From: Clostridia bacterium
GTDB lineage: Bacteria; Bacillota; Clostridia; Oscillospirales; Acutalibacteraceae
Reading direction: 5' to 3'
DNA length: 64,000 nt
NCBI GenBank assembly: GCA_017452785.1
Contig: JAFTLT010000009.1
Location: 62,001-126,000, forward strand
A model generated the notes under the pieces. That model ran no database searches. It saw nothing but the letters and a program-made list of their open reading frames with translations, and had not been told where the DNA came from. A program made the translations under genes and the position numbers. Below, piece after piece: positions 1 through 64,000 of this stretch (position 1 is the first letter of the stretch; the number at the start of each line of letters is the position of its first letter).

Positions 1-4
1 GTTC

Positions 5-154
5 ATGAGAGTAAAGATTACTTTATCTTGCACAGAGTGCAAACAGCGCAATTACAACACAATGAAAAACAAAAAGAACAATCCTGACAGGTTGGAGATG
101 AACAAGTATTGCAGATTCTGCAAGAAACACACACTCCACAAAGAAACAAAATAA
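5..154 (+). CDS. rpmG: 50S ribosomal protein L33
   Basis: A 49-residue basic protein of the large ribosomal subunit, matching the usual L33 length. It opens MRVKITLSC and has the zinc-ribbon arrangement CTEC (residues 9-12) and CRFC (36-39), so this is the zinc-binding form of L33, and it ends HTLHKETK as family members do. The start is at the very edge of the window; the ATG at base 5 gives the canonical N-terminus and so is probably the true start, but its ribosome-binding site lies outside the window. It leads directly into secE and nusG, a standard Firmicutes order. Confidence 0.95.
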
Positions 155-172
155 GAGCGGGAGGTAAGAGAA

Positions 173-679
173 ATGGCTGACAAGGAAAAGAAAGTCACCC
201 AGGATTCAAAGGTTGATAAGGCCACAACTGATGAAAGCAAGGCTGCTGAAAAGGTAGCAAAAGCTGCAAAGGGTAACAAGAAATCAGACAAGCCAAACTT
301 CTTCGCCCGTGCAGGCAAGACCACAAAGAAATTTTTCAAGGACTTCAAAGGTGAAGCTAAGAAAATCGTGTGGCCTGATGCCAAAACTGTCTTAAAGAAT
401 ACCGGTATTGTACTGATCGTTGTAACAATAGTTACACTTATCGTGCTTGCTATCGACTCAGGTCTTTCCGCTGGTGTCAAGGGTCTTAAGAACCTTGCTC
501 TCGGTGAGGAAACAACTGTAGAAGAAACAACCACAGAACACGATCATGATCACGAAGGTGACGAGGCTGAGGAAACAACCAAGGCTAAGGATGACAGTGA
601 AGAAGTTACCACAGCTGCAAATGCTGAGGAAACAACAGCTGAGGACGAGGCTGAAACTACAGCTGCGACCGAAGAATAA
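173..679 (+). CDS. secE: SecE preprotein translocase subunit with long N- and C-terminal extensions
   Basis: SecE clamps SecY in the SecYEG translocon. The conserved core is residues 52-100: an amphipathic helix (KKFFKDFKGEAKKIVWPD, with the hallmark WP at 67-68) and one membrane segment at about 78-94. At 168 residues it is more than twice the usual length of about 60 for single-span SecE. Residues 1-50 are Lys/Ala-rich and probably disordered; residues 110-168 are a Thr/Glu/Asp-rich acidic tail with HDHDH at 123-127. With the usual N-in topology the tail would lie outside the cell. The ribosome-binding site GGGAGG precedes the ATG. The placement between rpmG and nusG supports the call. Confidence 0.93.
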   Translation: MADKEKKVTQDSKVDKATTDESKAAEKVAKAAKGNKKSDKPNFFARAGKTTKKFFKDFKGEAKKIVWPDAKTVLKNTGIVLIVVTIVTLIVLAIDSGLSAGVKGLKNLALGEETTVEETTTEHDHDHEGDEAEETTKAKDDSEEVTTAANAEETTAEDEAETTAATEE

Positions 680-703
680 TCAGTTGTAACAGGAGGTGTA
701 ACA

Positions 704-1273
704 ATGGCAGATAACGCCAGATGGTTTGTAGTGCACACCTACTCAGGCTACGAAAACAAGGTAGCGTCAAACATCACTACGGTTGTTGAAAACCGCAAGA
801 TGCAGGATCAGATCTTTGAGGTCAGAATTCCTACCGAAACAGTAACAGAAATCAAGGATGATAAGGTGCGTGAAGTTGAGCGTAAGCTTTTCCCCGGTTA
901 TGTTATGGTTAAGGTTGCTTGCATCTATAAGAAAAAGAGTGAGTTTGAAGATGAAGAACTTTCGATGACAGACGAGGCTTGGTACGTTATTCGTAACACA
1001 CGAGGTGTAACAGGTTTTGTAGGCCCCGGAAGTAAACCCGTTCCTCTTTCAGATGAAGAAGTCATCAGACTCGGCATCGAAAAGAGAACAGTCGAAGTCA
1101 ACTACAAGGTAGGCGATTTCGTCAACATTTTAAGCGGCCCCTTCGACGGCTACAACGGTGTTATTGACAGCATCGATCTTGAAAAAGAAGCAGTTGTCGT
1201 TATGATTTCAATGCTCGGCAGAGAAACTCCTGTCGAACTTGGTCTGAATCAGATAGAGGTTGCAGAGTATTAA
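704..1273 (+). CDS. nusG: Transcription termination/antitermination factor NusG
   Basis: NusG binds the RNA polymerase clamp and modulates pausing, termination and transcription-translation coupling. The 189-residue protein is of normal size. The NGN domain starts with WFVVHTYSGYENKV and includes FPGYVMVKV; GFVGPGSKPVPLSDEEV follows, then a C-terminal KOW domain (about 137-185, VGDFVNILSGPFDGYNGVI). The start is 5 nt after an AGGAGGTG site. It sits 24 bp after secE and upstream of rplK-rplA, the conserved order in most bacteria. Confidence 0.97.
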   Translation: MADNARWFVVHTYSGYENKVASNITTVVENRKMQDQIFEVRIPTETVTEIKDDKVREVERKLFPGYVMVKVACIYKKKSEFEDEELSMTDEAWYVIRNTRGVTGFVGPGSKPVPLSDEEVIRLGIEKRTVEVNYKVGDFVNILSGPFDGYNGVIDSIDLEKEAVVVMISMLGRETPVELGLNQIEVAEY

Positions 1274-1312
1274 TTCAGATAATTTACGGTAAAAACCGCC
1301 GTTTATTATTGA

Positions 1313-1327
1313 GGGAGCGAAGCTCCC
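1313..1327 (+). other. Short GC-rich hairpin in the nusG-rplK gap
   Basis: GGGAGC, loop GAA, GCTCCC forms a perfect 6-bp hairpin 40 bp after the nusG stop. There is no T-run, so it is unlikely to terminate; it may be a remnant of the dispersed GGGGAG-type repeats found elsewhere in the window, or part of an rplK leader. Confidence 0.4.
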
Positions 1328-1389
1328 CAGTGGGAGATTTGTAAATTTAAGACAAATCGCTCAACCACAAAATTTGGAGGTGCAAAATA

Positions 1390-1815
1390 ATGGCTCAAAA
1401 AGTTGTAGGTTTAATCAAGCTCCAGATTCCTGCAGGTAAAGCTACTCCCGCACCGCCTGTTGGTCCGGCTCTCGGTCAGCACGGTGTTAACATCATGGCT
1501 TTCACAAAGGAATTCAACGAGCGTACAAAGAATGACATCGGTCTTATCATCCCTGTTGTAATCACAGTTTATGCAGACCGTACATTCTCATTCGTAACAA
1601 AGACACCGCCCGCAGCAGTTCTTATTAAAAAGGCTTGCGGAATCGAAAGCGGTTCAGGTGTACCCAACAGAACTAAGGTAGCAACAATTACCAAAGAACA
1701 GGTAATCAAGATTGCTGAGCAGAAAATGCCTGACCTTAACGCAGCTTCAGTAGAAGCAGCTGCTAGCATGATTGCAGGTACAGCTCGCTCAATGGGCATC
1801 GTAGTTGCTGACTAA
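1390..1815 (+). CDS. rplK: 50S ribosomal protein L11
   Basis: L11 forms the GTPase-associated centre with 23S rRNA and the L10-L7/L12 stalk. The 141-residue length is canonical. The N-terminal domain carries [22 protein letters not shown], including the proline-rich stretch that contacts factors and thiopeptides, followed by [13 protein letters not shown]; the C-terminal RNA-binding domain ends [20 protein letters not shown] site precedes the ATG. It is likely co-transcribed with rplA, 55 bp downstream. Confidence 0.98.
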
Positions 1816-1870
1816 TGCCCGGGTGGGAGGAAAAATCCGATTTAACCACTCTATAGGAGGATGAAAGACA

Positions 1871-2578
1871 ATGAAACATGGTAAGAAATATGTTGAGGGC
1901 TCAAAGCTCATCGACAAATCAAATCTTTATGATCCTGCAGAAGCTCTTGATCTTGCTATCAAGACAGCTACTGCAAAGTTCGACGAAACAGTTGAAGCAC
2001 ACATCCGTCTTGGTGTTGACTCACGTCATGCTGACCAGCAGGTTCGTGGCGCAGTAGTTCTTCCCAACGGTACAGGTAAGACTGTTCGTGTTGCTGTATT
2101 CGCAAAAGGCGATGAAGCAAAGGCAGCTGAGGCAGCAGGCGCAGAAGTAGTTGGCGCTGAAGACCTCGTTGCAAAGATCCAGGGCGAAGGCTGGATGGAA
2201 TTTGATGTTGCTATCGCACATCCCAGCATGATGGGCCTTGTAGGTCGTCTTGGTAAGGTTCTTGGTCCCCGTGGCCTTATGCCTTCACCCAAGGCAGGTA
2301 CTGTTACTCCCAACGTAGCTCAGGCTGTTACAGAAGCTAAGGCAGGTAAGATTGAGTACCGTCTTGACAAAACAAACATTATCCATTGCCCCATCGGCAA
2401 GGCATCCTTTGGCACAGAGAAGCTTATGGAAAACTTCACAACACTTCTCGATGCTATCATCAAGGCAAAGCCCGCCGCAGCAAAGGGTCAGTACATCCGT
2501 TCATGCGTAGTTTCAGCTACAATGGGCCCCGGTGTAAAAATCAACCCCAACAAGGTTGGTTCAGCAGCTGCTGAATAA
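1871..2578 (+). CDS. rplA: 50S ribosomal protein L1
   Basis: L1 forms the mobile stalk near the E site and in many bacteria represses its own operon by binding mRNA. At 235 residues it is of normal length, with typical motifs [56 protein letters not shown] and [14 protein letters not shown]. The ATG lies 8 nt after an AGGAGG site. The 55-bp gap from rplK can pair GGGTGG with CCACTC, possibly an L1 operator, but that is a guess. A separate promoter for rplJL follows immediately. Confidence 0.98.
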
Positions 2579-2593
2579 TTTTTGAAATAATAC

Positions 2594-2622
2594 TTGACAA
2601 GTTATTGTCTTTGTGTTATTAT
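2594..2622 (+). promoter_or_regulatory. Sigma-A-type promoter for rplJ-rplL
   Basis: TTGACA (2594-2599), a 17-bp spacer and TATTAT (2617-2622). It lies just after rplA and immediately before the L10 leader, so rplJL can be transcribed independently of rplKA. Confidence 0.85.
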
Positions 2623-2628
2623 ATCTAA

Positions 2629-2770
2629 GCTGTCCAGCCCTAAGACAGCAGGTGTCAGACTTAAAGGTTAATTTTTAACCGCCTGCCGAGGAACGGAGCA
2701 TATTTAAATTGACTTGATTTAACTATGTTTACCCTTTCTCTCGGCTCACGAGGGAAAGGGTTTTCTCATT
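2629..2770 (+). promoter_or_regulatory. L10 leader (ribosomal protein autoregulatory RNA)
   Basis: The transcript from the promoter above carries the features of the L10 leader: CTAAGACAGCAGGTG pairing through GCAGG (2648-2652) with CCTGC (2682-2686), an internal GGTTA/TAACC hairpin (2666-2680), then GAGGAACGGAGCA. It ends in an intrinsic terminator before rplJ. By knowledge of the family, excess L10(L12)4 binds this RNA and reduces rplJL expression. The match rests on recognised sequence and position, not on a covariance search. Confidence 0.85.
2732..2766 (+). terminator. Attenuator terminator of the L10 leader
   Basis: CCCTTTCTCTCG (2732-2743) pairs with CGAGGGAAAGGG (2749-2760), a 12-bp stem with one G-U and a 5-nt loop, followed by TTTTCTC. 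It precedes rplJ by about 50 bp, as expected for the regulated terminator of this leader class. Confidence 0.85.
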
Positions 2771-2814
2771 TCTAACACCAAGGGTATAAACAATATTACA
2801 GGAGGTGAATTCAT

Positions 2815-3342
2815 TTGCCAAGCGCTAAAGTTTTAGAAGCAAAGAAGCAGGTTGTTGCAGATCTTACTGAAAGACTTAACAATTCATGCGCAGGTGTTAT
2901 CGTTGACTATAAGGGTATCAACGTTGCTGACGACACAGCTCTTCGTAAGGAGCTTCGTGAAGCAGGTGTAGAATACACAGTTGTTAAGAATACTCTTCTT
3001 CGTCTCGCTATCGCAGGCACAGAACTCAGCGGTCTTGAAACAGTTCTCGACGGCACAACTGCTATCGCTACAAGTGCAGATGATTACGTTGCTGCAGCTC
3101 GTATCCTTAACAAGTTTGCAGAAACACACAAAAATTTTGAAATCAAGAACGGCTTCATCGATAAGGAAGTTATCGGCATTGAAAAGATCTCAGGTCTTGC
3201 AAAGCTTCCCTCAAGAGAAATCCTTCTTGCAAACGTACTCGGTGCATTCCAGGCACCTATCTCAGCATTCGCACGTGCTATTCAGGCTATTGTTGATAAA
3301 GACGGCGAAGCTGCTCCCGCTGAAGCACCTGCTGAAGCATAA
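2815..3342 (+). CDS. rplJ: 50S ribosomal protein L10
   Basis: L10 anchors L7/L12 dimers to the ribosomal stalk. 175 residues is the usual length. Motifs include VADLTERLNNSCAGVIVDYKGINV and LRKELREAGVEYTVVKNTLLRLA; the C-terminal helix that holds L12 ends in an Ala/Glu-rich tail. The start is TTG at 2815, chosen because an AGGAGGTG site ends 6 nt upstream, no ATG is nearby, and MPSAKVLEAKK is a normal L10 N-terminus. TTG starts recur in this genome (dnaB, ftsH, dpaB). Confidence 0.96.
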   Translation: MPSAKVLEAKKQVVADLTERLNNSCAGVIVDYKGINVADDTALRKELREAGVEYTVVKNTLLRLAIAGTELSGLETVLDGTTAIATSADDYVAAARILNKFAETHKNFEIKNGFIDKEVIGIEKISGLAKLPSREILLANVLGAFQAPISAFARAIQAIVDKDGEAAPAEAPAEA

Positions 3343-3381
3343 TCAAATTTTAATTTATTGAATTTTTGGAGGTAAAATACC

Positions 3382-3759
3382 ATGGCATCAGAAAAAATTA
3401 CTGCTATCATTGAAGAACTTAAGACTCTTACAGTTCTTGAACTCTCAGAACTCGTACACGCTGTAGAAGACGAATTCGGCGTATCAGCTGCTGCTGCAGT
3501 TGTAGCTGCAGGCCCCGTAGTAGCTGAAGCTGCTGCTGCAGAAGAAAAGACAGAATTTGACCTTGAACTCACAGAAGTTGGCGCAAACAAGATCGCTGTT
3601 ATCAAGGTTGTTCGTGAAATCACAGGCCTTGGCCTCAAGGAAGCTAAGGAAGCTGTTGACGGTGCTCCCAAAGTTATCAAGGAAGCTATGTCAAAGGACG
3701 ACGGCGAAGCTGCTGTTAAGAAGTTCGAAGAAGCTGGCGCAAAAGCTACTCTCAAATAA
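3382..3759 (+). CDS. rplL: 50S ribosomal protein L7/L12
   Basis: The multi-copy stalk protein that recruits and stimulates translational GTPases. 125 residues with the standard layout: an N-terminal dimerisation domain (about 1-35), an Ala-rich hinge (about 38-58), and a C-terminal factor-binding domain with [35 protein letters not shown] site precedes the ATG. A terminator follows 22 bp after the stop. rpoB, which normally comes next in Clostridia, is absent. Confidence 0.98.
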
Positions 3760-3780
3760 TTTAACCTTTTGTAATGAAGA

Positions 3781-3812
3781 AAGACCTTACCAAATCGGTG
3801 AGGTCTTTTTTG
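3781..3812 (+). terminator. Rho-independent terminator after rplL
   Basis: AAGACCTTACC (3781-3791) pairs with GGTGAGGTCTT (3797-3807), an 11-bp stem with one wobble, followed by TTTTTT. It ends the rplJL transcript. Confidence 0.93.
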
Positions 3813-3815
3813 CTT

Positions 3816-3905
3816 GTCGCCCCTGAAAGGGGAGATGTCGCAAAGCGACAGAGGGGTACGCGTTGTAGGGAACGGCGTCGACGGTCCGTTGCCGCCGAGC
3901 GAGTA
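3816..3905 (+). repeat. Dispersed GC-rich intergenic repeat, copy 1
   Basis: The core CCCCTGAAAGGGGAGATG (from 3820) is followed by a hairpin GTCGCaaaGCGAC and AGAGGGGT, then a second module with GACGGTCCGTT. The first 27 nt, from about 3813, are identical to the copy near 35734. Related copies lie at 33427-33528 (minus strand) and 43084-43157. It contains no ORF and looks like a REP-like or miniature repeat with internal dyads. Confidence 0.75.
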
Positions 3906-3920
3906 TTTTTTTAATACTAC

Positions 3921-3949
3921 TTGATTTTTTATAAATAAAGTGGTAAATT
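3921..3949 (+). promoter_or_regulatory. Promoter upstream of the LRR protein leader
   Basis: TTGATT (3921-3926), a 17-bp spacer and TAAATT (3944-3949). The same hexamer pair and spacing occurs at 44610 upstream of parE. Transcription from here would begin at the base of the long-range stem of the leader. Confidence 0.5.
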
Positions 3950-3954
3950 ATAGA

Positions 3955-4066
3955 TGTCACACCAAACTTGAATTTAATAGTGCGAATTGCAGAGAATACA
4001 TTGGTAAAGATGCATTCTCTTAATTAACCGTATCTGTAATTTGTACTATGTTAAGTTTGTGTGACA
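3955..4066 (+). promoter_or_regulatory. Structured 5' leader RNA of the LRR surface protein, family unrecognised
   Basis: TGTCACACCAAACTT (3955-3969) pairs with AAGTTTGTGTGACA (4053-4066) through one bulged C, closing a domain of about 110 nt. Inside, AGAGAATACAT (3991-4001) pairs with ATGCATTCTCT (4010-4020) with one mismatch. A terminator follows at 4088-4120, next to the ribosome-binding site. This fits an attenuator or riboswitch-like cis element, or a short independent RNA. I could not assign it to a known riboswitch class. Confidence 0.55.
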
Positions 4067-4087
4067 ACAAGCGAGAGGCATTTTTGC

Positions 4088-4120
4088 AGTGTGTCTCGTT
4101 TGAGGCACACTTTTTTATTT
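4088..4120 (+). terminator. Terminator immediately upstream of the LRR gene ribosome-binding site
   Basis: AGTGTGTCTC (4088-4097) pairs with GAGGCACACT (4102-4111), a 10-bp stem with one wobble and a GTTT loop, running into TTTTTTATTTT. The AGGAGG site of the next gene starts at 4122, so read-through is required for expression from the 3921 promoter. Confidence 0.8.
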
Positions 4121-4135
4121 TAGGAGGAATGTAAA

Positions 4136-7100
4136 ATGAAAAAAATCTTATGCACGCTCCTTGTGGTGGTTATGTGTCTGACAAGTGCACCGTTAAGTGG
4201 CTTTGTTGGTCTGAACTTGCCTGAATGGAACTTTGCTTTTGCCACAGACGAAACTCTGATAGAGTATACAGACGGCGATTATACCTATACGGTGTCTGAC
4301 AGTGAAGCAACAATCACAAAGGTTTCATCAAAAATCAAAGGTAGTGTAGTCATACCGTCAGAATTAGGCGGTTATTCTGTTACGGTAATCGGCTATGAAG
4401 CATTTGCTAATTGTGACCACATAACAATTCTTGAGATACCGTCAAGTGTTAAAACTATCGGGGAGAGAACCTTTTATTCCTGTGATAGTATTACAGAAGT
4501 TACAATTCCTGAAAGTGTAACTGAAATGGAATCCTATGCTTTTGATTCGTGTACAAGCCTTATCCGTGTAACTGTTCCTTCAAGTGTAACTGTGTTACAG
4601 AACGGTGTTTTTGAGAGCTGTTCTAATCTTATTTCTGTTAACTTGCCTGAAACATTAATCAGTATAGGTGACTATGCGTTCAGATATTGCAACAGCTTGG
4701 CGGTTGCTGATATTCCTGAAAGTGTAGTATCAATTGGTGATTATGCTTATTATAATTGTGATAGCCTTTCATCTGTGTCAATTCCAAATGGTGTTGAAGC
4801 TATAGGTGCACATGCATTTTATTTTTGTGACAATATTGTTTCAATATCAGTCCCTGAAAGTGTATTGTCTGTTGGTGAGGGTGCTTTTAATTTCTGTGAT
4901 AGTTTGAGTGAAATTACAGTCGATGAAAATAATACGGCTTATTCTAGTGTAGAAGGTGTCTTATTCAATAAAGATCAAACAGAATTGATTCAGTATCCCG
5001 TGGGAAAAGAAAGAACAGAATATATTGTTCACGAAGGAGTAAAAAGTATTAATTCAAATGCTTTTCGCGGTGCTGACAATATTGTAAATATCACCTTCCT
5101 CGGAAAAACATTAGAACATATAGGCTCTAGTGCATTTATGGGATGTATTAATCTCGAAGAAATCAATTTGCCCGAAGGAATTACGGAAGTATGTGATTGT
5201 ACATTTAATTATTGTTATTCTCTTGAATCGATTGATATTCCTGACGGTGTTTCGGTTATTGGCGATGAAGCGTTCTTTATGAGCGGACTCAAGTCAATAA
5301 ATATTCCCGATAGTGTAAAAGAAATTGGTAGAAGGGCCTTTTCCTCCTGCTGTGAGCTCAGTGAAGTTGTTTTTCATAGCGGTCTTGAATTTATAGGCGA
5401 AAGTGCTTTTTCCGGTTGTGAAAGTTTTGAAACGGTAACAATTCCCGACACGGTTATTATGATTGAACCCTATGCCTTTAGTGCACAGGAATTAAAGGAA
5501 ATTTCAGTTGACCAGAACAATGAGTTTTATTCAAATGACATTTTCGGTACGCTCTATAATAAAGATAAAACTGTGCTCGTACAGTATCCCATAGGAAATG
5601 AAAGAGATGAGTTCGATGTGCCGAATTCTGTAATTAGAATTAAAGAGGGTGCCTTTGCAAACAGCGGTGACTTAAAAGTTGTAACTATTCCTGACGGTAC
5701 TGTAAATATAGGTGAAAGTGCTTTTGGTTCTTGTGATAGTCTTTACGATATAACAATCCCCAAAAGTGTAGCAAGTGTAGGTTACAGTGCTTTTAATGGG
5801 TGTTCAAATTTATCTGATGTGTATTATTGGGGAAATGAGAACGAGTGGAATAAAATAATTATAAGCAATAAAAACGATGAACTTCTTAATGCAAGAATTC
5901 ATTATAACTATGATGAAAGTCATATAATTTCTGTCACTGAAAATAAACTTCCGAATTGCGGTCAATGGGGAAAGAGCACATATTCATGTAAATGCGGCTT
6001 CACTTATGAAAAGGATATTCCGCCTGTAGGTGAGCATATATGGGGTGAATGGACTGTTGGCAATAAGCCCACTTGCAAAGGTGAAGGTTATGAAAGCAGA
6101 ATATGTGAAGTTTGTGGTTCAAATGAATTTAAAGAAATTCCTGCACTCGGCGGCGAACATATTTGGGGCGAGTGGATAACCGAATCAGAGCCCTGCGTTG
6201 AAGCTGGCAGAAAATATAGAATTTGTAGCGTTTGTTCAGAAACAGATTATGATACTATTCCTGCAACCGGTGAACATGTTTGGGACAGATGGTATGTTTA
6301 CGATGATCCTACTTGCACAAGAGACGGATACAAGGAAAGAAATTGTAAAAATTGTAATGAATATGAAGGCGAAACTATACCAAATTTAGGCGGACATGAT
6401 TGGGGTGAATGGGAGCCGACAAATGAATCCGGGTCATGCACAGAACCGGATCATGCTGTCAGATATTGTAAAAATTGTTCCGATGAAGAATATGGAACAA
6501 TTCCCGGCAGTGAAGGCGAACATGCTTGGGGTGAATGGGAAATACATAAAGAGCCTACTTGCACCGAAGATGGTGAAAAGAGAAGATTGTGTACTGCTAC
6601 TTACTGTGAAGAATATGAATATGAAATCCTTCCTGCTTTAGGCGGTGAACATGTCTGGAGCGAGTGGGAAATATGGGATAGCTGTACCGAAGACGGTTAT
6701 AAGCAAAGAACCTGCACAGTATGCGGTTACGATGAATATGAAGATATCCCTGCCTTAGGCGGCGAACACGTCTTCGGAGGATGGGAAATCCGAAGAGATG
6801 CAACCTGCACCGGTTGGGGCGAAAAAATAAATAAATGCACTGTTTGCAGCTTTGAAGATTATGACTACATAGAACCCAAAGGCCATTCTTTCAGCGAATG
6901 GAAATGGGACGAGGTGCATATGTACTGCTACCGTGTTTGTCACTGCGGATATATGCAAGGCAAAAAATTTGAAATTGACGATAATGATGATACACAGATT
7001 TATTATCCTGAAAATCCTGATGCAGAATTTGAATTTGATGATGTTGAAAAAGGTGATGCAAGATATATTCTTGTTGAAGATTCTTTCAAAGAAAATTATG

Positions 7101-7582
7101 ACGGAACATATGATATACTGAAAGTTTTTGATATCAATCTGAAAAACAGTGACGGCGTTCACGTTCAGCCTGATGGCACAGTTAAAGTTAAGCTCCCCGT
7201 AGATTGGGAAAAGGACGGAAACTATAAAGTTTACCGTGTAAATGACGATAAAACGCTGACTGATATGGATGCATACAGACAAGGCAGCCATATGATATTT
7301 GATACAGATCATTTCAGTCTTTATGTTATTATTGACACAACACAAGCAAGTGACAGCGAAGAACCCGAAACACCCGATGAACCCGACATGCCTGAAGTTC
7401 ATGTCTGCAAAGATGAAAATTCTGACGGTATTTGCGACACATGCGGTTATGATTTCACACAAGACTGCGACTGTGGTTGCCATAAATCAGGTATTGCGAA
7501 ATTCTTCTTTAACATCAGACTTTTCTTCAATAAACTCTTCAAGAAAAACGCTGTCTGCGATTGCGGCATAGCACATTATTAA
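4136..7582 (+). CDS. Secreted BspA-type leucine-rich-repeat surface protein with Cys/His/Trp repeat array
   Basis: 1148 residues. An N-terminal signal peptide (MKKILCTLLVVVMCLTSAPLS, cleavage probably near FAFA-TDE at about 36) precedes more than a dozen BspA-like LRR_5 repeats (about 55-580; consensus IPxSVxxIGxxAFxxC). Two inserts of the type YNKDKTxLVQYPxG interrupt them. Then come seven full and one partial copies of a repeat of about 40 residues with consensus GEHxWGEW, PTC, a C-x2-C pair and IPALG (about 630-935), a beta-rich region (about 945-1085), and a Cys-rich tail containing CKDENSDGICDTCG and ending CDCGIAHY. It is probably displayed on the surface and used for adhesion or matrix contact; the ligand is unknown. 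AGGAGG lies 8 nt before the ATG. Confidence 0.85.
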   Translation: MKKILCTLLVVVMCLTSAPLSGFVGLNLPEWNFAFATDETLIEYTDGDYTYTVSDSEATITKVSSKIKGSVVIPSELGGYSVTVIGYEAFANCDHITILEIPSSVKTIGERTFYSCDSITEVTIPESVTEMESYAFDSCTSLIRVTVPSSVTVLQNGVFESCSNLISVNLPETLISIGDYAFRYCNSLAVADIPESVVSIGDYAYYNCDSLSSVSIPNGVEAIGAHAFYFCDNIVSISVPESVLSVGEGAFNFCDSLSEITVDENNTAYSSVEGVLFNKDQTELIQYPVGKERTEYIVHEGVKSINSNAFRGADNIVNITFLGKTLEHIGSSAFMGCINLEEINLPEGITEVCDCTFNYCYSLESIDIPDGVSVIGDEAFFMSGLKSINIPDSVKEIGRRAFSSCCELSEVVFHSGLEFIGESAFSGCESFETVTIPDTVIMIEPYAFSAQELKEISVDQNNEFYSNDIFGTLYNKDKTVLVQYPIGNERDEFDVPNSVIRIKEGAFANSGDLKVVTIPDGTVNIGESAFGSCDSLYDITIPKSVASVGYSAFNGCSNLSDVYYWGNENEWNKIIISNKNDELLNARIHYNYDESHIISVTENKLPNCGQWGKSTYSCKCGFTYEKDIPPVGEHIWGEWTVGNKPTCKGEGYESRICEVCGSNEFKEIPALGGEHIWGEWITESEPCVEAGRKYRICSVCSETDYDTIPATGEHVWDRWYVYDDPTCTRDGYKERNCKNCNEYEGETIPNLGGHDWGEWEPTNESGSCTEPDHAVRYCKNCSDEEYGTIPGSEGEHAWGEWEIHKEPTCTEDGEKRRLCTATYCEEYEYEILPALGGEHVWSEWEIWDSCTEDGYKQRTCTVCGYDEYEDIPALGGEHVFGGWEIRRDATCTGWGEKINKCTVCSFEDYDYIEPKGHSFSEWKWDEVHMYCYRVCHCGYMQGKKFEIDDNDDTQIYYPENPDAEFEFDDVEKGDARYILVEDSFKENYDGTYDILKVFDINLKNSDGVHVQPDGTVKVKLPVDWEKDGNYKVYRVNDDKTLTDMDAYRQGSHMIFDTDHFSLYVIIDTTQASDSEEPETPDEPDMPEVHVCKDENSDGICDTCGYDFTQDCDCGCHKSGIAKFFFNIRLFFNKLFKKNAVCDCGIAHY

Positions 7583-7592
7583 AACAAATTTA

Positions 7593-7718
7593 GCCTTCCC
7601 CCTACAGTAGGGGAATGTGTCACGAAGTGACGGATGAGGTGAGAAAATCATTAATCCTCATCCGTCTGCCTGACGGCAGCCACCTTCCCCTTTTTGAAAG
7701 GGGAAGGCTTTTATTTTT
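7593..7718 (+). terminator. Terminator and dispersed repeat after the LRR gene
   Basis: CCTTCCCCTTT (7683-7693) and AAAGGGGAAGG (7697-7707) form a perfect 11-bp stem with a TTG loop followed by CTTTTATTTTT. Upstream in the same block, GACGGATGAGG (7629-7639) pairs with CCTCATCCGTC (7656-7666), and GCCTTCCCC near 7593 can pair with the 3' arm. The block resembles a longer relative of the dispersed GGGGAG repeats and provides the terminator for the LRR gene. Confidence 0.75.
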
Positions 7719-7806
7719 CTCGGCGGCAGGAACCGGTGGGGAAACCCTCGCCGCTTTCGCTTTTCTTCCCCGCGTACCGGGCAAACACTATTAACACTAA
7801 TTTTAC

Positions 7807-7835
7807 TTGACACGGTGGGCAAGATGTTATACAAT
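7807..7835 (+). promoter_or_regulatory. Promoter of the GH36-CBM9-kinase operon
   Basis: TTGACA (7807-7812), a 17-bp spacer and TACAAT (7830-7835), 43 bp before the GH36 start. I see no clear operator or cre site. Confidence 0.75.
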
Positions 7836-7877
7836 ATTATCTGTATATACTATAATGTATAAAAAGGAGAAATGGAA

Positions 7878-10232
7878 ATGATTTTTACTAACAAAGATAA
7901 TGTTTTCCACCTGTCAACAAAAAAGACAAGCTATGTTTTCAGAGCACTTCCTACAGGTCAGCTTGAAGGAATGTACTACGGCAGAAAAATCAGAAACTCA
8001 GATAATCTCGAATATCTCTACGACAAGCACGCTGCAGGCTACAGCAATGCAACTCCTTACACTCAGAAAGATACTTCACTTTCACTTGACCATATCGCCC
8101 TCGAATACTCAGCCTACGGCAAAGGCGATTACAGACTGCCTGCTATGGAGCTTATGGCTGCCGACGGCAATTTCACAACAGATTTCACCTTTAAGAGTGC
8201 AGCTGTGACAAAGGTTAAGCCTCACCTCAAGGGTCTTCCCTCAAGCTACGGTGAAAGCGAAACACTTACTGTTGTGCTTGAAGATGCTGTTCTTGGTGCA
8301 GAGCTTCACCTTTTCTATACTGTTTATGAAGAAAGCAACGTTATTACAAGAAGTGCAAGACTTCATAACAAGAGCAAAAACGAAATCAAGATAAACTCTC
8401 TTATGAGTATGCAGCTCGACCTTCAGAGAGGCAAATATGTTATGCTCACCTTTGACGGTGCATGGGCAAGAGAAAGATATAAGCACGAGCATGAGCTCAC
8501 CTCAGGTGTCTGCTCTGTGGGCTCAATTTCAGGCTCAAGCTCAAACAGACATAACCCCTTCTTTGCAATCCGTGAAATCGACACAACAGAGCATAGCGGC
8601 AATTGCTATGGCTTCAATCTTGTGTACTCAGGCAACCATATTGCAAGAACTGAAATTTCTACCCACGGGCTTCTTCGCATACATAACGGCATAAATCCCT
8701 TTGAATTCCAGTGGAGTCTCGGTGAGGGTGAATATTTTGATGCTCCCGAAAGCGTAATGACCTTCAGTGATGAGGGTCTCAACGGCATGAGCCAGAATAT
8801 GCACGCATTCGTTAAGGAAAACATTGTAAGAGGCTATTGGAAGGATAAAGACAGACCTATTCTTGTCAACAACTGGGAAGCAACTACCTTCAGCTTCAAT
8901 GAAAAGAAAATCCTTGAGATTGCTGCCGCCACTAAAGAGCTCGGTGCCGAAATGTTCGTTCTTGACGATGGCTGGTTCGGTAAGCGTAACAACGATAAAG
9001 CAGGTCTTGGTGACTGGTACGTCAATATGAAAAAGCTTCCCAGCGGCATTAAGGGACTTTCAGAAAAGGTCAATGCTATGGGACTTAAATTCGGTCTTTG
9101 GGTTGAGCCGGAAATGGTTAACCCTGATTCAGACCTTTACAGAGCTCATCCCGATTGGGCAGTAACAACAGATGTTTATGAGCCTTCACAGGGCAGAAAT
9201 CAGCTTATACTTGACCTGACAAGACCTGAGGTGCGTGAATACATAATCAACACAATGACTGATGTTTTCCGCTACGGTAACGTCGAATATATCAAGTGGG
9301 ATAATAACCGTCATTTCTCTGATGTTTTCTCAAGACGCAAGGGAGCAAAAAGTGGTGAATTCTTCCACAGATACATTATGGGTCTTTATGAAATATGGGA
9401 GACTCTTACAGGCCGTTTCCCTGAAATCCTCTTTGAAGCATGCTCAAGCGGCGGTAACAGATTTGACCTTGCAACATTCTGCTATATGCCTCAGTGCTGG
9501 ACAAGTGATAACACAGACCCCCTTGACAGAATGCATATTCAGTCAGGCACATCCTATGGCTATCCTCAGTCTGTTATGACAATGCACGTTGCAGCAGCAA
9601 TCAGCTTCCCTGACTTCAGACCCAGCTCAATTGAGCAGAGATTCAATGTTTCTGCCTTCGGTCTTTTAGGTTATGAGCTTGACGTAACAAATCTCAGCCA
9701 GTTTGACAGAGCAGCAGTTAAAAAGCAGATTGAGTACTATAAAGCACACAGACGCCTTCTGCAGTACGGCGTATATTCCCGTATCGGCGACATCTTCAAG
9801 GACGACAGATGTATGTGGCAGATTACTGCTCCCGATAAGAGCGAAGCGATGTACGGCTACTTTGTCAACAGAATTACTCCCAACTGGGGTAACGATGTAA
9901 TTAAGTTCGTCTCACTTAATGAAGATTGGGACTATGACCTTAAAATCCGCACACAGCTTCTTTCACTCAAGAACTTCGGCGATATGATAAATGTTCCCAT
10001 GCCCAAAAAGCTCAATGTTGAAGACGGAAAATTCTTTGATTTCGTCTGCGAAATGGTGAAGCTCAAGAGTGAAAAGGAAGATTATATCATCGGCGGCGAT
10101 GCACTTATGCATTCAGGCTTCAAGCCCAAGCAGCCCTATAACTATTCCGGCTTTAAGTTCGGCGATTCAAGAATGATACTTGACAATGACTCAAGAATGT
10201 ATTATATTAGGAAAACTGCTGATACAGAATAA
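7878..10232 (+). CDS. GH36 family alpha-galactosidase (or alpha-N-acetylgalactosaminidase)
   Basis: A retaining glycosidase releasing terminal alpha-linked galactose or GalNAc. 784 residues, close to the family norm. Layout: N-terminal beta-sandwich (about 1-320), TIM barrel (about 320-650), C-terminal beta domain. Conserved motifs: VEPEMVNPDSDLYRAHPDW, EYIKWDNNRH with nucleophile Asp475, CSSGGNRFDL, and WTSDNTD with acid/base Asp544. No signal peptide, so it acts in the cytoplasm on imported oligosaccharides. The ATG at 7878 is preferred to the one at 7872 because it lies 8 nt after AAAGGAG rather than 2. Followed at once by a CBM9-like gene and a sugar kinase. Substrate specificity cannot be read from the sequence. 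Confidence 0.93.
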   Translation: MIFTNKDNVFHLSTKKTSYVFRALPTGQLEGMYYGRKIRNSDNLEYLYDKHAAGYSNATPYTQKDTSLSLDHIALEYSAYGKGDYRLPAMELMAADGNFTTDFTFKSAAVTKVKPHLKGLPSSYGESETLTVVLEDAVLGAELHLFYTVYEESNVITRSARLHNKSKNEIKINSLMSMQLDLQRGKYVMLTFDGAWARERYKHEHELTSGVCSVGSISGSSSNRHNPFFAIREIDTTEHSGNCYGFNLVYSGNHIARTEISTHGLLRIHNGINPFEFQWSLGEGEYFDAPESVMTFSDEGLNGMSQNMHAFVKENIVRGYWKDKDRPILVNNWEATTFSFNEKKILEIAAATKELGAEMFVLDDGWFGKRNNDKAGLGDWYVNMKKLPSGIKGLSEKVNAMGLKFGLWVEPEMVNPDSDLYRAHPDWAVTTDVYEPSQGRNQLILDLTRPEVREYIINTMTDVFRYGNVEYIKWDNNRHFSDVFSRRKGAKSGEFFHRYIMGLYEIWETLTGRFPEILFEACSSGGNRFDLATFCYMPQCWTSDNTDPLDRMHIQSGTSYGYPQSVMTMHVAAAISFPDFRPSSIEQRFNVSAFGLLGYELDVTNLSQFDRAAVKKQIEYYKAHRRLLQYGVYSRIGDIFKDDRCMWQITAPDKSEAMYGYFVNRITPNWGNDVIKFVSLNEDWDYDLKIRTQLLSLKNFGDMINVPMPKKLNVEDGKFFDFVCEMVKLKSEKEDYIIGGDALMHSGFKPKQPYNYSGFKFGDSRMILDNDSRMYYIRKTADTE

Positions 10233-10234
10233 TT

Positions 10235-10843
10235 ATGAAGCAATATAATACATATTCATTTTCCGATAAAATCAATTGGCAAGCAGTTCCCGAGGAAAAG
10301 CTGAGCTACTTTCTTTGGGACTCTGCCGCATCGTATAATGTATATTTTAAAATGTGCTTTCTTAAAGACAAGGGCATTTATCTTCGAATGCGCTGCAACG
10401 AAACACTTCTTCGCAGCAAGGGAAAGCATAGAGATGACAGAGTCTGGGAAGACAGCTGTATGGAAATGTTTATATGTCCCTTTGAAAAAAGAGGGGAGTA
10501 TGTAAATTTTGAAATCAACTGTGACGGAGTATACCTCAGCCAATTCGGCAGTGTACGTGAAAACAGACAGTTTATTAAGGAACTGACGAATATCGAAGCT
10601 CAGGTCAAAACTGAAAAAGGTTCTGATGGCTGGAGCCTTGAGCTTTTTGTGTCTTGTGAGCTAATAAGTGAAGTTTACGGCGAAAAATTTACAGCCGGCA
10701 AATGCAATATAAGAGGTAATTTTACCAAATGCGGAGATTTAACTGAGTATCCCCACTATGGCAGCTTCAGCGAACTTTCTACTTTAGAGTTGGGCTTCCA
10801 TAATCCGCAATGCTTTGCGTATATAAACATTGAGGAAAGGTAA
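10235..10843 (+). CDS. CBM9-like (DOMON-type) carbohydrate-binding protein, cytoplasmic
   Basis: 202 residues resembling the CBM9-like/DOMON family: W (FLWDSAASYNVYFKMCFLKDKGIYLRM), DDRVWEDSCMEMFICP (about 68-83), YVNFEINCDGVYL, then NIRGNFTKCGDLTEYPHYGSFS and a terminal FHNPQCFAYI. The family binds or recognises sugars; standalone intracellular versions are often next to glycosidases. No signal peptide or membrane segment. It starts 2 bp after the GH36 stop, so the two are translationally linked. Ligand unknown, and a direct role in the kinase step is not excluded. Confidence 0.75.
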   Translation: MKQYNTYSFSDKINWQAVPEEKLSYFLWDSAASYNVYFKMCFLKDKGIYLRMRCNETLLRSKGKHRDDRVWEDSCMEMFICPFEKRGEYVNFEINCDGVYLSQFGSVRENRQFIKELTNIEAQVKTEKGSDGWSLELFVSCELISEVYGEKFTAGKCNIRGNFTKCGDLTEYPHYGSFSELSTLELGFHNPQCFAYINIEER

Positions 10844-10847
10844 TATT

Positions 10848-11966
10848 ATGGCAGTAGATATAGATAACGAAATAGTAAAGGTGTGCAGACACTTTAACAT
10901 AAAAGGTGAGGCTGTGTCACAAAGCGTTTTCACCGACGGACACATCAACACCACTTTGCTCATCACTTTTGATGAAGACGGTGAAATAAAAAAATATCTC
11001 GTTCAGGGCATAAACACACATGTGTTTAAAAATCCTGAGGAGCTTATGGAAAATATTGTAAATGTCACAACATATTTAAGAAAGAAAATTGCTGAAAATG
11101 GTGGTAATCCCGAAAGAGAAACCCTCACATTTCTCAAAGCTGAAAACGGCAAATACTATTTTTATGTTGGTGATAAGTGTTGGCGAGCATATAATTTTAT
11201 TGATAACTCTCACACCTGCAATAAAATTGAAACCAAAGAGTATTTTGAAAATGCAGGCAGATCCTTTGGTAACTTCCAGAAGCACCTTACAGATTATCCC
11301 ATGCACACCCTTCACGAAACTATCAAGGATTTCCACCATACGCCCAAGCGTTTTGATAATCTTGAACAGGCAATTAAAACCAATGCTGCAGGCAGAGCCG
11401 ACAGCGTAAAGGCTGAAATTGAGTTTGCTATGGCAAGACGACCTCAGGCAGGCAGACTTCTCAAGCTCTATAAGGACGGTCTCATTCCCCTTCGTGTTAC
11501 GCATAACGATACAAAGCTCAACAATATTCTCTTTGATGATGAAACAAATGAGGGTATTTGCGTAATTGACCTTGATACCATTATGCCGGGCTTTTCATTA
11601 TACGATTTCGGTGATGCAATACGCTTTGGCGGCAACACCACAAGAGAAGACGATGACAACCTTGATAATGTTGATATTTCACTTGAGCTTTTCGAGAGCT
11701 ATGCAGAGGGCTTTTTATCAGCTTGTGCCAAGGCTCTTACTATGGCCGAGGTTGAAAATCTTGCCTTCTCTGCAATGCTTATGACTCTTGAATGCGGTAT
11801 ACGTTTCCTCACGGACTATCTTGACGGTGATGTTTATTTCAAGATAAAATACAGTGAGCATAACCTTGTCAGAGCAAGAAATCAGTTTAAGCTCGTTTAT
11901 GAAATTGAAAAGCATATGGATGAAATGAATGACATCGTAATGCGCATATATAAAAAGTATATTTAA
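10848..11966 (+). CDS. N-acetylhexosamine 1-kinase-like phosphotransferase (APH fold)
   Basis: 372 residues of the aminoglycoside phosphotransferase/choline kinase fold. The catalytic loop is HNDTKLNNILFD (from about 221), then the metal-binding VIDLDTIMPGFSLYDFGDAIRFG. This is the wording seen in N-acetylhexosamine 1-kinase (NahK), which makes GlcNAc-1-P or GalNAc-1-P from the free sugar in mucin-glycan salvage. The ATG at 10848 follows GAGGAAAGG; an upstream in-frame TTG at 10830 lies inside the previous gene and has no site. Last gene of the three-gene operon, followed by a terminator. Substrate inferred from family and context only. Confidence 0.72.
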   Translation: MAVDIDNEIVKVCRHFNIKGEAVSQSVFTDGHINTTLLITFDEDGEIKKYLVQGINTHVFKNPEELMENIVNVTTYLRKKIAENGGNPERETLTFLKAENGKYYFYVGDKCWRAYNFIDNSHTCNKIETKEYFENAGRSFGNFQKHLTDYPMHTLHETIKDFHHTPKRFDNLEQAIKTNAAGRADSVKAEIEFAMARRPQAGRLLKLYKDGLIPLRVTHNDTKLNNILFDDETNEGICVIDLDTIMPGFSLYDFGDAIRFGGNTTREDDDNLDNVDISLELFESYAEGFLSACAKALTMAEVENLAFSAMLMTLECGIRFLTDYLDGDVYFKIKYSEHNLVRARNQFKLVYEIEKHMDEMNDIVMRIYKKYI

Positions 11967-11971
11967 AAATC

Positions 11972-12003
11972 AGAAGACAGGGGATGACTCTGTCTTCTTT
12001 TGA
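11972..12003 (+). terminator. Terminator of the sugar operon
   Basis: AGAAGACAG (11972-11980) pairs with CTGTCTTCT (11990-11998), followed by TTTTG. Flanking AAAATC and GATTTT extend the stem. It lies 5 bp after the kinase stop. Confidence 0.85.
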
Positions 12004-12097
12004 TTTTGAGATTTTATGAAAGATTTTTCATATTCTGCAGGATAAGGAGCTTGTTATATACAAAACACATAAAAATGTTTTAATTTGTTTACAACTA

Positions 12098-12126
12098 TTG
12101 ACAAATCACACAATTAAGTATATAAT
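12098..12126 (+). promoter_or_regulatory. Consensus promoter of a non-coding transcription unit
   Basis: Perfect TTGACA (12098-12103), a 17-bp spacer and perfect TATAAT (12121-12126). It is followed by about 560 bp with no convincing ORF. Expected start of transcription is about 12133. A perfect match suggests strong constitutive transcription. Confidence 0.88.
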
Positions 12127-12132
12127 AAAGAT

Positions 12133-12689
12133 GAAATTAAAGGAAAGGGGTGTTACCAATGCACTGCGTAGCTTAAGAGTATGGCAGTGATAGTGTCTGA
12201 ATTATGCAGGAATGTTATATTCCTCAAACCTCCTCTATGGCGAAGGTTATCGTCATAACAATTTAGATAATATCAGACTGATACTCGGTCGACAAAATAT
12301 ACCGCTGTTTTAAAACAGCAAAATCCGTATCCCTCTGAGTCTTCCCTTTATGCAGTTATACATTGAGCTGCTCTGAAGATAAAGAGTGTAAGTGAATTAT
12401 GATATGTTAAATCAGGGCATAGATTGCGTCAGCAGCTGTTTCGATTAGCTCCTGACATCCAAGCCAAAATTAAAAGTTGTAATTAAGCGGCAGTCATTAG
12501 GTAGCTTTTGTTACGGATACAATTGAATAAATTTTAATTTTAAAAATATTATAGAAAGATTATTGTTTTTGCTATAGTCTAATTTCTAAAAAACTACAGT
12601 TTACCATTTATATTCTAAAAAAATTTCAATTAAAAATCTTTTCACTTTAAATTAAATCCGGTGCCCGTTTCTCTGCACCGGATTTTTTT
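12133..12689 (+). ncRNA. Candidate large structured non-coding RNA (about 400-550 nt), family unrecognised
   Basis: Bounded by a consensus promoter and an intrinsic terminator, with no plausible gene. Complementary segments: CACTGC (12162-12167) with GCAGTG (12184-12189); AGGAAT (12208-12213) with ATTCCT (12219-12224); ATGGCGA (12237-12243) with TCGTCAT (12250-12256, one wobble); a longer-range helix GTCTGA+ATTAT (12195-12205) with ATAAT+TCAGAC (12267-12278) enclosing the last two hairpins as a multi-branch junction; GCTGTTTTAAAACAGC (12304-12319); GTCAGCAGCT (12428-12437) with AGCTCCTGAC (12447-12456, one mismatch). The structured part ends near 12540 and an AT-rich tail leads to the terminator. 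I find no hallmark of tmRNA, RNase P, SRP or 6S RNA. It could instead be a long leader, but a terminator and a second promoter separate it from the next gene. Confidence 0.6.
12654..12689 (+). terminator. Terminator of the non-coding unit
   Basis: AAATCCGGTGC (12654-12664) and GCACCGGATTT (12675-12685) form a perfect 11-bp stem with a 10-nt loop and a run of seven T. It separates the non-coding unit from the SDR-LicD gene, whose own promoter starts at 12722. Confidence 0.93.
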
Positions 12690-12721
12690 CGTTTGTCATT
12701 ATATTACTGATAGTCTTTTCA

Positions 12722-12750
12722 TTGACAAATATGTGCCGAGGTAGTATAAT
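12722..12750 (+). promoter_or_regulatory. Promoter of the SDR-LicD fusion gene
   Basis: Perfect TTGACA (12722-12727), 17-bp spacer, perfect TATAAT (12745-12750). The TTG of the -35 box opens a longer in-frame ORF, which is why an upstream start at 12722 should be rejected in favour of the ATG at 12788. Confidence 0.88.
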
Positions 12751-12787
12751 TAAAAGACAAAAATCAGAAAGAAAAAGGATTGTTAAT

Positions 12788-15700
12788 ATGAATCAGTTTT
12801 TTTATGATGAAATTAAATGTAGTGTTACTTCGCTGAAAAAGGCGGGGATTAATCCTGCACTTTATAAAGATGATGAAATAATAATTGTTGCAGATGAACA
12901 CTCACTCGGTGCTTATCTTGCAGGTTTTTTCAGCGTTGGAGTCAAAAGCAAAGACTGTGCTGTAAGTGTTGTAACTGAGGGTAAACTCAGAAACGAGGCT
13001 ATCTATAACGAATTTAAAAATGATAAGGACTTGTCTCTCAGTTTTTATAACAGTCTTTCTGATTACAAAGGCGGCAGAGCACAGGGCAAAAAAAGTCACG
13101 TTTATTATATAGCTAACCTTCAGCTTAAAGACTATGACAGTGAAGACTTCGTAAAGGCTAAAAAAGAAAATCTTATTGAGTGGCTGCAGTTCAGCTGCGA
13201 TAGCTCATCTTCATTTGTTTTCATTCCTGTTTTTAACTTTTCAAAGCCCTTTGAAGAGGGTATTGTCAGTGTTTCTGAAAGAGAAATTGAGGCTGTTGCA
13301 GGGGCAGATGCTGACTTTAGCCGTGGCAGACTTCTTATGGAAATGGAAGAGCTTTGCCGCAGATATTTCCTCCAAAATAATATACCTATGAATGTTGTTC
13401 GCTTTGACAATATTTTCGGTCCGATGGTTGAGGATACAACAAAGCTAGGCATAGATAAAATTATTGATGAGCTGGCTGAAAGCAACAAGGTTCTCTTTAA
13501 AAAGTCAGACAGCATCACACATTACACCGGCTGCTATATCCGTGAGGCTATCACTGCAGTTTACACCGTCAGTGTCGTAGGCAAAAACGGCAACATTTAT
13601 AACGCAGCAAACTACAATTTCACTATTCACGATGTTAAGGACGCACTTTACACTCATTTTGCCTCAAAGAACCCTGCCGCCGATTTTGACGATGACCTGA
13701 TGAACGGCTGGGTAACACAGAAAAACTATGAGTGTCTTGCCAACCTTAAGATACAGTCCCTTGGCTGGACAGAAGAAACGCCTTTTGGTGAGGCAATTTA
13801 CAGAACTGCTCTTATTAAGGTTGAGCAGGAATATAAGGGCGACTTTTATGTTGACATTTATCAGGGCAAGATAGAGCGTATCAAACGCATTGAAATGGAC
13901 ATCATGCGTGAAATCGACCGCATCTGCCGTGAAAATGACATAAATTATTTCCTTGTTGGCGGTTCGCTTCTTGGTGCAATCAGACATAAGGGCTTTATCC
14001 CTTGGGATGACGATATCGATATCGGTATGCTCCGTGAGGATTTTGAAAAGTTCCGACATCTTTGTCCCAAGGTGCTTTCTTCGCATCTTAGCTATCAGTC
14101 ATATACAGATGAACCCACATCACACTATATTTTTGATAAGGTTCGTCTCAAGGATACCTATTTCAGCACTAAGTTTTCAAACAGATTTATTGATATTGAA
14201 AATGGTATTTTTATTGACATTCTCGTTTACGATAAAACAGCTAATTCCAATTTCTTCCAGAAACTTCATATAAATTCAATCCGCTTCTTCCGCCGTCTTA
14301 TCAATATACGCTGGGTCGGCAAGGCAAGACGAGGCATACATTACACCGCCTCAAAGATTATGCTGCCTATAATGAAGAAGGTGCCTTTCCTGACTTATCA
14401 CTACTTCTTTGAAAAGGCACTGCAGATGTTCGATTTCAAAAAGAACAGCAAATATCTTATTGACGGTGTTGGACAGAACCTTGAAAAAGGTCCCTTCCCA
14501 ATGGAGTGGTTTGAGGAGCTTATTGATGTTCCTTATGAGGATATGGTCTTTAAGGCGCCTAAGGCATATGATGCATATCTCAGACATTGGTACGGAAACA
14601 GATATATGGAGCTGCTGCCTTTGTCTTCGAGAAACTCAGGTCATGCCCTTGCAAGACTTGACTTAGGTAAATATCTCTATAAAGACACTGAAAATATGCC
14701 TGTTCGTGAGGTTGACCTCAACGGTGAGCTCTTTGAAAAGCTGGTTTATGAAAACGCTGACGAAGGCATGGACGAAAACTTCCTTGATGAAATATCACTT
14801 ATTGATAAGGAAATCCTCATGGGTAATATGAAGCACGGTGCTCTCAATAAGTGCGAAATCAACATCATAGGCGACGAGCATAGCCTTGCTGCATATCTTG
14901 CAGGTTATTATATGTTCCGTAATAAAGCTCAGGGTGAGGGTAGTGTAAATGTAATACTTGAAGGCAGATGCCGCAACAAAGAGCTTTATGACCAGATAAG
15001 CGAAGAATTTGACGGTAATGCACTGTTTAATATTTATGATAGCATAGACAGCTATTACAGCATGAGCAGAGCAAATGCCAAAAAGGTTTATTTCTATCTT
15101 GCAAATATTCAGCTTCCTGAATATGCTGATGATGAATTTGTCAGAGAAAAGAAAAAGAATTTACGCAAGTGGCTCGCTCTTGCAAGAAACTCAAACGGTA
15201 CCTTCGTCTTTATTCCCATTTTCAATTTCAATAAGCCCTTTGACGGTGGCGTTGCAGCCATATCAGAGCGTGAGGTTGAGTCTCTTGTGCTTTATGAAAA
15301 GGATTTCCGTCAGGGCAGAATATTGCTTGAGCTTGAGGATGTATGCAGAAAATCCTTCTCATACAGAAAAAATACTCTCACTGTTGTTCGCTTTGACAAT
15401 ATTTTCGGACCTTTTGTTCAGGATACATCAAAGCTCGGCATCGGCAGGGTACTCAAAGAGCTCAAAGAAAACAACTCAATCACTTTCTTTACAAGTGACA
15501 GCATAGTGAACTACTCAGCCTGCTATATTCGTCAGGCAGTTACTGCAGTGCACTGTGCAGCTCTCAAGGGCAGAACGGGTAACATCTATAACGCTTCAAA
15601 TTATAATTTCACGCTCCACGATATAAAAACACTTCTTTATGAGGCATTTGCCGAGAGAAACCCGGCTGTGAAGTTTGTTAATAACACAGAGACTATGCCT

Positions 15701-16732
15701 CAGGAAAAGCTCTATGAGCGCCTTGGCAACCTTAAGCTCAGGGATATAGGTTGGACTGAGATAACACCTCTTGACGAGGCTCTTGCAAGAACCGTTTATG
15801 CTGAGCTTGAGGCAAGCGGAGACGATAAAATATCACAGACTCTTTATCAGGGCAAGCTCAATAAAATCCGTCAGCTTCAGCTTGAAATTATTGCAGATGT
15901 TGACCGTATATGCCGTAACAACAATATTAAATACTTCCTTGTTGGCGGCTCACTGTTAGGTGCAGTGAAATACGGCGGTTATATTCCTTGGGAGGATACA
16001 ATTGACATCGGCATGTTCCGTGAGGATTATGAGAAGTTTAAGGCAATATGCCCGAAGGAGCTTTCAGATAAGCTTAAATATCAGAGCTATGAAAAAGGCT
16101 CAGCCTCTCATTTTGTACACGATAAAATCCGTCTCAATGACACAGGCTTTTTCACCGCCGTTTCTGAAAATCATAAGCTTGTTGACCTCGGTCTGTTTAT
16201 AAATGTTTATGTTTATGACAAAACAGCAGGCACCACAATCGGCAGACAGATTCACTCATTCGCTGTGCAGAACCTGAGAAGACTCATTAATCTTCGCTGG
16301 CAGAATAGGGCTGTTCCCGGTCCTCATTACAGACTTATGAAGCTCGCACTTCCCTTTGTACGCATGTTACCCTTTAATCTTTATCATTCAATGCTTGAGC
16401 ACGTACTCAAGCGTTACAGCAAAAAGGATAACTGCGTCTTCCTTATTGACGGTGAGGGATTAAGTCTTCATAAGGGTGCATTCCCTGCAAAGTGGTTCTA
16501 TAATCTTGCAGAAATGGAATTTGAGGGAGTTAAACTTCCCGTGCCTGAGTATTATGACGATTATCTCAAGCACTTCTACGGTGAAAACTATATGAAGACT
16601 ATTCCGGAAAGTAAGCGACACAGCGGCAGAAAGATTCTCAGAATTGACCTTGGTAAATATCTCTATGATAAAACAGCCAACGCTCAGGCACACAAAAAGA
16701 ATGCCAAGGGCGAACTCTATGAGAAATTATGA
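12788..16732 (+). CDS. Tandemly duplicated SDR(epimerase-like)-LicD fusion protein
   Basis: 1314 residues in two homologous halves, each an extended-SDR/epimerase-like domain (about 1-345 and 690-1005) followed by a LicD-type nucleotidyltransferase-fold domain (about 365-640 and 1030-1300). LicD proteins attach phosphocholine or related groups to surface glycans. LicD-1 has GGSLLGA (391-397) and PWDDDIDIG, with the metal-binding pair Asp409/Asp411. In LicD-2 the segment reads PWEDTIDIG, so the first Asp is Thr1071. In both SDR domains the YxxxK motif is replaced by FSRGR (Phe177, Arg181) and FRQGR (Phe840, Arg844), and no GxxGxxG is seen, so they are probably not dehydrogenases. No signal or membrane segment. 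Single-gene unit with its own promoter; no glycan cluster next to it. Confidence 0.85.
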   Translation: MNQFFYDEIKCSVTSLKKAGINPALYKDDEIIIVADEHSLGAYLAGFFSVGVKSKDCAVSVVTEGKLRNEAIYNEFKNDKDLSLSFYNSLSDYKGGRAQGKKSHVYYIANLQLKDYDSEDFVKAKKENLIEWLQFSCDSSSSFVFIPVFNFSKPFEEGIVSVSEREIEAVAGADADFSRGRLLMEMEELCRRYFLQNNIPMNVVRFDNIFGPMVEDTTKLGIDKIIDELAESNKVLFKKSDSITHYTGCYIREAITAVYTVSVVGKNGNIYNAANYNFTIHDVKDALYTHFASKNPAADFDDDLMNGWVTQKNYECLANLKIQSLGWTEETPFGEAIYRTALIKVEQEYKGDFYVDIYQGKIERIKRIEMDIMREIDRICRENDINYFLVGGSLLGAIRHKGFIPWDDDIDIGMLREDFEKFRHLCPKVLSSHLSYQSYTDEPTSHYIFDKVRLKDTYFSTKFSNRFIDIENGIFIDILVYDKTANSNFFQKLHINSIRFFRRLINIRWVGKARRGIHYTASKIMLPIMKKVPFLTYHYFFEKALQMFDFKKNSKYLIDGVGQNLEKGPFPMEWFEELIDVPYEDMVFKAPKAYDAYLRHWYGNRYMELLPLSSRNSGHALARLDLGKYLYKDTENMPVREVDLNGELFEKLVYENADEGMDENFLDEISLIDKEILMGNMKHGALNKCEINIIGDEHSLAAYLAGYYMFRNKAQGEGSVNVILEGRCRNKELYDQISEEFDGNALFNIYDSIDSYYSMSRANAKKVYFYLANIQLPEYADDEFVREKKKNLRKWLALARNSNGTFVFIPIFNFNKPFDGGVAAISEREVESLVLYEKDFRQGRILLELEDVCRKSFSYRKNTLTVVRFDNIFGPFVQDTSKLGIGRVLKELKENNSITFFTSDSIVNYSACYIRQAVTAVHCAALKGRTGNIYNASNYNFTLHDIKTLLYEAFAERNPAVKFVNNTETMPQEKLYERLGNLKLRDIGWTEITPLDEALARTVYAELEASGDDKISQTLYQGKLNKIRQLQLEIIADVDRICRNNNIKYFLVGGSLLGAVKYGGYIPWEDTIDIGMFREDYEKFKAICPKELSDKLKYQSYEKGSASHFVHDKIRLNDTGFFTAVSENHKLVDLGLFINVYVYDKTAGTTIGRQIHSFAVQNLRRLINLRWQNRAVPGPHYRLMKLALPFVRMLPFNLYHSMLEHVLKRYSKKDNCVFLIDGEGLSLHKGAFPAKWFYNLAEMEFEGVKLPVPEYYDDYLKHFYGENYMKTIPESKRHSGRKILRIDLGKYLYDKTANAQAHKKNAKGELYEKL

Positions 16733-17013
16733 ATTATGAGTTATGAATTGCGTTTTGGCTGAGTGTAAGGAAGAACTTTCTGCCCGCCACTTGAAGGCGC
16801 TAAACTAAGCATTAAAATATCCACCTGTTTCTGTTCGATTCAGGTGGATGTTTCTGTTATTAAACAGGATTCAATTAATAAAATGAATTGCCTGACGGCA
16901 GGAATTAAAGCGTTGCTTCTTTATCTTGGCGGGGGAGAAACTGCTTTCAGGCTGAGACTTATTCGCCATTCATAATTCCTCAATCATAATTCATAATTTG
17001 TGAAGAATATTCC
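16733..17013 (+). other. Intergenic region with hairpin
   Basis: About 280 bp without a gene. ATCCACCTG (16819-16827) pairs with CAGGTGGAT (16841-16849), followed by GTTTCTGTT, a weak terminator for the upstream gene. ATGAATTATGAGTTATGAATT at the left and CATAATTC-type repeats at 16969-17000 at the right are short AT-rich inverted copies of each other. Confidence 0.55.
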
Positions 17014-17042
17014 TTGACATAGAGGTCAAAAAATAGTATTAT
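17014..17042 (+). promoter_or_regulatory. Promoter of the rnj-gdpP-rplI-dnaB region
   Basis: TTGACA (17014-17019), a 17-bp spacer and TATTAT (17037-17042), about 100 bp before rnj. Confidence 0.8.
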
Positions 17043-17147
17043 AAGCTATAATGGTTTACTATGGGTAAATAGCGTTAATTATAAACTGAATATATTTTTC
17101 ATTTGTTTTACATAATAAAATTTAAAGAAGGAGTGTTATATTATTTA

Positions 17148-19130
17148 ATGAACGAAAATAGCAGTAATTCAACTAAGACAAAGAACAATTCGTCTAAAAA
17201 TAAGAATAAATCGAAACCGTTTTTCGTTAAGAAAAAGAAGCCTCAGGCAAAGAAGACCCTTGAGAGCAAAGTTATTGATGCAAAGGGCGCAGTAAATGAC
17301 CTGAAGTTATATGAAAAGATTGAAGCAGAGCCCAAAAAGAAGCAGGAAAAAAAGCAGAATGCCCAGCCTCAGAAAAAGGCTCAGACCAAAAAAACGGCTG
17401 AAACTAAATCAGTACCGTCCAAAAAGCAGTCATCTCAGAGCAAAAAGCAAACTGAAAAGCCTCAGAAAAAGGCTAAACCCATAAAGGTTGCATTCCTTGG
17501 CGGTCTTGGTGAGGTTGGTAAAAACATCACCCTGTTTGAATATGACGGTGACATGATACTTATTGACTGCGGACTCGCTTTCCCCGATGAGGATATGCCC
17601 GGTGTTGATATTGTTATACCCGATTTCAGCCACCTTGAAAAGAACTTTGATAAGATTAAGGGTATCTGCATCACTCATGGCCACGAGGATCATATCGGTG
17701 CTCTTGCTTACCTTCTGAAAAAAGTAAATGTTCCCGTTTACAGCACGAGACTGACAAACGGCATTATTGAGGGTAAGCTGCGTGAACATAACATCCTCGA
17801 TATTGCGGAGCTCAATGTGGTGTCACCCGGTAAGACCGTGACACTGGGCAAATTCAGAGTGGAGTTTATCCATGTCAATCACTCAATTCCCGATGCTGTC
17901 GGTTTTGCAATTATGTGTGACGGCGGTACCATTGTACACACCGGTGACTTCAAGATTGATTCAACCCCCATAGACGGCGGGATGATTGACATTGCCCGTT
18001 TTGCAGAGCTTGGCAAGCAAGGTGTGCTGTGTATGATGGCAGACTCCACCAATGCCGAAAGACAGGGATATACAGAAAGCGAAAGCAAGGTTGGGGCTTC
18101 TTTTGAAATGCTCTTTGCAAAGGCAGAAAGCAGACGAATTATCGTTGCCACATTCGCTTCTAACATACACAGAGTGCAGCAGATTATCAATGTTGCAGCA
18201 AAATCAGGCAGAAAGGTTGCTCTTTCAGGCAGAAGCCTTGAAAATGTTGTTGCAGTTGCCTCAGAGCTTGGCTATCTCAATGTGCCCGAAGGCATACTTA
18301 TAAAGCTCGATATGATAAAGCAATTCACTGACAGTGAGCTTGTGCTTATCACAACCGGCTCTCAGGGTGAGCCAATGTCAGCCCTGACAAGAATGGCAAT
18401 GCGTGACCACAGAAAGGTTTCAATTACGCCTAATGACTATGTTATCATTTCAGCTACACCTATTCCGGGCAACGAAAAAACTGTCAGCAGAGTTGTCAAT
18501 GAGCTTATGAAGCTCGGTGCTGATGTTGTTTATGAAAAGATGTATGACGTTCACGTTTCAGGCCATGCCTGCCGTGAAGAGTTAAAGCTCATGCTCGGAA
18601 TTGTTAAGCCTAAATATTTTATGCCTGTGCACGGTGAACAAAAGCATCTTTTAAAGCACGCTGAGCTTGCCGAGGCTATGGGTATTGCCTCAGATAATAT
18701 TATACTTGCTGAAAACGGCGCTCTTATTGAAGTGTGCGAAAAGCATATCAAGAGAATCGGCAGTGTGCCTGCAGGGCAGACGCTTATTGACGGCTCAGGT
18801 GTGGGTGATGTGGGCAGTGTTGTGCTTCGTGACAGAAAGCACCTTGCAGAGGACGGAATAATTGTTGTGGTTGCCTGCATGGATGCAGTAACGGGTGAGC
18901 TCACCTCAGGACCTGATGTTGTCTCACGTGGCTTTGTCTTTGTCAAGGAGTCAACCGACCTGCTTGACGAAGCTCAGAAAACTGCCTATGAAACCATTAT
19001 GAAGTGCCATGACAGAAATATTTATGACTGGGGCGCAATCAAAAGCAGAGTGCGTGACGATATTTCACGCCTGATGTACGAAAGAACTAAACGCTATCCT
19101 ATGGTGCTTCCCATATTTATGGAGAACTGA
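17148..19130 (+). CDS. rnj: Ribonuclease J with Lys-rich N-terminal extension
   Basis: A 5'-3' exo/endonuclease of the metallo-beta-lactamase/beta-CASP family, central to mRNA turnover and rRNA maturation in Firmicutes. The enzyme core begins near residue 105 (IKVAFLGGLGEVGKNITLFEYDGDMILIDCG). The zinc motif HGHEDH is at 177-182; HTGDFKID, MADSTNAERQGYTESE and the beta-CASP signature VHVSGHACREELKLM follow. The 660 residues exceed the usual 555 or so because of a Lys/Gln/Ser-rich low-complexity N-terminus, possibly RNA- or ribosome-contacting. The ATG at 17148 lies 14 nt after AAGGAG, longer than usual, but no better start exists. gdpP begins 1 bp after the stop. Confidence 0.94.
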   Translation: MNENSSNSTKTKNNSSKNKNKSKPFFVKKKKPQAKKTLESKVIDAKGAVNDLKLYEKIEAEPKKKQEKKQNAQPQKKAQTKKTAETKSVPSKKQSSQSKKQTEKPQKKAKPIKVAFLGGLGEVGKNITLFEYDGDMILIDCGLAFPDEDMPGVDIVIPDFSHLEKNFDKIKGICITHGHEDHIGALAYLLKKVNVPVYSTRLTNGIIEGKLREHNILDIAELNVVSPGKTVTLGKFRVEFIHVNHSIPDAVGFAIMCDGGTIVHTGDFKIDSTPIDGGMIDIARFAELGKQGVLCMMADSTNAERQGYTESESKVGASFEMLFAKAESRRIIVATFASNIHRVQQIINVAAKSGRKVALSGRSLENVVAVASELGYLNVPEGILIKLDMIKQFTDSELVLITTGSQGEPMSALTRMAMRDHRKVSITPNDYVIISATPIPGNEKTVSRVVNELMKLGADVVYEKMYDVHVSGHACREELKLMLGIVKPKYFMPVHGEQKHLLKHAELAEAMGIASDNIILAENGALIEVCEKHIKRIGSVPAGQTLIDGSGVGDVGSVVLRDRKHLAEDGIIVVVACMDAVTGELTSGPDVVSRGFVFVKESTDLLDEAQKTAYETIMKCHDRNIYDWGAIKSRVRDDISRLMYERTKRYPMVLPIFMEN

Positions 19131-19131
19131 T

Positions 19132-21087
19132 ATGAAAAAGCTTTGGAAGATATATGATTTATCTTTGATATTTATTGTGGTCGGCATTTTCTTTTGCGGT
19201 GTGACGGCTACTTATAGCTATGTGCTTTCAGCTGTTGAGCTGGCAGTGGTGCTTTTATTTGCTGCAGGCAAATTCCTCTATTATAAGGCAAGACATGAAA
19301 AGCTCCTTTTCAGGGTGAAAACTGTCACAGACGAGCTTACCTTTTCTGAAGGCAAGGCATTTGAAATATTGACAGTGCCTTGTGTTGTTGTGGAAAAAGA
19401 CGGCACAATCATCTGGCTTAATGACAGCTTCAAGGGTACCTTTAAGATAAGCGATGATATTGCAGTTAACAGTCTTAAAGAGCTGCTCAGAAAAAACAGT
19501 ATTGATAAGCTCCTTGAGGGCAGAGGCTGCAAACTGAGAACAGACGGAATGTATTTTTCCGTTTATTCAAGTGAAATCAAGGTTGAAGACGAGTATATAT
19601 ATCTGCTTTATTTCTTCGATGAAACTGAGCTTCGCATAACAGAGAAGGAATTCATTGACACAAGACCTTCAATTATGCTCACGGTTATTGATAACGCCGA
19701 TGAAATTTACGCTGACTTCAAAGAGAGTGACTGTGCTGCAATCTTTTCAAAAACTGAGCAGATGATAGAGCAGTGGGCGAGTGCCTACGGTGCCCTTTGC
19801 AGAAAGTATTCAAATGTAAGAATGCTTATTTTCCTTGAGGAAAGAGCGCTGCAGAGAATGATTGGTGACAAGTTTTCTATTCTTGATAAAATCAGAGATT
19901 TTACCTATGAAGGCAAAAGCACGGATCTTACACTTAGCATTGGCATAGGTCATGAAAAGGATCTCAGTGAAAGTAACAACTCAGCTAAGCAGGCTATAGA
20001 TATGGCTCAGAGCAGAGGCGGAGATCAGGTTGCAATCAAGGAAGGCACACAGTATACCTTTTACGGAGGTGTATCTTCAGGTCACGAAAAGAAAAATAAG
20101 GTTAAAACAAGAATTATTGCCAACACAATGGTTGAGATAATCAAAGACAGCGATAATGTGCTGATTATGGGTCACAGATTTTCTGATTTTGACGCTTTCG
20201 GTTCAGCAGTCGGCATGCACTGCATAGTCAGTCATTTCGGCAAGGAATGTAACATTGTTGTCAACCGCAAAAACACCCTTGCCGCACCGCTGATTGACTT
20301 GTTTGAAGCTGAAAAGGGTCAGGGCATTCTCATAAGCCCCGAAAAAGCTACAGGCAAAAAAGGCAAAAATACTCTTATAATTGTTGTTGACACCCATAAG
20401 GCAGATTTCACAGACTGTCCAGAGCTTCTTGAGGGCAGTGAAAAAACTGTGGTTATTGACCACCATAGAAAAAGTGTTGACTATATAGATAACTCAGTGC
20501 TGTTTTATCATATGCCCAATTCTTCATCGGCAAGTGAAATGGTTACTGAAATTGCGCAGTATGTTGACAGCAAGCCTGTGCTTGATAAATTCGCATCACT
20601 TGCACTGTTTTCAGGCATTATGCTTGACACAAGAAACTTTATTTTAAGAGCTGGTGTGCGTACCTTTGAGGCAGCGGCATATCTTCGCTCAAGAGGTGCA
20701 AGCACTGTTGAAAGCAAAAAGCTCTTCTCAAACGATATGGGCATTTTCAGAGCAAGAAATGCTATTATAGATGAGGCTGAAACATATAAGGACTGTGCAA
20801 TATCCCTTGCCCCTGAGGGAATAGAAAATGTGCGTCTTGTCACCTCTCAGGCAGCTGACGAAATGCTGAATATTGAGGGTGTCAAATCCTCGTTTGTGCT
20901 TTATAATAATGCAGGCGGTGTGAATATCTCTGCAAGAAGCTACGGTGAAATGAATGTGCAGCTGATTATGGAGGGCTTGAGCGGCGGAGGTCATCAGACT
21001 ATGGCTGCATGCCAGCTTGAGGGAGTATCATCACAGCAGGCACTTGATATGCTCAAAACAGAAATTGACAAATATTTAAGTAATTAA
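19132..21087 (+). CDS. gdpP: Cyclic-di-AMP phosphodiesterase GdpP (DHH-DHHA1 family)
   Basis: 651 residues, matching GdpP/YybT. Two N-terminal membrane helices (about 8-45) are followed by a PAS-like domain (about 75-165), a degenerate GGDEF domain (about 170-300), and the DHH-DHHA1 catalytic module: MGHRFSDFDAFGSAVG, VVDTHKADF, DHH at 443-445, and GGHQTMAACQLEG near the C-terminus. It hydrolyses c-di-AMP, which controls potassium and osmolyte uptake and wall homeostasis. It begins 1 bp after rnj and is followed by rplI, the arrangement found in many Firmicutes. Confidence 0.95.
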   Translation: MKKLWKIYDLSLIFIVVGIFFCGVTATYSYVLSAVELAVVLLFAAGKFLYYKARHEKLLFRVKTVTDELTFSEGKAFEILTVPCVVVEKDGTIIWLNDSFKGTFKISDDIAVNSLKELLRKNSIDKLLEGRGCKLRTDGMYFSVYSSEIKVEDEYIYLLYFFDETELRITEKEFIDTRPSIMLTVIDNADEIYADFKESDCAAIFSKTEQMIEQWASAYGALCRKYSNVRMLIFLEERALQRMIGDKFSILDKIRDFTYEGKSTDLTLSIGIGHEKDLSESNNSAKQAIDMAQSRGGDQVAIKEGTQYTFYGGVSSGHEKKNKVKTRIIANTMVEIIKDSDNVLIMGHRFSDFDAFGSAVGMHCIVSHFGKECNIVVNRKNTLAAPLIDLFEAEKGQGILISPEKATGKKGKNTLIIVVDTHKADFTDCPELLEGSEKTVVIDHHRKSVDYIDNSVLFYHMPNSSSASEMVTEIAQYVDSKPVLDKFASLALFSGIMLDTRNFILRAGVRTFEAAAYLRSRGASTVESKKLFSNDMGIFRARNAIIDEAETYKDCAISLAPEGIENVRLVTSQAADEMLNIEGVKSSFVLYNNAGGVNISARSYGEMNVQLIMEGLSGGGHQTMAACQLEGVSSQQALDMLKTEIDKYLSN

Positions 21088-21105
21088 TAACGGAGGTAAA
21101 AATAT

Positions 21106-21546
21106 ATGAAAGTTGTATTGAAACAGGATGTTAAAGGTCTGGGTAAAAAGGGTGAGCTTGTAAATGCAAGCGACGGATATGCAAGAAACTTCCTTTTCCC
21201 TAAAAATCTTGCAGTTGAGGCCAATGCTCAGAATATGACAGAGCTCAAAAACCGTGAGCAGGCTGAAAAATACAAAGTTGCAACAGAAACAGCTGCTGCT
21301 AAAAAGGCTGCTGAAGAAATGAGCGGCAAAACAATTGTTATCACTGCTAAGGCAGGCGCAAACGGCAAGCTTTTCGGCAGCGTAACAGCAAAGGAAATTG
21401 CAGAAAAGATCGAGAAGGATTTCGGTATTAAGGCAGATAAGAGAAAGATAACAGTTGAGGATATCAAGCAGTTCGGCACCTTCCCCTTTGAAATAAAGCT
21501 TTATCAGGGTGTTACTGCAAAGATGTTTGTGCGTGTTGGTGAATAA
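21106..21546 (+). CDS. rplI: 50S ribosomal protein L9
   Basis: 146 residues, the standard size. The N-terminal domain MKVVLKQDVKGLGKKGELVNASDGYARNFLFP is the L9 signature; a long central helix and the C-terminal domain (KLFGSVTAKEIAEKI, IKQFGTFPFEIKLYQGVTAKMFV) follow. CGGAGG precedes the ATG. It lies between gdpP and dnaB, a conserved neighbourhood. Confidence 0.98.
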   Translation: MKVVLKQDVKGLGKKGELVNASDGYARNFLFPKNLAVEANAQNMTELKNREQAEKYKVATETAAAKKAAEEMSGKTIVITAKAGANGKLFGSVTAKEIAEKIEKDFGIKADKRKITVEDIKQFGTFPFEIKLYQGVTAKMFVRVGE

Positions 21547-21580
21547 TTATAAACAGAAGTAAAAAAATGAGGTGAGTTAA

Positions 21581-22966
21581 TTGGACAGAGAAAGATCACT
21601 GACATCCCTTGATGATGTGAGCATGCCTTATTCTCTTGAAGCTGAGCAGGCTGTGCTTGGCTCGATACTCATTGACCCGACCTGCATTACTCAGGTTAAC
21701 ATTTCAATAAGACCTGATTATTTCTATCTGCCTCAGCATAAGGCGATATTCACCATAATGCAGGAAATAGATGCTCTCGGCGGTAAAATTGACCCGCTGA
21801 TTGTGCTTGAAAAGCTCAAGGAAGAAAAAATTTATGACGATGCAGGCGGCAAGCAATATCTCTTTCAGCTTGCTGAGGTGGTGCCCACAACAGAAAATGT
21901 TGAGGCATATGCAAACATAATCCGTGAGCAGTATTATAAAAGGTCACTTATAAATGTTTCCAAAACCATAATTGACGATGTTGCCACATCGAGTGAATCT
22001 GCTGACTCTCTTTTAGAGGTTGCCGAGCAGAAAATCTATGACATCCGTCAGGGCAGAGTCACAAGAGGCCCTGCCAAAATCGGTGATATTATTGTCAACG
22101 AGGTTTATGATAAGCTGCAGAAATTAAGCGGTGCAGATAAGGATAAATATAAAGGCTACACCACAGGCTTTATTGATCTTGATAAGGCTATTACCGGTCT
22201 TAATAAATCTGACCTTCTTATTATCGGTGCACGACCTGCTATGGGTAAAACCAGCCTTGCTCTTAACCTTGCAAGAAACACTGCAATGATGGGCAAAAAA
22301 AAGGTACTGTTTTTCTCTCTTGAAATGACAAAAGAACAGCTCGCACAGAGAGTTCTGTCAACAGAGGCAAGAATTGAAAGCACCAAGATGAGAACGGGTA
22401 ACATAACAGGTGACGAGTGGGCAAAGCTCGCCACTGCAACTGCGCTTCTTTCAAACTGTGAGCTTTATTTTGATGACACATCAAATATGACAGTTTCTGA
22501 AATGAAGTCAAGAATCAGACGCCTGCGTGATGTTGATGCAGTTTTTGTTGACTATCTTCAGCTTATGAAAAGCGGTTCAAGAGTTGAGAGCCGTGTGCAG
22601 GAGGTTTCAGAAATCACAAGAAACCTTAAGCTGATGGCCAAAGACCTGAATATTCCAGTTGTTGTGCTCGCTCAGCTTGCCCGTACCACAGAAGGCAGAG
22701 GAAAAAGCCACAAGCCGCAGCTCAGTGACCTTCGTGAATCGGGTTCAATTGAACAGGACGCTGACATAGTTATTATGCTTTACAGAGAGGAATACTATGC
22801 CACGGAAAAGGACGATGCCCCTGATGATATGGAAAGACCTGCAATCAACGAGGCTGAGTTCATCATAGCCAAAAACCGTCACGGCCCCACAACTTCAATT
22901 AAGGTTGCATGGAACGGTGACTATACTCTCTTCTCAAATCTGGAGCAGATAAGAAATGATATGTAA
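21581..22966 (+). CDS. dnaB: Replicative DNA helicase DnaB
   Basis: The hexameric replicative helicase (called DnaC in Bacillus). 461 residues: N-terminal primase-interacting domain (PYSLEAEQAVLGSILIDP), linker, and RecA-like ATPase with Walker A GARPAMGKT (216-224), FFSLEMTKEQLAQRVL, Walker B VFVDYLQLM and LSDLRESGSIEQDAD. The start is TTG at 21581 behind GAGGTGAG, giving the usual N-terminus. The last codons overlap tilS by 11 bp. Confidence 0.97.
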   Translation: MDRERSLTSLDDVSMPYSLEAEQAVLGSILIDPTCITQVNISIRPDYFYLPQHKAIFTIMQEIDALGGKIDPLIVLEKLKEEKIYDDAGGKQYLFQLAEVVPTTENVEAYANIIREQYYKRSLINVSKTIIDDVATSSESADSLLEVAEQKIYDIRQGRVTRGPAKIGDIIVNEVYDKLQKLSGADKDKYKGYTTGFIDLDKAITGLNKSDLLIIGARPAMGKTSLALNLARNTAMMGKKKVLFFSLEMTKEQLAQRVLSTEARIESTKMRTGNITGDEWAKLATATALLSNCELYFDDTSNMTVSEMKSRIRRLRDVDAVFVDYLQLMKSGSRVESRVQEVSEITRNLKLMAKDLNIPVVVLAQLARTTEGRGKSHKPQLSDLRESGSIEQDADIVIMLYREEYYATEKDDAPDDMERPAINEAEFIIAKNRHGPTTSIKVAWNGDYTLFSNLEQIRNDM

Positions 22967-24269
22967 GGTTAAAAACACGATTGAAAAGCACCGTATGCTC
23001 GAAAATATAAAATCTGTAGCAGTGGGAGTTTCCGGCGGTGCAGATTCAATGTGTCTTCTGCATCTTTTAAGTAGATTAAAGGAAGAATATGGTATAATCA
23101 TCAAAGCCGTTCACTTAAATCACGGCATAAGGGGCAATGAGGCTCTTCGTGACGAAAACGCAGTTAAAGAGTTTTGTCAGAAAAATGACATTGAGCTGCT
23201 TGTGTTTCATCGAGATATTCCGTACCTTGCCAAGGAAAAGGGGCTCGGAGAAGAAGAATGTGGCAGAATAATCCGCTATGAGTGCTTTAAACAGGCACAA
23301 TGCGATGTAATTGCAACAGCTCACACTCTGTCAGACAGCATAGAGACAATGCTTTTTAATCTTCTCAGAGGCACAGGCACAAAGGGCCTTTGCGGCATAC
23401 CGCCCGTAAGAAAAGGAAACATTATCCGCCCTTTGATTGGCTGCACCCGTGAGGAAATTGAGGCTTACTGCGAAGAAAATGCCGTTTCCTATGTAACGGA
23501 CAGCACTAATCTAACAGATGAATATAAACGCAACTTTATAAGACATAATATTGTTCCCTTATTCAGTGAGATAAATGAAAATTACACACAGAATATTTCT
23601 TCTGCAATGGAAATATTAAGATGCGAAAACGGCTATATTGAAAATATGGCAGAGGAGCTGCTGCTGAAATCTGAGTGTGATGGGGGATATAAAGCTGAAT
23701 TTTTCAGAGCTGCTCATCAGTCGGTGAGAAAAAGGGCAATTGCAAAGCTGCTTAATGAAAAAATGTCAAAGAGTACCGAAAGACGGCACATTGACCTTGC
23801 AGATAAACTTGTTATTGAGGGCAATGGCAAAATTGAGCTGTCAAAGGACTTGTATATTTCGCTGTCAGGTGATATAATATCATTTCAGCGTGCAAAACAG
23901 AGAACAGAGGACTGGTCATGTGATTTAGCCGATAACAGGTTTGTCACACCCTACGGTACTTATTCATTGACAAAAGGCACTTTGGCTGACATCAAAGACA
24001 GAAATTCGATTGATGAGGATAAACTTTCAGGTGTGCTTACAATGACAAGCCGCAGACAAGGTGACAGCTTTTACAGCAGAAAAAGAAAAAACACCAAAAG
24101 CCTGAAAAAACTTTTTAATGAGGATAAAATCCCTGAGGAAAGAAGAGGAAAAACAGCCGTTCTCCGTAACGATGATAAACTTGTCTGGTTGGAGGGCTAC
24201 GGTACTGACGGTAAATATTTACCTGATGAAAAAACAAATAATGTTTTAATAATAAAAAAGGATGGTTAA
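22956..24269 (+). CDS. tilS: tRNA(Ile)-lysidine synthase TilS
   Basis: Modifies C34 of tRNA-Ile(CAU) to lysidine so that it reads AUA. 437 residues. The PP-loop SGGADS is at 26-31, then LNHGIRGNEALRDE, ATAHTLSDSIETMLFNLLRGTGTKGLCGI, and the C-terminal domain with MTSRRQGDSFY and SLKKLFNEDKIPEERRG. It overlaps the end of dnaB by 11 bp and is followed by hpt and ftsH, the classical Firmicutes trio. Confidence 0.95.
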   Translation: MICKVKNTIEKHRMLENIKSVAVGVSGGADSMCLLHLLSRLKEEYGIIIKAVHLNHGIRGNEALRDENAVKEFCQKNDIELLVFHRDIPYLAKEKGLGEEECGRIIRYECFKQAQCDVIATAHTLSDSIETMLFNLLRGTGTKGLCGIPPVRKGNIIRPLIGCTREEIEAYCEENAVSYVTDSTNLTDEYKRNFIRHNIVPLFSEINENYTQNISSAMEILRCENGYIENMAEELLLKSECDGGYKAEFFRAAHQSVRKRAIAKLLNEKMSKSTERRHIDLADKLVIEGNGKIELSKDLYISLSGDIISFQRAKQRTEDWSCDLADNRFVTPYGTYSLTKGTLADIKDRNSIDEDKLSGVLTMTSRRQGDSFYSRKRKNTKSLKKLFNEDKIPEERRGKTAVLRNDDKLVWLEGYGTDGKYLPDEKTNNVLIIKKDG

Positions 24270-24273
24270 TGTT

Positions 24274-24819
24274 ATGCATAAGGATGTTAAAGAAATACTT
24301 TTCGGTGAAGAGGAGCTTGCAGAAATCGTCAAGAGAATTGCAGGTGAAATAACAAGAGATTACAAAGATAAAAATCTTCTTCTTGTTTGCGTAATGAAGG
24401 GTTCGATTTGTTTTATGGCAGATCTTATGCGTAAAATCGACCTTGACTATAAAATTGAATTTCTCAGAGCAAAGAGCTACCTTGCAGGCTGCAGTGAATC
24501 ATGCGGTGAAGTAGAAATCAGAAGTGAAATTCAGAATCTCAGCGAATATGATGTTCTCATAGTTGAGGATATTTTTGACAGCGGCAGAACTCTGCAGAAG
24601 GTAACTGAAAAGATGCTCGGTGACGGTGCAAAGAGCGTTAAATGCTGTAGCCTTCTTGATAAGCCTGAAAGAAGAGCTGAAGAGGTTTCAATGGAGCTTG
24701 ACTATGTGGGTGAAAAAATTCCCAATGCTTTTGTTGTGGGCTACGGTCTTGACTATGACGAAAATTACAGAGGACTTCCTTATGTGGGAATTCTCAAAAG
24801 AGAAGTTTACGAAAATTAA
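24274..24819 (+). CDS. hpt: Hypoxanthine phosphoribosyltransferase
   Basis: Purine salvage: hypoxanthine or guanine plus PRPP to IMP or GMP. 181 residues. The PRPP-binding loop VEDIFDSGRTLQ (about 92-103) is preceded by VCVMKGSICFMADLMR and followed by VVGYGLDYDENYRGLPYVG. The ATG at 24274 (MHKDVKEILF) is preferred over the one at 24262, which overlaps tilS and sits inside the AAGGATGG site. It lies between tilS and ftsH. Confidence 0.95.
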   Translation: MHKDVKEILFGEEELAEIVKRIAGEITRDYKDKNLLLVCVMKGSICFMADLMRKIDLDYKIEFLRAKSYLAGCSESCGEVEIRSEIQNLSEYDVLIVEDIFDSGRTLQKVTEKMLGDGAKSVKCCSLLDKPERRAEEVSMELDYVGEKIPNAFVVGYGLDYDENYRGLPYVGILKREVYEN

Positions 24820-24870
24820 CTTTTTAATGAGTTTATATGATATATGAGTTAATTAAGGAGTGATTATATA

Positions 24871-26814
24871 TTGGATAATAACAACAATAAACCCGTCAAG
24901 CCGGGTGCACCTCAGGGCGCAAATAAGTGGGGTAACCTGCTTTATATTATTGTGCCTGTGCTGCTTATAATTGCAATTGCATCATTTATGGGCACACAGA
25001 ATAAAGAGGAGGCCCCCAGATATTATCAGATTGTTGAGCAGTTCCGCAGTGGTGAAATAAGTGAATATTCACTTAATCTTTCAAGCGGTGCCCTTGAGTA
25101 TATTGTCAAGGGTGAAGAAAAGGTGTCAAAATATGTTGTGCCTAATGTTGACATTTTCTTAAACGATGTGCACGACTATATTACAGAATACAACCTTGCA
25201 AACCCTGACTTACAGATTAAATATGACTATAAGAGAGGCTCAAACAGTGCCATCTGGGCAAGCATACTGCCGTCTCTTCTGATGACCCTTTTGCTTGTGG
25301 CAATGCTCTTTTATTTCTACCGCAAGATGGGTCAGAATATGCAGAACGAAAACAACCATGTTCTCACCTTCGGCAAGGCAAGAATAAAGCTTGCTAAAGA
25401 CGATAAGCGCAAGACAACCTTTAAGGATGTTGCAGGTGCTGACGAAGAAAAAGCCGAGCTTGAAGAAATTGTTGACTTCCTTCGTTCACCTGAAAACTAT
25501 CAGGCACTCGGTGCCAGAATTCCCAAGGGTGTGCTTCTCGTTGGCCCTCCGGGTACAGGTAAGACACTTCTTGCAAGAGCAGTTGCCGGTGAAGCAGGTG
25601 TTCCCTTCTTCTCAATTTCAGGTTCGGACTTTGTTGAGATGTATGTCGGTGTCGGTGCTTCACGAGTGAGAGACCTTTTTGATCAGGCAAAGAAAAATTC
25701 TCCCTCAATTCTTTTCATAGATGAAATTGATGCTGTGGGCAGACACAGAGGTGCCGGTATGGGCGGCGGCCATGACGAAAGAGAGCAGACTCTTAATCAG
25801 CTCCTTATTGAAATGGACGGCTTTGGTGCAAATGAAGGTGTTATCATTATTGCAGCAACCAACAGACCTGATATACTTGACCCTGCACTTCTTCGTCCGG
25901 GCAGATTTGACCGTCAGCTCACTGTGGGCAGACCTGATGTCAAAGGCAGAGAAGAAATCCTAAAGGTACACGCAAGAAACAAGCCTCTTGCTCCCGATGT
26001 AAGCCTGAAAACCATTGCTAAGTCAACAGCAGGCTTCACAGGTGCCGACCTCGAAAACCTTCTCAACGAAGCAGCTCTTCTTGCCGCAAGACGCAAAAAG
26101 AAGGCAATCACAATGACTGAAATTGAGGAAGCAACCGTTAAGTGCATTGTGGGTACTGAAAAGAAATCTCACAAGATAAGTGATAAGGAAAAGAAACTGA
26201 CAGCTTTCCACGAAGCAGGTCACGCAATTGCTACTTACTATACCGAGGGTCAGGACCCTGTTCATGAGATTTCAATTATCCCAAGAGGCATGGCAGGCGG
26301 CTACACAATGTATCTGCCTGAAGAGGATAAAAACTATATGTCTAAGACCGATATGCTCGGCAAGCTTGTGACCTTGCTTGGCGGACGTGTTGCCGAAGCT
26401 GTTGCTTTGGGTGATATTGATACAGGTGCATCAAACGATATTGAGAGAGCAACTGAAATTGCAAGAGATATGGTCACACGCTACGGTATGAGCGAAAAGC
26501 TCGGCCCTGTTTCCTACACTTCAGGCGACAGAGAGGTTTTTCTCGGCAAAAACTACGGCAGTACCAATAACTATTCTGAAAAAATTGCTGCAGAAATTGA
26601 CAGCGAAATCAAGAGCATTATCACAAACGCTTATAATGAGTGTGAAGCTATTATCAGAGCTCATCAGGATAAGCTCACAGAGGTTGCCGAATATCTTATC
26701 GAAAATGAAAAAGCCGACCGTGCAACATTCGAGGCAATAATGAAAGGCGAATTTGTAAAGCTTGAAGAAAAGACCGAAGAGCTTCCCGAACAGCCGGCAG
26801 TACCCGAAGAATAA
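24871..26814 (+). CDS. ftsH: ATP-dependent zinc metalloprotease FtsH
   Basis: Membrane-anchored AAA+ protease that removes misassembled membrane proteins and regulators. 647 residues: membrane helices at about 22-42 and 126-148 flank an extracytoplasmic domain; Walker A GPPGTGKT near 228, Walker [12 protein letters not shown], second-region-of-homology [20 protein letters not shown], and the zinc motif HEAGH at 447-451. The start is TTG at 24871, 9-10 nt after AAGGAG, giving MDNNNNKP. A strong terminator follows. Confidence 0.97.
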
Positions 26815-26821
26815 AATATCA

Positions 26822-26863
26822 ATTCCCTCTTTCACTGTGAGTGGTGACAGAGGGAATATTTTT
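26822..26863 (+). terminator. Terminator after ftsH
   Basis: ATTCCCTCT (26822-26830) pairs with AGAGGGAAT (26849-26857), followed by ATTTTT. Inner bases extend the helix. It closes the rnj-to-ftsH block. Confidence 0.88.
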
Positions 26864-26886
26864 GTACTTACAATTTAAAATTTCTC

Positions 26887-26915
26887 TTGTTATAAGTGAA
26901 AGTTTGTGATATAAT
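26887..26915 (+). promoter_or_regulatory. Promoter of the UppP-like/ftsK region
   Basis: TTGTTA (26887-26892), a 17-bp spacer and perfect TATAAT (26910-26915), 44 bp before the next start. Confidence 0.72.
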
Positions 26916-26958
26916 TTACTTTGTATTGATATGTTAATTTCTCTCGGAGGTTTTTTAT

Positions 26959-27819
26959 ATGTTAGAATATATTAAAATGGTAGTTTTGGCTCTCGTGTGC
27001 GGTGTAACAATGCCCCTTCCCATATCTTCGGCGGCACACTACAGCATTCTCAGCTATGTTATGAATTTTATGTCTGATGAAAGGGAGCTGGGCTTTTACT
27101 ATTCCGTTTTCGGCATAACCTTTTCAGTTGTTATTTTTACAATGCTTCGCAAAATTTACATAAAGAGCCTTAAGGCATTGTTTATAAGAGATAAGGCAAA
27201 GCTCGACAGCAAAAAGCTCACCCCCTATAAGCCTATAACAAAAAATATCCTGCTGTCTGTTATCCCCATGGCTGTGCTTTTTATTCCCACAGCAAAAGAC
27301 ACACTGGTTATGGATTATTTCGATAAATTCCTTACTTCAAATTCACTTTATCTCGTGGCTGTGGCTTCTGTTATCAACGCTCTTATTCTTGTTGTTGCCA
27401 TATGGTACACAAGACAGAAGGCAAACGAGCTCAAAAGAGTCAGTGACACAAAAAGTACCCTTCGCATGGCAGTTTATCAGCTTGTCTCCTATGTTGTTCC
27501 GGGCTTTTCACACATATCATCAGGCAGTGTAAATATGCTTATAAGCGATGTGAACCCCAGAGTAATAATCCGTGAGGTTTATCTTTACCTTGCCCCCCAT
27601 ATGTTTATAATCAGCGTTTTCAAGGTTGTCAGAGCTATTATAAATGATGTTATTGTTGATATTGTACCCCTTGCAATTGCGGTGGTGGTTTTCTCAGCAG
27701 CTGCATTTTTATGTGTTCATCTTGTGGGAAAATTCAGCATAAGAAAGCTGTTTCCTTTCTTCGCTGTCTACAGTGTTATTTTAGGTGCACTTGCAGTAGC
27801 AGTTACTTTTATTATTTAA
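26959..27819 (+). CDS. UppP/BacA-like membrane protein lacking catalytic residues
   Basis: 286 residues with about seven or eight hydrophobic segments. Two regions resemble undecaprenyl-diphosphatase UppP: GVTMPLPISSAAHYSIL (15-31), comparable to EGLTEFLPxSSTGH, and PGFSHISSG (181-189), comparable to PGxSRSG. The residues that matter differ: the two catalytic Glu positions are Cys14 and Met18, and the motif-II Arg is His185; Ser24 and His27 are kept. So it is a divergent family member, probably not an active phosphatase of the classic kind, perhaps a lipid-carrier flippase or scaffold. Start behind CGGAGG; ftsK begins 12 bp downstream. Confidence 0.6.
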   Translation: MLEYIKMVVLALVCGVTMPLPISSAAHYSILSYVMNFMSDERELGFYYSVFGITFSVVIFTMLRKIYIKSLKALFIRDKAKLDSKKLTPYKPITKNILLSVIPMAVLFIPTAKDTLVMDYFDKFLTSNSLYLVAVASVINALILVVAIWYTRQKANELKRVSDTKSTLRMAVYQLVSYVVPGFSHISSGSVNMLISDVNPRVIIREVYLYLAPHMFIISVFKVVRAIINDVIVDIVPLAIAVVVFSAAAFLCVHLVGKFSIRKLFPFFAVYSVILGALAVAVTFII

Positions 27820-27831
27820 GAGGTTAAAAAT

Positions 27832-30606
27832 ATGGCTAACACAAAATCAAAAACAGCAAAAGGAAAGAGCACTTCAAAAAAGCCTGCTGCCAAAAAGGGG
27901 AGCACAGCTAAAAAATCAGGCTCCAAAAAAGGCAAAAAGTCCTCTTATGTCAGCTCAAAAACAGGCAGAAGCGTTCCTTTCAGTGAGCAGTATTATAACG
28001 CTATTATGCTCGCATATCTTTTAGGCGGAGCACTGATGTTCTTTTTGTGCATAATAAAAGGCTCCAATATCTGGACAGGCATCAGAAGCACTTTTTTTGC
28101 AACTTTCGGCACAGCATTTTATCTTCTAGTTATTCAGACTGTTGTTATCGGTGTGAGAATGGCACTGCATAACCTTAAAAGAAGTCTTTTTGTTACCAAC
28201 TTAACAGGCTTTCTCTTTAACGGCGGTGTGGCAGGCTTAATTCATCTTATTGTCAGCTCAGCAAAAGACACAACATGGTCTGAGCAGTTTAAGGCAACTG
28301 CTTCCACCGCATGGCAGATAGGGCAGGGTACCTTTGACTTTTCAGGCGGTATCATGGGTGCCGTTTTTGGCGGAGGCCCTCTTTTTGCCTGTGGCAAGGG
28401 CGGAGCCTTTGTAATTGTCATTGCACTTGTTTTAGTCAGCCTTTTCTTCCACATCGGCATTGAAACAAACTCTCTCGGTGACAGCGTATCAGGTGCAATT
28501 AACGAAGGCAAAAACAAGCTGGATGAAAGTGCTGAAAATATGAAAATCAAAAACGCTGAAAGACAGCGTCTTCGTGCTGAAAGACTCGAAGCGGCAAGAC
28601 TCAGGCGTGAAGAAGAGGAAAAGCAAAAACAAGCTGAGTCCTTTGATTTTAACAGTACAGAAATTGACCTTGACCCTGAAAATATGACAGACAGAGAAAC
28701 AGGTGTACCTCTTCGTCAGATGAGAAGGTATTATCCTGAGGATAAGGTCTTTAATTTCGGTGACAGCTCTCAGACAGCAGAATCGGGAAGTGGTGTCAAG
28801 CTCAGCTCATATGACTTTATTTCAGACGGCAGTGCAGCAAATAAGCCCCATATGCCCACTAAGAGAACTCCCGTTGAGGATAAGCTGGCATCTCTTATCA
28901 GTGATGTCAATTCACAAGCAAAGGCTCCTGTTCAGCAGGCTAAGCCCACTGAGCCTCAAAAGAGTGAAGCCGATGACTTTAACGATGAAGACGATATAAT
29001 CAAAAAGGCAGTGCACGATGCAGACGAAAGCCTTAAGAAAAACAAGACAGAGGTTGAAAACTATAAGCAGGAAAAGAAAAAGAAGGACTATATTCTTCCT
29101 CCTATTGACTGTCTTAATCAGCCTGAGTTTTCTTCAAGTGAAGGCTTTGCAAATGAAATGCAGATTACATCAAAAAAGCTCGTTGATGTTCTTGCTTCCT
29201 TCGGTGTTGAAACTAAACTCGTTGGCATCAGCAGAGGTCCTTCAGTTACAAGATATGAGCTTTCACCTGCTCCCGGTGTTAAAATCAGCAAGATAACAAA
29301 CCTTGCAGACGATATTGCTCTGGGTCTTGCTTCAAGCGGTGTGCGTATCGAAGCGCCTATTCCCAATAAATCCGCTGTCGGCATAGAGGTTCCCAATAAG
29401 AGCCGTTCCACAGTTACACTCAGGGAGATTATTTCTTCGGCAGAGTACAAAAAACATGCAGGCAAGCTGCTGACAGTTGCCCTTGGTAAGGACATCACAG
29501 GTAACGTCAACTGCACAGACCTTTCAAAGATGCCTCACCTTCTTATTGCAGGTACCACCGGCTCAGGTAAATCAGTTTGCCTTAACTGCATGATAACAAG
29601 CATTCTCTATAACGCAACTCCCTCTCAGGTCAAGCTGCTTATGATTGACCCCAAGCAGGTTGAATTTACTGTTTACAACGGCATACCTCATCTTCTGGTA
29701 CCGGTTATCACGGATGCAAGAAAAGCCGCAGGCTCACTTGCATGGGCTGTAAGCGAAATGGATAACCGTTATAAGGCATTTTCAAATTGCGGTGTAAGAG
29801 ACATCGGCGGATTTAATAAATATGTGCAGTCTCACCCTGAAATTGAGCCTATGCCGCAGATAGTTATTTTTATCGATGAGCTTAATGACCTTATGATGGT
29901 GTCACCTAAAGAGGTTGAAGACTCAATCTGCCGTCTTGCTCAGAAGGCAAGAGCTGCAGGTATGCACCTTGTTGTTGCAACTCAGAGACCTTCAGTTGAC
30001 GTTATCACCGGTGTTATTAAAGCTAACATACCCTCAAGACTTTCACTTTCAGTTTCGTCTCAGGTTGACTCAAGAACAATTCTTGACTGCATAGGTGCTG
30101 AAAATCTTCTCGGCAACGGTGATATGCTCTTTAGTCCCGTAGGCATCACAAAGCCTGTTCGTATTCAGGGTGCATATCTCAGTGACGAAGAAATAGAAAG
30201 AATAGTTAACTTTATCAAGAGTCAGGAAAACGCAGAGTATGATGACGGCATCATGTCAGAAATTGAGCGTAATGCCACTGCAGATAATTCGTCAAAGAAG
30301 AAAGGCTCAGCCGCTTCTGCTGCTGACGAGGGCGGCAATTACGATGCTCTTATTGATGATGCTATGGACCTTGTAACCTTAGGTGACATTGCTTCCACAA
30401 CTGCAATTCAGCGAAAGCTCGGTGTGGGCTATGCAAGAGCAGGCAGAATTATGGATCAGCTTGAGGAGCTTGGCTTTGTCGGTGCAGCTGACGGAAATAA
30501 GCCGAGAAAGGTGCTTGTGTCCAGAGCTCAATATCTTGAAATGAAAGCATCAGGCAGCAGTCAGGATGAAGGCGTGCCTGAGGAATATGATATTTTCTCA
30601 GATTAA
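27832..30606 (+). CDS. FtsK/SpoIIIE-family DNA translocase
   Basis: Pumps chromosomal DNA through the septum in division or sporulation. 924 residues: Lys/Ser-rich basic N-terminus (1-45), about four membrane helices (about 55-215), charged linker (about 225-415), and the motor: Walker A GTTGSGKS (574-581), MIDPKQVEF, Walker B IVIFIDELNDLMM, and VATQRPSVDVITGVIKANIPSR. The gamma winged-helix, which reads KOPS/SRS sites, is at the end (about 840-905, ASTTAIQRKLGVGYARAGRIMDQLEELG). Both FtsK and SpoIIIE fit this layout. It follows the UppP-like gene by 12 bp. Confidence 0.95.
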   Translation: MANTKSKTAKGKSTSKKPAAKKGSTAKKSGSKKGKKSSYVSSKTGRSVPFSEQYYNAIMLAYLLGGALMFFLCIIKGSNIWTGIRSTFFATFGTAFYLLVIQTVVIGVRMALHNLKRSLFVTNLTGFLFNGGVAGLIHLIVSSAKDTTWSEQFKATASTAWQIGQGTFDFSGGIMGAVFGGGPLFACGKGGAFVIVIALVLVSLFFHIGIETNSLGDSVSGAINEGKNKLDESAENMKIKNAERQRLRAERLEAARLRREEEEKQKQAESFDFNSTEIDLDPENMTDRETGVPLRQMRRYYPEDKVFNFGDSSQTAESGSGVKLSSYDFISDGSAANKPHMPTKRTPVEDKLASLISDVNSQAKAPVQQAKPTEPQKSEADDFNDEDDIIKKAVHDADESLKKNKTEVENYKQEKKKKDYILPPIDCLNQPEFSSSEGFANEMQITSKKLVDVLASFGVETKLVGISRGPSVTRYELSPAPGVKISKITNLADDIALGLASSGVRIEAPIPNKSAVGIEVPNKSRSTVTLREIISSAEYKKHAGKLLTVALGKDITGNVNCTDLSKMPHLLIAGTTGSGKSVCLNCMITSILYNATPSQVKLLMIDPKQVEFTVYNGIPHLLVPVITDARKAAGSLAWAVSEMDNRYKAFSNCGVRDIGGFNKYVQSHPEIEPMPQIVIFIDELNDLMMVSPKEVEDSICRLAQKARAAGMHLVVATQRPSVDVITGVIKANIPSRLSLSVSSQVDSRTILDCIGAENLLGNGDMLFSPVGITKPVRIQGAYLSDEEIERIVNFIKSQENAEYDDGIMSEIERNATADNSSKKKGSAASAADEGGNYDALIDDAMDLVTLGDIASTTAIQRKLGVGYARAGRIMDQLEELGFVGAADGNKPRKVLVSRAQYLEMKASGSSQDEGVPEEYDIFSD

Positions 30607-30620
30607 TATTAAAAAGGAAT

Positions 30621-30643
30621 AGGGCGGAGATTTTCTCTGCCCT
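30621..30643 (+). other. Hairpin between ftsK and ygiQ
   Basis: AGGGCGGAGA (30621-30630) pairs with TCTCTGCCCT (30634-30643), a 10-bp stem with one wobble and a TTT loop. No T-run follows, so it may be an mRNA stability or processing element rather than a strong terminator. Confidence 0.6.
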
Positions 30644-30657
30644 GATTAAGGTTTATT

Positions 30658-32532
30658 ATGAATGATTTTCTTCCTATAAGCAAACAGGATGCAATTAAAC
30701 GGGGATGGGATGAGGTTGACTTTGTCTATGTTATAGGTGACGCCTATGTTGACCACCCCTCTTTCGGCCCCGCAATAATATCAAGAGTCTTAGAATACAA
30801 CGGCTTTACAGTCGGTATTATTTCACAGCCCGATTGGCACAGTGCCGAGCCTTTTAAGGAATTCGGCAGACCGAGACTCGGTTTTCTTGTGTCCTCAGGC
30901 AATATCGACTCTATGGTTGCACACTACACTGCAGCAAAGAAAAAACGCAGTGAAGATGCCTACACTCCCGGTGGTAAAGCAGGAGCAAGACCTGATAGAG
31001 CCCTTATAGTTTATTGCAACAGGATACGTGAAGCCTACGGCAGTGTACCTGTAATAATAGGCGGACTTGAAGCATCTCTCAGGCGCTTTGCTCACTATGA
31101 CTATTGGGATGATAAAATAAGACGAAGTGTCCTCTTTGACACGGGAGCTGATATGATTTCATACGGCATGGGCGAAAAAAGCATATTGAAAATTGCTGAA
31201 AGACTTCGCATGGGTGAGAGCATATCTTCTCTCAGGGATATAAAAGGCACCTGCTATATCTGTGATGTTACCGAAACACCTCTTACGGGTGCTGAGTGTC
31301 CCTCTTATGAAAATGTGGTTAAAAGCAAAAAAGAATATGCTGTTTCCTGCCGTATTCAGCAGGATGAGCAGGATCATATAAGAGGAAAGCTCATTAAGCA
31401 GCGTCACGGGAATAAAATGCTTGTGCAAAATCCGCCTATGGCACCGCTGACAACCAAAGAGCTTGATGAAATTTATTCTCTGCCCTTTATGCGTACTTAT
31501 CACCCCTCTTATGAAGCAAAAGGGGGAGTGCCCGGTATAGAGGAGGTACGCTTTTCCATAACCCACAACAGAGGCTGCTTCGGTGGCTGCAACTTCTGCT
31601 CAATAGCTTTTCATCAGGGTAGATATGTGACCTCACGCAGCAAAGAGTCTGTTTTAAAAGAGGCAGAGCTTTTAACAACACTGCCTGATTTCAAAGGATA
31701 TATCCATGATGTTGGTGGTCCCACGGCAAATTTCCGTAAGCCCTCATGTGAAAAACAAAAGAGCCTCGGTCTTTGCAAAGGCAAGCACTGTCTTGCCCCT
31801 AAGGTTTGCCCAAACCTCAAGGCAGACCACAGTGAATATATCGACATATTGCGTGATATGCGAAAGATAAAGGGTATTAAAAAGGTCTTTATCCGTTCAG
31901 GTATACGCTATGACTATATGCTCAAAGACACCGACGAAACCTTTTTCAAGGAGCTTATCCGCTATCATGTCAGCGGCCAGCTTAAGGTTGCTCCCGAACA
32001 TTGCAGTGCACAGGTGCTTGAAAAAATGGGTAAGCCATATATTGACACTTATGTCAGATTTTCACAGCGTTATTTTGAGCTTTCAAAAAGCGCAGGCAAG
32101 GAGCAGTATCTTGTTCCCTATCTTATGTCAAGCCATCCCGGTTCACGCCTTGAGGATGCAATAGAGCTTGCACTGTTTCTGAAAAAGCGAAAAATCAGAC
32201 CTGAGCAGGTTCAGGATTTCTATCCCACACCGGGCACAATTTCAACCTGCATGTTCTACACAGGTCTTGACCCTTACACAATGAAAGAGGTATTCGTTGC
32301 AAAAACGCCTGAAGAAAAGGCAATGCAGAGAGCTCTTTTGCAATATTACAATCCTGCCAATAAAGATATGATTGTTAAAGCTCTCAAAAAGGCAGGCCGC
32401 TTTGACCTTATCGGCACAGATGAAAAATGCCTTGTCAAGGGTGACGGCGCGGGTAAGAAGCCTCAATACGGCAAAGCTAAGCCCGCCGTGTACAGTAAAG
32501 GAGGAAAAAACTATGGCAAGAAGAAAAAGTAA
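30658..32532 (+). CDS. YgiQ family radical SAM protein (UPF0313)
   Basis: 624 residues, the usual YgiQ size. N-terminal B12-binding-like region (about 1-200, DAYVDHPSFGPAIISRVLEYNGF), then the radical SAM cluster motif CFGGCNFC with cysteines 307, 311 and 314 ligating a 4Fe-4S cluster. Other hallmarks: HDVGGPTANFRKPSC, VAPEHCSAQVLEKMGKP and DFYPTPGTISTCMFYTG. The reaction is not established for the family. The Lys-rich tail overlaps the next gene by 20 bp. Confidence 0.92.
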   Translation: MNDFLPISKQDAIKRGWDEVDFVYVIGDAYVDHPSFGPAIISRVLEYNGFTVGIISQPDWHSAEPFKEFGRPRLGFLVSSGNIDSMVAHYTAAKKKRSEDAYTPGGKAGARPDRALIVYCNRIREAYGSVPVIIGGLEASLRRFAHYDYWDDKIRRSVLFDTGADMISYGMGEKSILKIAERLRMGESISSLRDIKGTCYICDVTETPLTGAECPSYENVVKSKKEYAVSCRIQQDEQDHIRGKLIKQRHGNKMLVQNPPMAPLTTKELDEIYSLPFMRTYHPSYEAKGGVPGIEEVRFSITHNRGCFGGCNFCSIAFHQGRYVTSRSKESVLKEAELLTTLPDFKGYIHDVGGPTANFRKPSCEKQKSLGLCKGKHCLAPKVCPNLKADHSEYIDILRDMRKIKGIKKVFIRSGIRYDYMLKDTDETFFKELIRYHVSGQLKVAPEHCSAQVLEKMGKPYIDTYVRFSQRYFELSKSAGKEQYLVPYLMSSHPGSRLEDAIELALFLKKRKIRPEQVQDFYPTPGTISTCMFYTGLDPYTMKEVFVAKTPEEKAMQRALLQYYNPANKDMIVKALKKAGRFDLIGTDEKCLVKGDGAGKKPQYGKAKPAVYSKGGKNYGKKKK

Positions 32533-33418
32533 GAAACAGACAAAGAAGCTCATAGGCATCATTATTGCAATTATTCTTGCTTTCTTAGCTTATGAAGCAA
32601 AAGATTTAAGCACCACAAGTGTTAACCCTGATGAATTTGCAAAAGACGATGCTGTCTATGTTCACTTCATTGATGTTGGTCAGGGCAGTGCAACGCTGAT
32701 ACAGCAGGGCAAAAAAGGCGTCATAATCGACGCAGGCGAAAAGGATTACGGCGAAACAGTGGTGAACTATATCGAAAGTGTTGGCGTTGAAGAAATAGCT
32801 TTAGCTGTTGCATCACATCCTCACTCAGACCACATCGGCGGACTTGATGAAGTGCTTTATGCCTACTCTGCAAGTGAAATTGTGCTCCCTGAGCTGACTG
32901 AGAGCAATACCCCCACCACAAGAGTTTATGAGGATTTGCTCATAGCAATTGACGACAGGGATATTCCTGCAAGGTTTATTTTTGATGATACCTTCTACTG
33001 CAATATGACAAATGATGTTGAGGTTATTGTTACAGCTCCCACTGAGCAGAGCGATAATCTTAACGATATGTCACTGCTTTGCTATATAAACTGTTTCGAT
33101 ACAACATTCTTTGTTCCCGGTGATGCAGAAAACGGTGAGCTCAGAAGTGTATATAACGAAAGTGATATTTACGATTTGGGGGCAGATGTTATGGCAATGG
33201 CTCATCACGGTTCAAGCACATCTATATATGAACCTTATCTCGATGCAGTTAATGCTGATGTTGCAGTTATTTCCTGCGGCAAAGATAACAGCTACGGTCA
33301 TCCTCACGATGAAGCGATGGATTATATAACCGAAAACAACATGACAAGTCTTCGCACTGACGAAATGGGTGACATTGTCTTTAAGGTTACCGAAGAAGGC
33401 TACAGCCTTGTTAATTAG
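32513..33418 (+). CDS. ComEC/Rec2-like secreted metallo-beta-lactamase hydrolase
   Basis: 301 residues: one N-terminal membrane anchor or signal helix (about 11-28), then a metallo-beta-lactamase domain like the C-terminal part of ComEC: VHFIDVGQGSATLIQQG, SHPHSDHIGGLDEVL (zinc site), FFVPGDAENGE, MAMAHHGSSTS and GHPHDEAMDYI. In ComEC this domain is thought to degrade the non-transported DNA strand; standalone versions are common in Firmicutes and may be secreted nucleases. The ATG at 32513 is chosen for the AAAGGAGG 8 nt upstream; the longer in-frame extension to 32372 lies inside ygiQ. A DUF3006 gene follows, a frequent partner. Confidence 0.88.
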   Translation: MARRKSKKQTKKLIGIIIAIILAFLAYEAKDLSTTSVNPDEFAKDDAVYVHFIDVGQGSATLIQQGKKGVIIDAGEKDYGETVVNYIESVGVEEIALAVASHPHSDHIGGLDEVLYAYSASEIVLPELTESNTPTTRVYEDLLIAIDDRDIPARFIFDDTFYCNMTNDVEVIVTAPTEQSDNLNDMSLLCYINCFDTTFFVPGDAENGELRSVYNESDIYDLGADVMAMAHHGSSTSIYEPYLDAVNADVAVISCGKDNSYGHPHDEAMDYITENNMTSLRTDEMGDIVFKVTEEGYSLVN

Positions 33419-33426
33419 GAATTCGG

Positions 33427-33528
33427 ATAACCCCTCAGACAAAATCGACAAGCCGATTTTGCCAGCTCCCCTTTCATGGGAGCCGAGTCTGTAGTTGCAC
33501 CTGACGGTGCATATTATTGGAATTGCGG
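33427..33528 (-). repeat. Dispersed GC-rich repeat, copy 2 (inverted relative to 35692-35777)
   Basis: Read on the minus strand: a 32-nt module (33497-33528) that starts CCGCAATTCC and ends GTCAGGTGC, then ACTACAG, TGAAAGGGGAGCTGG, a hairpin AAATCGgcttgtCGATTT and GAGGGGTT. The 32-nt module matches 35692-35723 at 31 of 32 positions in opposite orientation. Confidence 0.8.
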
Positions 33529-33582
33529 GGGGATAACATCAAGAATAAGCTGTTACCCACAACTTTTTACAGGAGAAATGTT

Positions 33583-33807
33583 ATGGAAAAACTTATTGTT
33601 GACAGAATAACAGACGGTATAGCTGTTCTCGAAAAAGAGGACAGAAGCCATATTGAAGTACCTCTGAGTGACATCGTCTTCGAGATAAAACAGGGGAGTG
33701 TTCTTCTTTTTGACGGTGAAAAGTATACACCTGACACCAATGAAGAAGACGAAAGAAGAAAAAGAATATTTTCTTTGCAGGAAAAATTAAAAAATAAAAA
33801 TAGATAA
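33583..33807 (+). CDS. DUF3006 family protein
   Basis: 74 residues: MEKLIVDRITDGIAVLEKEDRSHIEVPLSDI, then IKQGSVLLFDGEKY and a Lys/Arg/Glu-rich tail. This DRxxDGxAVLE...PxxxL pattern is the DUF3006 family, small beta-rich proteins of unknown function usually encoded next to ComEC-like metallo-beta-lactamases, as here. The ATG at 33583 follows AGGAG by 7 nt; an upstream in-frame ATG at 33517 lies in the dispersed repeat region and has no ribosome-binding site. Confidence 0.85.
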   Translation: MEKLIVDRITDGIAVLEKEDRSHIEVPLSDIVFEIKQGSVLLFDGEKYTPDTNEEDERRKRIFSLQEKLKNKNR

Positions 33808-33854
33808 GTGTGTCACAGTCAAAATTTTCTTGTACACAAAAAATTAATTAAATC

Positions 33855-33883
33855 TTGACCTCAAATGTAAGTTGTGCTATTAT
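33855..33883 (+). promoter_or_regulatory. Promoter of the SGNH/SLH protein
   Basis: TTGACC (33855-33860), a 17-bp spacer and TATTAT (33878-33883), 41 bp before the start. Confidence 0.75.
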
Positions 33884-33924
33884 AATATGGCAAATATTAA
33901 AAATAATTAACGGAGGTTAATGAA

Positions 33925-35346
33925 ATGAAAAAAGTATTAGCGATTTTACTCACTCTCGTTATGCTCTCAGGCACATTCACCTGCTTTGCTGCCGAGCTTA
34001 ATGCAGATGCAGTAAACACACACAAGGGACAGTTCAAAAACTATGTTCTTCTCGGCGACAGTGTTGCAAGTGGCTACCGTGACGAAGTAACAGAAAACGA
34101 TGAGCTCTTCAACGAAGCTAATCAGGAAACTACATACTACAGAGTTCCCGGCTCATATGCTGATGTGCTCACAAAGGCAATTATTGAAGATAACACAATG
34201 ACAGCTTTTGCAGGCCCCGGTTTCAGAACAATCGAAATCCGTTATATGCTTGAGGATGACTTTGATGAAGAAGATGATTATATGTTCCATCCCAGCCATC
34301 TCTATGTTGTTGGTGACCCTGCCAGCGAAGAAATCAGAACTGCATATAAAAAGTCTGTTGCAGATGCTGACCTTATCACACTCGGTGTCGGCGGTAACGA
34401 CTGGGGTGCATATCTCGGTTGGGTAGTTTCTGACATAATGGAAAAGGAACACGTTTCCGATAAGTATGTTCAGATGGTTGCTGACCTTTTTGAAGGCAAC
34501 ATCATTGATATAAGCACAATCGAAAAGATCGTAGAAATCGCTCATATCGCAGGCGTACTTCCTGAGCTTATCCAGACTCTTCCCGAAACCCTTGAATACG
34601 GTCTTACAACCTTCTATAAGAACTGGGACATTATGATTGAGGACATTTATGCTCTTAATCCTGATGTAACACTTATGGTTGTTGGTATGAGCGACAACAG
34701 TGTCAAGGGTAAGTACTATTCATATGACGGTGTTGAAGGTGAAGCAGTGCCGAGTTCACTTCCTGCTGATAATGAAGCAATTGCATCTGCCGTTTCAACT
34801 GTTGTTGAGTTTGTTATGACAGTTGGTAACACACCTATGATTGAGGGTGCAAAGAAGTTCGGTTACACTTATGTTGACACAAAAGGCGCAACCTATGTTG
34901 ACAGCCATCCCGATGCAGACGGTCACATTTATATTGCAAACAAGATTATCGAGGCTCTTCCCGACCCCGAAATCTCAACAAAATATGATGATGTTAAGCC
35001 CGGCCACAAATATTACAGCGCTATCGAATATGTGCTTATGAACGGCATTATGAGCGCAACATCAGACACAACCTTCAGCCCTGATGCAAACCTGACAAGT
35101 GGTCAGCTTAATGCAGCCTTCAACGCTATCAACGGCACAAGCGCATCAGAGAGCAGCACTAAGGATGCAACTGTTATTGAGCTCTTCACAAATGTTTTCG
35201 GCTCATCAATTAAGAAAGGCTTCATGGGCTTCTTCAAGGGTCTTGCACTCTCATATAAGATTCTCGCCGACAACGATTTCAAGGCTACAGACTCAATCAC
35301 AAGAGGCGAAGCAGCAAACTACATCAAGGCTTTCTGCGAAATCTGA
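33925..35346 (+). CDS. Secreted SGNH/GDSL hydrolase with C-terminal SLH domains
   Basis: 473 residues. Signal peptide (MKKVLAILLTLVMLSGTFTCFA, cleavage about 22-23). The SGNH esterase domain (about 35-355) has block I LLGDSVASGY with the nucleophile Ser, block III GVGGNDWG, and the Asp/His block DSHPDADGHIYIANKI. Two S-layer-homology-like segments follow: HKYYSAIEYVLMNGIMSATSDTTFSPDANLTSGQL and a second ending DFKATDSITRGEAANYIKAF. It is probably wall-attached and deacylates a polysaccharide or lipid; the substrate is unknown. CGGAGG site, own promoter and own terminator. Confidence 0.88.
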   Translation: MKKVLAILLTLVMLSGTFTCFAAELNADAVNTHKGQFKNYVLLGDSVASGYRDEVTENDELFNEANQETTYYRVPGSYADVLTKAIIEDNTMTAFAGPGFRTIEIRYMLEDDFDEEDDYMFHPSHLYVVGDPASEEIRTAYKKSVADADLITLGVGGNDWGAYLGWVVSDIMEKEHVSDKYVQMVADLFEGNIIDISTIEKIVEIAHIAGVLPELIQTLPETLEYGLTTFYKNWDIMIEDIYALNPDVTLMVVGMSDNSVKGKYYSYDGVEGEAVPSSLPADNEAIASAVSTVVEFVMTVGNTPMIEGAKKFGYTYVDTKGATYVDSHPDADGHIYIANKIIEALPDPEISTKYDDVKPGHKYYSAIEYVLMNGIMSATSDTTFSPDANLTSGQLNAAFNAINGTSASESSTKDATVIELFTNVFGSSIKKGFMGFFKGLALSYKILADNDFKATDSITRGEAANYIKAFCEI

Positions 35347-35363
35347 AAATAAACCTATATACG

Positions 35364-35395
35364 GGTCACTGCAATTGGGCGGTGACCTGTTTTTT
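35364..35395 (+). terminator. Terminator after the SGNH/SLH gene
   Basis: GGTCACTGC (35364-35372) pairs with GCGGTGACC (35379-35387), a 9-bp stem with one wobble, followed by TGTTTTTT. Confidence 0.9.
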
Positions 35396-35460
35396 GGTAC
35401 GCACCTTGGTCAGCGGTGGAGTCAGGTTATTCTGCCGTCTGAAAATGTAAATTAACTTTC

Positions 35461-35504
35461 GCTGATTACAGGCTAATTTACAGCTAATTACAGGCTAATT
35501 ACAC
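35461..35504 (+). repeat. Four tandem 11-bp repeats
   Basis: Units GCTGATTACAG, GCTAATTTACA, GCTAATTACAG and GCTAATTACAC at 35461, 35472, 35483 and 35494. No ORF. They start an AT-rich stretch up to about 35660 in which I see no gene. Confidence 0.8.
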
Positions 35505-35691
35505 CACGAAGCCAGTGTTTATAAGGGCTTTGGGCTTTTTATAAATTAATATTGTTATAAAATTTATTATTTTATTTTTATATATTTTTACAATTTATAT
35601 AAAAATTGATTACTGATTACAAATTTACATTTTTCATAAAGGTTTATTATTAAATCATGCAGGTTAAGACTTACCCTTTCGTCAGAGTACG

Positions 35692-35777
35692 CCGCAATTC
35701 CAATAAAATGCACCGTCAGGTGCCACTATAGCCTTGTCGCCCCTGAAAGGGGAGATGTCCGTCAGGATAGAGGGGTT
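35692..35777 (+). repeat. Dispersed GC-rich repeat, copy 3
   Basis: A 32-nt module at 35692-35723 (inverted copy of 33497-33528) followed by CACTATAG and CCCCTGAAAGGGGAGATG...AGAGGGGT at about 35739-35776. The block CTTGTCGCCCCTGAAAGGGG and the 7 nt after it are identical to copy 1 near 3813. Confidence 0.8.
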
Positions 35778-35856
35778 CCTCGGCGGCAACAAACCGTTGG
35801 GGCACCGGTACCTGCAACGTGTACCCGCAAAAAGATAAAAAAATATAATAAAACAC

Positions 35857-35885
35857 TTGACTTCATCCCCATGCTGTGCTATAAT
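35857..35885 (+). promoter_or_regulatory. Promoter of rpsB-tsf
   Basis: TTGACT (35857-35862), a 17-bp spacer and perfect TATAAT (35880-35885), followed by a leader of about 105 nt. Confidence 0.85.
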
Positions 35886-35891
35886 CTTTGC

Positions 35892-35985
35892 CGATAACGC
35901 ACGTGTGGGGATTGGTGCGCCTGTTTGCACTCCGACGGAGTGTGGCTCACTTTAGAACCTGCGGTGGTTAAAAAAACGAAAAAAG
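35892..35985 (+). promoter_or_regulatory. Possible rpsB leader RNA
   Basis: The GC-richer leader holds CACTCC-gac-GGAGTG (35928-35942), flanked by GGTGCGCC and GTGGCTC. Upstream of an rpsB gene such a structure may mediate S2 autoregulation; I recognise the position rather than a specific consensus. Confidence 0.4.
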
Positions 35986-35998
35986 GGAGGATATTACA

Positions 35999-36742
35999 AT
36001 GTCAGTAGTATCAATGAAACAGCTCCTCGAAGCTGGCGTTCATTTCGGTCACCAGACAAGAAGATGGAACCCGAAAATGAGCAAGTACATCTATGTAGAA
36101 AGAAACGGTATTCACATCATCGACCTTCAGAAGACAGTGAAGAAGCTCGAAGAAGCTTACTCATTCATCCGTGAGGTTGCTGCAGAAGGCGGCGAAGTTC
36201 TTTTTGTTGGCACAAAGAAGCAGGCTATGGATTCAGTTCGTGAAGAAGCAATCCGTGCCGGTATGCCCTATGTTAACGCTCGTTGGCTCGGCGGTATGAT
36301 GACTAACTTCGAAACAATCAAAAAGAGAATCAAGAGACTTGAACAGCTCAAGACAATGGAAGCAGACGGCACATTTGCTCTTCTTCCCAAAAAGGAAGTT
36401 ATCAAGCTCCAGCTTGAAGCAGAAAAGCTTGAAAAGTTTATCGGCGGTATCGCAGGCATGAAGAAGCAGCCCGCAGCTCTTTTCATCGTTGACCCCAGAA
36501 AAGAAAAGATTGCTGTTGCTGAAGCTCACAAGCTCGGCATCCCCGTTGTTGCTATCGTTGACACAAACTGTGATCCCGACGAAGTTGATTATGTAATCCC
36601 CGGTAACGACGACGCTATCAGAGCTGTAAGACTTATTGCAGGCGCTATGGCTGATGCAGTTATCGAAGGCAGACAGGGCGAATCAAACGCTCCCGTAGCA
36701 GAAGAAGCAGTTGAAGAAGCTGCAGAAGTTGCTGCTGAATAA
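35999..36742 (+). CDS. rpsB: 30S ribosomal protein S2
   Basis: 247 residues, the normal length. Hallmarks: [22 protein letters not shown] near the N-terminus, [62 protein letters not shown]. The C-terminal tail is Ala/Glu-rich. GGGAGG precedes the ATG. Co-transcribed with tsf, 43 bp downstream. Confidence 0.98.
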
Positions 36743-36785
36743 TTTGACTTAAATCTTATACTATATAATATAGGAGGAATTTATT

Positions 36786-37712
36786 ATGGCATTTACAGCT
36801 AAAGACGTACAGAATCTTCGTGAGAAGACAGGCGTTGGCATGATGGACTGCAAGAAGGCTCTTGTGGAAGCTGACGGCGATTTTGATAAGGCAATGGACA
36901 TCCTCAGAGAAAAGGGTCTTGCTTCAGCAGCTAAGAAGGCAAGCCGTGTTGCTGCTGAAGGTGTTGTTGTAGCATACAATGACAAGGCTAACAAGGTTGG
37001 CGTACTTGTAGAAGTTAACTGCGAAACTGACTTCGTTGCTAAGAACCCTGAATTCGTTGCACTTGCTAACGATGTTGCTAAGACAGTTGCTGAAAAGAAC
37101 CCTGCTGATATGGATGCTCTTAACGCAGCTATCATATCAGGTGGTAGCGTTACAGTTGCTGAAGCTGTTCAGGAACTCTTCCTCAAGATTCGTGAGAACA
37201 TGAGTGTTCGCCGTTTCGTAAGAGTTGACGGTGTTGTTGAAACTTATATCCATGCAGGCGGCAGCGTTGGTGTTATGGTTGAGTTCGCAGCAGACGATGC
37301 AGCAGTAGCAAACGCAGGCTTCGAAACAATGGGTAAGGACGTAGCTATGCAGGTTGCAGCTATGAATCCTCAGTACCTCGACATCGCTTCAGTTCCTGCT
37401 GAAGTTGTTGAAAAGGAAAAGGGCTTCCTTATTGCTCAGATGAAAGAAGATCCTAAGATGGCAAGTAAGCCCGAAGCAGTTCTCGGCAAGATCGTTGAAG
37501 GTAAGATTGCTAAGTTCTATAAGGATGTTTGCCTCACAGAACAGGCTTTCGTTAAGGATGGCGATGTAAACGTAGCTAAGTATGTAGCTAACTGCGCTAA
37601 GGAAATGGGCACTGAAATCGCTCTCAAGGGCTTCACACGTTTCGCTAAGGGCGAAGGCATTGAAAAGAAAGTTGACGATTTCGCAGCTGAAATCGCTTCA
37701 ATGGTTAAATAA
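36786..37712 (+). CDS. tsf: Elongation factor Ts
   Basis: Nucleotide exchange factor for EF-Tu. 308 residues. The UBA domain LREKTGVGMMDCKKALVEADGDFDKAMDILREKG is at about 12-45; VEVNCETDFVAKN, the core with IHAGGSVGVMVEF, and the C-terminal LTEQAFVKD follow. AGGAGG precedes the ATG. A terminator follows; pyrH and frr, often next in this operon, are not here. Confidence 0.98.
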   Translation: MAFTAKDVQNLREKTGVGMMDCKKALVEADGDFDKAMDILREKGLASAAKKASRVAAEGVVVAYNDKANKVGVLVEVNCETDFVAKNPEFVALANDVAKTVAEKNPADMDALNAAIISGGSVTVAEAVQELFLKIRENMSVRRFVRVDGVVETYIHAGGSVGVMVEFAADDAAVANAGFETMGKDVAMQVAAMNPQYLDIASVPAEVVEKEKGFLIAQMKEDPKMASKPEAVLGKIVEGKIAKFYKDVCLTEQAFVKDGDVNVAKYVANCAKEMGTEIALKGFTRFAKGEGIEKKVDDFAAEIASMVK

Positions 37713-37725
37713 GATTAAACCCAGT

Positions 37726-37757
37726 AAATCCTCCTCAATTTTTGGGGAGGATTTTTT
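37726..37757 (+). terminator. Terminator after tsf
   Basis: AAATCCTCC (37726-37734) pairs with GGAGGATTT (37746-37754), followed by a run of seven T. Confidence 0.92.
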
Positions 37758-37791
37758 TGAAGTAAAAAGTAAAAGGGAAGAGTGAATAGGT

Positions 37792-38541
37792 GTGAATACA
37801 GAAAAGTTTACCGGCATAGCTGAAGATTACACTGTTGGCAGACCAAGCTATGCTGACAGCTTTATAGATTATCTGTTTACCGAGCTTGGTTTCACATCTG
37901 AAACAATCATAGCTGATATTGGTTGCGGCACGGGCAAGCTGACAAAGCAAATCCTTGACAGAGGCAGCTTTGTTTACGGTGTTGAGCCTAATGAGGATAT
38001 GCGCAGTGTTGCTGTTAAAGAGCTTATAAAATATGAAAAATTCACATCCGTAAAAGGCGATGCCTCTAATACTTCATTGCAAGACAGAAGTGTTGACTTC
38101 GTAACTGCAGCTCAGGCTTTTCATTGGTTCAATATTTATGAGTTTCGCTCAGAGTGTAAAAGAATAATCAAAGATAATGGCAAGGTTATTTTAATTTGGA
38201 ACAGCCGTGATGAAAGTGATGAAGTTAATAAAGCCATTTACACTATGAACAAAAAATTCTGCCCAAACTTCAAAGGCTTCAGTGGCGGTATCAAAAAAGA
38301 CGATGAAAGAATAATTGAATTTTTTAGTGGAGAATATGAACGCCTGCGTTTTGATAACCCCCTTTACTATAACAAAGACACGTTTATCAGCAGATGTCTG
38401 TCGAGTTCTTATTCCTTAAAGCAAGGTGATAAAAACTATGATGAATATATTTCTTATGCCAAATGCATTTTTGATAAATATTCAATTGACGGAATACTAA
38501 AGATAGGTAATAATACCGTTGCCTATATAGGTAATGCATAA
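37792..38541 (+). CDS. Class I SAM-dependent methyltransferase
   Basis: 249 residues of the Methyltransf_11/UbiE-like fold. Motif I is IIADIGCGTGKLTKQIL (about 42-58), motif II GVEPNEDMRSVA, and SVDFVTAAQAFHWF marks motif IV. The pattern with AQAFHWF is common in trans-aconitate-methyltransferase-like proteins, but the substrate is not predictable. GTG at 37792 is the only start giving the full fold; the upstream GGGAAG is modest. No promoter is obvious, so it may depend on read-through from tsf. Confidence 0.82.
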   Translation: MNTEKFTGIAEDYTVGRPSYADSFIDYLFTELGFTSETIIADIGCGTGKLTKQILDRGSFVYGVEPNEDMRSVAVKELIKYEKFTSVKGDASNTSLQDRSVDFVTAAQAFHWFNIYEFRSECKRIIKDNGKVILIWNSRDESDEVNKAIYTMNKKFCPNFKGFSGGIKKDDERIIEFFSGEYERLRFDNPLYYNKDTFISRCLSSSYSLKQGDKNYDEYISYAKCIFDKYSIDGILKIGNNTVAYIGNA

Positions 38542-38546
38542 CCGAA

Positions 38547-38651
38547 TGAATATGCATAAATGATTACATAAATATTCAAATAATTCTTGACAAATATACA
38601 TTTTGGTGTATAATAATTCCATTGATATGCAAATTATATGCATAAATATCC
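38547..38651 (+). promoter_or_regulatory. argC promoter with ArgR-like operator boxes
   Basis: Promoter TTGACA (38587-38592), 16-bp spacer, TATAAT (38609-38614). The 11-mer TATGCATAAAT occurs on both sides, at 38551-38561 and 38637-38647, as part of TGAATATGCATAAA (38547-38560) and TATGCATAAATATCC; CATAAATATTCA lies at 38667-11 turns upstream, i.e. 38567-38578. These resemble the ARG box TGAATAwwwATTCA bound by ArgR/AhrC. Expected effect: arginine-dependent repression of argCJBD. Confidence 0.6.
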
Positions 38652-38667
38652 CTTGGAGAGGTTTCCC

Positions 38668-39600
38668 ATGAATAAAATCAAAGTTTTTATTGACGGTCAG
38701 GCAGGCACAACAGGTCTGCAGTTAAAGAGCAAATTAGTAAAGCACCCCGGTGTGACTTTACTTCAGATAGACGAAGATAAAAGAAAAGACACTGCCGAAA
38801 GACAGCGACTTATGAATGACAGCGATGTGGTTTTCCTTTGCCTTCCCGATGCGGCAGCAATTGAAGCGGTAAAGCTTGTTACAAACCCCCACACTGTTAT
38901 AATTGATGCCAGCACTGCTCACAGAGTGGCTGACGGCTGGACTTACGGCTTTCCTGAGCTTTCAGATAAGCACTTTGAGGCTATAAAAAATGCAAAGAGA
39001 ATTGCGAATCCCGGCTGCCATGCAACAGGCTTCATTTCTATTGTGTACCCCTTAGTGAGTGTAGGAATTATGCCTTCAGCTTATCCCGTAACTGCTCACA
39101 GCATAACAGGCTACAGCGGTGGCGGCAACAAGATGATAGCTGACTATGAAGACCCTGACAGAGAAGAAGAGATAGGCACACCGAGACAGTACGGTCTTTC
39201 CCAGACTCACAAGCATCTGCCTGAAATGAAAAAGGTGACTGGTCTTGACACTGAACCGGTTTTCAATCCCATAGTCAGTGACTACTATTGCGGCATGGCT
39301 GTCAGTGTTCCGCTTTACACTTCACTTTTAAATAAGAAAATGAGCGCTGAGAAGCTTTATGCTTTCTTTAGTGATTATTATAAAAACAGCGAGTTCATCT
39401 CAGTGCACAAAGCACCTGAAAGTGGCTTTTTGTCACCGATTGGTCTTGAAGGCACAAATAAAATGGAAATTCATATCTGCGGCAATGCTGACAGAGTTAC
39501 AATCACATCGGTTTTTGACAATCTCGGCAAGGGTGCATCCTCTGCTGCAATTGAGAATATGAATATTGCTATGGGCTTTGACATAGCAACAGCACTGTAA
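38668..39600 (+). CDS. argC: N-acetyl-gamma-glutamyl-phosphate reductase (short type)
   Basis: Third step of arginine synthesis: NADPH reduction of N-acetylglutamyl-phosphate to the semialdehyde. 310 residues, matching the shorter AGPR type. Nucleotide-binding start KVFIDGQAGTTGLQL, catalytic Cys117 in NPGCHATG, and HSITGYSGGGNKMI. The ATG at 38668 follows GGAGAGG by 6 nt; the in-frame ATG at 38638 lies in the operator region. First gene of argCJBD. Confidence 0.95.
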   Translation: MNKIKVFIDGQAGTTGLQLKSKLVKHPGVTLLQIDEDKRKDTAERQRLMNDSDVVFLCLPDAAAIEAVKLVTNPHTVIIDASTAHRVADGWTYGFPELSDKHFEAIKNAKRIANPGCHATGFISIVYPLVSVGIMPSAYPVTAHSITGYSGGGNKMIADYEDPDREEEIGTPRQYGLSQTHKHLPEMKKVTGLDTEPVFNPIVSDYYCGMAVSVPLYTSLLNKKMSAEKLYAFFSDYYKNSEFISVHKAPESGFLSPIGLEGTNKMEIHICGNADRVTITSVFDNLGKGASSAAIENMNIAMGFDIATAL

Positions 39601-39615
39601 AGAGAGGTAATTATA

Positions 39616-40830
39616 ATGAAATATATTAATGGCGGTGTTACAGCTGCAAAAGGATTTAAGGCTTCGGGTATTCACTGCGGAATAAGAAAAAATCAGACTA
39701 AAAAAGATCTCGCAATGATTGTCAGCGAAACTAAATGCACCGCTGCGGCAGTGTACACACAGAATAAAGTTTACGGCGCTCCCATCACCGTAACAAGAAA
39801 CAACATTTCTGACGGCTATGCTCAGGCAGTTATTGTCAACAGCGGCAACGCAAACACCTGTAATGCAGACGGTGTAGAAAAGGCTGAAATGATGTGCGAT
39901 ATAGCTGCTAAGGCTCTTAGTGTTAACAGCAAGGATGTTATCGTTGCTTCAACAGGTGTTATCGGTATGACTCTCGATGTTACGCCCATTGCCGAGGGTG
40001 CTCCCACACTTGCCTCACAGATGAGCGAAAACGGCGGTCACGACTGTGCCGAAGCAATTATGACAACTGACACTCTGCCTAAAGAAGTTGCCGTAGAAAT
40101 GGAAATAGGCGGCAAAACAGTAACGCTGGGCGCTTGCTGCAAGGGCTCAGGCATGATTCACCCCAATATGGCAACAATGCTTTGCTTTATGACTACCGAT
40201 TGTAACATCACTTCCGAATATCTTCAGAAGGCACTCAGCGACATTGTCAAGGATACCTTTAATATGATAAGCGTTGACGGTGACACCTCAACAAATGATA
40301 TGGTCTGCATTATGGCAAACGGCAAGGCTGAAAACGCCGTTATCGACTCGGACTCTGCCGATTATGAGACTTTCAAGCAGGCACTTAAGGTTATTTCAAT
40401 AAAGCTTTCACGCCTTATTGCGGGCGACGGTGAAGGTGCTCAGAGACTTCTCGAATGTAATGTCACAGCTTGCAAAGATGAAGCTACAGCTAAGAAAATT
40501 GCCAAGAGCATAATCTGCTCATCACTTGTTAAAACAGCTATGTTCGGCGCTGATGCCAACTGGGGCAGAATTCTTTGCGCTATCGGCTACACCGAGGGCG
40601 ACTTTAAGGTCGATACCATTGATGTTTATCTCTCTTCCTGCAAAGGTACTGTCAAGGTTTGCGAAAACGGTGCAGGCATACCTTTCAACGAAGAAAAGGC
40701 AAAAGAGATACTTTTAGAAAGTGAAATCACTCTTGATGTTGACATGAAGCAGGGTGAATATTCGGCAACAGCCTGGGGCTGTGACCTGACATATGATTAT
40801 GTTAAGATAAACGGCGACTATCGTACTTAA
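39616..40830 (+). CDS. argJ: Glutamate N-acetyltransferase / amino-acid acetyltransferase ArgJ
   Basis: Transfers acetyl from N-acetylornithine to glutamate, recycling the acetyl group; bifunctional forms also use acetyl-CoA. 404 residues. Self-cleavage motif GSGMIHPNMATML, with Thr187 as the new N-terminal nucleophile. Also typical: KCTAAAVYTQNKVYGAP, NSGNANTCNADG, DGDTSTNDM and DANWGRILCAIGY. Lies 15 bp after argC. A linear-pathway argE would not be needed. Confidence 0.96.
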   Translation: MKYINGGVTAAKGFKASGIHCGIRKNQTKKDLAMIVSETKCTAAAVYTQNKVYGAPITVTRNNISDGYAQAVIVNSGNANTCNADGVEKAEMMCDIAAKALSVNSKDVIVASTGVIGMTLDVTPIAEGAPTLASQMSENGGHDCAEAIMTTDTLPKEVAVEMEIGGKTVTLGACCKGSGMIHPNMATMLCFMTTDCNITSEYLQKALSDIVKDTFNMISVDGDTSTNDMVCIMANGKAENAVIDSDSADYETFKQALKVISIKLSRLIAGDGEGAQRLLECNVTACKDEATAKKIAKSIICSSLVKTAMFGADANWGRILCAIGYTEGDFKVDTIDVYLSSCKGTVKVCENGAGIPFNEEKAKEILLESEITLDVDMKQGEYSATAWGCDLTYDYVKINGDYRT

Positions 40831-40842
40831 GAGGTGAAAGTA

Positions 40843-41712
40843 ATGGCAGATAAAAATATTGAGGCAATGAGGGCACAGATACTCACAGATGCTCTGCCTT
40901 ACATACAGAAATACTACGGCAAAACCGTTGTTGTGAAATACGGCGGTAATGCTATGATAAACCCTGAGCTTAAATATGCTGTTATGAGCGATATTATACT
41001 TCTTTCGCTCGTTGGCATAAAGATTGTTCTCGTTCACGGCGGCGGCCCTGAAATCAGCGGCATGCTTAAAAAATTAGGCATTGAATCAAAGTTTGTGGGT
41101 GGCCTTCGTTACACTGATAAGGACACTGCCGAGGTGGTGCAGATGGTGCTTTCAGGCAAGACAAACAAAGACCTTGTGTCTCTTATTGAAACCGAGGGCG
41201 GCAAGGCTATAGGTCTTTGCGGTATAGACGGTTCTATGATAAAGTGCACCAAAATGAATGACGATGAGTTTGATTACGGCTTTGTTGGTGAAATAACAGC
41301 TATAGATCCTGCACCTATTGAAAAGGTACTCGAAGAAAACTATATTCCCGTTATTGCAACTGTCGGCATTGACTCCGAGGGTCAGGTTTATAATATAAAT
41401 GCTGACACTGCTGCTGCTGAAATTGCTGCTGCACTCGGCGCTGAAAACATTATCACCCTCACTGATATTCCCGGTCTTCTCAGAGATGTAAATGACCCGT
41501 CAACCCTTATAAGTGAAATCCACGTTGATGAGGTTGCCTCTCTTATTGACAGCGGCATTATTTCAGGTGGTATGATTCCTAAAATGCTCTCTTGCGAAAA
41601 GGCAGTGCGCAGCGGTGTTAAAAAGGCAGTTATGATAGACGGCAGGGTACCCCACTCTATTCTTATTGAGATGTTCTCTAAAGAGGGTATCGGTACTCTT
41701 ATGAAAATGTGA
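40843..41712 (+). CDS. argB: Acetylglutamate kinase
   Basis: Second step of arginine synthesis. 289 residues: VVKYGGNAM and VLVHGGGPEISGMLKKLGI bind ATP and substrate; KFVGGLRYTD, NINADTAAAEIAAALGAENIITLTDIPGL and GGMIPKM follow. The ATG at 40843 is preferred to the GTG at 40834, which lies in the GAGGTG ribosome-binding site. Clostridial enzymes of this type are usually feedback-inhibited by arginine; not visible here beyond family membership. Confidence 0.96.
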   Translation: MADKNIEAMRAQILTDALPYIQKYYGKTVVVKYGGNAMINPELKYAVMSDIILLSLVGIKIVLVHGGGPEISGMLKKLGIESKFVGGLRYTDKDTAEVVQMVLSGKTNKDLVSLIETEGGKAIGLCGIDGSMIKCTKMNDDEFDYGFVGEITAIDPAPIEKVLEENYIPVIATVGIDSEGQVYNINADTAAAEIAAALGAENIITLTDIPGLLRDVNDPSTLISEIHVDEVASLIDSGIISGGMIPKMLSCEKAVRSGVKKAVMIDGRVPHSILIEMFSKEGIGTLMKM

Positions 41713-41721
41713 GGCTAAATT

Positions 41722-42903
41722 ATGAGCAATTTTGATTTAATAAAAGAAAAAGATGAGAGCTATGTTGCTCACACCTACGGCAGATTTCCTGTAGCAATCA
41801 AAGAGGGCAAGGGCGCTCTTTGCAAAGACTTTGACGGCAAGGAATATATTGATTTTTCAAGCGGCATCGGCGTAAATTCTCTCGGCTTTTGCGATGAAGG
41901 CTGGGTCAGTGCTGTTACAAAACAGCTGACTACTCTTCAGCATATTTCAAACCTTTATTACACTGAGCCCTGCACAAACGCTGCAAAGCTTCTTTGCGAA
42001 AAGACAGGAATGAAGAAAGTCTTCTTCTCAAACAGCGGTGCTGAGAGCAATGAGGGTGCAATCAAATGCGCAAGAAAGTATTCATTTGAGAAGTACGGCG
42101 AGGGCAGAAACAAGGTTATAACTCTCGTAAATTCCTTTCACGGCAGAACTGTCACAACTCTTGCCGCAACAGGTCAGGATGTTTTCCATAAGTATTTCTA
42201 TCCCTTTACAGAGGGTTTTGTCTATGCCGAAGCAAATAACATTGATGCACTCAAAAACGCTCTTGACGGCAGTGTCTGCGCTGTTATGATGGAGCTTATT
42301 CAGGGTGAAGGCGGTGTAATGCCCCTTGATAAGGCTTATGTCAAAGAGGTTGAAGCACTCTGCAAGGAAAATGATATCATTCTTATCATAGACGAGGTGC
42401 AGACAGGCGTTGGCAGAACAGGTGAGCTTTTCTGCTTCCAAAACTATGACATCACACCCGACATTGTTACCACTGCAAAGGGTATCGGCGGCGGTCTGCC
42501 TCTTGGCTGTGTTATGTTCGGTGAAAAGACTGAAACTGTTTTCGGACCCAGTGACCACGCAACTACCTTTGGCGGTAACCCTGTTGCAACAGCAGGTGCT
42601 GAGTATATCCTCAACACAATGGATGAAAAATTCCTCGGTGAAGTTAAAGCAAAAGGGGAGTATATGAGAGAAAAAATCCTCACTATGCCCCATGTTGAAG
42701 GCATTGACGGCTTGGGTCTTATGATGGGTATTCGCCTTTCAGATGGCATAAAGAGCGCTGATGTGGTGAAAAAAGGCATTGAATACGGTGCACTTCTTCT
42801 CACTGCTAAGGCAAAGGTAAGACTTCTTCCGCCCCTTAATATCAGATATGAAGAAATTGATAAGGGACTTGAAGCACTTGAGAAGGCTCTTGGTGATATG
42901 TAA
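41722..42903 (+). CDS. argD: Acetylornithine aminotransferase
   Basis: PLP enzyme forming N-acetylornithine from the semialdehyde. 393 residues. N-terminal region YGRFPVAIKEGKGALCKDFDGKEYIDF, FSNSGAESNEGAIKCARKYS, FHGRTVTTLAATGQ, DEVQTGVGRTGELF and the PLP lysine Lys253 in TTAKGIGGGLPLG. Fourth and last gene of the cluster; argF, argG and argH are not in this window. A terminator lies about 100 bp downstream. Confidence 0.95.
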   Translation: MSNFDLIKEKDESYVAHTYGRFPVAIKEGKGALCKDFDGKEYIDFSSGIGVNSLGFCDEGWVSAVTKQLTTLQHISNLYYTEPCTNAAKLLCEKTGMKKVFFSNSGAESNEGAIKCARKYSFEKYGEGRNKVITLVNSFHGRTVTTLAATGQDVFHKYFYPFTEGFVYAEANNIDALKNALDGSVCAVMMELIQGEGGVMPLDKAYVKEVEALCKENDIILIIDEVQTGVGRTGELFCFQNYDITPDIVTTAKGIGGGLPLGCVMFGEKTETVFGPSDHATTFGGNPVATAGAEYILNTMDEKFLGEVKAKGEYMREKILTMPHVEGIDGLGLMMGIRLSDGIKSADVVKKGIEYGALLLTAKAKVRLLPPLNIRYEEIDKGLEALEKALGDM

Positions 42904-42924
42904 TAAAGCAGTAAAGTTCTTTTG

Positions 42925-42950
42925 ATTACTTTTCTTTCAAGAAAAGTAAT
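42925..42950 (+). repeat. Perfect 12-bp inverted repeat after argD
   Basis: ATTACTTTTCTT (42925-42936) and AAGAAAAGTAAT (42939-42950) with a 2-nt loop. Followed by GCCAGCCCGG rather than a T-run, so it may be a dispersed palindrome rather than a terminator. Confidence 0.7.
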
Positions 42951-43006
42951 GCCAGCCCGGCGAGGGCAGATAAAAATGCAAAATTCAAAGTGCAAAATGC
43001 AAAATT

Positions 43007-43036
43007 GTGGTCGCAGTGAAAACTGCGGTCACTTTT
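43007..43036 (+). terminator. Terminator of the argCJBD operon
   Basis: GTGGTCGCAGT (43007-43017) pairs with ACTGCGGTCAC (43022-43032), an 11-bp stem with two wobbles and a GAAA tetraloop, followed by TTTTAATTT. Confidence 0.88.
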
Positions 43037-43083
43037 AATTTGTTACTCTTAAAATGCAGAATTCTATTGTAGGGACCGGTGAG

Positions 43084-43157
43084 ATTCCCCTGATAGGGGA
43101 AATGTCGCAATGCGACAAAGGGGTAATGGCAAAGCCGTAACCTCGACGGTCCGTTAA
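43084..43157 (+). repeat. Dispersed GC-rich repeat, copy 4
   Basis: CCCCTGATAGGGGAAATGTC, hairpin GTCGCaatGCGAC, AAAGGGGT, then CGACGGTCCGTT at about 43144, the same second module as in copy 1. Confidence 0.7.
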
Positions 43158-43159
43158 GG

Positions 43160-43580
43160 GTAGTTTCATCAATTAAGGTTCCTTGTTTATGAATGTGATA
43201 GTCTCGTGTCTGCTCAAGCCGCAGGGGCTCATACTTTTGTCCTGTGCCACAAAAGTATGCAAAAGCGCACTGTTACCGTACACTACTCTCAGCTTTTCAG
43301 ATATATTCTCAGTCCGCCTGCAACTGCAAACTTACCGAAGCGCCATAGTTTGCAGGCTTTACCGTACACACATCAATGTCTGCCTTTTGTCGCTTTTTAT
43401 GAAATCTCTACCCGCCTGCGTTTGCAGTTTCCGAAGCGGGAAAGCTTCACTGACGATTATTTTAAGTTTGATGTAGAGGGTGGCAGGCGGCTCCACTGCC
43501 GAATTCCATCCGGCAAGCGACCTGCGGTCGCCTGAAATCGCAAAGCGATTTTTGTGGAGCCGCCGAGCAACATGTATTTT
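43160..43580 (+). other. Non-coding stretch rich in inverted repeats
   Basis: Two overlapping short ORFs here look like chance. Visible structure: CATACTTTTGT (43230-43240) with ACAAAAGTATG (43249-43259); GGCGGCTCCAC (43486-43496) with GTGGAGCCGCC (43554-43564), enclosing GCGACC-tgc-GGTCGC (43517-43531) and AAATCGC-aaa-GCGATTT (43535-43551). Such blocks occur as dispersed repeats in clostridial genomes; this one may be a decayed composite of several. Confidence 0.6.
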
Positions 43581-43589
43581 AGAAAAGTT

Positions 43590-43624
43590 AAGACCTACAG
43601 GGGATTTCCTTGTAGGTCTTTGTT
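43590..43624 (-). terminator. Possible terminator of the convergent genes (bidirectional)
   Basis: AAGACCTACA (43590-43599) pairs with TGTAGGTCTT (43611-43620). The minus-strand tail TAACTTTTCT is short, so activity for the 43637-44470 genes is plausible but not strong. Confidence 0.6.
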
Positions 43625-43636
43625 GTAATTTTTAAT

Positions 43637-44131
43637 TTATTCAAGATGATATTCATATCCGAAGCACTTTTTATCTTCGATCGAGATAAGATGAAAAGCC
43701 TGCTTGCTGTTGCCGATAGAAAAAGTATATTTTTCTATGCTGTTGTCAACAACTGCTTTGTCATTTGTAACTGAATACTTAATAAGTAAGTCGGAATCAC
43801 CAGCTTTAAGATTGCTTATGTCGGCTTTAGGTACATCGGTAAAGAAAAGCGGATATTCAATGGCAGTTCCGTATTTATACCTATCATTACCAACACAGTT
43901 GAGATAAGCTACTGCAAGTTGACCGTCAGTTTCAAAAATACAAAGTGCATCGCCTTCATCATTTACTTCAATAATCTTGAGCACTTCCTTAAAACTATCA
44001 TAATCAAGACCGATGTTTGCTTTCAGAACTTCTTCAGGTGTACCGGGCTTGTTTTCTTCTGATGTTACAGAAAACAGAAATAAGAAAGTAAAAAAGGTTA
44101 TAAGAATTATCAGTACTTTAGACTTCTGCAT
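43637..44131 (-). CDS. Small secreted protein, family unrecognised
   Basis: 164 residues. An N-terminal hydrophobic signal or anchor (residues 5-22, KVLIILITFFTFLFLFS), no lipobox Cys, then a soluble domain of about 140 residues rich in beta strands (AVAYLNCVGNDRYKYGTAIEYPLFF, EKYTFSIGNSKQAFHLISIEDKKCFGYEYHLE) with three cysteines. I do not recognise a family. The upstream site is weak (AAGAGA). It lies 15 bp after trxA on the same strand and so is probably in the same transcript; a redox link is only a possibility from context. Confidence 0.7.
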   Translation of the reverse strand: MQKSKVLIILITFFTFLFLFSVTSEENKPGTPEEVLKANIGLDYDSFKEVLKIIEVNDEGDALCIFETDGQLAVAYLNCVGNDRYKYGTAIEYPLFFTDVPKADISNLKAGDSDLLIKYSVTNDKAVVDNSIEKYTFSIGNSKQAFHLISIEDKKCFGYEYHLE

Positions 44132-44146
44132 TTTAAATCTCTTATT

Positions 44147-44470
44147 TTATTTATTGGAGTTTATAAACTCAATAATATCATCCTTACTCTGCAAACCGAC
44201 GAGTCTGCCTTTTTCTTCGCCCCCCACAAAGAGAATAAGGCAGGGGATAGTCATAACACCCATGAGCATTGCGTAATCTGCTGCTTCGTCGCAATTGAGC
44301 TTGCAGATTTTAACTTCACCGTCAAGCTCGTCGGCAAGCTCATCAATTGTGGGGCCTAACATCTGACAGGGTCCGCACCAGGGTGCCCAAAAATCAACGA
44401 GTACGGGAATGCTTTTTTCTTCATTTACCTCACTGTGGAAGTTTTCGCTTGTAAGTTCAATATATGACAT
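44147..44470 (-). CDS. trxA: Thioredoxin
   Basis: 107 residues, canonical thioredoxin. The redox motif WAPWCGPCQML has its CGPC at about 32-35, the cis-Pro is in MGVMTIPCLILF, and DFWAPWCG precedes it. A further Cys follows the cis-Pro (TIPC), which is unusual at that position. Strong AAGGAGG site; promoter at 44529-44557. Transcribed away from the topoisomerase genes. Confidence 0.96.
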   Translation of the reverse strand: MSYIELTSENFHSEVNEEKSIPVLVDFWAPWCGPCQMLGPTIDELADELDGEVKICKLNCDEAADYAMLMGVMTIPCLILFVGGEEKGRLVGLQSKDDIIEFINSNK

Positions 44471-44528
44471 TTTTTGTCCTCCTTAGTTTATAATAGTAGT
44501 TTTCAGAAGTTAGCTTCTGATTAGTGTC

Positions 44529-44557
44529 ATAATAACACATATTTTGTGCTTTTTCAA
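44529..44557 (-). promoter_or_regulatory. trxA promoter
   Basis: On the minus strand TTGAAA (44557-44552), a 17-bp spacer and TATTAT (44534-44529). Confidence 0.7.
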
Positions 44558-44609
44558 GTCAAAATAAACAATAAGTCCCATATTTTGTTCTCTGACTTTT
44601 AATTTATGC

Positions 44610-44655
44610 TTGATTTTTTCCACAAAATGGTGTAAATTATAAGTATTGTGGAAAA
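44610..44655 (+). promoter_or_regulatory. parE promoter with overlapping palindromic operator
   Basis: TTGATT (44610-44615), 17-bp spacer, TAAATT (44633-44638). A 9-bp inverted repeat, TTTTCCACA (44616-44624) and TGTGGAAAA (44647-44655), spans the spacer and start site, suggesting a repressor site. TTTTCCACA also differs by one base from a DnaA box. Confidence 0.5.
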
Positions 44656-44731
44656 CTCTGTGTGTTTCCACTACATTTAGTGTAAATAAATCTTTATTAT
44701 ATATAACAAATTGAAAGGGTTAGTATTTATT

Positions 44732-46711
44732 ATGGCAAAGAAACCGGGATATTCAAATGAAGATATCGAAATGCTTGAAGGTGCCGACCGAGTCAGAAAA
44801 AGACCTGCAGTTATCTTCGGCTCAAACGGCATTGCCGGCTGTGAACACTCTGTCTTTGAAATTCTCTCAAACTCCATTGACGAAGCAAGAGAGGGTCACG
44901 GCGATAAAATAGTTGTTACAAGATACTCCGATGGCAGCGTTGAGGTGCAGGACTTCGGCCGAGGTATACCTGTCGGGTACAATGAAAAATATGACCGTTA
45001 TAACTGGGAGCTCATCTTCTGTGAAATGTATGCAGGCGGTAAGTATAAAACAAATGCAGGCGGCAGCTATGAGTACTCTCTGGGTCTCAACGGTCTCGGC
45101 CTTTGCGCCACACAGTTTGCCAGTGAATATATGGATGCTGAAATCAAAACAGGCGGCGAAAGGCATACTCTTCACTTTGAAAAGGGCATCAACATCGGCG
45201 GCTTGCAGAGTGAACCTTACAGCAAAAAAGACACGGGTACAAGAATAAAATGGAAGCCTGACTTAGAGGTTTTCACCGATATAGACATCAGCCTTGAATA
45301 TTATCAGAACATTATGATGCGTCAGGCTATTGTTAACCCGAAGGTGCGTTTTGAGCTGAAAAATCAGGTTAAGGGTGGCTTTGAAACTTTTGTTTATTAT
45401 TATGAAAACGGCATCAGCGACTATGTTAAAGAAATTGCAGGGGAGGATGCTCTGACATCAGTTCAGTATTGGCAGACAGAGCGCAGCGGTAAAGACAGAC
45501 CTGACCTGCCCGAATATAAAGTCAAGCTCAATATTGCTCTTACATTCTCAAATAAGAGTCAGCTTATTGAGTATTTCCACAACTCAAGCTTTCTTGAGTT
45601 CGGCGGTTCACCTGATACAGCCGTTAAAAATGCTATGGTTGCTCAGATAGATGCTTACTTAAAGAGTTCGGGCAAATATACCAAGAGTGACACAAAGATT
45701 AAATTTCAGGATGTTGCCGACTGTCTGATTTTAGTTTCTTCATCCTTCTCAACCGAAACGTCATATCTCAATCAGACAAAGAAGGCAATCACCAATAAAT
45801 TTATTCAGGAGGCAATGACAGAGTTTATCCGTCATCAGCTTGAAATATACTTTATCGAAAATAAGCTTGAAGCTGATAAAATTGCAGATCAGGTGCTTAT
45901 CAATATGCGTTCCCGTGTCAAGGCTGAGGCTGCAAGAGTTAACATCAAAAAGAACCTGACCTCATCAAACGACATGGCAAACAGAGTTCAGAAGTTTGTT
46001 GACTGCAGAAGCAAGGATATCGACCGCAGAGAGCTTTTTATAGTGGAAGGTGACTCAGCTTTAGGTGCTTGTAAACAGGCACGAGATTCGGAATTTCAGG
46101 CTGTTATACCCGTCAGAGGTAAGATTCTCAACTGCCTTAAATCTGAATATGAAAAGATATTCAAGAGTGAAATCATCACTGACCTTTTAAAGGTGCTCGG
46201 CTGCGGTGTTGAGGTTCATGCCAAGGGTATGAAAAACTTATCCACCTTCTCAATGGATAATCTTCGTTGGAGCAAAATCATTATCTGCACCGATGCCGAT
46301 GTTGACGGCTATCAGATACGTACTCTTATACTTACCATGATTTACCGTCTTGTTCCCACGCTTATAAGAGAGGGCAAGGTCTTTATTGCAGAATCGCCTC
46401 TTTATGAAATTACATGCGGAAATGAGACTTGGTTTGCTTACACCGAAAAGGAAAAAGCGGATGCTCTTGAAGCTATCGGCAACAGAAAATATACTATTCA
46501 GCGCTCAAAGGGTCTTGGTGAAAATGAGGCTGAAATGATGAACCTCACAACCATGAATCCTGCAACGAGACGTCTTATCAAAATTGACCCAGCTGAAGCA
46601 TCGCTTATGGCTGAAAAGTTTGATCTTTTTGAGGGCAATAATCTTGCCGGCAGAAAAGATTTCATTGAAAATTACGGTCACTTATATATTGATATGACCG
46701 ATGTAAGCTAA
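44732..46711 (+). CDS. Type IIA topoisomerase subunit B (ParE/GyrB-like)
   Basis: 659 residues with a GHKL ATPase (SNSIDEAREGHGD, VQDFGRGIPVG, GLNGLGLCATQFAS), transducer, and Toprim domain with EGDSA from Glu439 and DADVDG with Asp521, 523 and 525. The Toprim motif reads EGDSALGACKQARD instead of the usual EGDSAGGSAKQGRD, and insertions relative to GyrB are absent, as in ParE. The ATG at 44732 follows GAAAGGG; the TTG at 44711 is upstream of that site. The partner A subunit follows by 19 bp. Probably topoisomerase IV, or a second clostridial type IIA enzyme. Confidence 0.88.
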   Translation: MAKKPGYSNEDIEMLEGADRVRKRPAVIFGSNGIAGCEHSVFEILSNSIDEAREGHGDKIVVTRYSDGSVEVQDFGRGIPVGYNEKYDRYNWELIFCEMYAGGKYKTNAGGSYEYSLGLNGLGLCATQFASEYMDAEIKTGGERHTLHFEKGINIGGLQSEPYSKKDTGTRIKWKPDLEVFTDIDISLEYYQNIMMRQAIVNPKVRFELKNQVKGGFETFVYYYENGISDYVKEIAGEDALTSVQYWQTERSGKDRPDLPEYKVKLNIALTFSNKSQLIEYFHNSSFLEFGGSPDTAVKNAMVAQIDAYLKSSGKYTKSDTKIKFQDVADCLILVSSSFSTETSYLNQTKKAITNKFIQEAMTEFIRHQLEIYFIENKLEADKIADQVLINMRSRVKAEAARVNIKKNLTSSNDMANRVQKFVDCRSKDIDRRELFIVEGDSALGACKQARDSEFQAVIPVRGKILNCLKSEYEKIFKSEIITDLLKVLGCGVEVHAKGMKNLSTFSMDNLRWSKIIICTDADVDGYQIRTLILTMIYRLVPTLIREGKVFIAESPLYEITCGNETWFAYTEKEKADALEAIGNRKYTIQRSKGLGENEAEMMNLTTMNPATRRLIKIDPAEASLMAEKFDLFEGNNLAGRKDFIENYGHLYIDMTDVS

Positions 46712-46730
46712 GGAAAGGAGGAAAAAGTTT

Positions 46731-48995
46731 ATGGCAAGAAAGAAAAACAACGATAAAAATAAAAAGGTTGAAGATAAAGACCTGCTTGCAAACACCCACA
46801 TAGCCAACGCAGGTGAAATTATTGAGCAGCAGATTACCGATACACTGGAAATCAACTTTATGCCCTATGTTATGAGCGTTATCCTTTCCAGAGCTATTCC
46901 TGAAATTGACGGCTTCAAGCCCTCACACAGAAAGCTCCTTTACACTATGTATAAGATGGGCCTTCTCACCGGCGGCAGAACAAAGTCTGCAAACATTGTG
47001 GGTCAGACCATGCGTCTTAACCCTCACGGCGATGCTGCAATATATGAAACAATGGTGCGTCTGTCAAGGGGCAATGAGGCACTTCTCAATCCTTTTGTTG
47101 ACTCAAAAGGTAACTTCGGTAAGGCTTATTCAAGAGATATGCACTACGCTGCCGCACGATATACCGAAGCAAAACTTGAAGGTATATGCAACGAGCTTTT
47201 CAGAGATATTGACAAAAACACAACTGACTTTGTTGACAACTATGACAGCACAATGAAAGAGCCTACTCTTTTACCTGTCACCTTCCCGTCAATTCTGGCT
47301 AATGTCAATTTGGGCATTGCTGTCGGTATGGCGAGCAGCATCTGCTCATTTAACCTTAAAGAGCTTTGCGAAACCACAATTGAGCTGATTAAAAATAAAG
47401 AGCACGACTGCCTCACAACTATGCCTGCCCCTGATTTTATAGGCGGCGGTCAGATTCTCTATGACAGAGACGCTATGGCTGAGGTTTACCGCACTGGCCG
47501 TGGCAATGTAAGAGTAAGAGCAAAATATACCTACGATAAGCAGTTTAACTGCATTGATATAAAGGAAATTCCGCCCACAACAACTGCTGAGGCTATTATC
47601 GATAAAATCATTGAGCGTGTTAAAGCGGGCACAATTAAAGAAATCACAGACATCCGTGATGAAACAGATAAGTCAGGTCTTAAGATAACAATTGACCTTA
47701 AACGTAATATTGACCCCGATAAGCTTATGACAAAGCTCTTTAAGCTCACACCTCTTGAAGACTCCTTCTCATGCAATTTCAATGTGCTTATTGACGGCTA
47801 CCCCAAGGTGCTCGGTGTCAGAGAGCTTCTAATTGAATGGATACGCTTCAGAGGCAAGTGCGTTTTTAGAAGAGTTTCCTTTGAGCTTAAAAAGGCTCAG
47901 GATAAGCTGCATCTTCTCAAGGGCCTTGAAAAAATCCTTCTCGACATTGACAAGGCAATTAAAATTGTGCGTGAGACCGAAGAGGAAAGCGAAGTAGTGC
48001 CCAATCTTATGATCGGCTTCGGCATTGATGAAATTCAGGCTGAATATGTGGCTGAAATCAAGCTGCGTCATCTTAACCGTGAATACATCTTAAAGCGCCT
48101 TAAGGATATTGAAAATCTTGAGGCAACAATTGCCGATATGCAGGATATTCTTTCATCAAAAACAAGAGTGCGTAAGATTATCATCGGTGAACTTCAGGAC
48201 GTAATTAAAAAGTACGGTAAGGAAAGAAAAAGTGAAATCATAGAGATTGATGAGGCGGACTCTGCCGATGTGGCTGAGGAAATTCCTGATTATGCAGTGA
48301 ACCTTTTCTTTACAAAAGAGGGCTACTTTAAAAAAATCACACCTCTTTCACTTCGCATGGGCGGCGACCATAAGCTCAAAGACGGTGACGAAATAAAGCA
48401 GAGCTTTGAAACAACCAACAACAATGATTTGCTTTTCTTTACAGATAAATGTCAGGTTTACAAAGCTAAGGTCAACGATTTTGCTGACTCAAAGGCAAGT
48501 ATTCTCGGTGAGTATATTCCCTCAAAGCTTGAAATGGACGAAGGGGAGAACGCTATATTTATGGTGGTCACAAACGACTATCAGGGCTTTATGCTCTTCC
48601 TGTTTGAAAATGGCAAGGTAGCAAAGGTTAATCTTAATTCATATGCCACAAAGACAAACCGTAAAAAGCTGATAAAGGCTTATTGCGATAAATCACCTTT
48701 AGCGGCAATTGAATATCTGAAAGAAGACTCACAGCTTGTTATTGAAACAACGGGCGGCAGATGTCTGCTGCTTGACACGGCTATGGTGTCACCTAAGGCT
48801 ATGAAGGATACTCAGGGTGTTGCCTGCATAACTCTTAAGAAAAACCAGAAGATTGCTTCGCTGCGTTTCTATGCTGACGGTGAGTTTGCAAAGGCTTCAC
48901 GCTATAAGGCTAAAAATCTGCCGTCTGCCGGTGCGGTTCTCAGCAACGAGGATGCTATGAAAAAGAACAATATCACCTTTGACGGTTTCGTTTAA
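46731..48995 (+). CDS. Type IIA topoisomerase subunit A (ParC/GyrA-like)
   Basis: Cleaves and rejoins the transported double strand. 754 residues. Breakage-reunion domain: MPYVMSVILSRAIPEIDGFKPSHRKLLYTMYKMGL, DGKGNFG-equivalent DSKGNFGKAYSRD, and catalytic Tyr144 in ARYTEAKLEGI. The C-terminal beta-propeller (about 510-740) lacks a recognisable GyrA box (QRRGGKG), so relaxation/decatenation fits better than supercoiling. Lys-rich N-terminal 15 residues. AAAGGAGG precedes the ATG. A terminator follows. Confidence 0.88.
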   Translation: MARKKNNDKNKKVEDKDLLANTHIANAGEIIEQQITDTLEINFMPYVMSVILSRAIPEIDGFKPSHRKLLYTMYKMGLLTGGRTKSANIVGQTMRLNPHGDAAIYETMVRLSRGNEALLNPFVDSKGNFGKAYSRDMHYAAARYTEAKLEGICNELFRDIDKNTTDFVDNYDSTMKEPTLLPVTFPSILANVNLGIAVGMASSICSFNLKELCETTIELIKNKEHDCLTTMPAPDFIGGGQILYDRDAMAEVYRTGRGNVRVRAKYTYDKQFNCIDIKEIPPTTTAEAIIDKIIERVKAGTIKEITDIRDETDKSGLKITIDLKRNIDPDKLMTKLFKLTPLEDSFSCNFNVLIDGYPKVLGVRELLIEWIRFRGKCVFRRVSFELKKAQDKLHLLKGLEKILLDIDKAIKIVRETEEESEVVPNLMIGFGIDEIQAEYVAEIKLRHLNREYILKRLKDIENLEATIADMQDILSSKTRVRKIIIGELQDVIKKYGKERKSEIIEIDEADSADVAEEIPDYAVNLFFTKEGYFKKITPLSLRMGGDHKLKDGDEIKQSFETTNNNDLLFFTDKCQVYKAKVNDFADSKASILGEYIPSKLEMDEGENAIFMVVTNDYQGFMLFLFENGKVAKVNLNSYATKTNRKKLIKAYCDKSPLAAIEYLKEDSQLVIETTGGRCLLLDTAMVSPKAMKDTQGVACITLKKNQKIASLRFYADGEFAKASRYKAKNLPSAGAVLSNEDAMKKNNITFDGFV

Positions 48996-49009
48996 TATTT
49001 ATTAATAAG

Positions 49010-49048
49010 AACAACTCTCTGACTCTTTTGAGTACGGGAGTTGTTTTT
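49010..49048 (+). terminator. Terminator after the topoisomerase operon
   Basis: AACAACTC (49010-49017) pairs with GAGTTGTT (49038-49045), followed by TTT. The loop is 20 nt and can pair internally (ACTC with GAGT). Confidence 0.82.
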
Positions 49049-49281
49049 GCGTTTGAAAGATAGTTTTGCATAACGGTGTTGCAATTGTAACAAAATATTC
49101 ACATTTTCATAAACTTCTAATTATATTGCAGTGTATAATTGTAACGTAGATATGCAGGACTCGGAATGTTTTGTTTTTTTACTTTACAGATTTACATAAT
49201 GAGAACGCACCTTATTCGGCGAGGACAGATATTGGAGAACCGTTAAGCTATCGGTTAAATAAAAAAGGATGTGAACATAGT

Positions 49282-50835
49282 TTGGATAAGTCAGAAATTC
49301 TTACCGTGAGAAGCTTGTCAGAATACGCAGTAGAAAAGTATGCCGATAAAGATTTCTGCCGTTTTATAAGAGACGGTGAAATCAAAGTGAAAAGCTACAG
49401 TGATTTCCACGAGGATGCTTTGAGTGTTTGCAGATACATTCGTTCAAAGAGCTGCAAAAAGATGAATATCGGCTTTATCGGCAAAACAAGTTATGAATAT
49501 ATTGCTTGTCTTACTGGCATGATTTTCAGCGGAAACACAGTTGTGCCATTTGCTCCCGATATTTCGGTTGAGGAAGCAATTGAGCTTTTTGACAACGCTG
49601 ATATAGAAATGCTTTTCTGTGAAGAAGAATTTGCAGAAAAGGCTCATATGATAAAAAATAACTTCGGCGGACTCAGAGACATAATTTCTCTTGGTGACTG
49701 GCAGTGGTTTGAAAACATATATAAGAAATATTCAGCTGATTCTGAATATGCTTCACTTTCAGATATTGAGGTTGAGCCTGAAAGATGTGCACTTATTATT
49801 TACACATCAGGCACAACAGGTCAGAGAAAAGGCGTAATGCTGTCACAGAATAACCTTGCAGCCAACTCAACATATGACGCTTATGCTATGGATAACGATG
49901 ATGTGAGCTTTTCAATTCTGCCCATGCATCATGTTTTCTGCTACGCCTGCGACGTGCTCAAGACCCTTTATGACGGGGGTACCCTTTGCCTCAACGGTCA
50001 GCTGCAGAATCTCTATCAGCATATTCTTATGTTCCAGCCCACAATTATGAGAATTGTTCCTGCTATATGCAAATCTATTCTCACTAAGATTAAAGTTACC
50101 GAAAGACAAAATCCCACTCTTTCAAAAAGAGAAGCAGCTGAAAAGGTTGTCGGCAAAAACTTCAGACGAATGATTGCCGGAAGCGCCTTCCTCAGCGGTG
50201 CGATTATTGACGAATTTGAGCAGTACGGTATCACTGCAAGACAGGGCTACGGCATGAGTGAATGCAGCCCCAGAATTACAACTTCAGACTTTTCAGATAA
50301 ACTCAAATATTCCAACGGCAGACTTACAGGTGTTGACGAAGTAAGAAGTGTTGACGGAGAAATTCAGGTCAAGGGTCCGAGTGTAATGCTTGGCTATTAC
50401 AAGATGCCCGAAGAAACAAAAGCTGCTTTCACCGAAGACGGATGGCTTCATACAGGTGACTTAGGTTACGTTGAAGATGACCACATCTTCCTTGTGGGCA
50501 GAAAGAAAAATTTGATTATTCTCTCAAACGGCGAAAACATTTCCCCTGAAGAAATAGAGAACCGTTTTGCCGATGAGGGTATAATAAAAGAAATCGTCGT
50601 TTTAGCAGAAAACGACAAACTTGTTGCTGAGATTTTCCCTGACGAAGTGCTTGCTGATAGCCTTGGCATCACTGATATTGAAGGTGTAATTTCCGCTGTT
50701 ATTGACAAGGTCAATATTGACTCGCAGTCCGACAGACAGATTTTCTCCTTCAGACTTCGTGAAAAGCCCTTCCCGAGAACCTCAACAGGCAAGATTAAGA
50801 GAACCGAATTTTATTTTAAGGGTAACGAAAACTGA
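49282..50835 (+). CDS. AMP-dependent acyl/aminoacyl ligase (ANL superfamily)
   Basis: 517 residues. Adenylation motifs: YTSGTTGQRKGVM (from Tyr174), LPMHHVF, GYGMSECSP, GYYKMPEETKAAFTEDGWLHTGDLGY, GRKKNLIILSNGENISPEEIE and the catalytic Lys in STGKIKRTEF. It activates a carboxylic acid as acyl-AMP and transfers it to CoA or a carrier protein; the downstream carrier suggests the latter. The TTG at 49282 is chosen because AAAGGA lies 12 nt upstream and MDKSEILTVRSLSEYAVEKYADKDF is a normal N-terminus; an in-frame TTG at 49171 would add 37 unfamiliar residues. Pocket specificity cannot be read with confidence. Confidence 0.87.
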   Translation: MDKSEILTVRSLSEYAVEKYADKDFCRFIRDGEIKVKSYSDFHEDALSVCRYIRSKSCKKMNIGFIGKTSYEYIACLTGMIFSGNTVVPFAPDISVEEAIELFDNADIEMLFCEEEFAEKAHMIKNNFGGLRDIISLGDWQWFENIYKKYSADSEYASLSDIEVEPERCALIIYTSGTTGQRKGVMLSQNNLAANSTYDAYAMDNDDVSFSILPMHHVFCYACDVLKTLYDGGTLCLNGQLQNLYQHILMFQPTIMRIVPAICKSILTKIKVTERQNPTLSKREAAEKVVGKNFRRMIAGSAFLSGAIIDEFEQYGITARQGYGMSECSPRITTSDFSDKLKYSNGRLTGVDEVRSVDGEIQVKGPSVMLGYYKMPEETKAAFTEDGWLHTGDLGYVEDDHIFLVGRKKNLIILSNGENISPEEIENRFADEGIIKEIVVLAENDKLVAEIFPDEVLADSLGITDIEGVISAVIDKVNIDSQSDRQIFSFRLREKPFPRTSTGKIKRTEFYFKGNEN

Positions 50836-50862
50836 TTGTTACCGACAGGAGGACCGGAAGTT

Positions 50863-52407
50863 ATGGTAGAGAAAATTTTACCGACAGGTGAAAAAGTACA
50901 AGCCTATCCTATCACAAGCTCGCAGAAGATGATGTATCTTATGTCGCTCAAATACGGATCAGGCTACCCGGTTAACAATATTGGCTATGGCTTTTATTGG
51001 CAGGGTGAAATGGATAAGGCTGTTATGAAAGAAGCTATCTATGAAGCGATTGAGCGTTGTGACACAATGAGACTTCGTTTTGTCATGGGCAAGAAGCTTA
51101 CATTGCTTCAGTATGTAACAGAGAAAAGCGAACTTGTTGTTGAAGACTGGGATTACAGCAACATGACAATTGATGAGGCTGAGGAAAAGATCCTCGCTTT
51201 CTCAAGAGAAACTATCCCGATGTATAAGTGTGAACTCCACAGAATTGCTCTTGTAGATTTTGCCGATGGCTATCACGGCATATTTATGAGAATTCAGCAC
51301 CTTGCAATGGATGCTTATTCACTTAAGGTTTTTGTTAATGACATCATTGACATTTATATGCACAAAACAAGAGGCACTGCTTATCCTAAGCCGATGCGCC
51401 CCTACATACCCGTGCTTGAAGATGAGCTCAATTATGAAACATCAAAGCAGCATGAAGATGATAAGCTCTATTGGTACAATTCACTTGCACTGAGCACTGA
51501 GCCTATTTTCACAGACTTTATGCTCGACAACAGACTTAAGAAGCAGCAGGTTAAGTACCCTGACAGACGCTTCGCTGATATTCATTCAGGTTTGCCTGAT
51601 GCTTCGGGCATTAAGTTCAGCATCAGCGCTGAAGACAGCAAGAAGATTATGGATATGTGTGAAAAGAACAACATTTCTGTTTTTGCATATCTTTCAATGG
51701 GTGTACGCACTGCTCTTTCCTGCTTCAACGATAATCAGGAAGATGTTTCCTTCAAGATGATTATCAACAGACGTGGTACTCTTGCTGAAAAGAAGTCAGG
51801 CGGTATCCGCATTAACTTCCTTCCCATGAGAAGTATTGTTAAGCCCACAGAATCCTTTATCGAGGCAGTTAAAGGCATTTCTGAGGTTCAGAATGAAATG
51901 TATCAGCATTCAAGACTTGCTTTCCTTGAGACACTTCACGAAAGACACAAGTCAATGTCAAAGGATGCTAAGTTTGACTCAACCTATGACAGCTTCGGTC
52001 TTTCATATCAGCCTTTGATGAAGATGAAAGCAATCGATGAGGAAATGGAAAAGACAGCACGCACTATCTGGTACAACAACGGTGCTATTATGATTCCTCT
52101 TTATGTAACAGTTGTTCACAGACAGAATGACGGCGGATTTGATTTCATCTGCGAATACAGAACAGAGCAGCAGGCTGAGTATGACCTTAAGGTTCTCTGC
52201 TCTAAAATTGAAAAAGCAATGGTTCTCGGTGCGGAGAACCCTGAAATAACAGTGCAGGAAGTGCTTGATGCAATTGCATTAACTGACGAAGAAAGGAACG
52301 GTAAACCCCAATGCAAACAATCGAAAAGCTTATTAACATCCTTGAAAACTACGTGGAAGTTGACGAAATCAAGGCTGAAGACAATTTCAAGTCTGATCTC
52401 GGCATGA
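50863..52407 (+). CDS. Standalone NRPS-type condensation-domain protein
   Basis: 514 residues. Condensation-like acyltransferase fold: early motif YPITSSQKMMYLMSLKYG (about 18-35), RCDTMRLRF, and the active-site motif QHLAMDA with His146 and Asp150 (canonical HHxxxDG; first His and final Gly replaced), DFMLDN, and NRRGTLAEKKSGGIRINFLPMR. It should join an acyl group to an amine or hydroxyl acceptor. AGGAGG lies 10 nt before the ATG at 50863. Its last 97 bp overlap the carrier gene; the overlapping tail (QCKQSKSLLTSLKTTWK...) looks unlike the fold. One C-to-T change at 52309 would give TAATG, a normal stop/start overlap. Confidence 0.82.
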   Translation: MVEKILPTGEKVQAYPITSSQKMMYLMSLKYGSGYPVNNIGYGFYWQGEMDKAVMKEAIYEAIERCDTMRLRFVMGKKLTLLQYVTEKSELVVEDWDYSNMTIDEAEEKILAFSRETIPMYKCELHRIALVDFADGYHGIFMRIQHLAMDAYSLKVFVNDIIDIYMHKTRGTAYPKPMRPYIPVLEDELNYETSKQHEDDKLYWYNSLALSTEPIFTDFMLDNRLKKQQVKYPDRRFADIHSGLPDASGIKFSISAEDSKKIMDMCEKNNISVFAYLSMGVRTALSCFNDNQEDVSFKMIINRRGTLAEKKSGGIRINFLPMRSIVKPTESFIEAVKGISEVQNEMYQHSRLAFLETLHERHKSMSKDAKFDSTYDSFGLSYQPLMKMKAIDEEMEKTARTIWYNNGAIMIPLYVTVVHRQNDGGFDFICEYRTEQQAEYDLKVLCSKIEKAMVLGAENPEITVQEVLDAIALTDEERNGKPQCKQSKSLLTSLKTTWKLTKSRLKTISSLISA

Positions 52408-52538
52408 GTTCATTTGACACCGTGTGTATGATTAATGATATTAAATCTGCTCTTGGTGTTGAGCTTGTTGCTGCAGATTTTGTCAAGAATAAGACAGTTG
52501 GTGCAATGGCAGATTATATTGCATCTCTTAAGGCATAA
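52311..52538 (+). CDS. Acyl/peptidyl carrier protein
   Basis: 75 residues, the size of a single carrier protein: MQTIEKLINILENYV, then DLGMSSFDTVCMINDIKSALGV with Ser34 as the likely phosphopantetheine site, and KNKTVGAMADYI as helix 4. The third gene of a ligase-condensation-carrier cassette, so it probably carries the acyl or aminoacyl thioester between them. The start overlaps the upstream gene by 97 bp; AAAGGAACGG lies within that gene. No phosphopantetheinyl transferase, thioesterase or reductase is adjacent. Confidence 0.9.
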   Translation: MQTIEKLINILENYVEVDEIKAEDNFKSDLGMSSFDTVCMINDIKSALGVELVAADFVKNKTVGAMADYIASLKA

Positions 52539-52552
52539 GATATTTTAAATTT

Positions 52553-52592
52553 AAAAAGGACAGTTACCTTAAATTGGTAGCTGTCCCTTTTA
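52553..52592 (+). terminator. Bidirectional terminator after the carrier protein gene
   Basis: GGACAGTTACC (52558-52568) pairs with GGTAGCTGTCC (52576-52586), 11 bp with one wobble, flanked by AAAAA on the left and CTTTTATTTT on the right. Confidence 0.9.
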
Positions 52593-52737
52593 TTTTGTCA
52601 ATTGTGCAGGACTTCTCCGCAATCAATTAACCGTGCGGAAAAGTCACAAACGCAAATAAGCTCCGATTAGGTGGCTCTTATTAACTTCGCCGCTGAATAT
52701 ATTGTGGCTTATTTAAGAGTATATACACAAGGAAAAA
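52593..52737 (+). other. Convergent intergenic region with inverted repeats
   Basis: GACTTCTCCGC (52611-52621) pairs with GCGGAAAAGTC (52637-52647) with one mismatch, and AATAAG (near 52656) with CTTATT (near 52677). No gene seen. These may form the murC transcript end, but there is no clean T-run on the minus strand. Confidence 0.45.
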
Positions 52738-54108
52738 TTAACCTTTTAATTTTTTGAGCATCATTTTTGCAGCCTTATAAATATCACCGCAGCCGAGAGT
52801 AATTATTATATCGCCCTTTTTGGCATTTGAAAGCACGTGTTCAGCTACTTCCTCAAAGGTGTTGAACCAAACACTGCCGGGAATTTTATCGGCAAGATCC
52901 TTAGTGTAAATGCCATAGGTATTGACCTCTCTTGAGCCCATAATCTCTGTCATAACGCACTTGTCGGGAATTTTAAGCACCCTGACAAAATCATCAAAAA
53001 GAATTGAAGTTCTTGAATAAGTGAATGGCTGAAAAACTGCCCACACAGTGCCGTAACCCATTTTCATAACAGCGTTCAGAGTTACTTCAAGCTCACCGGG
53101 ATGATGTGCATAGTCGTCAGCTATGGTAATTCCGTCAATTTCACCTAAGATTTCAAAGCGTCTGCCTGCGCCCTTGAATGCGCCTATACCTTTCTCGCAC
53201 TGCTCAAAGCTGCAACCCGCCTTGACAGCTGCTGCAAATGCTGCAAGTGAGTTAAGAATATTATGCTCACCGGGAATGCCGAGCACGAGATGAGCCAATT
53301 TATTACCGCTGCTCATAACATCAAACTCAGCAAAGGCGCCTCTGTTATAGGTTATGTTTTCGGGGTAATATGTACAGCTTTTGTTTTTGCCGAAGCTGAT
53401 TTTTTCCTTATTTAGATTTTCCACAGTGCGAAGAGTATTTTCATCATCACCGTTGAAAATCACCGTCTTTGATGTCATATTGCAGAATTTGCCGAAGGAA
53501 GCAATAATATTATCAAGGTTTTTGAAATATTCAAGATGGTCCTCATCAACATTGAGAAGAATGGTTGTGTCAGGTGAGAGCTTGTGGTAATGATCCTTAT
53601 ACTCGCAGGCTTCACAGACAAAAATGTCACTTTTGCCGGCTCTGCCGTGGCTTTCAATAAGAGGAAGTCTGCCGCCGATAAGGCAGGTCGGGTCTTTTTC
53701 AGCTTCAATGAGAATCTGTGAAAGCATAGCAGTTACGGTTGTTTTACCGTGGGTGCCGCATACGGCTATGCAGTCAGAATACATTCTTGTGATTGCACCG
53801 AAAACCTCGGCTCTTTCAACACAGGGTACACTGCCGCTTTTTGCGGCTACAAGCTCAGTGTTATCCTTGAGAATTGCATCAGTGTAAACTATAAGCTCGG
53901 CGCCTTCTAAATTTTCAGGCTTCTGACCCAAAATAACCTTCATTCCGAGTTCACGCAGTTTAGTGATGTTATCACCGTCATTGTTATCAGAACCGCTTAT
54001 TTCATATCCCCATGAATGAAGAATTTCAGCAATAGGGCACATGCCTGAGCCACCTATGCCGATGAAATGTATGCGTTTGATTTCTTTTAAAAGATTATCT
54101 ATATTCAT
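52738..54108 (-). CDS. murC: UDP-N-acetylmuramate--L-alanine ligase
   Basis: Adds L-Ala to UDP-MurNAc, the first peptide step of wall synthesis. 456 residues. The N-terminal UDP-binding motif is RIHFIGIGGSGMCPIAEILHSWGYEISGSD, the ATP loop CGTHGKTTVTAML, then LNVDEDHLEYFKNLD, DDYAHHPGELEVTL and FQPFTYSRT. The ATG at 54108 is chosen for AAGGAG 10-12 nt upstream; an extra 22 residues to 54174 are unlike MurC and cover the promoter. Standing alone, divergent from dpaA. Confidence 0.96.
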   Translation of the reverse strand: MNIDNLLKEIKRIHFIGIGGSGMCPIAEILHSWGYEISGSDNNDGDNITKLRELGMKVILGQKPENLEGAELIVYTDAILKDNTELVAAKSGSVPCVERAEVFGAITRMYSDCIAVCGTHGKTTVTAMLSQILIEAEKDPTCLIGGRLPLIESHGRAGKSDIFVCEACEYKDHYHKLSPDTTILLNVDEDHLEYFKNLDNIIASFGKFCNMTSKTVIFNGDDENTLRTVENLNKEKISFGKNKSCTYYPENITYNRGAFAEFDVMSSGNKLAHLVLGIPGEHNILNSLAAFAAAVKAGCSFEQCEKGIGAFKGAGRRFEILGEIDGITIADDYAHHPGELEVTLNAVMKMGYGTVWAVFQPFTYSRTSILFDDFVRVLKIPDKCVMTEIMGSREVNTYGIYTKDLADKIPGSVWFNTFEEVAEHVLSNAKKGDIIITLGCGDIYKAAKMMLKKLKG

Positions 54109-54142
54109 TTCAAAGTAACTCCTTTTAAATGTTCTTCTTTTT

Positions 54143-54171
54143 ATTATATTGCAAGAAACAAAAATAGTAAA
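54143..54171 (-). promoter_or_regulatory. murC promoter
   Basis: Minus strand TTTACT (54171-54166), 17-bp spacer, perfect TATAAT (54148-54143). Confidence 0.65.
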
Positions 54172-54188
54172 CACTTTAGGAAAAAATT

Positions 54189-54216
54189 AACAGTAAAAAT
54201 TTTTTTGCATAAGATA
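54189..54216 (+). promoter_or_regulatory. Sigma-K-like sporulation promoter of dpaAB
   Basis: AACA (54189-54192), 15 bp, then CATAAGATA (54208-54216), which fits the mother-cell sigma-K -10 consensus CATAnnnTA with a -35 of the mACm type. In Bacillus, dipicolinate synthase is expressed under sigma-K, so the site agrees with the gene. Confidence 0.6.
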
Positions 54217-54245
54217 AAGTATAAGTGAGGAAATGGAGGAGCTTA

Positions 54246-55085
54246 ATGGATAATTTTCTTATAATCGGTGGAGATAAGCGCATGAAGGTTTTATATGAAA
54301 CCTTACTCTCAAAGGGAATAGAAGCCAGTCATATAGGCAATATGAAGGATTTATCGGCATTCAGCGACTATGATTATTATGCCAATATTATTTTGCCATT
54401 GCCTGTCAGCAAAGACGGCAGAAGGATATTTTCTTCTGACAGCAATTTTGAGCTGACTTTTGAAAAACTGACAGAACATCTCATGCCGATTCAAAAAGTT
54501 TTTGGCGGAGGATTTCACGGAAGGCTCAAAGCACTTTTTGACAATAAAAAAATTGAATACTGTGACATAATGCTGGATGAAGACTTTATAGAGGCTAATG
54601 CTTATCTCACTGCTCAGGGTGCCTTAAGGCTGCTGCTTGAAAATACAGAAGATTACATCACCGGAAAAAAGGTGCTCATTATCGGGTTCGGCAGAGTCGC
54701 AGCAGCACTTGCATCTGTGCTTAAGGCAGTGGGACTTGATGTTTACATAGCCGCACGAAGCAGTAAACAGTTGAAGAAAGCTTCGTATTTCGGTTATAAA
54801 ACGGTGAAACTCAGCAATATAGGTGCTTATATATGTTTCTTTGATTATATATTTGCTACAGTACCGTCAAAGGTATTGTCACTTTATGATATATCTTTAA
54901 TAAGGGAAGACTGTGTTTATTTTGAACTTGCCTCAGCGCCCTTTTCGGCAGATAAATCTGATTTTGACACGCAATCAAAAAAACACGTCAGCGGTGCTGC
55001 TTTACCGGGAAAATATCTGAGCACCGCCTCAGGCAAACTGATAGCGGACTATATTCTGCAGTTCATTTCCGCCAAAAAGGAGTGA
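54246..55085 (+). CDS. dpaA: Dipicolinate synthase subunit A
   Basis: Makes dipicolinic acid from a lysine-pathway intermediate for the spore core. 279 residues. N-terminal Rossmann-like region NFLIIGGDKRMKVLYETLLSKG, then a second nucleotide-binding region KVLIIGFGRVAAALASVLKAVGLDVYIAARSS (about 140-172) and DYIFATVPSKVL. The ATG at 54246 follows GGAGGAG by 4 nt; the ORF start at 54225 overlaps that site region. It ends 5 bp before the dpaB start. Confidence 0.92.
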   Translation: MDNFLIIGGDKRMKVLYETLLSKGIEASHIGNMKDLSAFSDYDYYANIILPLPVSKDGRRIFSSDSNFELTFEKLTEHLMPIQKVFGGGFHGRLKALFDNKKIEYCDIMLDEDFIEANAYLTAQGALRLLLENTEDYITGKKVLIIGFGRVAAALASVLKAVGLDVYIAARSSKQLKKASYFGYKTVKLSNIGAYICFFDYIFATVPSKVLSLYDISLIREDCVYFELASAPFSADKSDFDTQSKKHVSGAALPGKYLSTASGKLIADYILQFISAKKE

Positions 55086-55090
55086 ATCCA

Positions 55091-55663
55091 TTGAAAACAA
55101 TCACTGCAGGCTTTGCTCTGACAGGCTCTTTCTGCACCTTTGAGCGAGCCATAAAACAGATTGAATATCTTATTTCAAAAGGAGTTAACATATTACCTAT
55201 AATGTCCTTTAACGCTTCAGATATTGACACACGCTTCGGTAAGGCTGAAGATTTTGTGAGTAGGCTGGAAAAGCTAACGGGTAACAAGGTTATAAAAACA
55301 ATCGAGGATGCGGAGCCCATAGGTCCGAAAAATCTTATTGACATACTGGTTATTCTGCCGTGTACGGGAAACACTCTTGCAAAACTTGCAGCAGGCATTT
55401 ATGACACACCTGTTACTCTTGCGGCAAAGTCTCATCTTCGCAATCAGAAAAGCGTTGTTATAGGAGTTTCATCCAATGATTCTCTGAGTGCTTCTGCAAA
55501 GAATATCGGGGCACTGCTGAATTATAAGCATTACTATTTTGTGCCTATGACTCAGGATGCGCCCGAAAAAAAGCCTTTTTCTATAGTCTGCGATTTTGAA
55601 AGAGTTTATGACACAATGATGCTCGCTCTTGAGGAAAAACAGATTGAGCCTATTATATTCTGA
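55091..55663 (+). CDS. dpaB: Dipicolinate synthase subunit B
   Basis: Flavoprotein-like partner of DpaA. 190 residues: ITAGFALTGSFCTFERAIKQIEYL at the start, DILVILPCTGNTLAKLAAGIYDTPVTLAAKSHLRNQKSVVIGVSSNDSLSASAKNIG, and KKHYYFVPMTQDAPEKKP-like sequence near the end; this is the SpoVFB family. The TTG at 55091 is preferred to the GTG at 55082 because AAAGGAG then sits 7-8 nt upstream and the N-terminus becomes the family-like MKTITAGFALTGS. Marks the organism as a spore former. Confidence 0.92.
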   Translation: MKTITAGFALTGSFCTFERAIKQIEYLISKGVNILPIMSFNASDIDTRFGKAEDFVSRLEKLTGNKVIKTIEDAEPIGPKNLIDILVILPCTGNTLAKLAAGIYDTPVTLAAKSHLRNQKSVVIGVSSNDSLSASAKNIGALLNYKHYYFVPMTQDAPEKKPFSIVCDFERVYDTMMLALEEKQIEPIIF

Positions 55664-55666
55664 AAG

Positions 55667-55700
55667 AGATAACCCACCGAGTGCTGTCGGTGGGTTATCT
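55667..55700 (+). terminator. Strong hairpin between dpaB and thyX (convergent)
   Basis: AGATAACCCACCGA (55667-55680) and TCGGTGGGTTATCT (55687-55700) form a perfect 14-bp stem with a 6-nt loop. T-runs are poor on both strands, but the position suggests a shared terminator. Confidence 0.8.
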
Positions 55701-55737
55701 GCGGTTTAAATGAAAAGATAAAAAATGAAAAAGAAGT

Positions 55738-57102
55738 TTACATTCTGCTGAAAATATCTTTAATTTCTGCAGCTCTGCCACAAGTCATTTTTCCTTCGGG
55801 GCAAGCGCCGTGAACATAGCAGCTGGGGCCGTAAAGCGAGAAAAGATCAGGTGAAATTTTGCGAAGCTTTTTAAGGAAATCGTTAGCAAAAAGCTGAATT
55901 TCCCACTGTGCTCTTGTGCAGCATCGAAGACGGAAGAAAAGAAGCATTTCCCTTGCGTTCATAGTTGTTGCAATATCAAGAGTGTTACCGCTGAGCACAC
56001 AGTAGATGAGTACGTTTTCATCGTAGCCTTTAGCCTTAAGCTCTGTGTAAAGAGCTTTCATATCACTGAATGCCTCATTATAAAGGGCAAGAGCGTCACT
56101 GTCTGCTTTGAGTGTTTCGGGGATAACATAAGAATCTCTGTCTGCCTTCATAAGATTGGGAATGCAGATGCTTTGTATTCTGTGCCTTGCAAAGTGAGTC
56201 AGACAAGCAAGAGAAACCTTGTTGAATTTAACTGTGCAGTTGTAGCTTTCAAGAGCTCGTGGTCTTGATGAAGACGCCAGCTTTTCCAAAATTGTTTTTA
56301 TATTCTCTTTATCGCTCACAATTTTATTTGCAGCTGCAGGGGAGTATCCTGCCTCGATGAGGGCACTCAAGGCCACATTCTTTTCACCGTCGGGTGTATA
56401 TGCTAATATTTCGCAAAGCTCATCAGATGACTTTTCTTCATCATAGGCGAAGCCGTAATCAAGCTCGTCATTATATTTCTGACCTTTAAGATCGAAGTCA
56501 ATGAAAAGACCGGGTGCAATCTTTTTACACTGCTCAAGAAGTGAAAGACCTATTTCATATATTTCTTTTATTTTTCTGCCTCTGCCGTATATCATTGCGT
56601 TGAGCACATTTATAAGCTCTCTGCCGCCTAGGGAACAGAAAAAGTTTGAATAGAAGCAGTAAGGCAGCACAAAGCGTGCATCTTCTTTAGGAATGCCTTT
56701 ATCAGTAAGTGAGGAATATGCAGTGAAAAGCTTATCCATAACGGCAGAGTACCTTGCCTTATCTTCTTCGCACTTAAAATCGGGCACAAGATAACCGCAG
56801 TCTGAGAAATCAACATAACGTCTTGATTTAACAGTGAATGAAGCGAGTCTGAATTCAATCATAAACTGCTCCACAACAACACTGACATTTTCAAAAGCAA
56901 GATTAAAGAAGATATGCTCAATTGTTGAGGTGTGGCCTGATTTTGTGACCTTGCCGATGAGCTTGGTGTTTTTTTCTTCGTCGTGACTTCTTTCAAATAT
57001 TTCAAGAGCTGTTCCGCTCTGAGTGGAAATTCTGCCTGAAGCGGCACATACCTCCTGACCCACATCGGAACAACCTATAACAAAAGCACCGTATTTATTC
57101 AT
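55738..57102 (-). CDS. thyX: Double-domain flavin-dependent thymidylate synthase (ThyX) homologue
   Basis: 454 residues, about twice a normal ThyX of 220-250, with two ThyX-like halves. In the N-terminal half (about 1-220), GHTSTIEHIFFNLAFENVSVVVEQFMIEFRLASFTVKSRRYV corresponds to the substrate region, but RHRxxSxNxxSxR reads EFRLASFTVKSRR. In the C-terminal half (about 280-454) ARHRIQSICIPN keeps RHRxxS, and NAREMLLFFRLRCCTRAQWEIQ matches the ThyX C-terminal helix. ThyX makes dTMP using FADH2 and methylene-THF. The ATG at 57102 follows AGGAGAG; tmk lies on the other strand 550 bp away. Confidence 0.82.
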   Translation of the reverse strand: MNKYGAFVIGCSDVGQEVCAASGRISTQSGTALEIFERSHDEEKNTKLIGKVTKSGHTSTIEHIFFNLAFENVSVVVEQFMIEFRLASFTVKSRRYVDFSDCGYLVPDFKCEEDKARYSAVMDKLFTAYSSLTDKGIPKEDARFVLPYCFYSNFFCSLGGRELINVLNAMIYGRGRKIKEIYEIGLSLLEQCKKIAPGLFIDFDLKGQKYNDELDYGFAYDEEKSSDELCEILAYTPDGEKNVALSALIEAGYSPAAANKIVSDKENIKTILEKLASSSRPRALESYNCTVKFNKVSLACLTHFARHRIQSICIPNLMKADRDSYVIPETLKADSDALALYNEAFSDMKALYTELKAKGYDENVLIYCVLSGNTLDIATTMNAREMLLFFRLRCCTRAQWEIQLFANDFLKKLRKISPDLFSLYGPSCYVHGACPEGKMTCGRAAEIKDIFSRM

Positions 57103-57137
57103 AGCTATATCTCTCCTGACAATTTTCTTCACACACT

Positions 57138-57166
57138 ATTGTAATAAAAACACTGTCATTTGTCAA
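57138..57166 (-). promoter_or_regulatory. thyX promoter
   Basis: Minus strand perfect TTGACA (57166-57161), 17-bp spacer, TACAAT (57143-57138). Confidence 0.78.
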
Positions 57167-57234
57167 ATAAAACTTTTTAAAGGGGGTTGCTGCCAAATAT
57201 TACTAAAATGTAAGAACTTTTTAAGGAAAAAACA

Positions 57235-57263
57235 TTGATAAATTTATCTTTTGTTGCTATAAT
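57235..57263 (+). promoter_or_regulatory. Promoter of the cupin-tmk operon
   Basis: TTGATA (57235-57240), 17-bp spacer, perfect TATAAT (57258-57263), 32 bp before the cupin gene. Confidence 0.78.
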
Positions 57264-57295
57264 TACAAAGAATATGATAATAGGGGTAATGTGGC

Positions 57296-57643
57296 ATGAT
57301 TAAAAGAAACAGTGAAATGAAAGTAAATCTCAGAGAAAATATGCGTGGCGGTGACGGTACCGTTAAAATTACAGATATACTTGACGCAGGTGAATATAAA
57401 GGCAAGAGTCGCCTTTTAGGTGTTATTACTCTTGAAAGCGGTTGTTCAATCGGTGCTCACGTTCACGAAAACGAAGAAGAGGTCTTTTATATAATCGAGG
57501 GCACTGCGGTGTATAACGATAACGGTAAAGAAGAAATCCTTTATGAGGGTGACAGCTGCGTTTGCCTTGGCGGTCAGGAGCACTCAATTGCCAACAAAAC
57601 AGATAAGACACTCAGGCTCTTTGCTGTTATTATGACCTATTGA
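57296..57643 (+). CDS. Cupin-domain protein
   Basis: 115 residues forming one double-stranded beta-helix. Cupin motif 1 is GAHVHENEEEVFYIIEGTA (about 61-79; His and Glu metal ligands), motif 2 GDSCVCLGGQEHSIANKTD (with the last His). Such small cupins act as sugar isomerases, dioxygenases or simple ligand-binding proteins; the function here is open. First gene of an operon; tmk begins 8 bp downstream. Confidence 0.88.
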   Translation: MIKRNSEMKVNLRENMRGGDGTVKITDILDAGEYKGKSRLLGVITLESGCSIGAHVHENEEEVFYIIEGTAVYNDNGKEEILYEGDSCVCLGGQEHSIANKTDKTLRLFAVIMTY

Positions 57644-57651
57644 GGTGCATT

Positions 57652-58314
57652 ATGGGAAAAATGATTGTTATTGACGGCCTTGACGGAAGCGGTAAGGCTA
57701 CGCAGGCAGAGCTGCTTAAAAATTATCTCAAAGCAAAGGGCTGCGAAACATATACCCTTGACCTACCTTTTTATTCCGACCCGTCAAGCACACTTGTCAA
57801 GATGTATCTCGGCGGTGAGCTCGGTGACAACCCCGGCGATGTCAACGCCTATGCGGCATCTACTTTTTATGCTGCAGACAGATATGCAAGCTATAAAAAG
57901 CACTGGCAAAAAGAGTATGAGAGCAATAAAATTGTTGTTGCAAACAGGTATACAACCTCAAATGCCTGTCATCAGATGACTAAGCTGCCAAAGGAGCAGT
58001 GGGACGAATATCTTCAGTGGCTTTTTGAATTTGAATATGGCAAGCTTGGAATACCTGAGCCGGATTGTGTCATTTTTCTTGACATGCCCGTTGATATTTC
58101 ACAAAAACTGCTGTTAAAACGCTATCAGGGTGACGAAAATAAAAAGGATGTGCATGAAAGAGATGTTGAGTATCTTTTTGCATGCCACAACGCTGCAGTG
58201 TACGCTGCCGAAAAATTAGGCTGGCACAGAGTCATTTGCGGCAAAGACGGTGAACCGCTTAGCGTTGAAGATATTGCAGCACAGGTTTGCCGCATAGCAG
58301 AAAGGGAACTTTAA
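57652..58314 (+). CDS. tmk: Thymidylate kinase
   Basis: Phosphorylates dTMP to dTDP. 220 residues. P-loop VIDGLDGSGKATQAELL (5-21), DLPFY, the substrate region VANRYTTSNACHQMTKLP, and CVIFLDMPVDISQKLLLKR. The ATG at 57652 follows GAGGTG; the TTG at 57640 lies in the stop of the cupin gene. Clostridial Tmk of this type has GKATQ in place of the usual GKTTQ. Confidence 0.9.
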   Translation: MGKMIVIDGLDGSGKATQAELLKNYLKAKGCETYTLDLPFYSDPSSTLVKMYLGGELGDNPGDVNAYAASTFYAADRYASYKKHWQKEYESNKIVVANRYTTSNACHQMTKLPKEQWDEYLQWLFEFEYGKLGIPEPDCVIFLDMPVDISQKLLLKRYQGDENKKDVHERDVEYLFACHNAAVYAAEKLGWHRVICGKDGEPLSVEDIAAQVCRIAEREL

Positions 58315-58318
58315 GGTA

Positions 58319-59215
58319 ATGGCTGAACTACACGAAGTTAGACTTGAAGATAAAAAATGGATAAATGAAATTCTTTCCGAGGTTGATTTTTTTACATGTG
58401 AATATCCTTTCGGAAATGTTTTTTCCTACGGTGTCAAAATGGATATAACAGTCGGAAACATTGAAGGCTGTCTTGTAACAAAATGTGTTCAGGATGACTA
58501 TGTTATGTACTGCTGTCCGATTGGCAAGGGTAATATGAAAAAGGCTGTTGAGTTTATATTAAACGATGCAAAAAAAGACGGCAGGGATTTTGAAATTTTC
58601 GGCATCTCTCCGGACTCTGCCGAGTTTATTTCAAAAGAATTCAGCGGTGTGTTTGATATTTCACTTGAGAGAGATACTTTTGATTATATCTATCTCAGTG
58701 ATGACCTTATAAATCTCAGCGGAAAAAAATATCAGCCAAAAAGAAATCACATCTCATTTTTTATGAGAAATAATAATTGGGAATATGAAAGAATTACAAA
58801 AGAGAATATTCCTGAGTGCCTTGAAATGAGCAAGGCATGGCTCGAAGGTGCACTTGAAGAATATAAAGCAGACCTTGAAGCAGAGCTGAAAATAATCGAG
58901 AGAGTTTTTGATAACTATGATGAGCTTGGCTATGTGGGCGGTCTTCTCAGAGCTGACGGAAAAGTCATAGCGTACACAATGGGCGAAAGAATGACCGATG
59001 AAATGTTCTGCGTCCATATTGAAAAGGCTTTTTCCGATATTAGGGGAGCATATCCCATGATAAATCAGCAGTTTGTCAAAAACGAATTGTCAGAATATAA
59101 ATACATTAACCGTGAGGATGATACGGGGGCTGAAAACCTGAGAAAGGCAAAGCTCAGCTACTATCCTGCAATCCTTGCAGAGAAATATGAGGCGAAGCTG
59201 AAAAATGCTTATTAA
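58319..59215 (+). CDS. DUF2156 (LPG synthase C-terminal-like) GNAT-fold protein
   Basis: 298 residues. Family features: FTCEYPFGNVFSYG (about 24-37), DYVMYCCPIGKG, DLINLSGKKYQPKRNHISFFMRNN (about 128-151), and a C-terminal acetyltransferase-like half with YPMINQQFVKNEL and NREDDTGAENLRKAKLSYYP. Related to the domain that transfers aminoacyl groups to phosphatidylglycerol in MprF, but standalone soluble forms have no proven substrate. It starts 4 bp after tmk and overlaps the next GNAT gene by 11 bp. Confidence 0.88.
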   Translation: MAELHEVRLEDKKWINEILSEVDFFTCEYPFGNVFSYGVKMDITVGNIEGCLVTKCVQDDYVMYCCPIGKGNMKKAVEFILNDAKKDGRDFEIFGISPDSAEFISKEFSGVFDISLERDTFDYIYLSDDLINLSGKKYQPKRNHISFFMRNNNWEYERITKENIPECLEMSKAWLEGALEEYKADLEAELKIIERVFDNYDELGYVGGLLRADGKVIAYTMGERMTDEMFCVHIEKAFSDIRGAYPMINQQFVKNELSEYKYINREDDTGAENLRKAKLSYYPAILAEKYEAKLKNAY

Positions 59216-59993
59216 AGCAGATGAAAAATACATCCCGTCACTTATAAAGCTCTGGAATGAGGTTTTCGGTGACGATGAAAAATATATAAGACTTTTCTTC
59301 AAGAAACTTTATTTTTTGAGCGAGTGTTTTGCTATTATAGAAAATGAAGAAATTATAAGCGCATTTTATCTTTTAAAGTGCAGCATAAAGTACGACGGTA
59401 AAATCTATAAAGGCAGATATTTATATGCTGCGGCAACTTTGCCCACACACAGAGGCAAAGGTCTTATGTCTGCTTTGCTCAATGAGAGTATAGAATATTC
59501 ACGCAAAGAGAAGCTTGATTTTATTGCTCTTGTGCCTGCAGGTGACAGCCTTTATGACTATTACGGCAGATTCGGTTTTATAGAGTCGATGTACAAATAT
59601 AAATACTCAACCAACAGAAGCTGTGTGACACTCAGAGGATATCACGAAATTGATGAGGTCACTGGTTTTTGTAAAATCAGAAATTCGGCAGATAATATGC
59701 TTATTTACGATGATAATGGTCTCGAATACGCATTTGATTGTCTGAAATTTTCGGATAATAAGATAATTTGTGCAGGCGAGAAAAGCTATTACATCGACGG
59801 TGAGGAGCTTTTCATCGGTGATTATGAGGATAAAGACAGCGTGATGAATTTTCTCAGCTCACTGGGTGGAGAAAGAACGATTTTTTCTAACAGACCTTAT
59901 GATGATTGTGAGAAAATCAGAAACGGGATGCTGTACACTTTTAATGAGGAACTTAAAAACAAAGAAATTTATATGAATATAGCCCTTGACTAA
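59205..59993 (+). CDS. GNAT family N-acetyltransferase (Eis-like)
   Basis: 262 residues. The acetyl-CoA-binding motif A region is LYAAATLPTHRGKGLMSALLNESIEYSRKE (about 66-95), then FIALVPAGDSLYDYYGRFGFIES. The C-terminal half lacks clear catalytic signatures, and resembles the two-domain Eis/YkgA type more than a single GNAT. The start overlaps the DUF2156 gene by 11 bp. Substrate unknown. Confidence 0.85.
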   Translation: MLIKADEKYIPSLIKLWNEVFGDDEKYIRLFFKKLYFLSECFAIIENEEIISAFYLLKCSIKYDGKIYKGRYLYAAATLPTHRGKGLMSALLNESIEYSRKEKLDFIALVPAGDSLYDYYGRFGFIESMYKYKYSTNRSCVTLRGYHEIDEVTGFCKIRNSADNMLIYDDNGLEYAFDCLKFSDNKIICAGEKSYYIDGEELFIGDYEDKDSVMNFLSSLGGERTIFSNRPYDDCEKIRNGMLYTFNEELKNKEIYMNIALD

Positions 59994-60005
59994 GGAGGAA
60001 ATGTT

Positions 60006-60548
60006 ATGATTTACTGTTTTCTTGCAGACGGCTTTGAAGAACTCGAAGCAATTGCACCTATTGATATATTGAGACGTGCTCAGGTTGATGTTGTTACTGT
60101 GGGTGTAACAGGTGAAGTTATAAACGGCAGACACGGCATTAAGGTTACTGCCGATTGCACTATTGACAGCATTGAGCTGACAGATGAACTTGAAGGCATC
60201 ATTCTTCCCGGCGGACTTCCCGGAGCCACAAATCTTGAAGAAAGCTCCAAGGTGCAAAAGGCAATTGATTTTGCTGTGCAGAACGAAAAGCTGGTTTGTG
60301 CTATATGTGCTGCACCGCAGATATTAGGACATAAGGGACTTCTTAAAGGCAGAGAAGCTATTGCATATCCCGGTTTTGAAAAGGAGCTTGAAGGAGCAAG
60401 TATAAGCAGCAATTATGTTGCTGTTGACGGTAATTTCATCACAGCCAAGGGTGCAGGTGTTGCAACTGATTTTGGCCTTGAAATTGCAGCGGCACTCAAA
60501 GGCAGAGAAGTTTCCGATGAAATCAGAGCAGCTATTCAGTGCAAATGA
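60006..60548 (+). CDS. DJ-1/PfpI family protein
   Basis: 180 residues. FLADGFEELEAIAPIDILRRA at the start, GIILPGGLPGATNLEES, and the nucleophile-elbow Cys101 in CAICAAPQILGHKGLL; GNFITAKGAGVATDFGLEIA follows. This is the YajL/YhbO-like DJ-1 group, associated with protein or nucleotide deglycation and oxidative stress; which activity applies here is not clear. It ends in ATGA, overlapping the next gene. Confidence 0.9.
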   Translation: MIYCFLADGFEELEAIAPIDILRRAQVDVVTVGVTGEVINGRHGIKVTADCTIDSIELTDELEGIILPGGLPGATNLEESSKVQKAIDFAVQNEKLVCAICAAPQILGHKGLLKGREAIAYPGFEKELEGASISSNYVAVDGNFITAKGAGVATDFGLEIAAALKGREVSDEIRAAIQCK

Positions 60549-61102
60549 TAAAAAAAGACAGCTTGAGGAAAGAGCTAAAACTGAAAAGAGATTCTGTTCA
60601 CAGCAAAGCAGAGCTGAGTGAAACAATATGTTATGCGCTTTTGAAAACACAGGAGTATTTAAATTGCGAAAGTATTTTTCTCTATGCTTCTTGCGGCAGC
60701 GAAGTGAAAACTGACATCATAGCTGAAAAAGCATTTGCCGACGGCAAAAAGGTTGCTTTTCCGAAGTGCCTTGATAAAGACGGAAATATGAAGTTTTATT
60801 ATGTCAATTCTGTCAGTGAGCTTATAATCGGTTATTACGGCATTATGGCACCGCCCACCTATAATGGGGCAGGTTCGGGAAACGAAAACACGCTTTGCGT
60901 TGTGCCGGGAATAACTTTCAGTCTTGACGGGCACCGTCTCGGCTACGGAAAAGGATATTATGACCGCTTTTTAAGTGAGTTTAAGGGTGTTTCTGTAGGC
61001 TTATGCTTTAACGAATGTCTTTGTGAAGAAATTCCGACAGATAAATATGATAAAAGAGTCGATTACCTTATCACAGATAAGAGAATATTTAAATTTACAT
61101 AA
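60545..61102 (+). CDS. 5-formyltetrahydrofolate cyclo-ligase family protein
   Basis: Converts 5-formyl-THF to 5,10-methenyl-THF with ATP. 185 residues: MIKKDSLRKELKLKRDSV, FLYASCGSEVKTDIIAEKAFADGKKVAFPKC, and the ATP-binding signature CVVPGITFSLDGHRLGYGKGYYDRFLSEF (about 119-147). The ATG at 60545 overlaps the previous stop as ATGA, indicating translational coupling; a GTG 6 bp upstream is an alternative. It supplies one-carbon units to the pathway used by ThyX. Confidence 0.92.
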   Translation: MIKKDSLRKELKLKRDSVHSKAELSETICYALLKTQEYLNCESIFLYASCGSEVKTDIIAEKAFADGKKVAFPKCLDKDGNMKFYYVNSVSELIIGYYGIMAPPTYNGAGSGNENTLCVVPGITFSLDGHRLGYGKGYYDRFLSEFKGVSVGLCFNECLCEEIPTDKYDKRVDYLITDKRIFKFT

Positions 61103-61114
61103 AGGAGGAATAAT

Positions 61115-62782
61115 ATGGCTGATCGTTTCTATTCTGAGGGCTCAAAAAATAACGGCAGTGCAGGCAGCAGTTTTCCTGCAGGCACTTCACGCCCCTCATC
61201 TGTAAATCCTTATACAGCCAAAGCAAATAAGAGCTTAGGCGATTTCAGCGAAAATATTGATTCCAACAGTGTGCGACCCGGTCAGGGTGCATCGGGTACA
61301 CAAAAAAGGTTTGAGGTGCACATCAACGATTTTGACGATTTTCTCGGCATGCCTGAGCCACCGTCAACACCTGTGCCGCAAAATATTCCCCAGAGAAAGC
61401 CTTCTTCTGCTCCCTCTGCAAAAAGACCTGCACAGCCGACAGGTAAGTCACCTGTGCAAAGCGTAAGACAAAATACAGCTAAAACGGTACCTGCTGCTAA
61501 AAAAGTACCGGTCAACGCTGCAAAATCTGCACCTGTCAAGAAACTGACGGGTCTTACTTCAATGATGAAGAAGCCTGCTGCTTCGCCTAAGATAGATGTG
61601 CGGCAATCTGTTTCAGAGAAATCTGCTCCCGTTAAACCAAGAAAAAGTGCCGTTAAGAGCAGCGCATCGACTAAAAAGCATCTTTCACCTGAACAGCTTG
61701 AACGTGTCAAGGCAAAGAGAAGATATAATTTCACAAAGGGCTTACTTGCTGTTTGTGTTTGCGTTTTCTTTATTGCTATTATGACAGTTACTGCTTCAAC
61801 AATAGCAATGGAAACAATTAACGATATCCTTGTTATTGATAAGAGTGACAATATATCTGCAAACATTACCGTTGAGCAGGGCGATGAATTCATTGATGTT
61901 TTTAATAAGCTTGAGAATGCAGGCTTTATCAAACAGAAAACTCTTTGCTATATTTTCCTGATGTATAGAGAATATCAGACCGTTGATTATGAGCCCGGCA
62001 TATATTATCTTGAAAGCAATGACGGTCTTGAAGTCAACATTGAAACTATGATGGTTAAACGTTCAGGTTCAAAGGATACGGTTCGTCTTACCTTCCCTGA
62101 GGGCTGGACAATTGCACAAATCTTTGAGAAGATCGAAAAATATAATGTCTGCAGTGCAGATAAGCTCTATGCTAACCTTGATATGGTTGCCGATCAGTAT
62201 GACTTCATTAAAGAGATTAATATGAAGTCAGGCAGATACTTAAAGGCAGAGGGCTATCTTTTCCCCGACACTTATGACTTCTTTATTGATGAAGGTCCTA
62301 CGTCCGTGCTTAAAAAGCTTTTTGCAAACTTTGAAAACAGATGGACAGGTGACTACACTGCACGTATGAATGAGCTTGGAATGACAATGGATGAAATTAT
62401 CAATATTGCTGCTATGATTCAGCGTGAAGCAAAAAACACTTCACAGATGAGTGTTATTTCAAGTGTTGTTCACAACAGACTTAAAAAGTCATCAACATTC
62501 CCCACACTTGATATGAACTCTACAAGAGACTATATCACATCACTCAAGCCCTATAAGCTGTTCAGTGACTTCTATTATGAGCTTTATCTCGGCACATATA
62601 ACACCTACAGTGCTCAGGGGCTTCCTCCCGGGCCGATATGTAATCCGGGCGCTGCAGCAATCAAAGCAGCCCTTTATCCCGCACAGACAGACTACTATTT
62701 CTTTATGCACAGTCCGTCAGGTGAAATTTATCTTGCGAAAACAGCAGATGAGCATCAGGTTAACACAGAGCTCTATCTGTAA
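61115..62782 (+). CDS. mltG: Endolytic transglycosylase MltG (YceG family)
   Basis: Cuts nascent glycan strands at the membrane. 555 residues, longer than the usual 340-380 because of a Pro/Ala/Lys/Ser-rich cytoplasmic N-terminus (about 1-200). A membrane helix lies at about 209-232 (GLLAVCVCVFFIAIMTVTAS), followed by a LysM-like segment and the catalytic domain with KAEGYLFPDTYDF and Glu438 in IAAMIQREAKN; GLPPGPICNPG and DYYFFMHSPSGEIYLAKT close it. AAAGGAGG precedes the ATG. Confidence 0.93.
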   Translation: MADRFYSEGSKNNGSAGSSFPAGTSRPSSVNPYTAKANKSLGDFSENIDSNSVRPGQGASGTQKRFEVHINDFDDFLGMPEPPSTPVPQNIPQRKPSSAPSAKRPAQPTGKSPVQSVRQNTAKTVPAAKKVPVNAAKSAPVKKLTGLTSMMKKPAASPKIDVRQSVSEKSAPVKPRKSAVKSSASTKKHLSPEQLERVKAKRRYNFTKGLLAVCVCVFFIAIMTVTASTIAMETINDILVIDKSDNISANITVEQGDEFIDVFNKLENAGFIKQKTLCYIFLMYREYQTVDYEPGIYYLESNDGLEVNIETMMVKRSGSKDTVRLTFPEGWTIAQIFEKIEKYNVCSADKLYANLDMVADQYDFIKEINMKSGRYLKAEGYLFPDTYDFFIDEGPTSVLKKLFANFENRWTGDYTARMNELGMTMDEIINIAAMIQREAKNTSQMSVISSVVHNRLKKSSTFPTLDMNSTRDYITSLKPYKLFSDFYYELYLGTYNTYSAQGLPPGPICNPGAAAIKAALYPAQTDYYFFMHSPSGEIYLAKTADEHQVNTELYL

Positions 62783-62797
62783 AAATGAGGTTATTAA

Positions 62798-64000
62798 ATG
62801 TCTGAAATTATAAAAAAGCCTGAGCTTCTGGCACCGGCAGGTGATATGGAAAGACTTCAGGCGGCTGTAAAATATGGCGCTGATGCAGTTTATCTCGGTG
62901 GCAAGGCTTTTGGCATGAGAGCTGCACCGTCAAATTTCAGCGAAGAGGAGCTGCCGACGGCAGTTTCTTTTTGCCACGACCACGGAGTTAAGGTTTATCT
63001 CACCTGCAATGTGCTGCCGAGAAACAATGAGCTCTGTGAGCTTCCCGATTTTCTCATTAATGCGCAAAAGGCAGGCGTTGACGCACTTATTATCTCAGAT
63101 GTCGGAGTTTTAGAGTACGCTAAAAAGTATGTGCCGGAAATGGAAATTCACATTTCCACTCAGTCGGGCATCGTCAATTATGCCACTGCAAATGCTTTTT
63201 ACGCTTTGGGTGCTAAGAGAATAGTAACGGCACGTGAGCTTAAAATGAGTGAAATTGCTGAGATAAGAAAAAACATTCCCGATGATATGGATATTGAGTG
63301 CTTTGTCCACGGAGCAATGTGTGTGTCTTTTTCGGGCAGATGCCTTATTTCAAATTATCTTGTCGGCCGTGATGCCAACAGAGGTGAGTGCGCACAGCCT
63401 TGCCGCTGGAAATATGCACTTATGGAGGAAAAACGCCCCGGTCAATATTTTCCGGTTTATGAGGGTGACGGCGGCACCTATATAATGAACTCGAAGGATA
63501 TGTGCATGATTGAGCATATCCCTGAGATGATAAAGGCGGGTATTACTTCCTTTAAAATCGAGGGCAGAGCAAAGTCGGCTTATTACGTTTCAGCTGTTGT
63601 CAATGCCTACAGAAAAGCAATAGACGGTTATTTTGAAAATCCTTCAGATGATTACAAACCTAAGCAGTGGATTCTTGATGAAATGCGCAAAATCAGCTAC
63701 AGAGATTACTGCACGGGCTTCTTTTACGGGGACCCTGCCGACGACGCAAATGTCAGCTATAAAGGCGGATATAACCGTGAATGGGATGTTATGGCAATAG
63801 TGAAGCACTGGGAAAACGGTGTTGCCTATTGCTCACAGCGAAACAGATTTTTTGAGTGTGATGAGCTTGAGGCTCTCGAAGTGGGCAAGGCTCCTTTTAA
63901 GATAATTGCAAAGGGACTTCGCAATGCAGAGGGTGAAACTATAGAGGCTACACAGCACCCGATGATGGATTTCTCTTTTGAGTGTGAAACACCCCTTGAA
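62798..64000 (+). CDS. Peptidase U32 family protein (partial, runs off the window)
   Basis: At least 401 codons open to the last base, so the 3' end is missing. KPELLAPAGDMERLQAAVKYGADAVYLGG at the start, then AVSFCHDHGVKVYLTCN, ECFVHGAMCVSFSGRCLISNYL and GECAQPCRWKY: the U32 collagenase-like fold with its Cys cluster. Members act as peptidases or, as in TrhP/RlhA, in prephenate-dependent RNA hydroxylation; the length and Cys pattern fit the latter group. The ATG follows GAGG by 7 nt, and the gene lies 15 bp after mltG. Confidence 0.92.
   Translation, partial: MSEIIKKPELLAPAGDMERLQAAVKYGADAVYLGGKAFGMRAAPSNFSEEELPTAVSFCHDHGVKVYLTCNVLPRNNELCELPDFLINAQKAGVDALIISDVGVLEYAKKYVPEMEIHISTQSGIVNYATANAFYALGAKRIVTARELKMSEIAEIRKNIPDDMDIECFVHGAMCVSFSGRCLISNYLVGRDANRGECAQPCRWKYALMEEKRPGQYFPVYEGDGGTYIMNSKDMCMIEHIPEMIKAGITSFKIEGRAKSAYYVSAVVNAYRKAIDGYFENPSDDYKPKQWILDEMRKISYRDYCTGFFYGDPADDANVSYKGGYNREWDVMAIVKHWENGVAYCSQRNRFFECDELEALEVGKAPFKIIAKGLRNAEGETIEATQHPMMDFSFECETPLE

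Follow-up and report, generated by a model that had tools for sequence, protein, structure and literature searches.

A putative stand-alone structured RNA gene headed by a five-codon minigene, known so far from a single genus of uncultured bacteria, mostly of the ruminant gut

The window, by which we mean the whole stretch of 64,000 nt analysed here, contains on its forward strand a non-coding region delimited by a promoter, TTGACA-17-TATAAT (12098–12126, +; 12 of 12 matches to the consensus), and an intrinsic terminator (12654–12690, +) consisting of an 11-bp stem (12654–12664 / 12675–12685, 100 % complementary) and a T run. The initial annotation had called both signals perfect, as indeed they are, even though the terminator was missed by a simple scan because its loop of 10 exceeds the limit of 8 set in that scan. 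Transcription would start at ca. 12133, giving a transcript of ca. 560 nt with a well-conserved core of ca. 400 nt, which agrees with the 400–550 nt anticipated for the RNA. Before this region (7872–11966, +) there are genes of sugar utilisation, encoding a GH36 alpha-galactosidase-like protein (Melibiase), a CBM9_2 protein and an APH-type kinase, all named from Pfam, and after it lies a LicD-type gene (12788–16732; Pfam LicD), which has a perfect promoter of its own (12722–12750). The 1314 aa product of the latter includes two LicD stretches and similarity to Epimerase, and reads as an internal duplication. The sole Rfam match at cut-off in the window is an L10 leader (RF00557; 2621–2775, +; 62.1 bits).

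The blastn comparison proposed in the initial annotation, run with the region against 60 relatives, identified a full-length match of 85 % in genome G008; all other matches, including one on contig 22 of G000, the genome of the window itself, were confined to the first 69–79 bases, spanning the promoter through AAAGGGGTGTTACCAATG and the bases following it. A model of this 5′ element, designated R1, recovered 18 strong copies (E 1.3e-13 or better) from 15 of the 35 genomes of the genus, with two copies each in G000, G008 and G003 and one in each of the other 12; the next match had an E of 0.001, and weak matches (E 0.001 to 0.05) were taken as chance matches to promoters. The second copy of the window's own genome (L031:3194-3814) belongs to the A group and has a different body. 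R1 gave nothing outside the genus under the stricter filters used for the family (300 genomes, 1 of 135 genera) and the order (394 genomes, 1 of 169 genera), the single positive genus being in both cases that of the window. Likewise, a pattern scan of 84,980 species, each represented by one genome, returned 15 stretches, all 15 of which appear to lie on copy-bearing contigs of the same genus, with an exact pattern that can overlook diverged relatives and misses the copy in G017. For 12 of these 15 stretches, the stated source is the rectum or cecum of a ruminant (goat, sheep, roe deer, yak or water buffalo). The known range of the RNA family is so far a single genus of uncultured bacteria, mostly of the ruminant gut. 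All copies but that of G007, which is cut by a contig end, are full length; counted from the -10 box through the terminator, they span 502–605 nt. Each of the 17 ends in a stem and T run, and the six bases of the -10 box are invariant in the 17 aligned copies.

The predicted fold of 12134–12690 has an energy of -138.7 kcal/mol, which was not reached by any of 100 shuffled sequences (mean -110.2, sd 6.2; z -4.63). With the last 45 nt removed, z was -3.2 for the window and ranged from -2.7 to -8.7 for all 17 full-length copies, each folding below its shuffles. Local elements of the predicted fold include a hairpin GGAAU/AUUCC (12209–12223, +) and another around AUGGCG/CGUCAU (12237–12258, +), in which a G-U pair is replaced by A-U in the G008 relative. 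The palindrome pointed out initially, GCTGTTTTAAAACAGC at 12304–12319, is present and coincides with the first of two hairpins rewritten between these sequences (GCUGUUUUAAAACAGC, 12304–12319, +; 9 of 16 positions identical to the relative, two two-sided changes); the second is a hairpin region at 12336–12381 (+), with 21 of 44 positions identical and four two-sided changes in the common structure.

Outside these hairpins, the core is identical between the window and G008 at 319 of 334 positions (165/172, 15/15 and 139/147), against 352/379, 354/379 and 234/379 for codon positions 1, 2 and 3 of the neighbouring kinase gene. At the sequence level, the RNA core is therefore no less conserved than constrained codon positions, with two hairpins rewritten, and more so than the third codon positions next door; the neutral drift that the initial annotation considered as the opposite outcome was not seen between these two copies. 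The A/T-rich tail preceding the terminator (12531–12653, +) is poorly conserved (89/117, ca. 76 %, against 95 % for the core). In a common structure for the window and G008, nine pairs show two-sided changes (six in the rewritten hairpins and three in the tail), ten one-sided changes and none is broken, an absence partly built in because this structure was computed from both sequences. When the structure was derived from one sequence alone, the counts for this pair were 7 two-sided, 8 one-sided and 11 broken, whereas the null gave on average 2.0 two-sided changes and 17.8 broken pairs, each observed value being reached by 1 of 500 shuffles. Broken pairs were fewer than in the null in all eight copy pairs that we chose, which share members and are not independent (0 to 10 of 500 shuffles as low), and their two-sided changes were reached by 0 to 22 of 500 shuffles. 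As computed, the core is under strong purifying selection, with its stems kept by two-sided changes.

The initial annotation saw no plausible gene between promoter and terminator, which holds in that there is no ORF longer than 33 aa, but overlooked a conserved five-codon minigene at the 5′ end. A Shine-Dalgarno sequence, AAGGAAAGGGGTG (12140–12152, +), which would form a duplex of -15.2 kcal/mol with the 16S tail, is followed by ATG CAC TGC GTA GCT TAA (12159–12176, +), that is, five sense codons (MHCVA) and a TAA stop. The Shine-Dalgarno sequence, the ATG, four further codons and the TAA occur in 18 of 18 copies, with duplex energies from -12.7 to -15.3 kcal/mol, as compared with a mean of -3.3 for 20-mers of the body; the 16S tail sequence used for these duplexes is the one we presume for these bacteria. 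No other comparable start was detected in the body of 11 copies, and the other seven have one weaker candidate each, in differing places. The peptides are MYCLM (10 copies), MYCLV (5), MHCVA (2, the window and G008) and MYRLV (1); in the window type, four of the five codons are altered, one of them silently, with ATG and TAA kept in register. The minigene is probably translated. Because the frame is kept while the peptide varies, the act of translation, and not the peptide, would be what matters, and the pattern is as expected if initiation and termination are important and the product is not.

The Shine-Dalgarno sequence is predicted to be ca. 80 % paired in both window-type copies and in that of G015, and not in most others. 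In the finished window RNA the ribosome site is predicted to be 82 % paired, with a partner near 12650. This predicted burial would argue against easy loading of ribosomes on the finished RNA in these three copies, and could equally mean that in the window the minigene is translated only during transcription. That the 3′ end hides the ribosome site was discarded as a trait of the family, such pairing being predicted only in both window-type copies, while G015 uses a different site. It might alternatively be that the 5′ site serves to recruit 30S subunits or ribosomes, as a tether or a sink, the minigene just ending translation fast. Consistent with this, conservation of the RNA is highest in the 5′ cassette, with its near-full fit to the 16S tail, and another large RNA, GOLLD, is reported to bind ribosomes in pull-downs (PMC12286853). 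Nevertheless, an initiation site explains by itself the fit to the 16S tail, and we hold this alternative to be rather unlikely.

In small RNAs of dual function, such as SgrS and RNAIII, a regulatory RNA likewise contains an ORF with its ribosome site; the peptides made from them are conserved and exceed in length the five residues encoded here, which vary between copies. Other bacterial minigenes have the same arrangement of ribosome site, ATG, few codons and stop, as in an example from the axe-txe operon (PMC8708949), whereas the minigene described here heads a large structured RNA and has no gene after it.

Two long-range helices, H2 and H4, are proposed for the body. The 5′ strand of H2 (CAGUGAUA, 12185–12192, +) starts 9 nt past the minigene stop and would pair, across a 2-nt bulge, with 12271–12280 (+; UAUCagACUG), which contains a UAUCAGA-type motif conserved in the non-C groups. 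In most copies, GAUUUGAUAA right after the minigene pairs with UUAUCAGAUC-type motifs ca. 80–200 nt on; the C group has ACAGUUUGAUAA and UUAUCGGAUUGU as the two strands. Across 17 of the 18 copies (without G007), H2 alone has 88.1 % of its cells paired; together with the 5′ hairpin this rises to 90.1 %, with a covariation score of 0.152 versus 0.120 in shuffles, neither value being reached in 500 shuffles. The two-sided cells of this combination (5) were reached by 6 of 500 shuffles, and its pairs with two-sided changes (2; 225 of 500) and pair types (12; 334 of 500) were ordinary. Ensemble predictions place the 5′ strand of H2 in pairs far downstream with a mean probability of 0.34–0.99 in 17 copies, above 0.7 in 14 of them; the value for the window is 0.59, with an ambiguous register, and in a competing form the sequence from 12194 onward takes up this 3′ strand. 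A 5′ hairpin covering the minigene was rejected for lack of support in the ensemble (predicted probability of 0.40 or less in 16 of 17 copies).

H4 would be formed in the window by GUAUCC (12327–12332, +) and GGAUAC (12515–12520, +), the counterparts of the GUAUCUC that in other copies pairs with GAGAUAC 120–230 nt on, with an alternative register of UCCGUA (12324–12329) and UACGGA (12512–12517). Variants include UAUCCC/GGGAUA, GUAUCCC/GGGAUAC and AAGUAUCUC/GAGAUACUU. The count covers 14 of 18 copies, without G000b and G008b, whose strands were chosen by complementarity, G018, where the 3′ strand was not found, and the truncated G007. H4 has 83.2 % of its cells paired, compared with 77.4 % in shuffles (0 of 500 reach the observed value) and 16.5–55.8 % in slid versions; its covariation score is 0.179 versus 0.114 (0 of 500) and its two-sided cells are 7 versus 2.9 (3 of 500), the number of pairs with two-sided changes (3; 127 of 500) and of pair types (7; 197 of 500) being again ordinary. 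The counts for H2 and H4 come from strands picked by hand through conserved motifs, with complementarity in view, which biases them toward structure, and kinship among the copies can inflate both pairing and covariation. In a matrix of 16 of the 18 copies, H4 strands form duplexes averaging -11.9 kcal/mol with their own partners and -7.9 across groups; the window's own duplex (-9.4) is weaker than those of its 5′ strand with the 3′ strands of some other copies (to -14.4).

One body from each of the A and B groups and that of the window were used as blastn queries: the A-group body matched only the copy of G008 and 35 bases in G018; the B-group body matched G032, parts of G002 and G003 and, briefly, another site in its own genome; and the window body was found, among the 60 relatives, only in G008. 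Since the bodies are barely linked by blastn, with two of them reaching near kin and short stretches only, we retained the alternative that the promoter, the minigene and the first helix are all that is shared, the bodies being different, unrelated structured RNAs. Some anchors are indeed missing in some groups, as the window type lacks the recurring loops described below and G018 a detectable 3′ strand of H4. However, the H2 partner, H4 and GAAGAAAA-type runs follow one another in a constant order from group to group, and lengths are similar, so we consider unrelated bodies improbable. As computed, H2 and H4 recur across groups whose bodies blastn barely links, and the body of a single RNA family seems to evolve fast, its stems being kept while their sequence is rewritten.

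The 17 copies examined are situated in about five unrelated neighbourhoods, where protein names other than those from Pfam are our reading of the sequences: the kinase/LicD neighbourhood (window and G008), a TetR-like cluster (two copies), a region with an FAD-dependent oxidoreductase (nine, G002 being counted by shared neighbours), a phosphosugar-mutase region (four) and, for G025, a neighbourhood of its own. An ORF of the same cluster as the LicD-type gene also follows the RNA in G008. The gene directly downstream is on the opposite strand in at least 5 of the 17 copies. A short ORF with a strong ribosome site heading a structured, terminator-ended RNA is the classic layout of a leader or attenuator, in which the minigene would be a leader peptide, and the downstream gene of the window is on the same strand. 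Yet this gene has its own perfect promoter, as already argued in the initial annotation against a leader, the downstream genes vary by group or face the other way, and the peptide is not conserved; no constant same-strand downstream gene without a promoter of its own was found, and a leader is hardly credible. The changing neighbourhoods and opposite-strand downstream genes indicate instead that promoter, RNA and terminator move as one unit. The multi-helix, stand-alone RNA proposed from the start is borne out by low fold energies in 17 of 17 copies, pair-preserving changes, a level of conservation that surpasses the neutral reference, the possession of a promoter and a terminator, and neighbours that differ between copies, and 12133–12690 is almost certainly a stand-alone structured RNA gene.

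Few large structured RNAs are known from bacteria, and for several of them the role is still to be established. A covariance-model search of Rfam 15, advised in the initial annotation, identified no family at gathering scores for the RNA in the window or across 16 copy loci; at loose E-values there were 6 and 6 matches, all below gathering and to other families. The caution voiced there against assigning the RNA to OLE, ROOL or GOLLD was thus justified. As for tmRNA, whose features it had also found lacking, ARAGORN found none in the window and Rfam gave no tmRNA match even at loose thresholds. A CsrB-type sponge was also discarded, because there is no CsrA in the 35 genomes (the control was positive in three) and no general surplus of GGA motifs (the window has 3, its shuffles 4.1 on average; at most 12 against 8.0, in G017).

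ROOL (RF03087), GOLLD and OLE resemble the RNA described here in having several hundred nt, many stems, long-range pairs and no protein; a hallmark of ROOL and GOLLD is a multimeric cage built of RNA only. A known class too diverged for its model, such as ROOL, might be suspected given the size of the copies (502–605 nt versus 574 positions in the ROOL model) and their ruminant-gut hosts. ROOL has been described in phages and prophages, where it frequently lies close to tRNA islands (PMC12286853), whereas the RNA studied here, similar in size, is chromosomal with no tRNAs nearby: none occurs in the 64-kb window or near the 18 copies. ROOL matches were absent from the copies even at E up to 5–10 and from the 35 genomes with the ROOL model, which was silent in control genomes too, and the RNA family was not found in phage and viral collections, all of which makes such a class very improbable. 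The searches for a mobile or viral origin gave no viral pattern and no plasmid; the phage search gave 22 records, and in the 20 listed the match to a 113-base query never goes beyond its first 52 %, a part that holds the promoter and extends no further than the edge of the ribosome site. With no full element among the phage records listed and none in viral or plasmid collections, this origin was rejected. The RNA described here has a fixed minigene cassette, whereas a start codon is nowhere mentioned in the ROOL/GOLLD paper (PMC12286853). The raiA motif or ModT RNA (RF03072) is described (PMC11706538) as likewise a stand-alone structured RNA of Clostridia-type bacteria, but its model has 209 positions versus 502–605 nt; it did not appear in the Rfam searches or in the 35 genomes, where its control was silent as well. 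The literature searched, which subscription papers and most preprints lay outside, held no description of this family, which adds to the large structured bacterial RNAs one with a minigene cassette.

We consider, with a probability of about one half, that the best explanation is a genus-restricted large structured RNA in which ribosomes on the minigene gate folding and the body acts in trans. Ribosomes would start and finish translation of the minigene during synthesis of the RNA, and a ribosome ending at 12174–12176 would abut the proposed 5′ strand of H2, which starts at 12185, 9 nt downstream. From this spacing we propose that folding of H2, and subsequently of the domain that H4 closes, is controlled by ribosome traffic: traffic could hold H2 open, and once it stops the RNA would fold, the folded body being the active product that acts in trans on a partner. 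That translation gates folding is a tentative suggestion. It is doubtful, although conceivable, that the RNA exemplifies a class with a ribosome-gated fold, in which an invariant promoter-minigene cassette would let each transcript sense initiation and termination, the core would close and become active only when ribosomes are scarce or slow, and the body would evolve fast, as if its partner kept changing. The fixed five-codon minigene suggests a direct link to the ribosome, and, if translation does gate the fold, the RNA would clearly exemplify a stand-alone transcript reading ribosome traffic, unlike a leader controlling the next gene. Copies at several chromosomal places, with rewritten yet paired stems, amount to a natural mutagenesis series.

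Upstream of the -35 box, the window contains a block (12055–12097, +), with TTTGTTTACAACTATT at 12084–12099, in a form common to the copies in an alignment of the 18 promoters. From about -80 to -36, these share the conserved blocks TGTGCA, A(C/T)AAAAT and TGTTNAAAACTATTGAC, perhaps an UP element or a regulator site. A strict version of this upstream box, a pattern that the window's own promoter copy fails, was scanned in three genomes and occurred only at the RNA promoters in G000 and G015, being absent in G033. In many relatives (L083, L084, L087, L089, L091–L094) the kinase is followed by a gene read by eye as hpf, which we take to be a ribosome hibernation factor; among the 17 loci inspected after the kinase, two of them (L086 and L098) without a downstream flank owing to contig ends, G000 and G008 have the RNA and the LicD gene in the place of the hpf-like gene. 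A suspicion, also by eye, that the upstream box was common to hpf promoters was dropped, as the strict pattern did not occur elsewhere in the three genomes. Finally, although the window type lacks them, the terminal loops GCAGA(G/A)GA and GUGU(A/G)NAGAAA recur, in hairpins with differing stems, in the copies G000b, G008b, G014, G033, G011, G017, G025, G005, G006, G032 and G015, and are possible protein or kissing sites.
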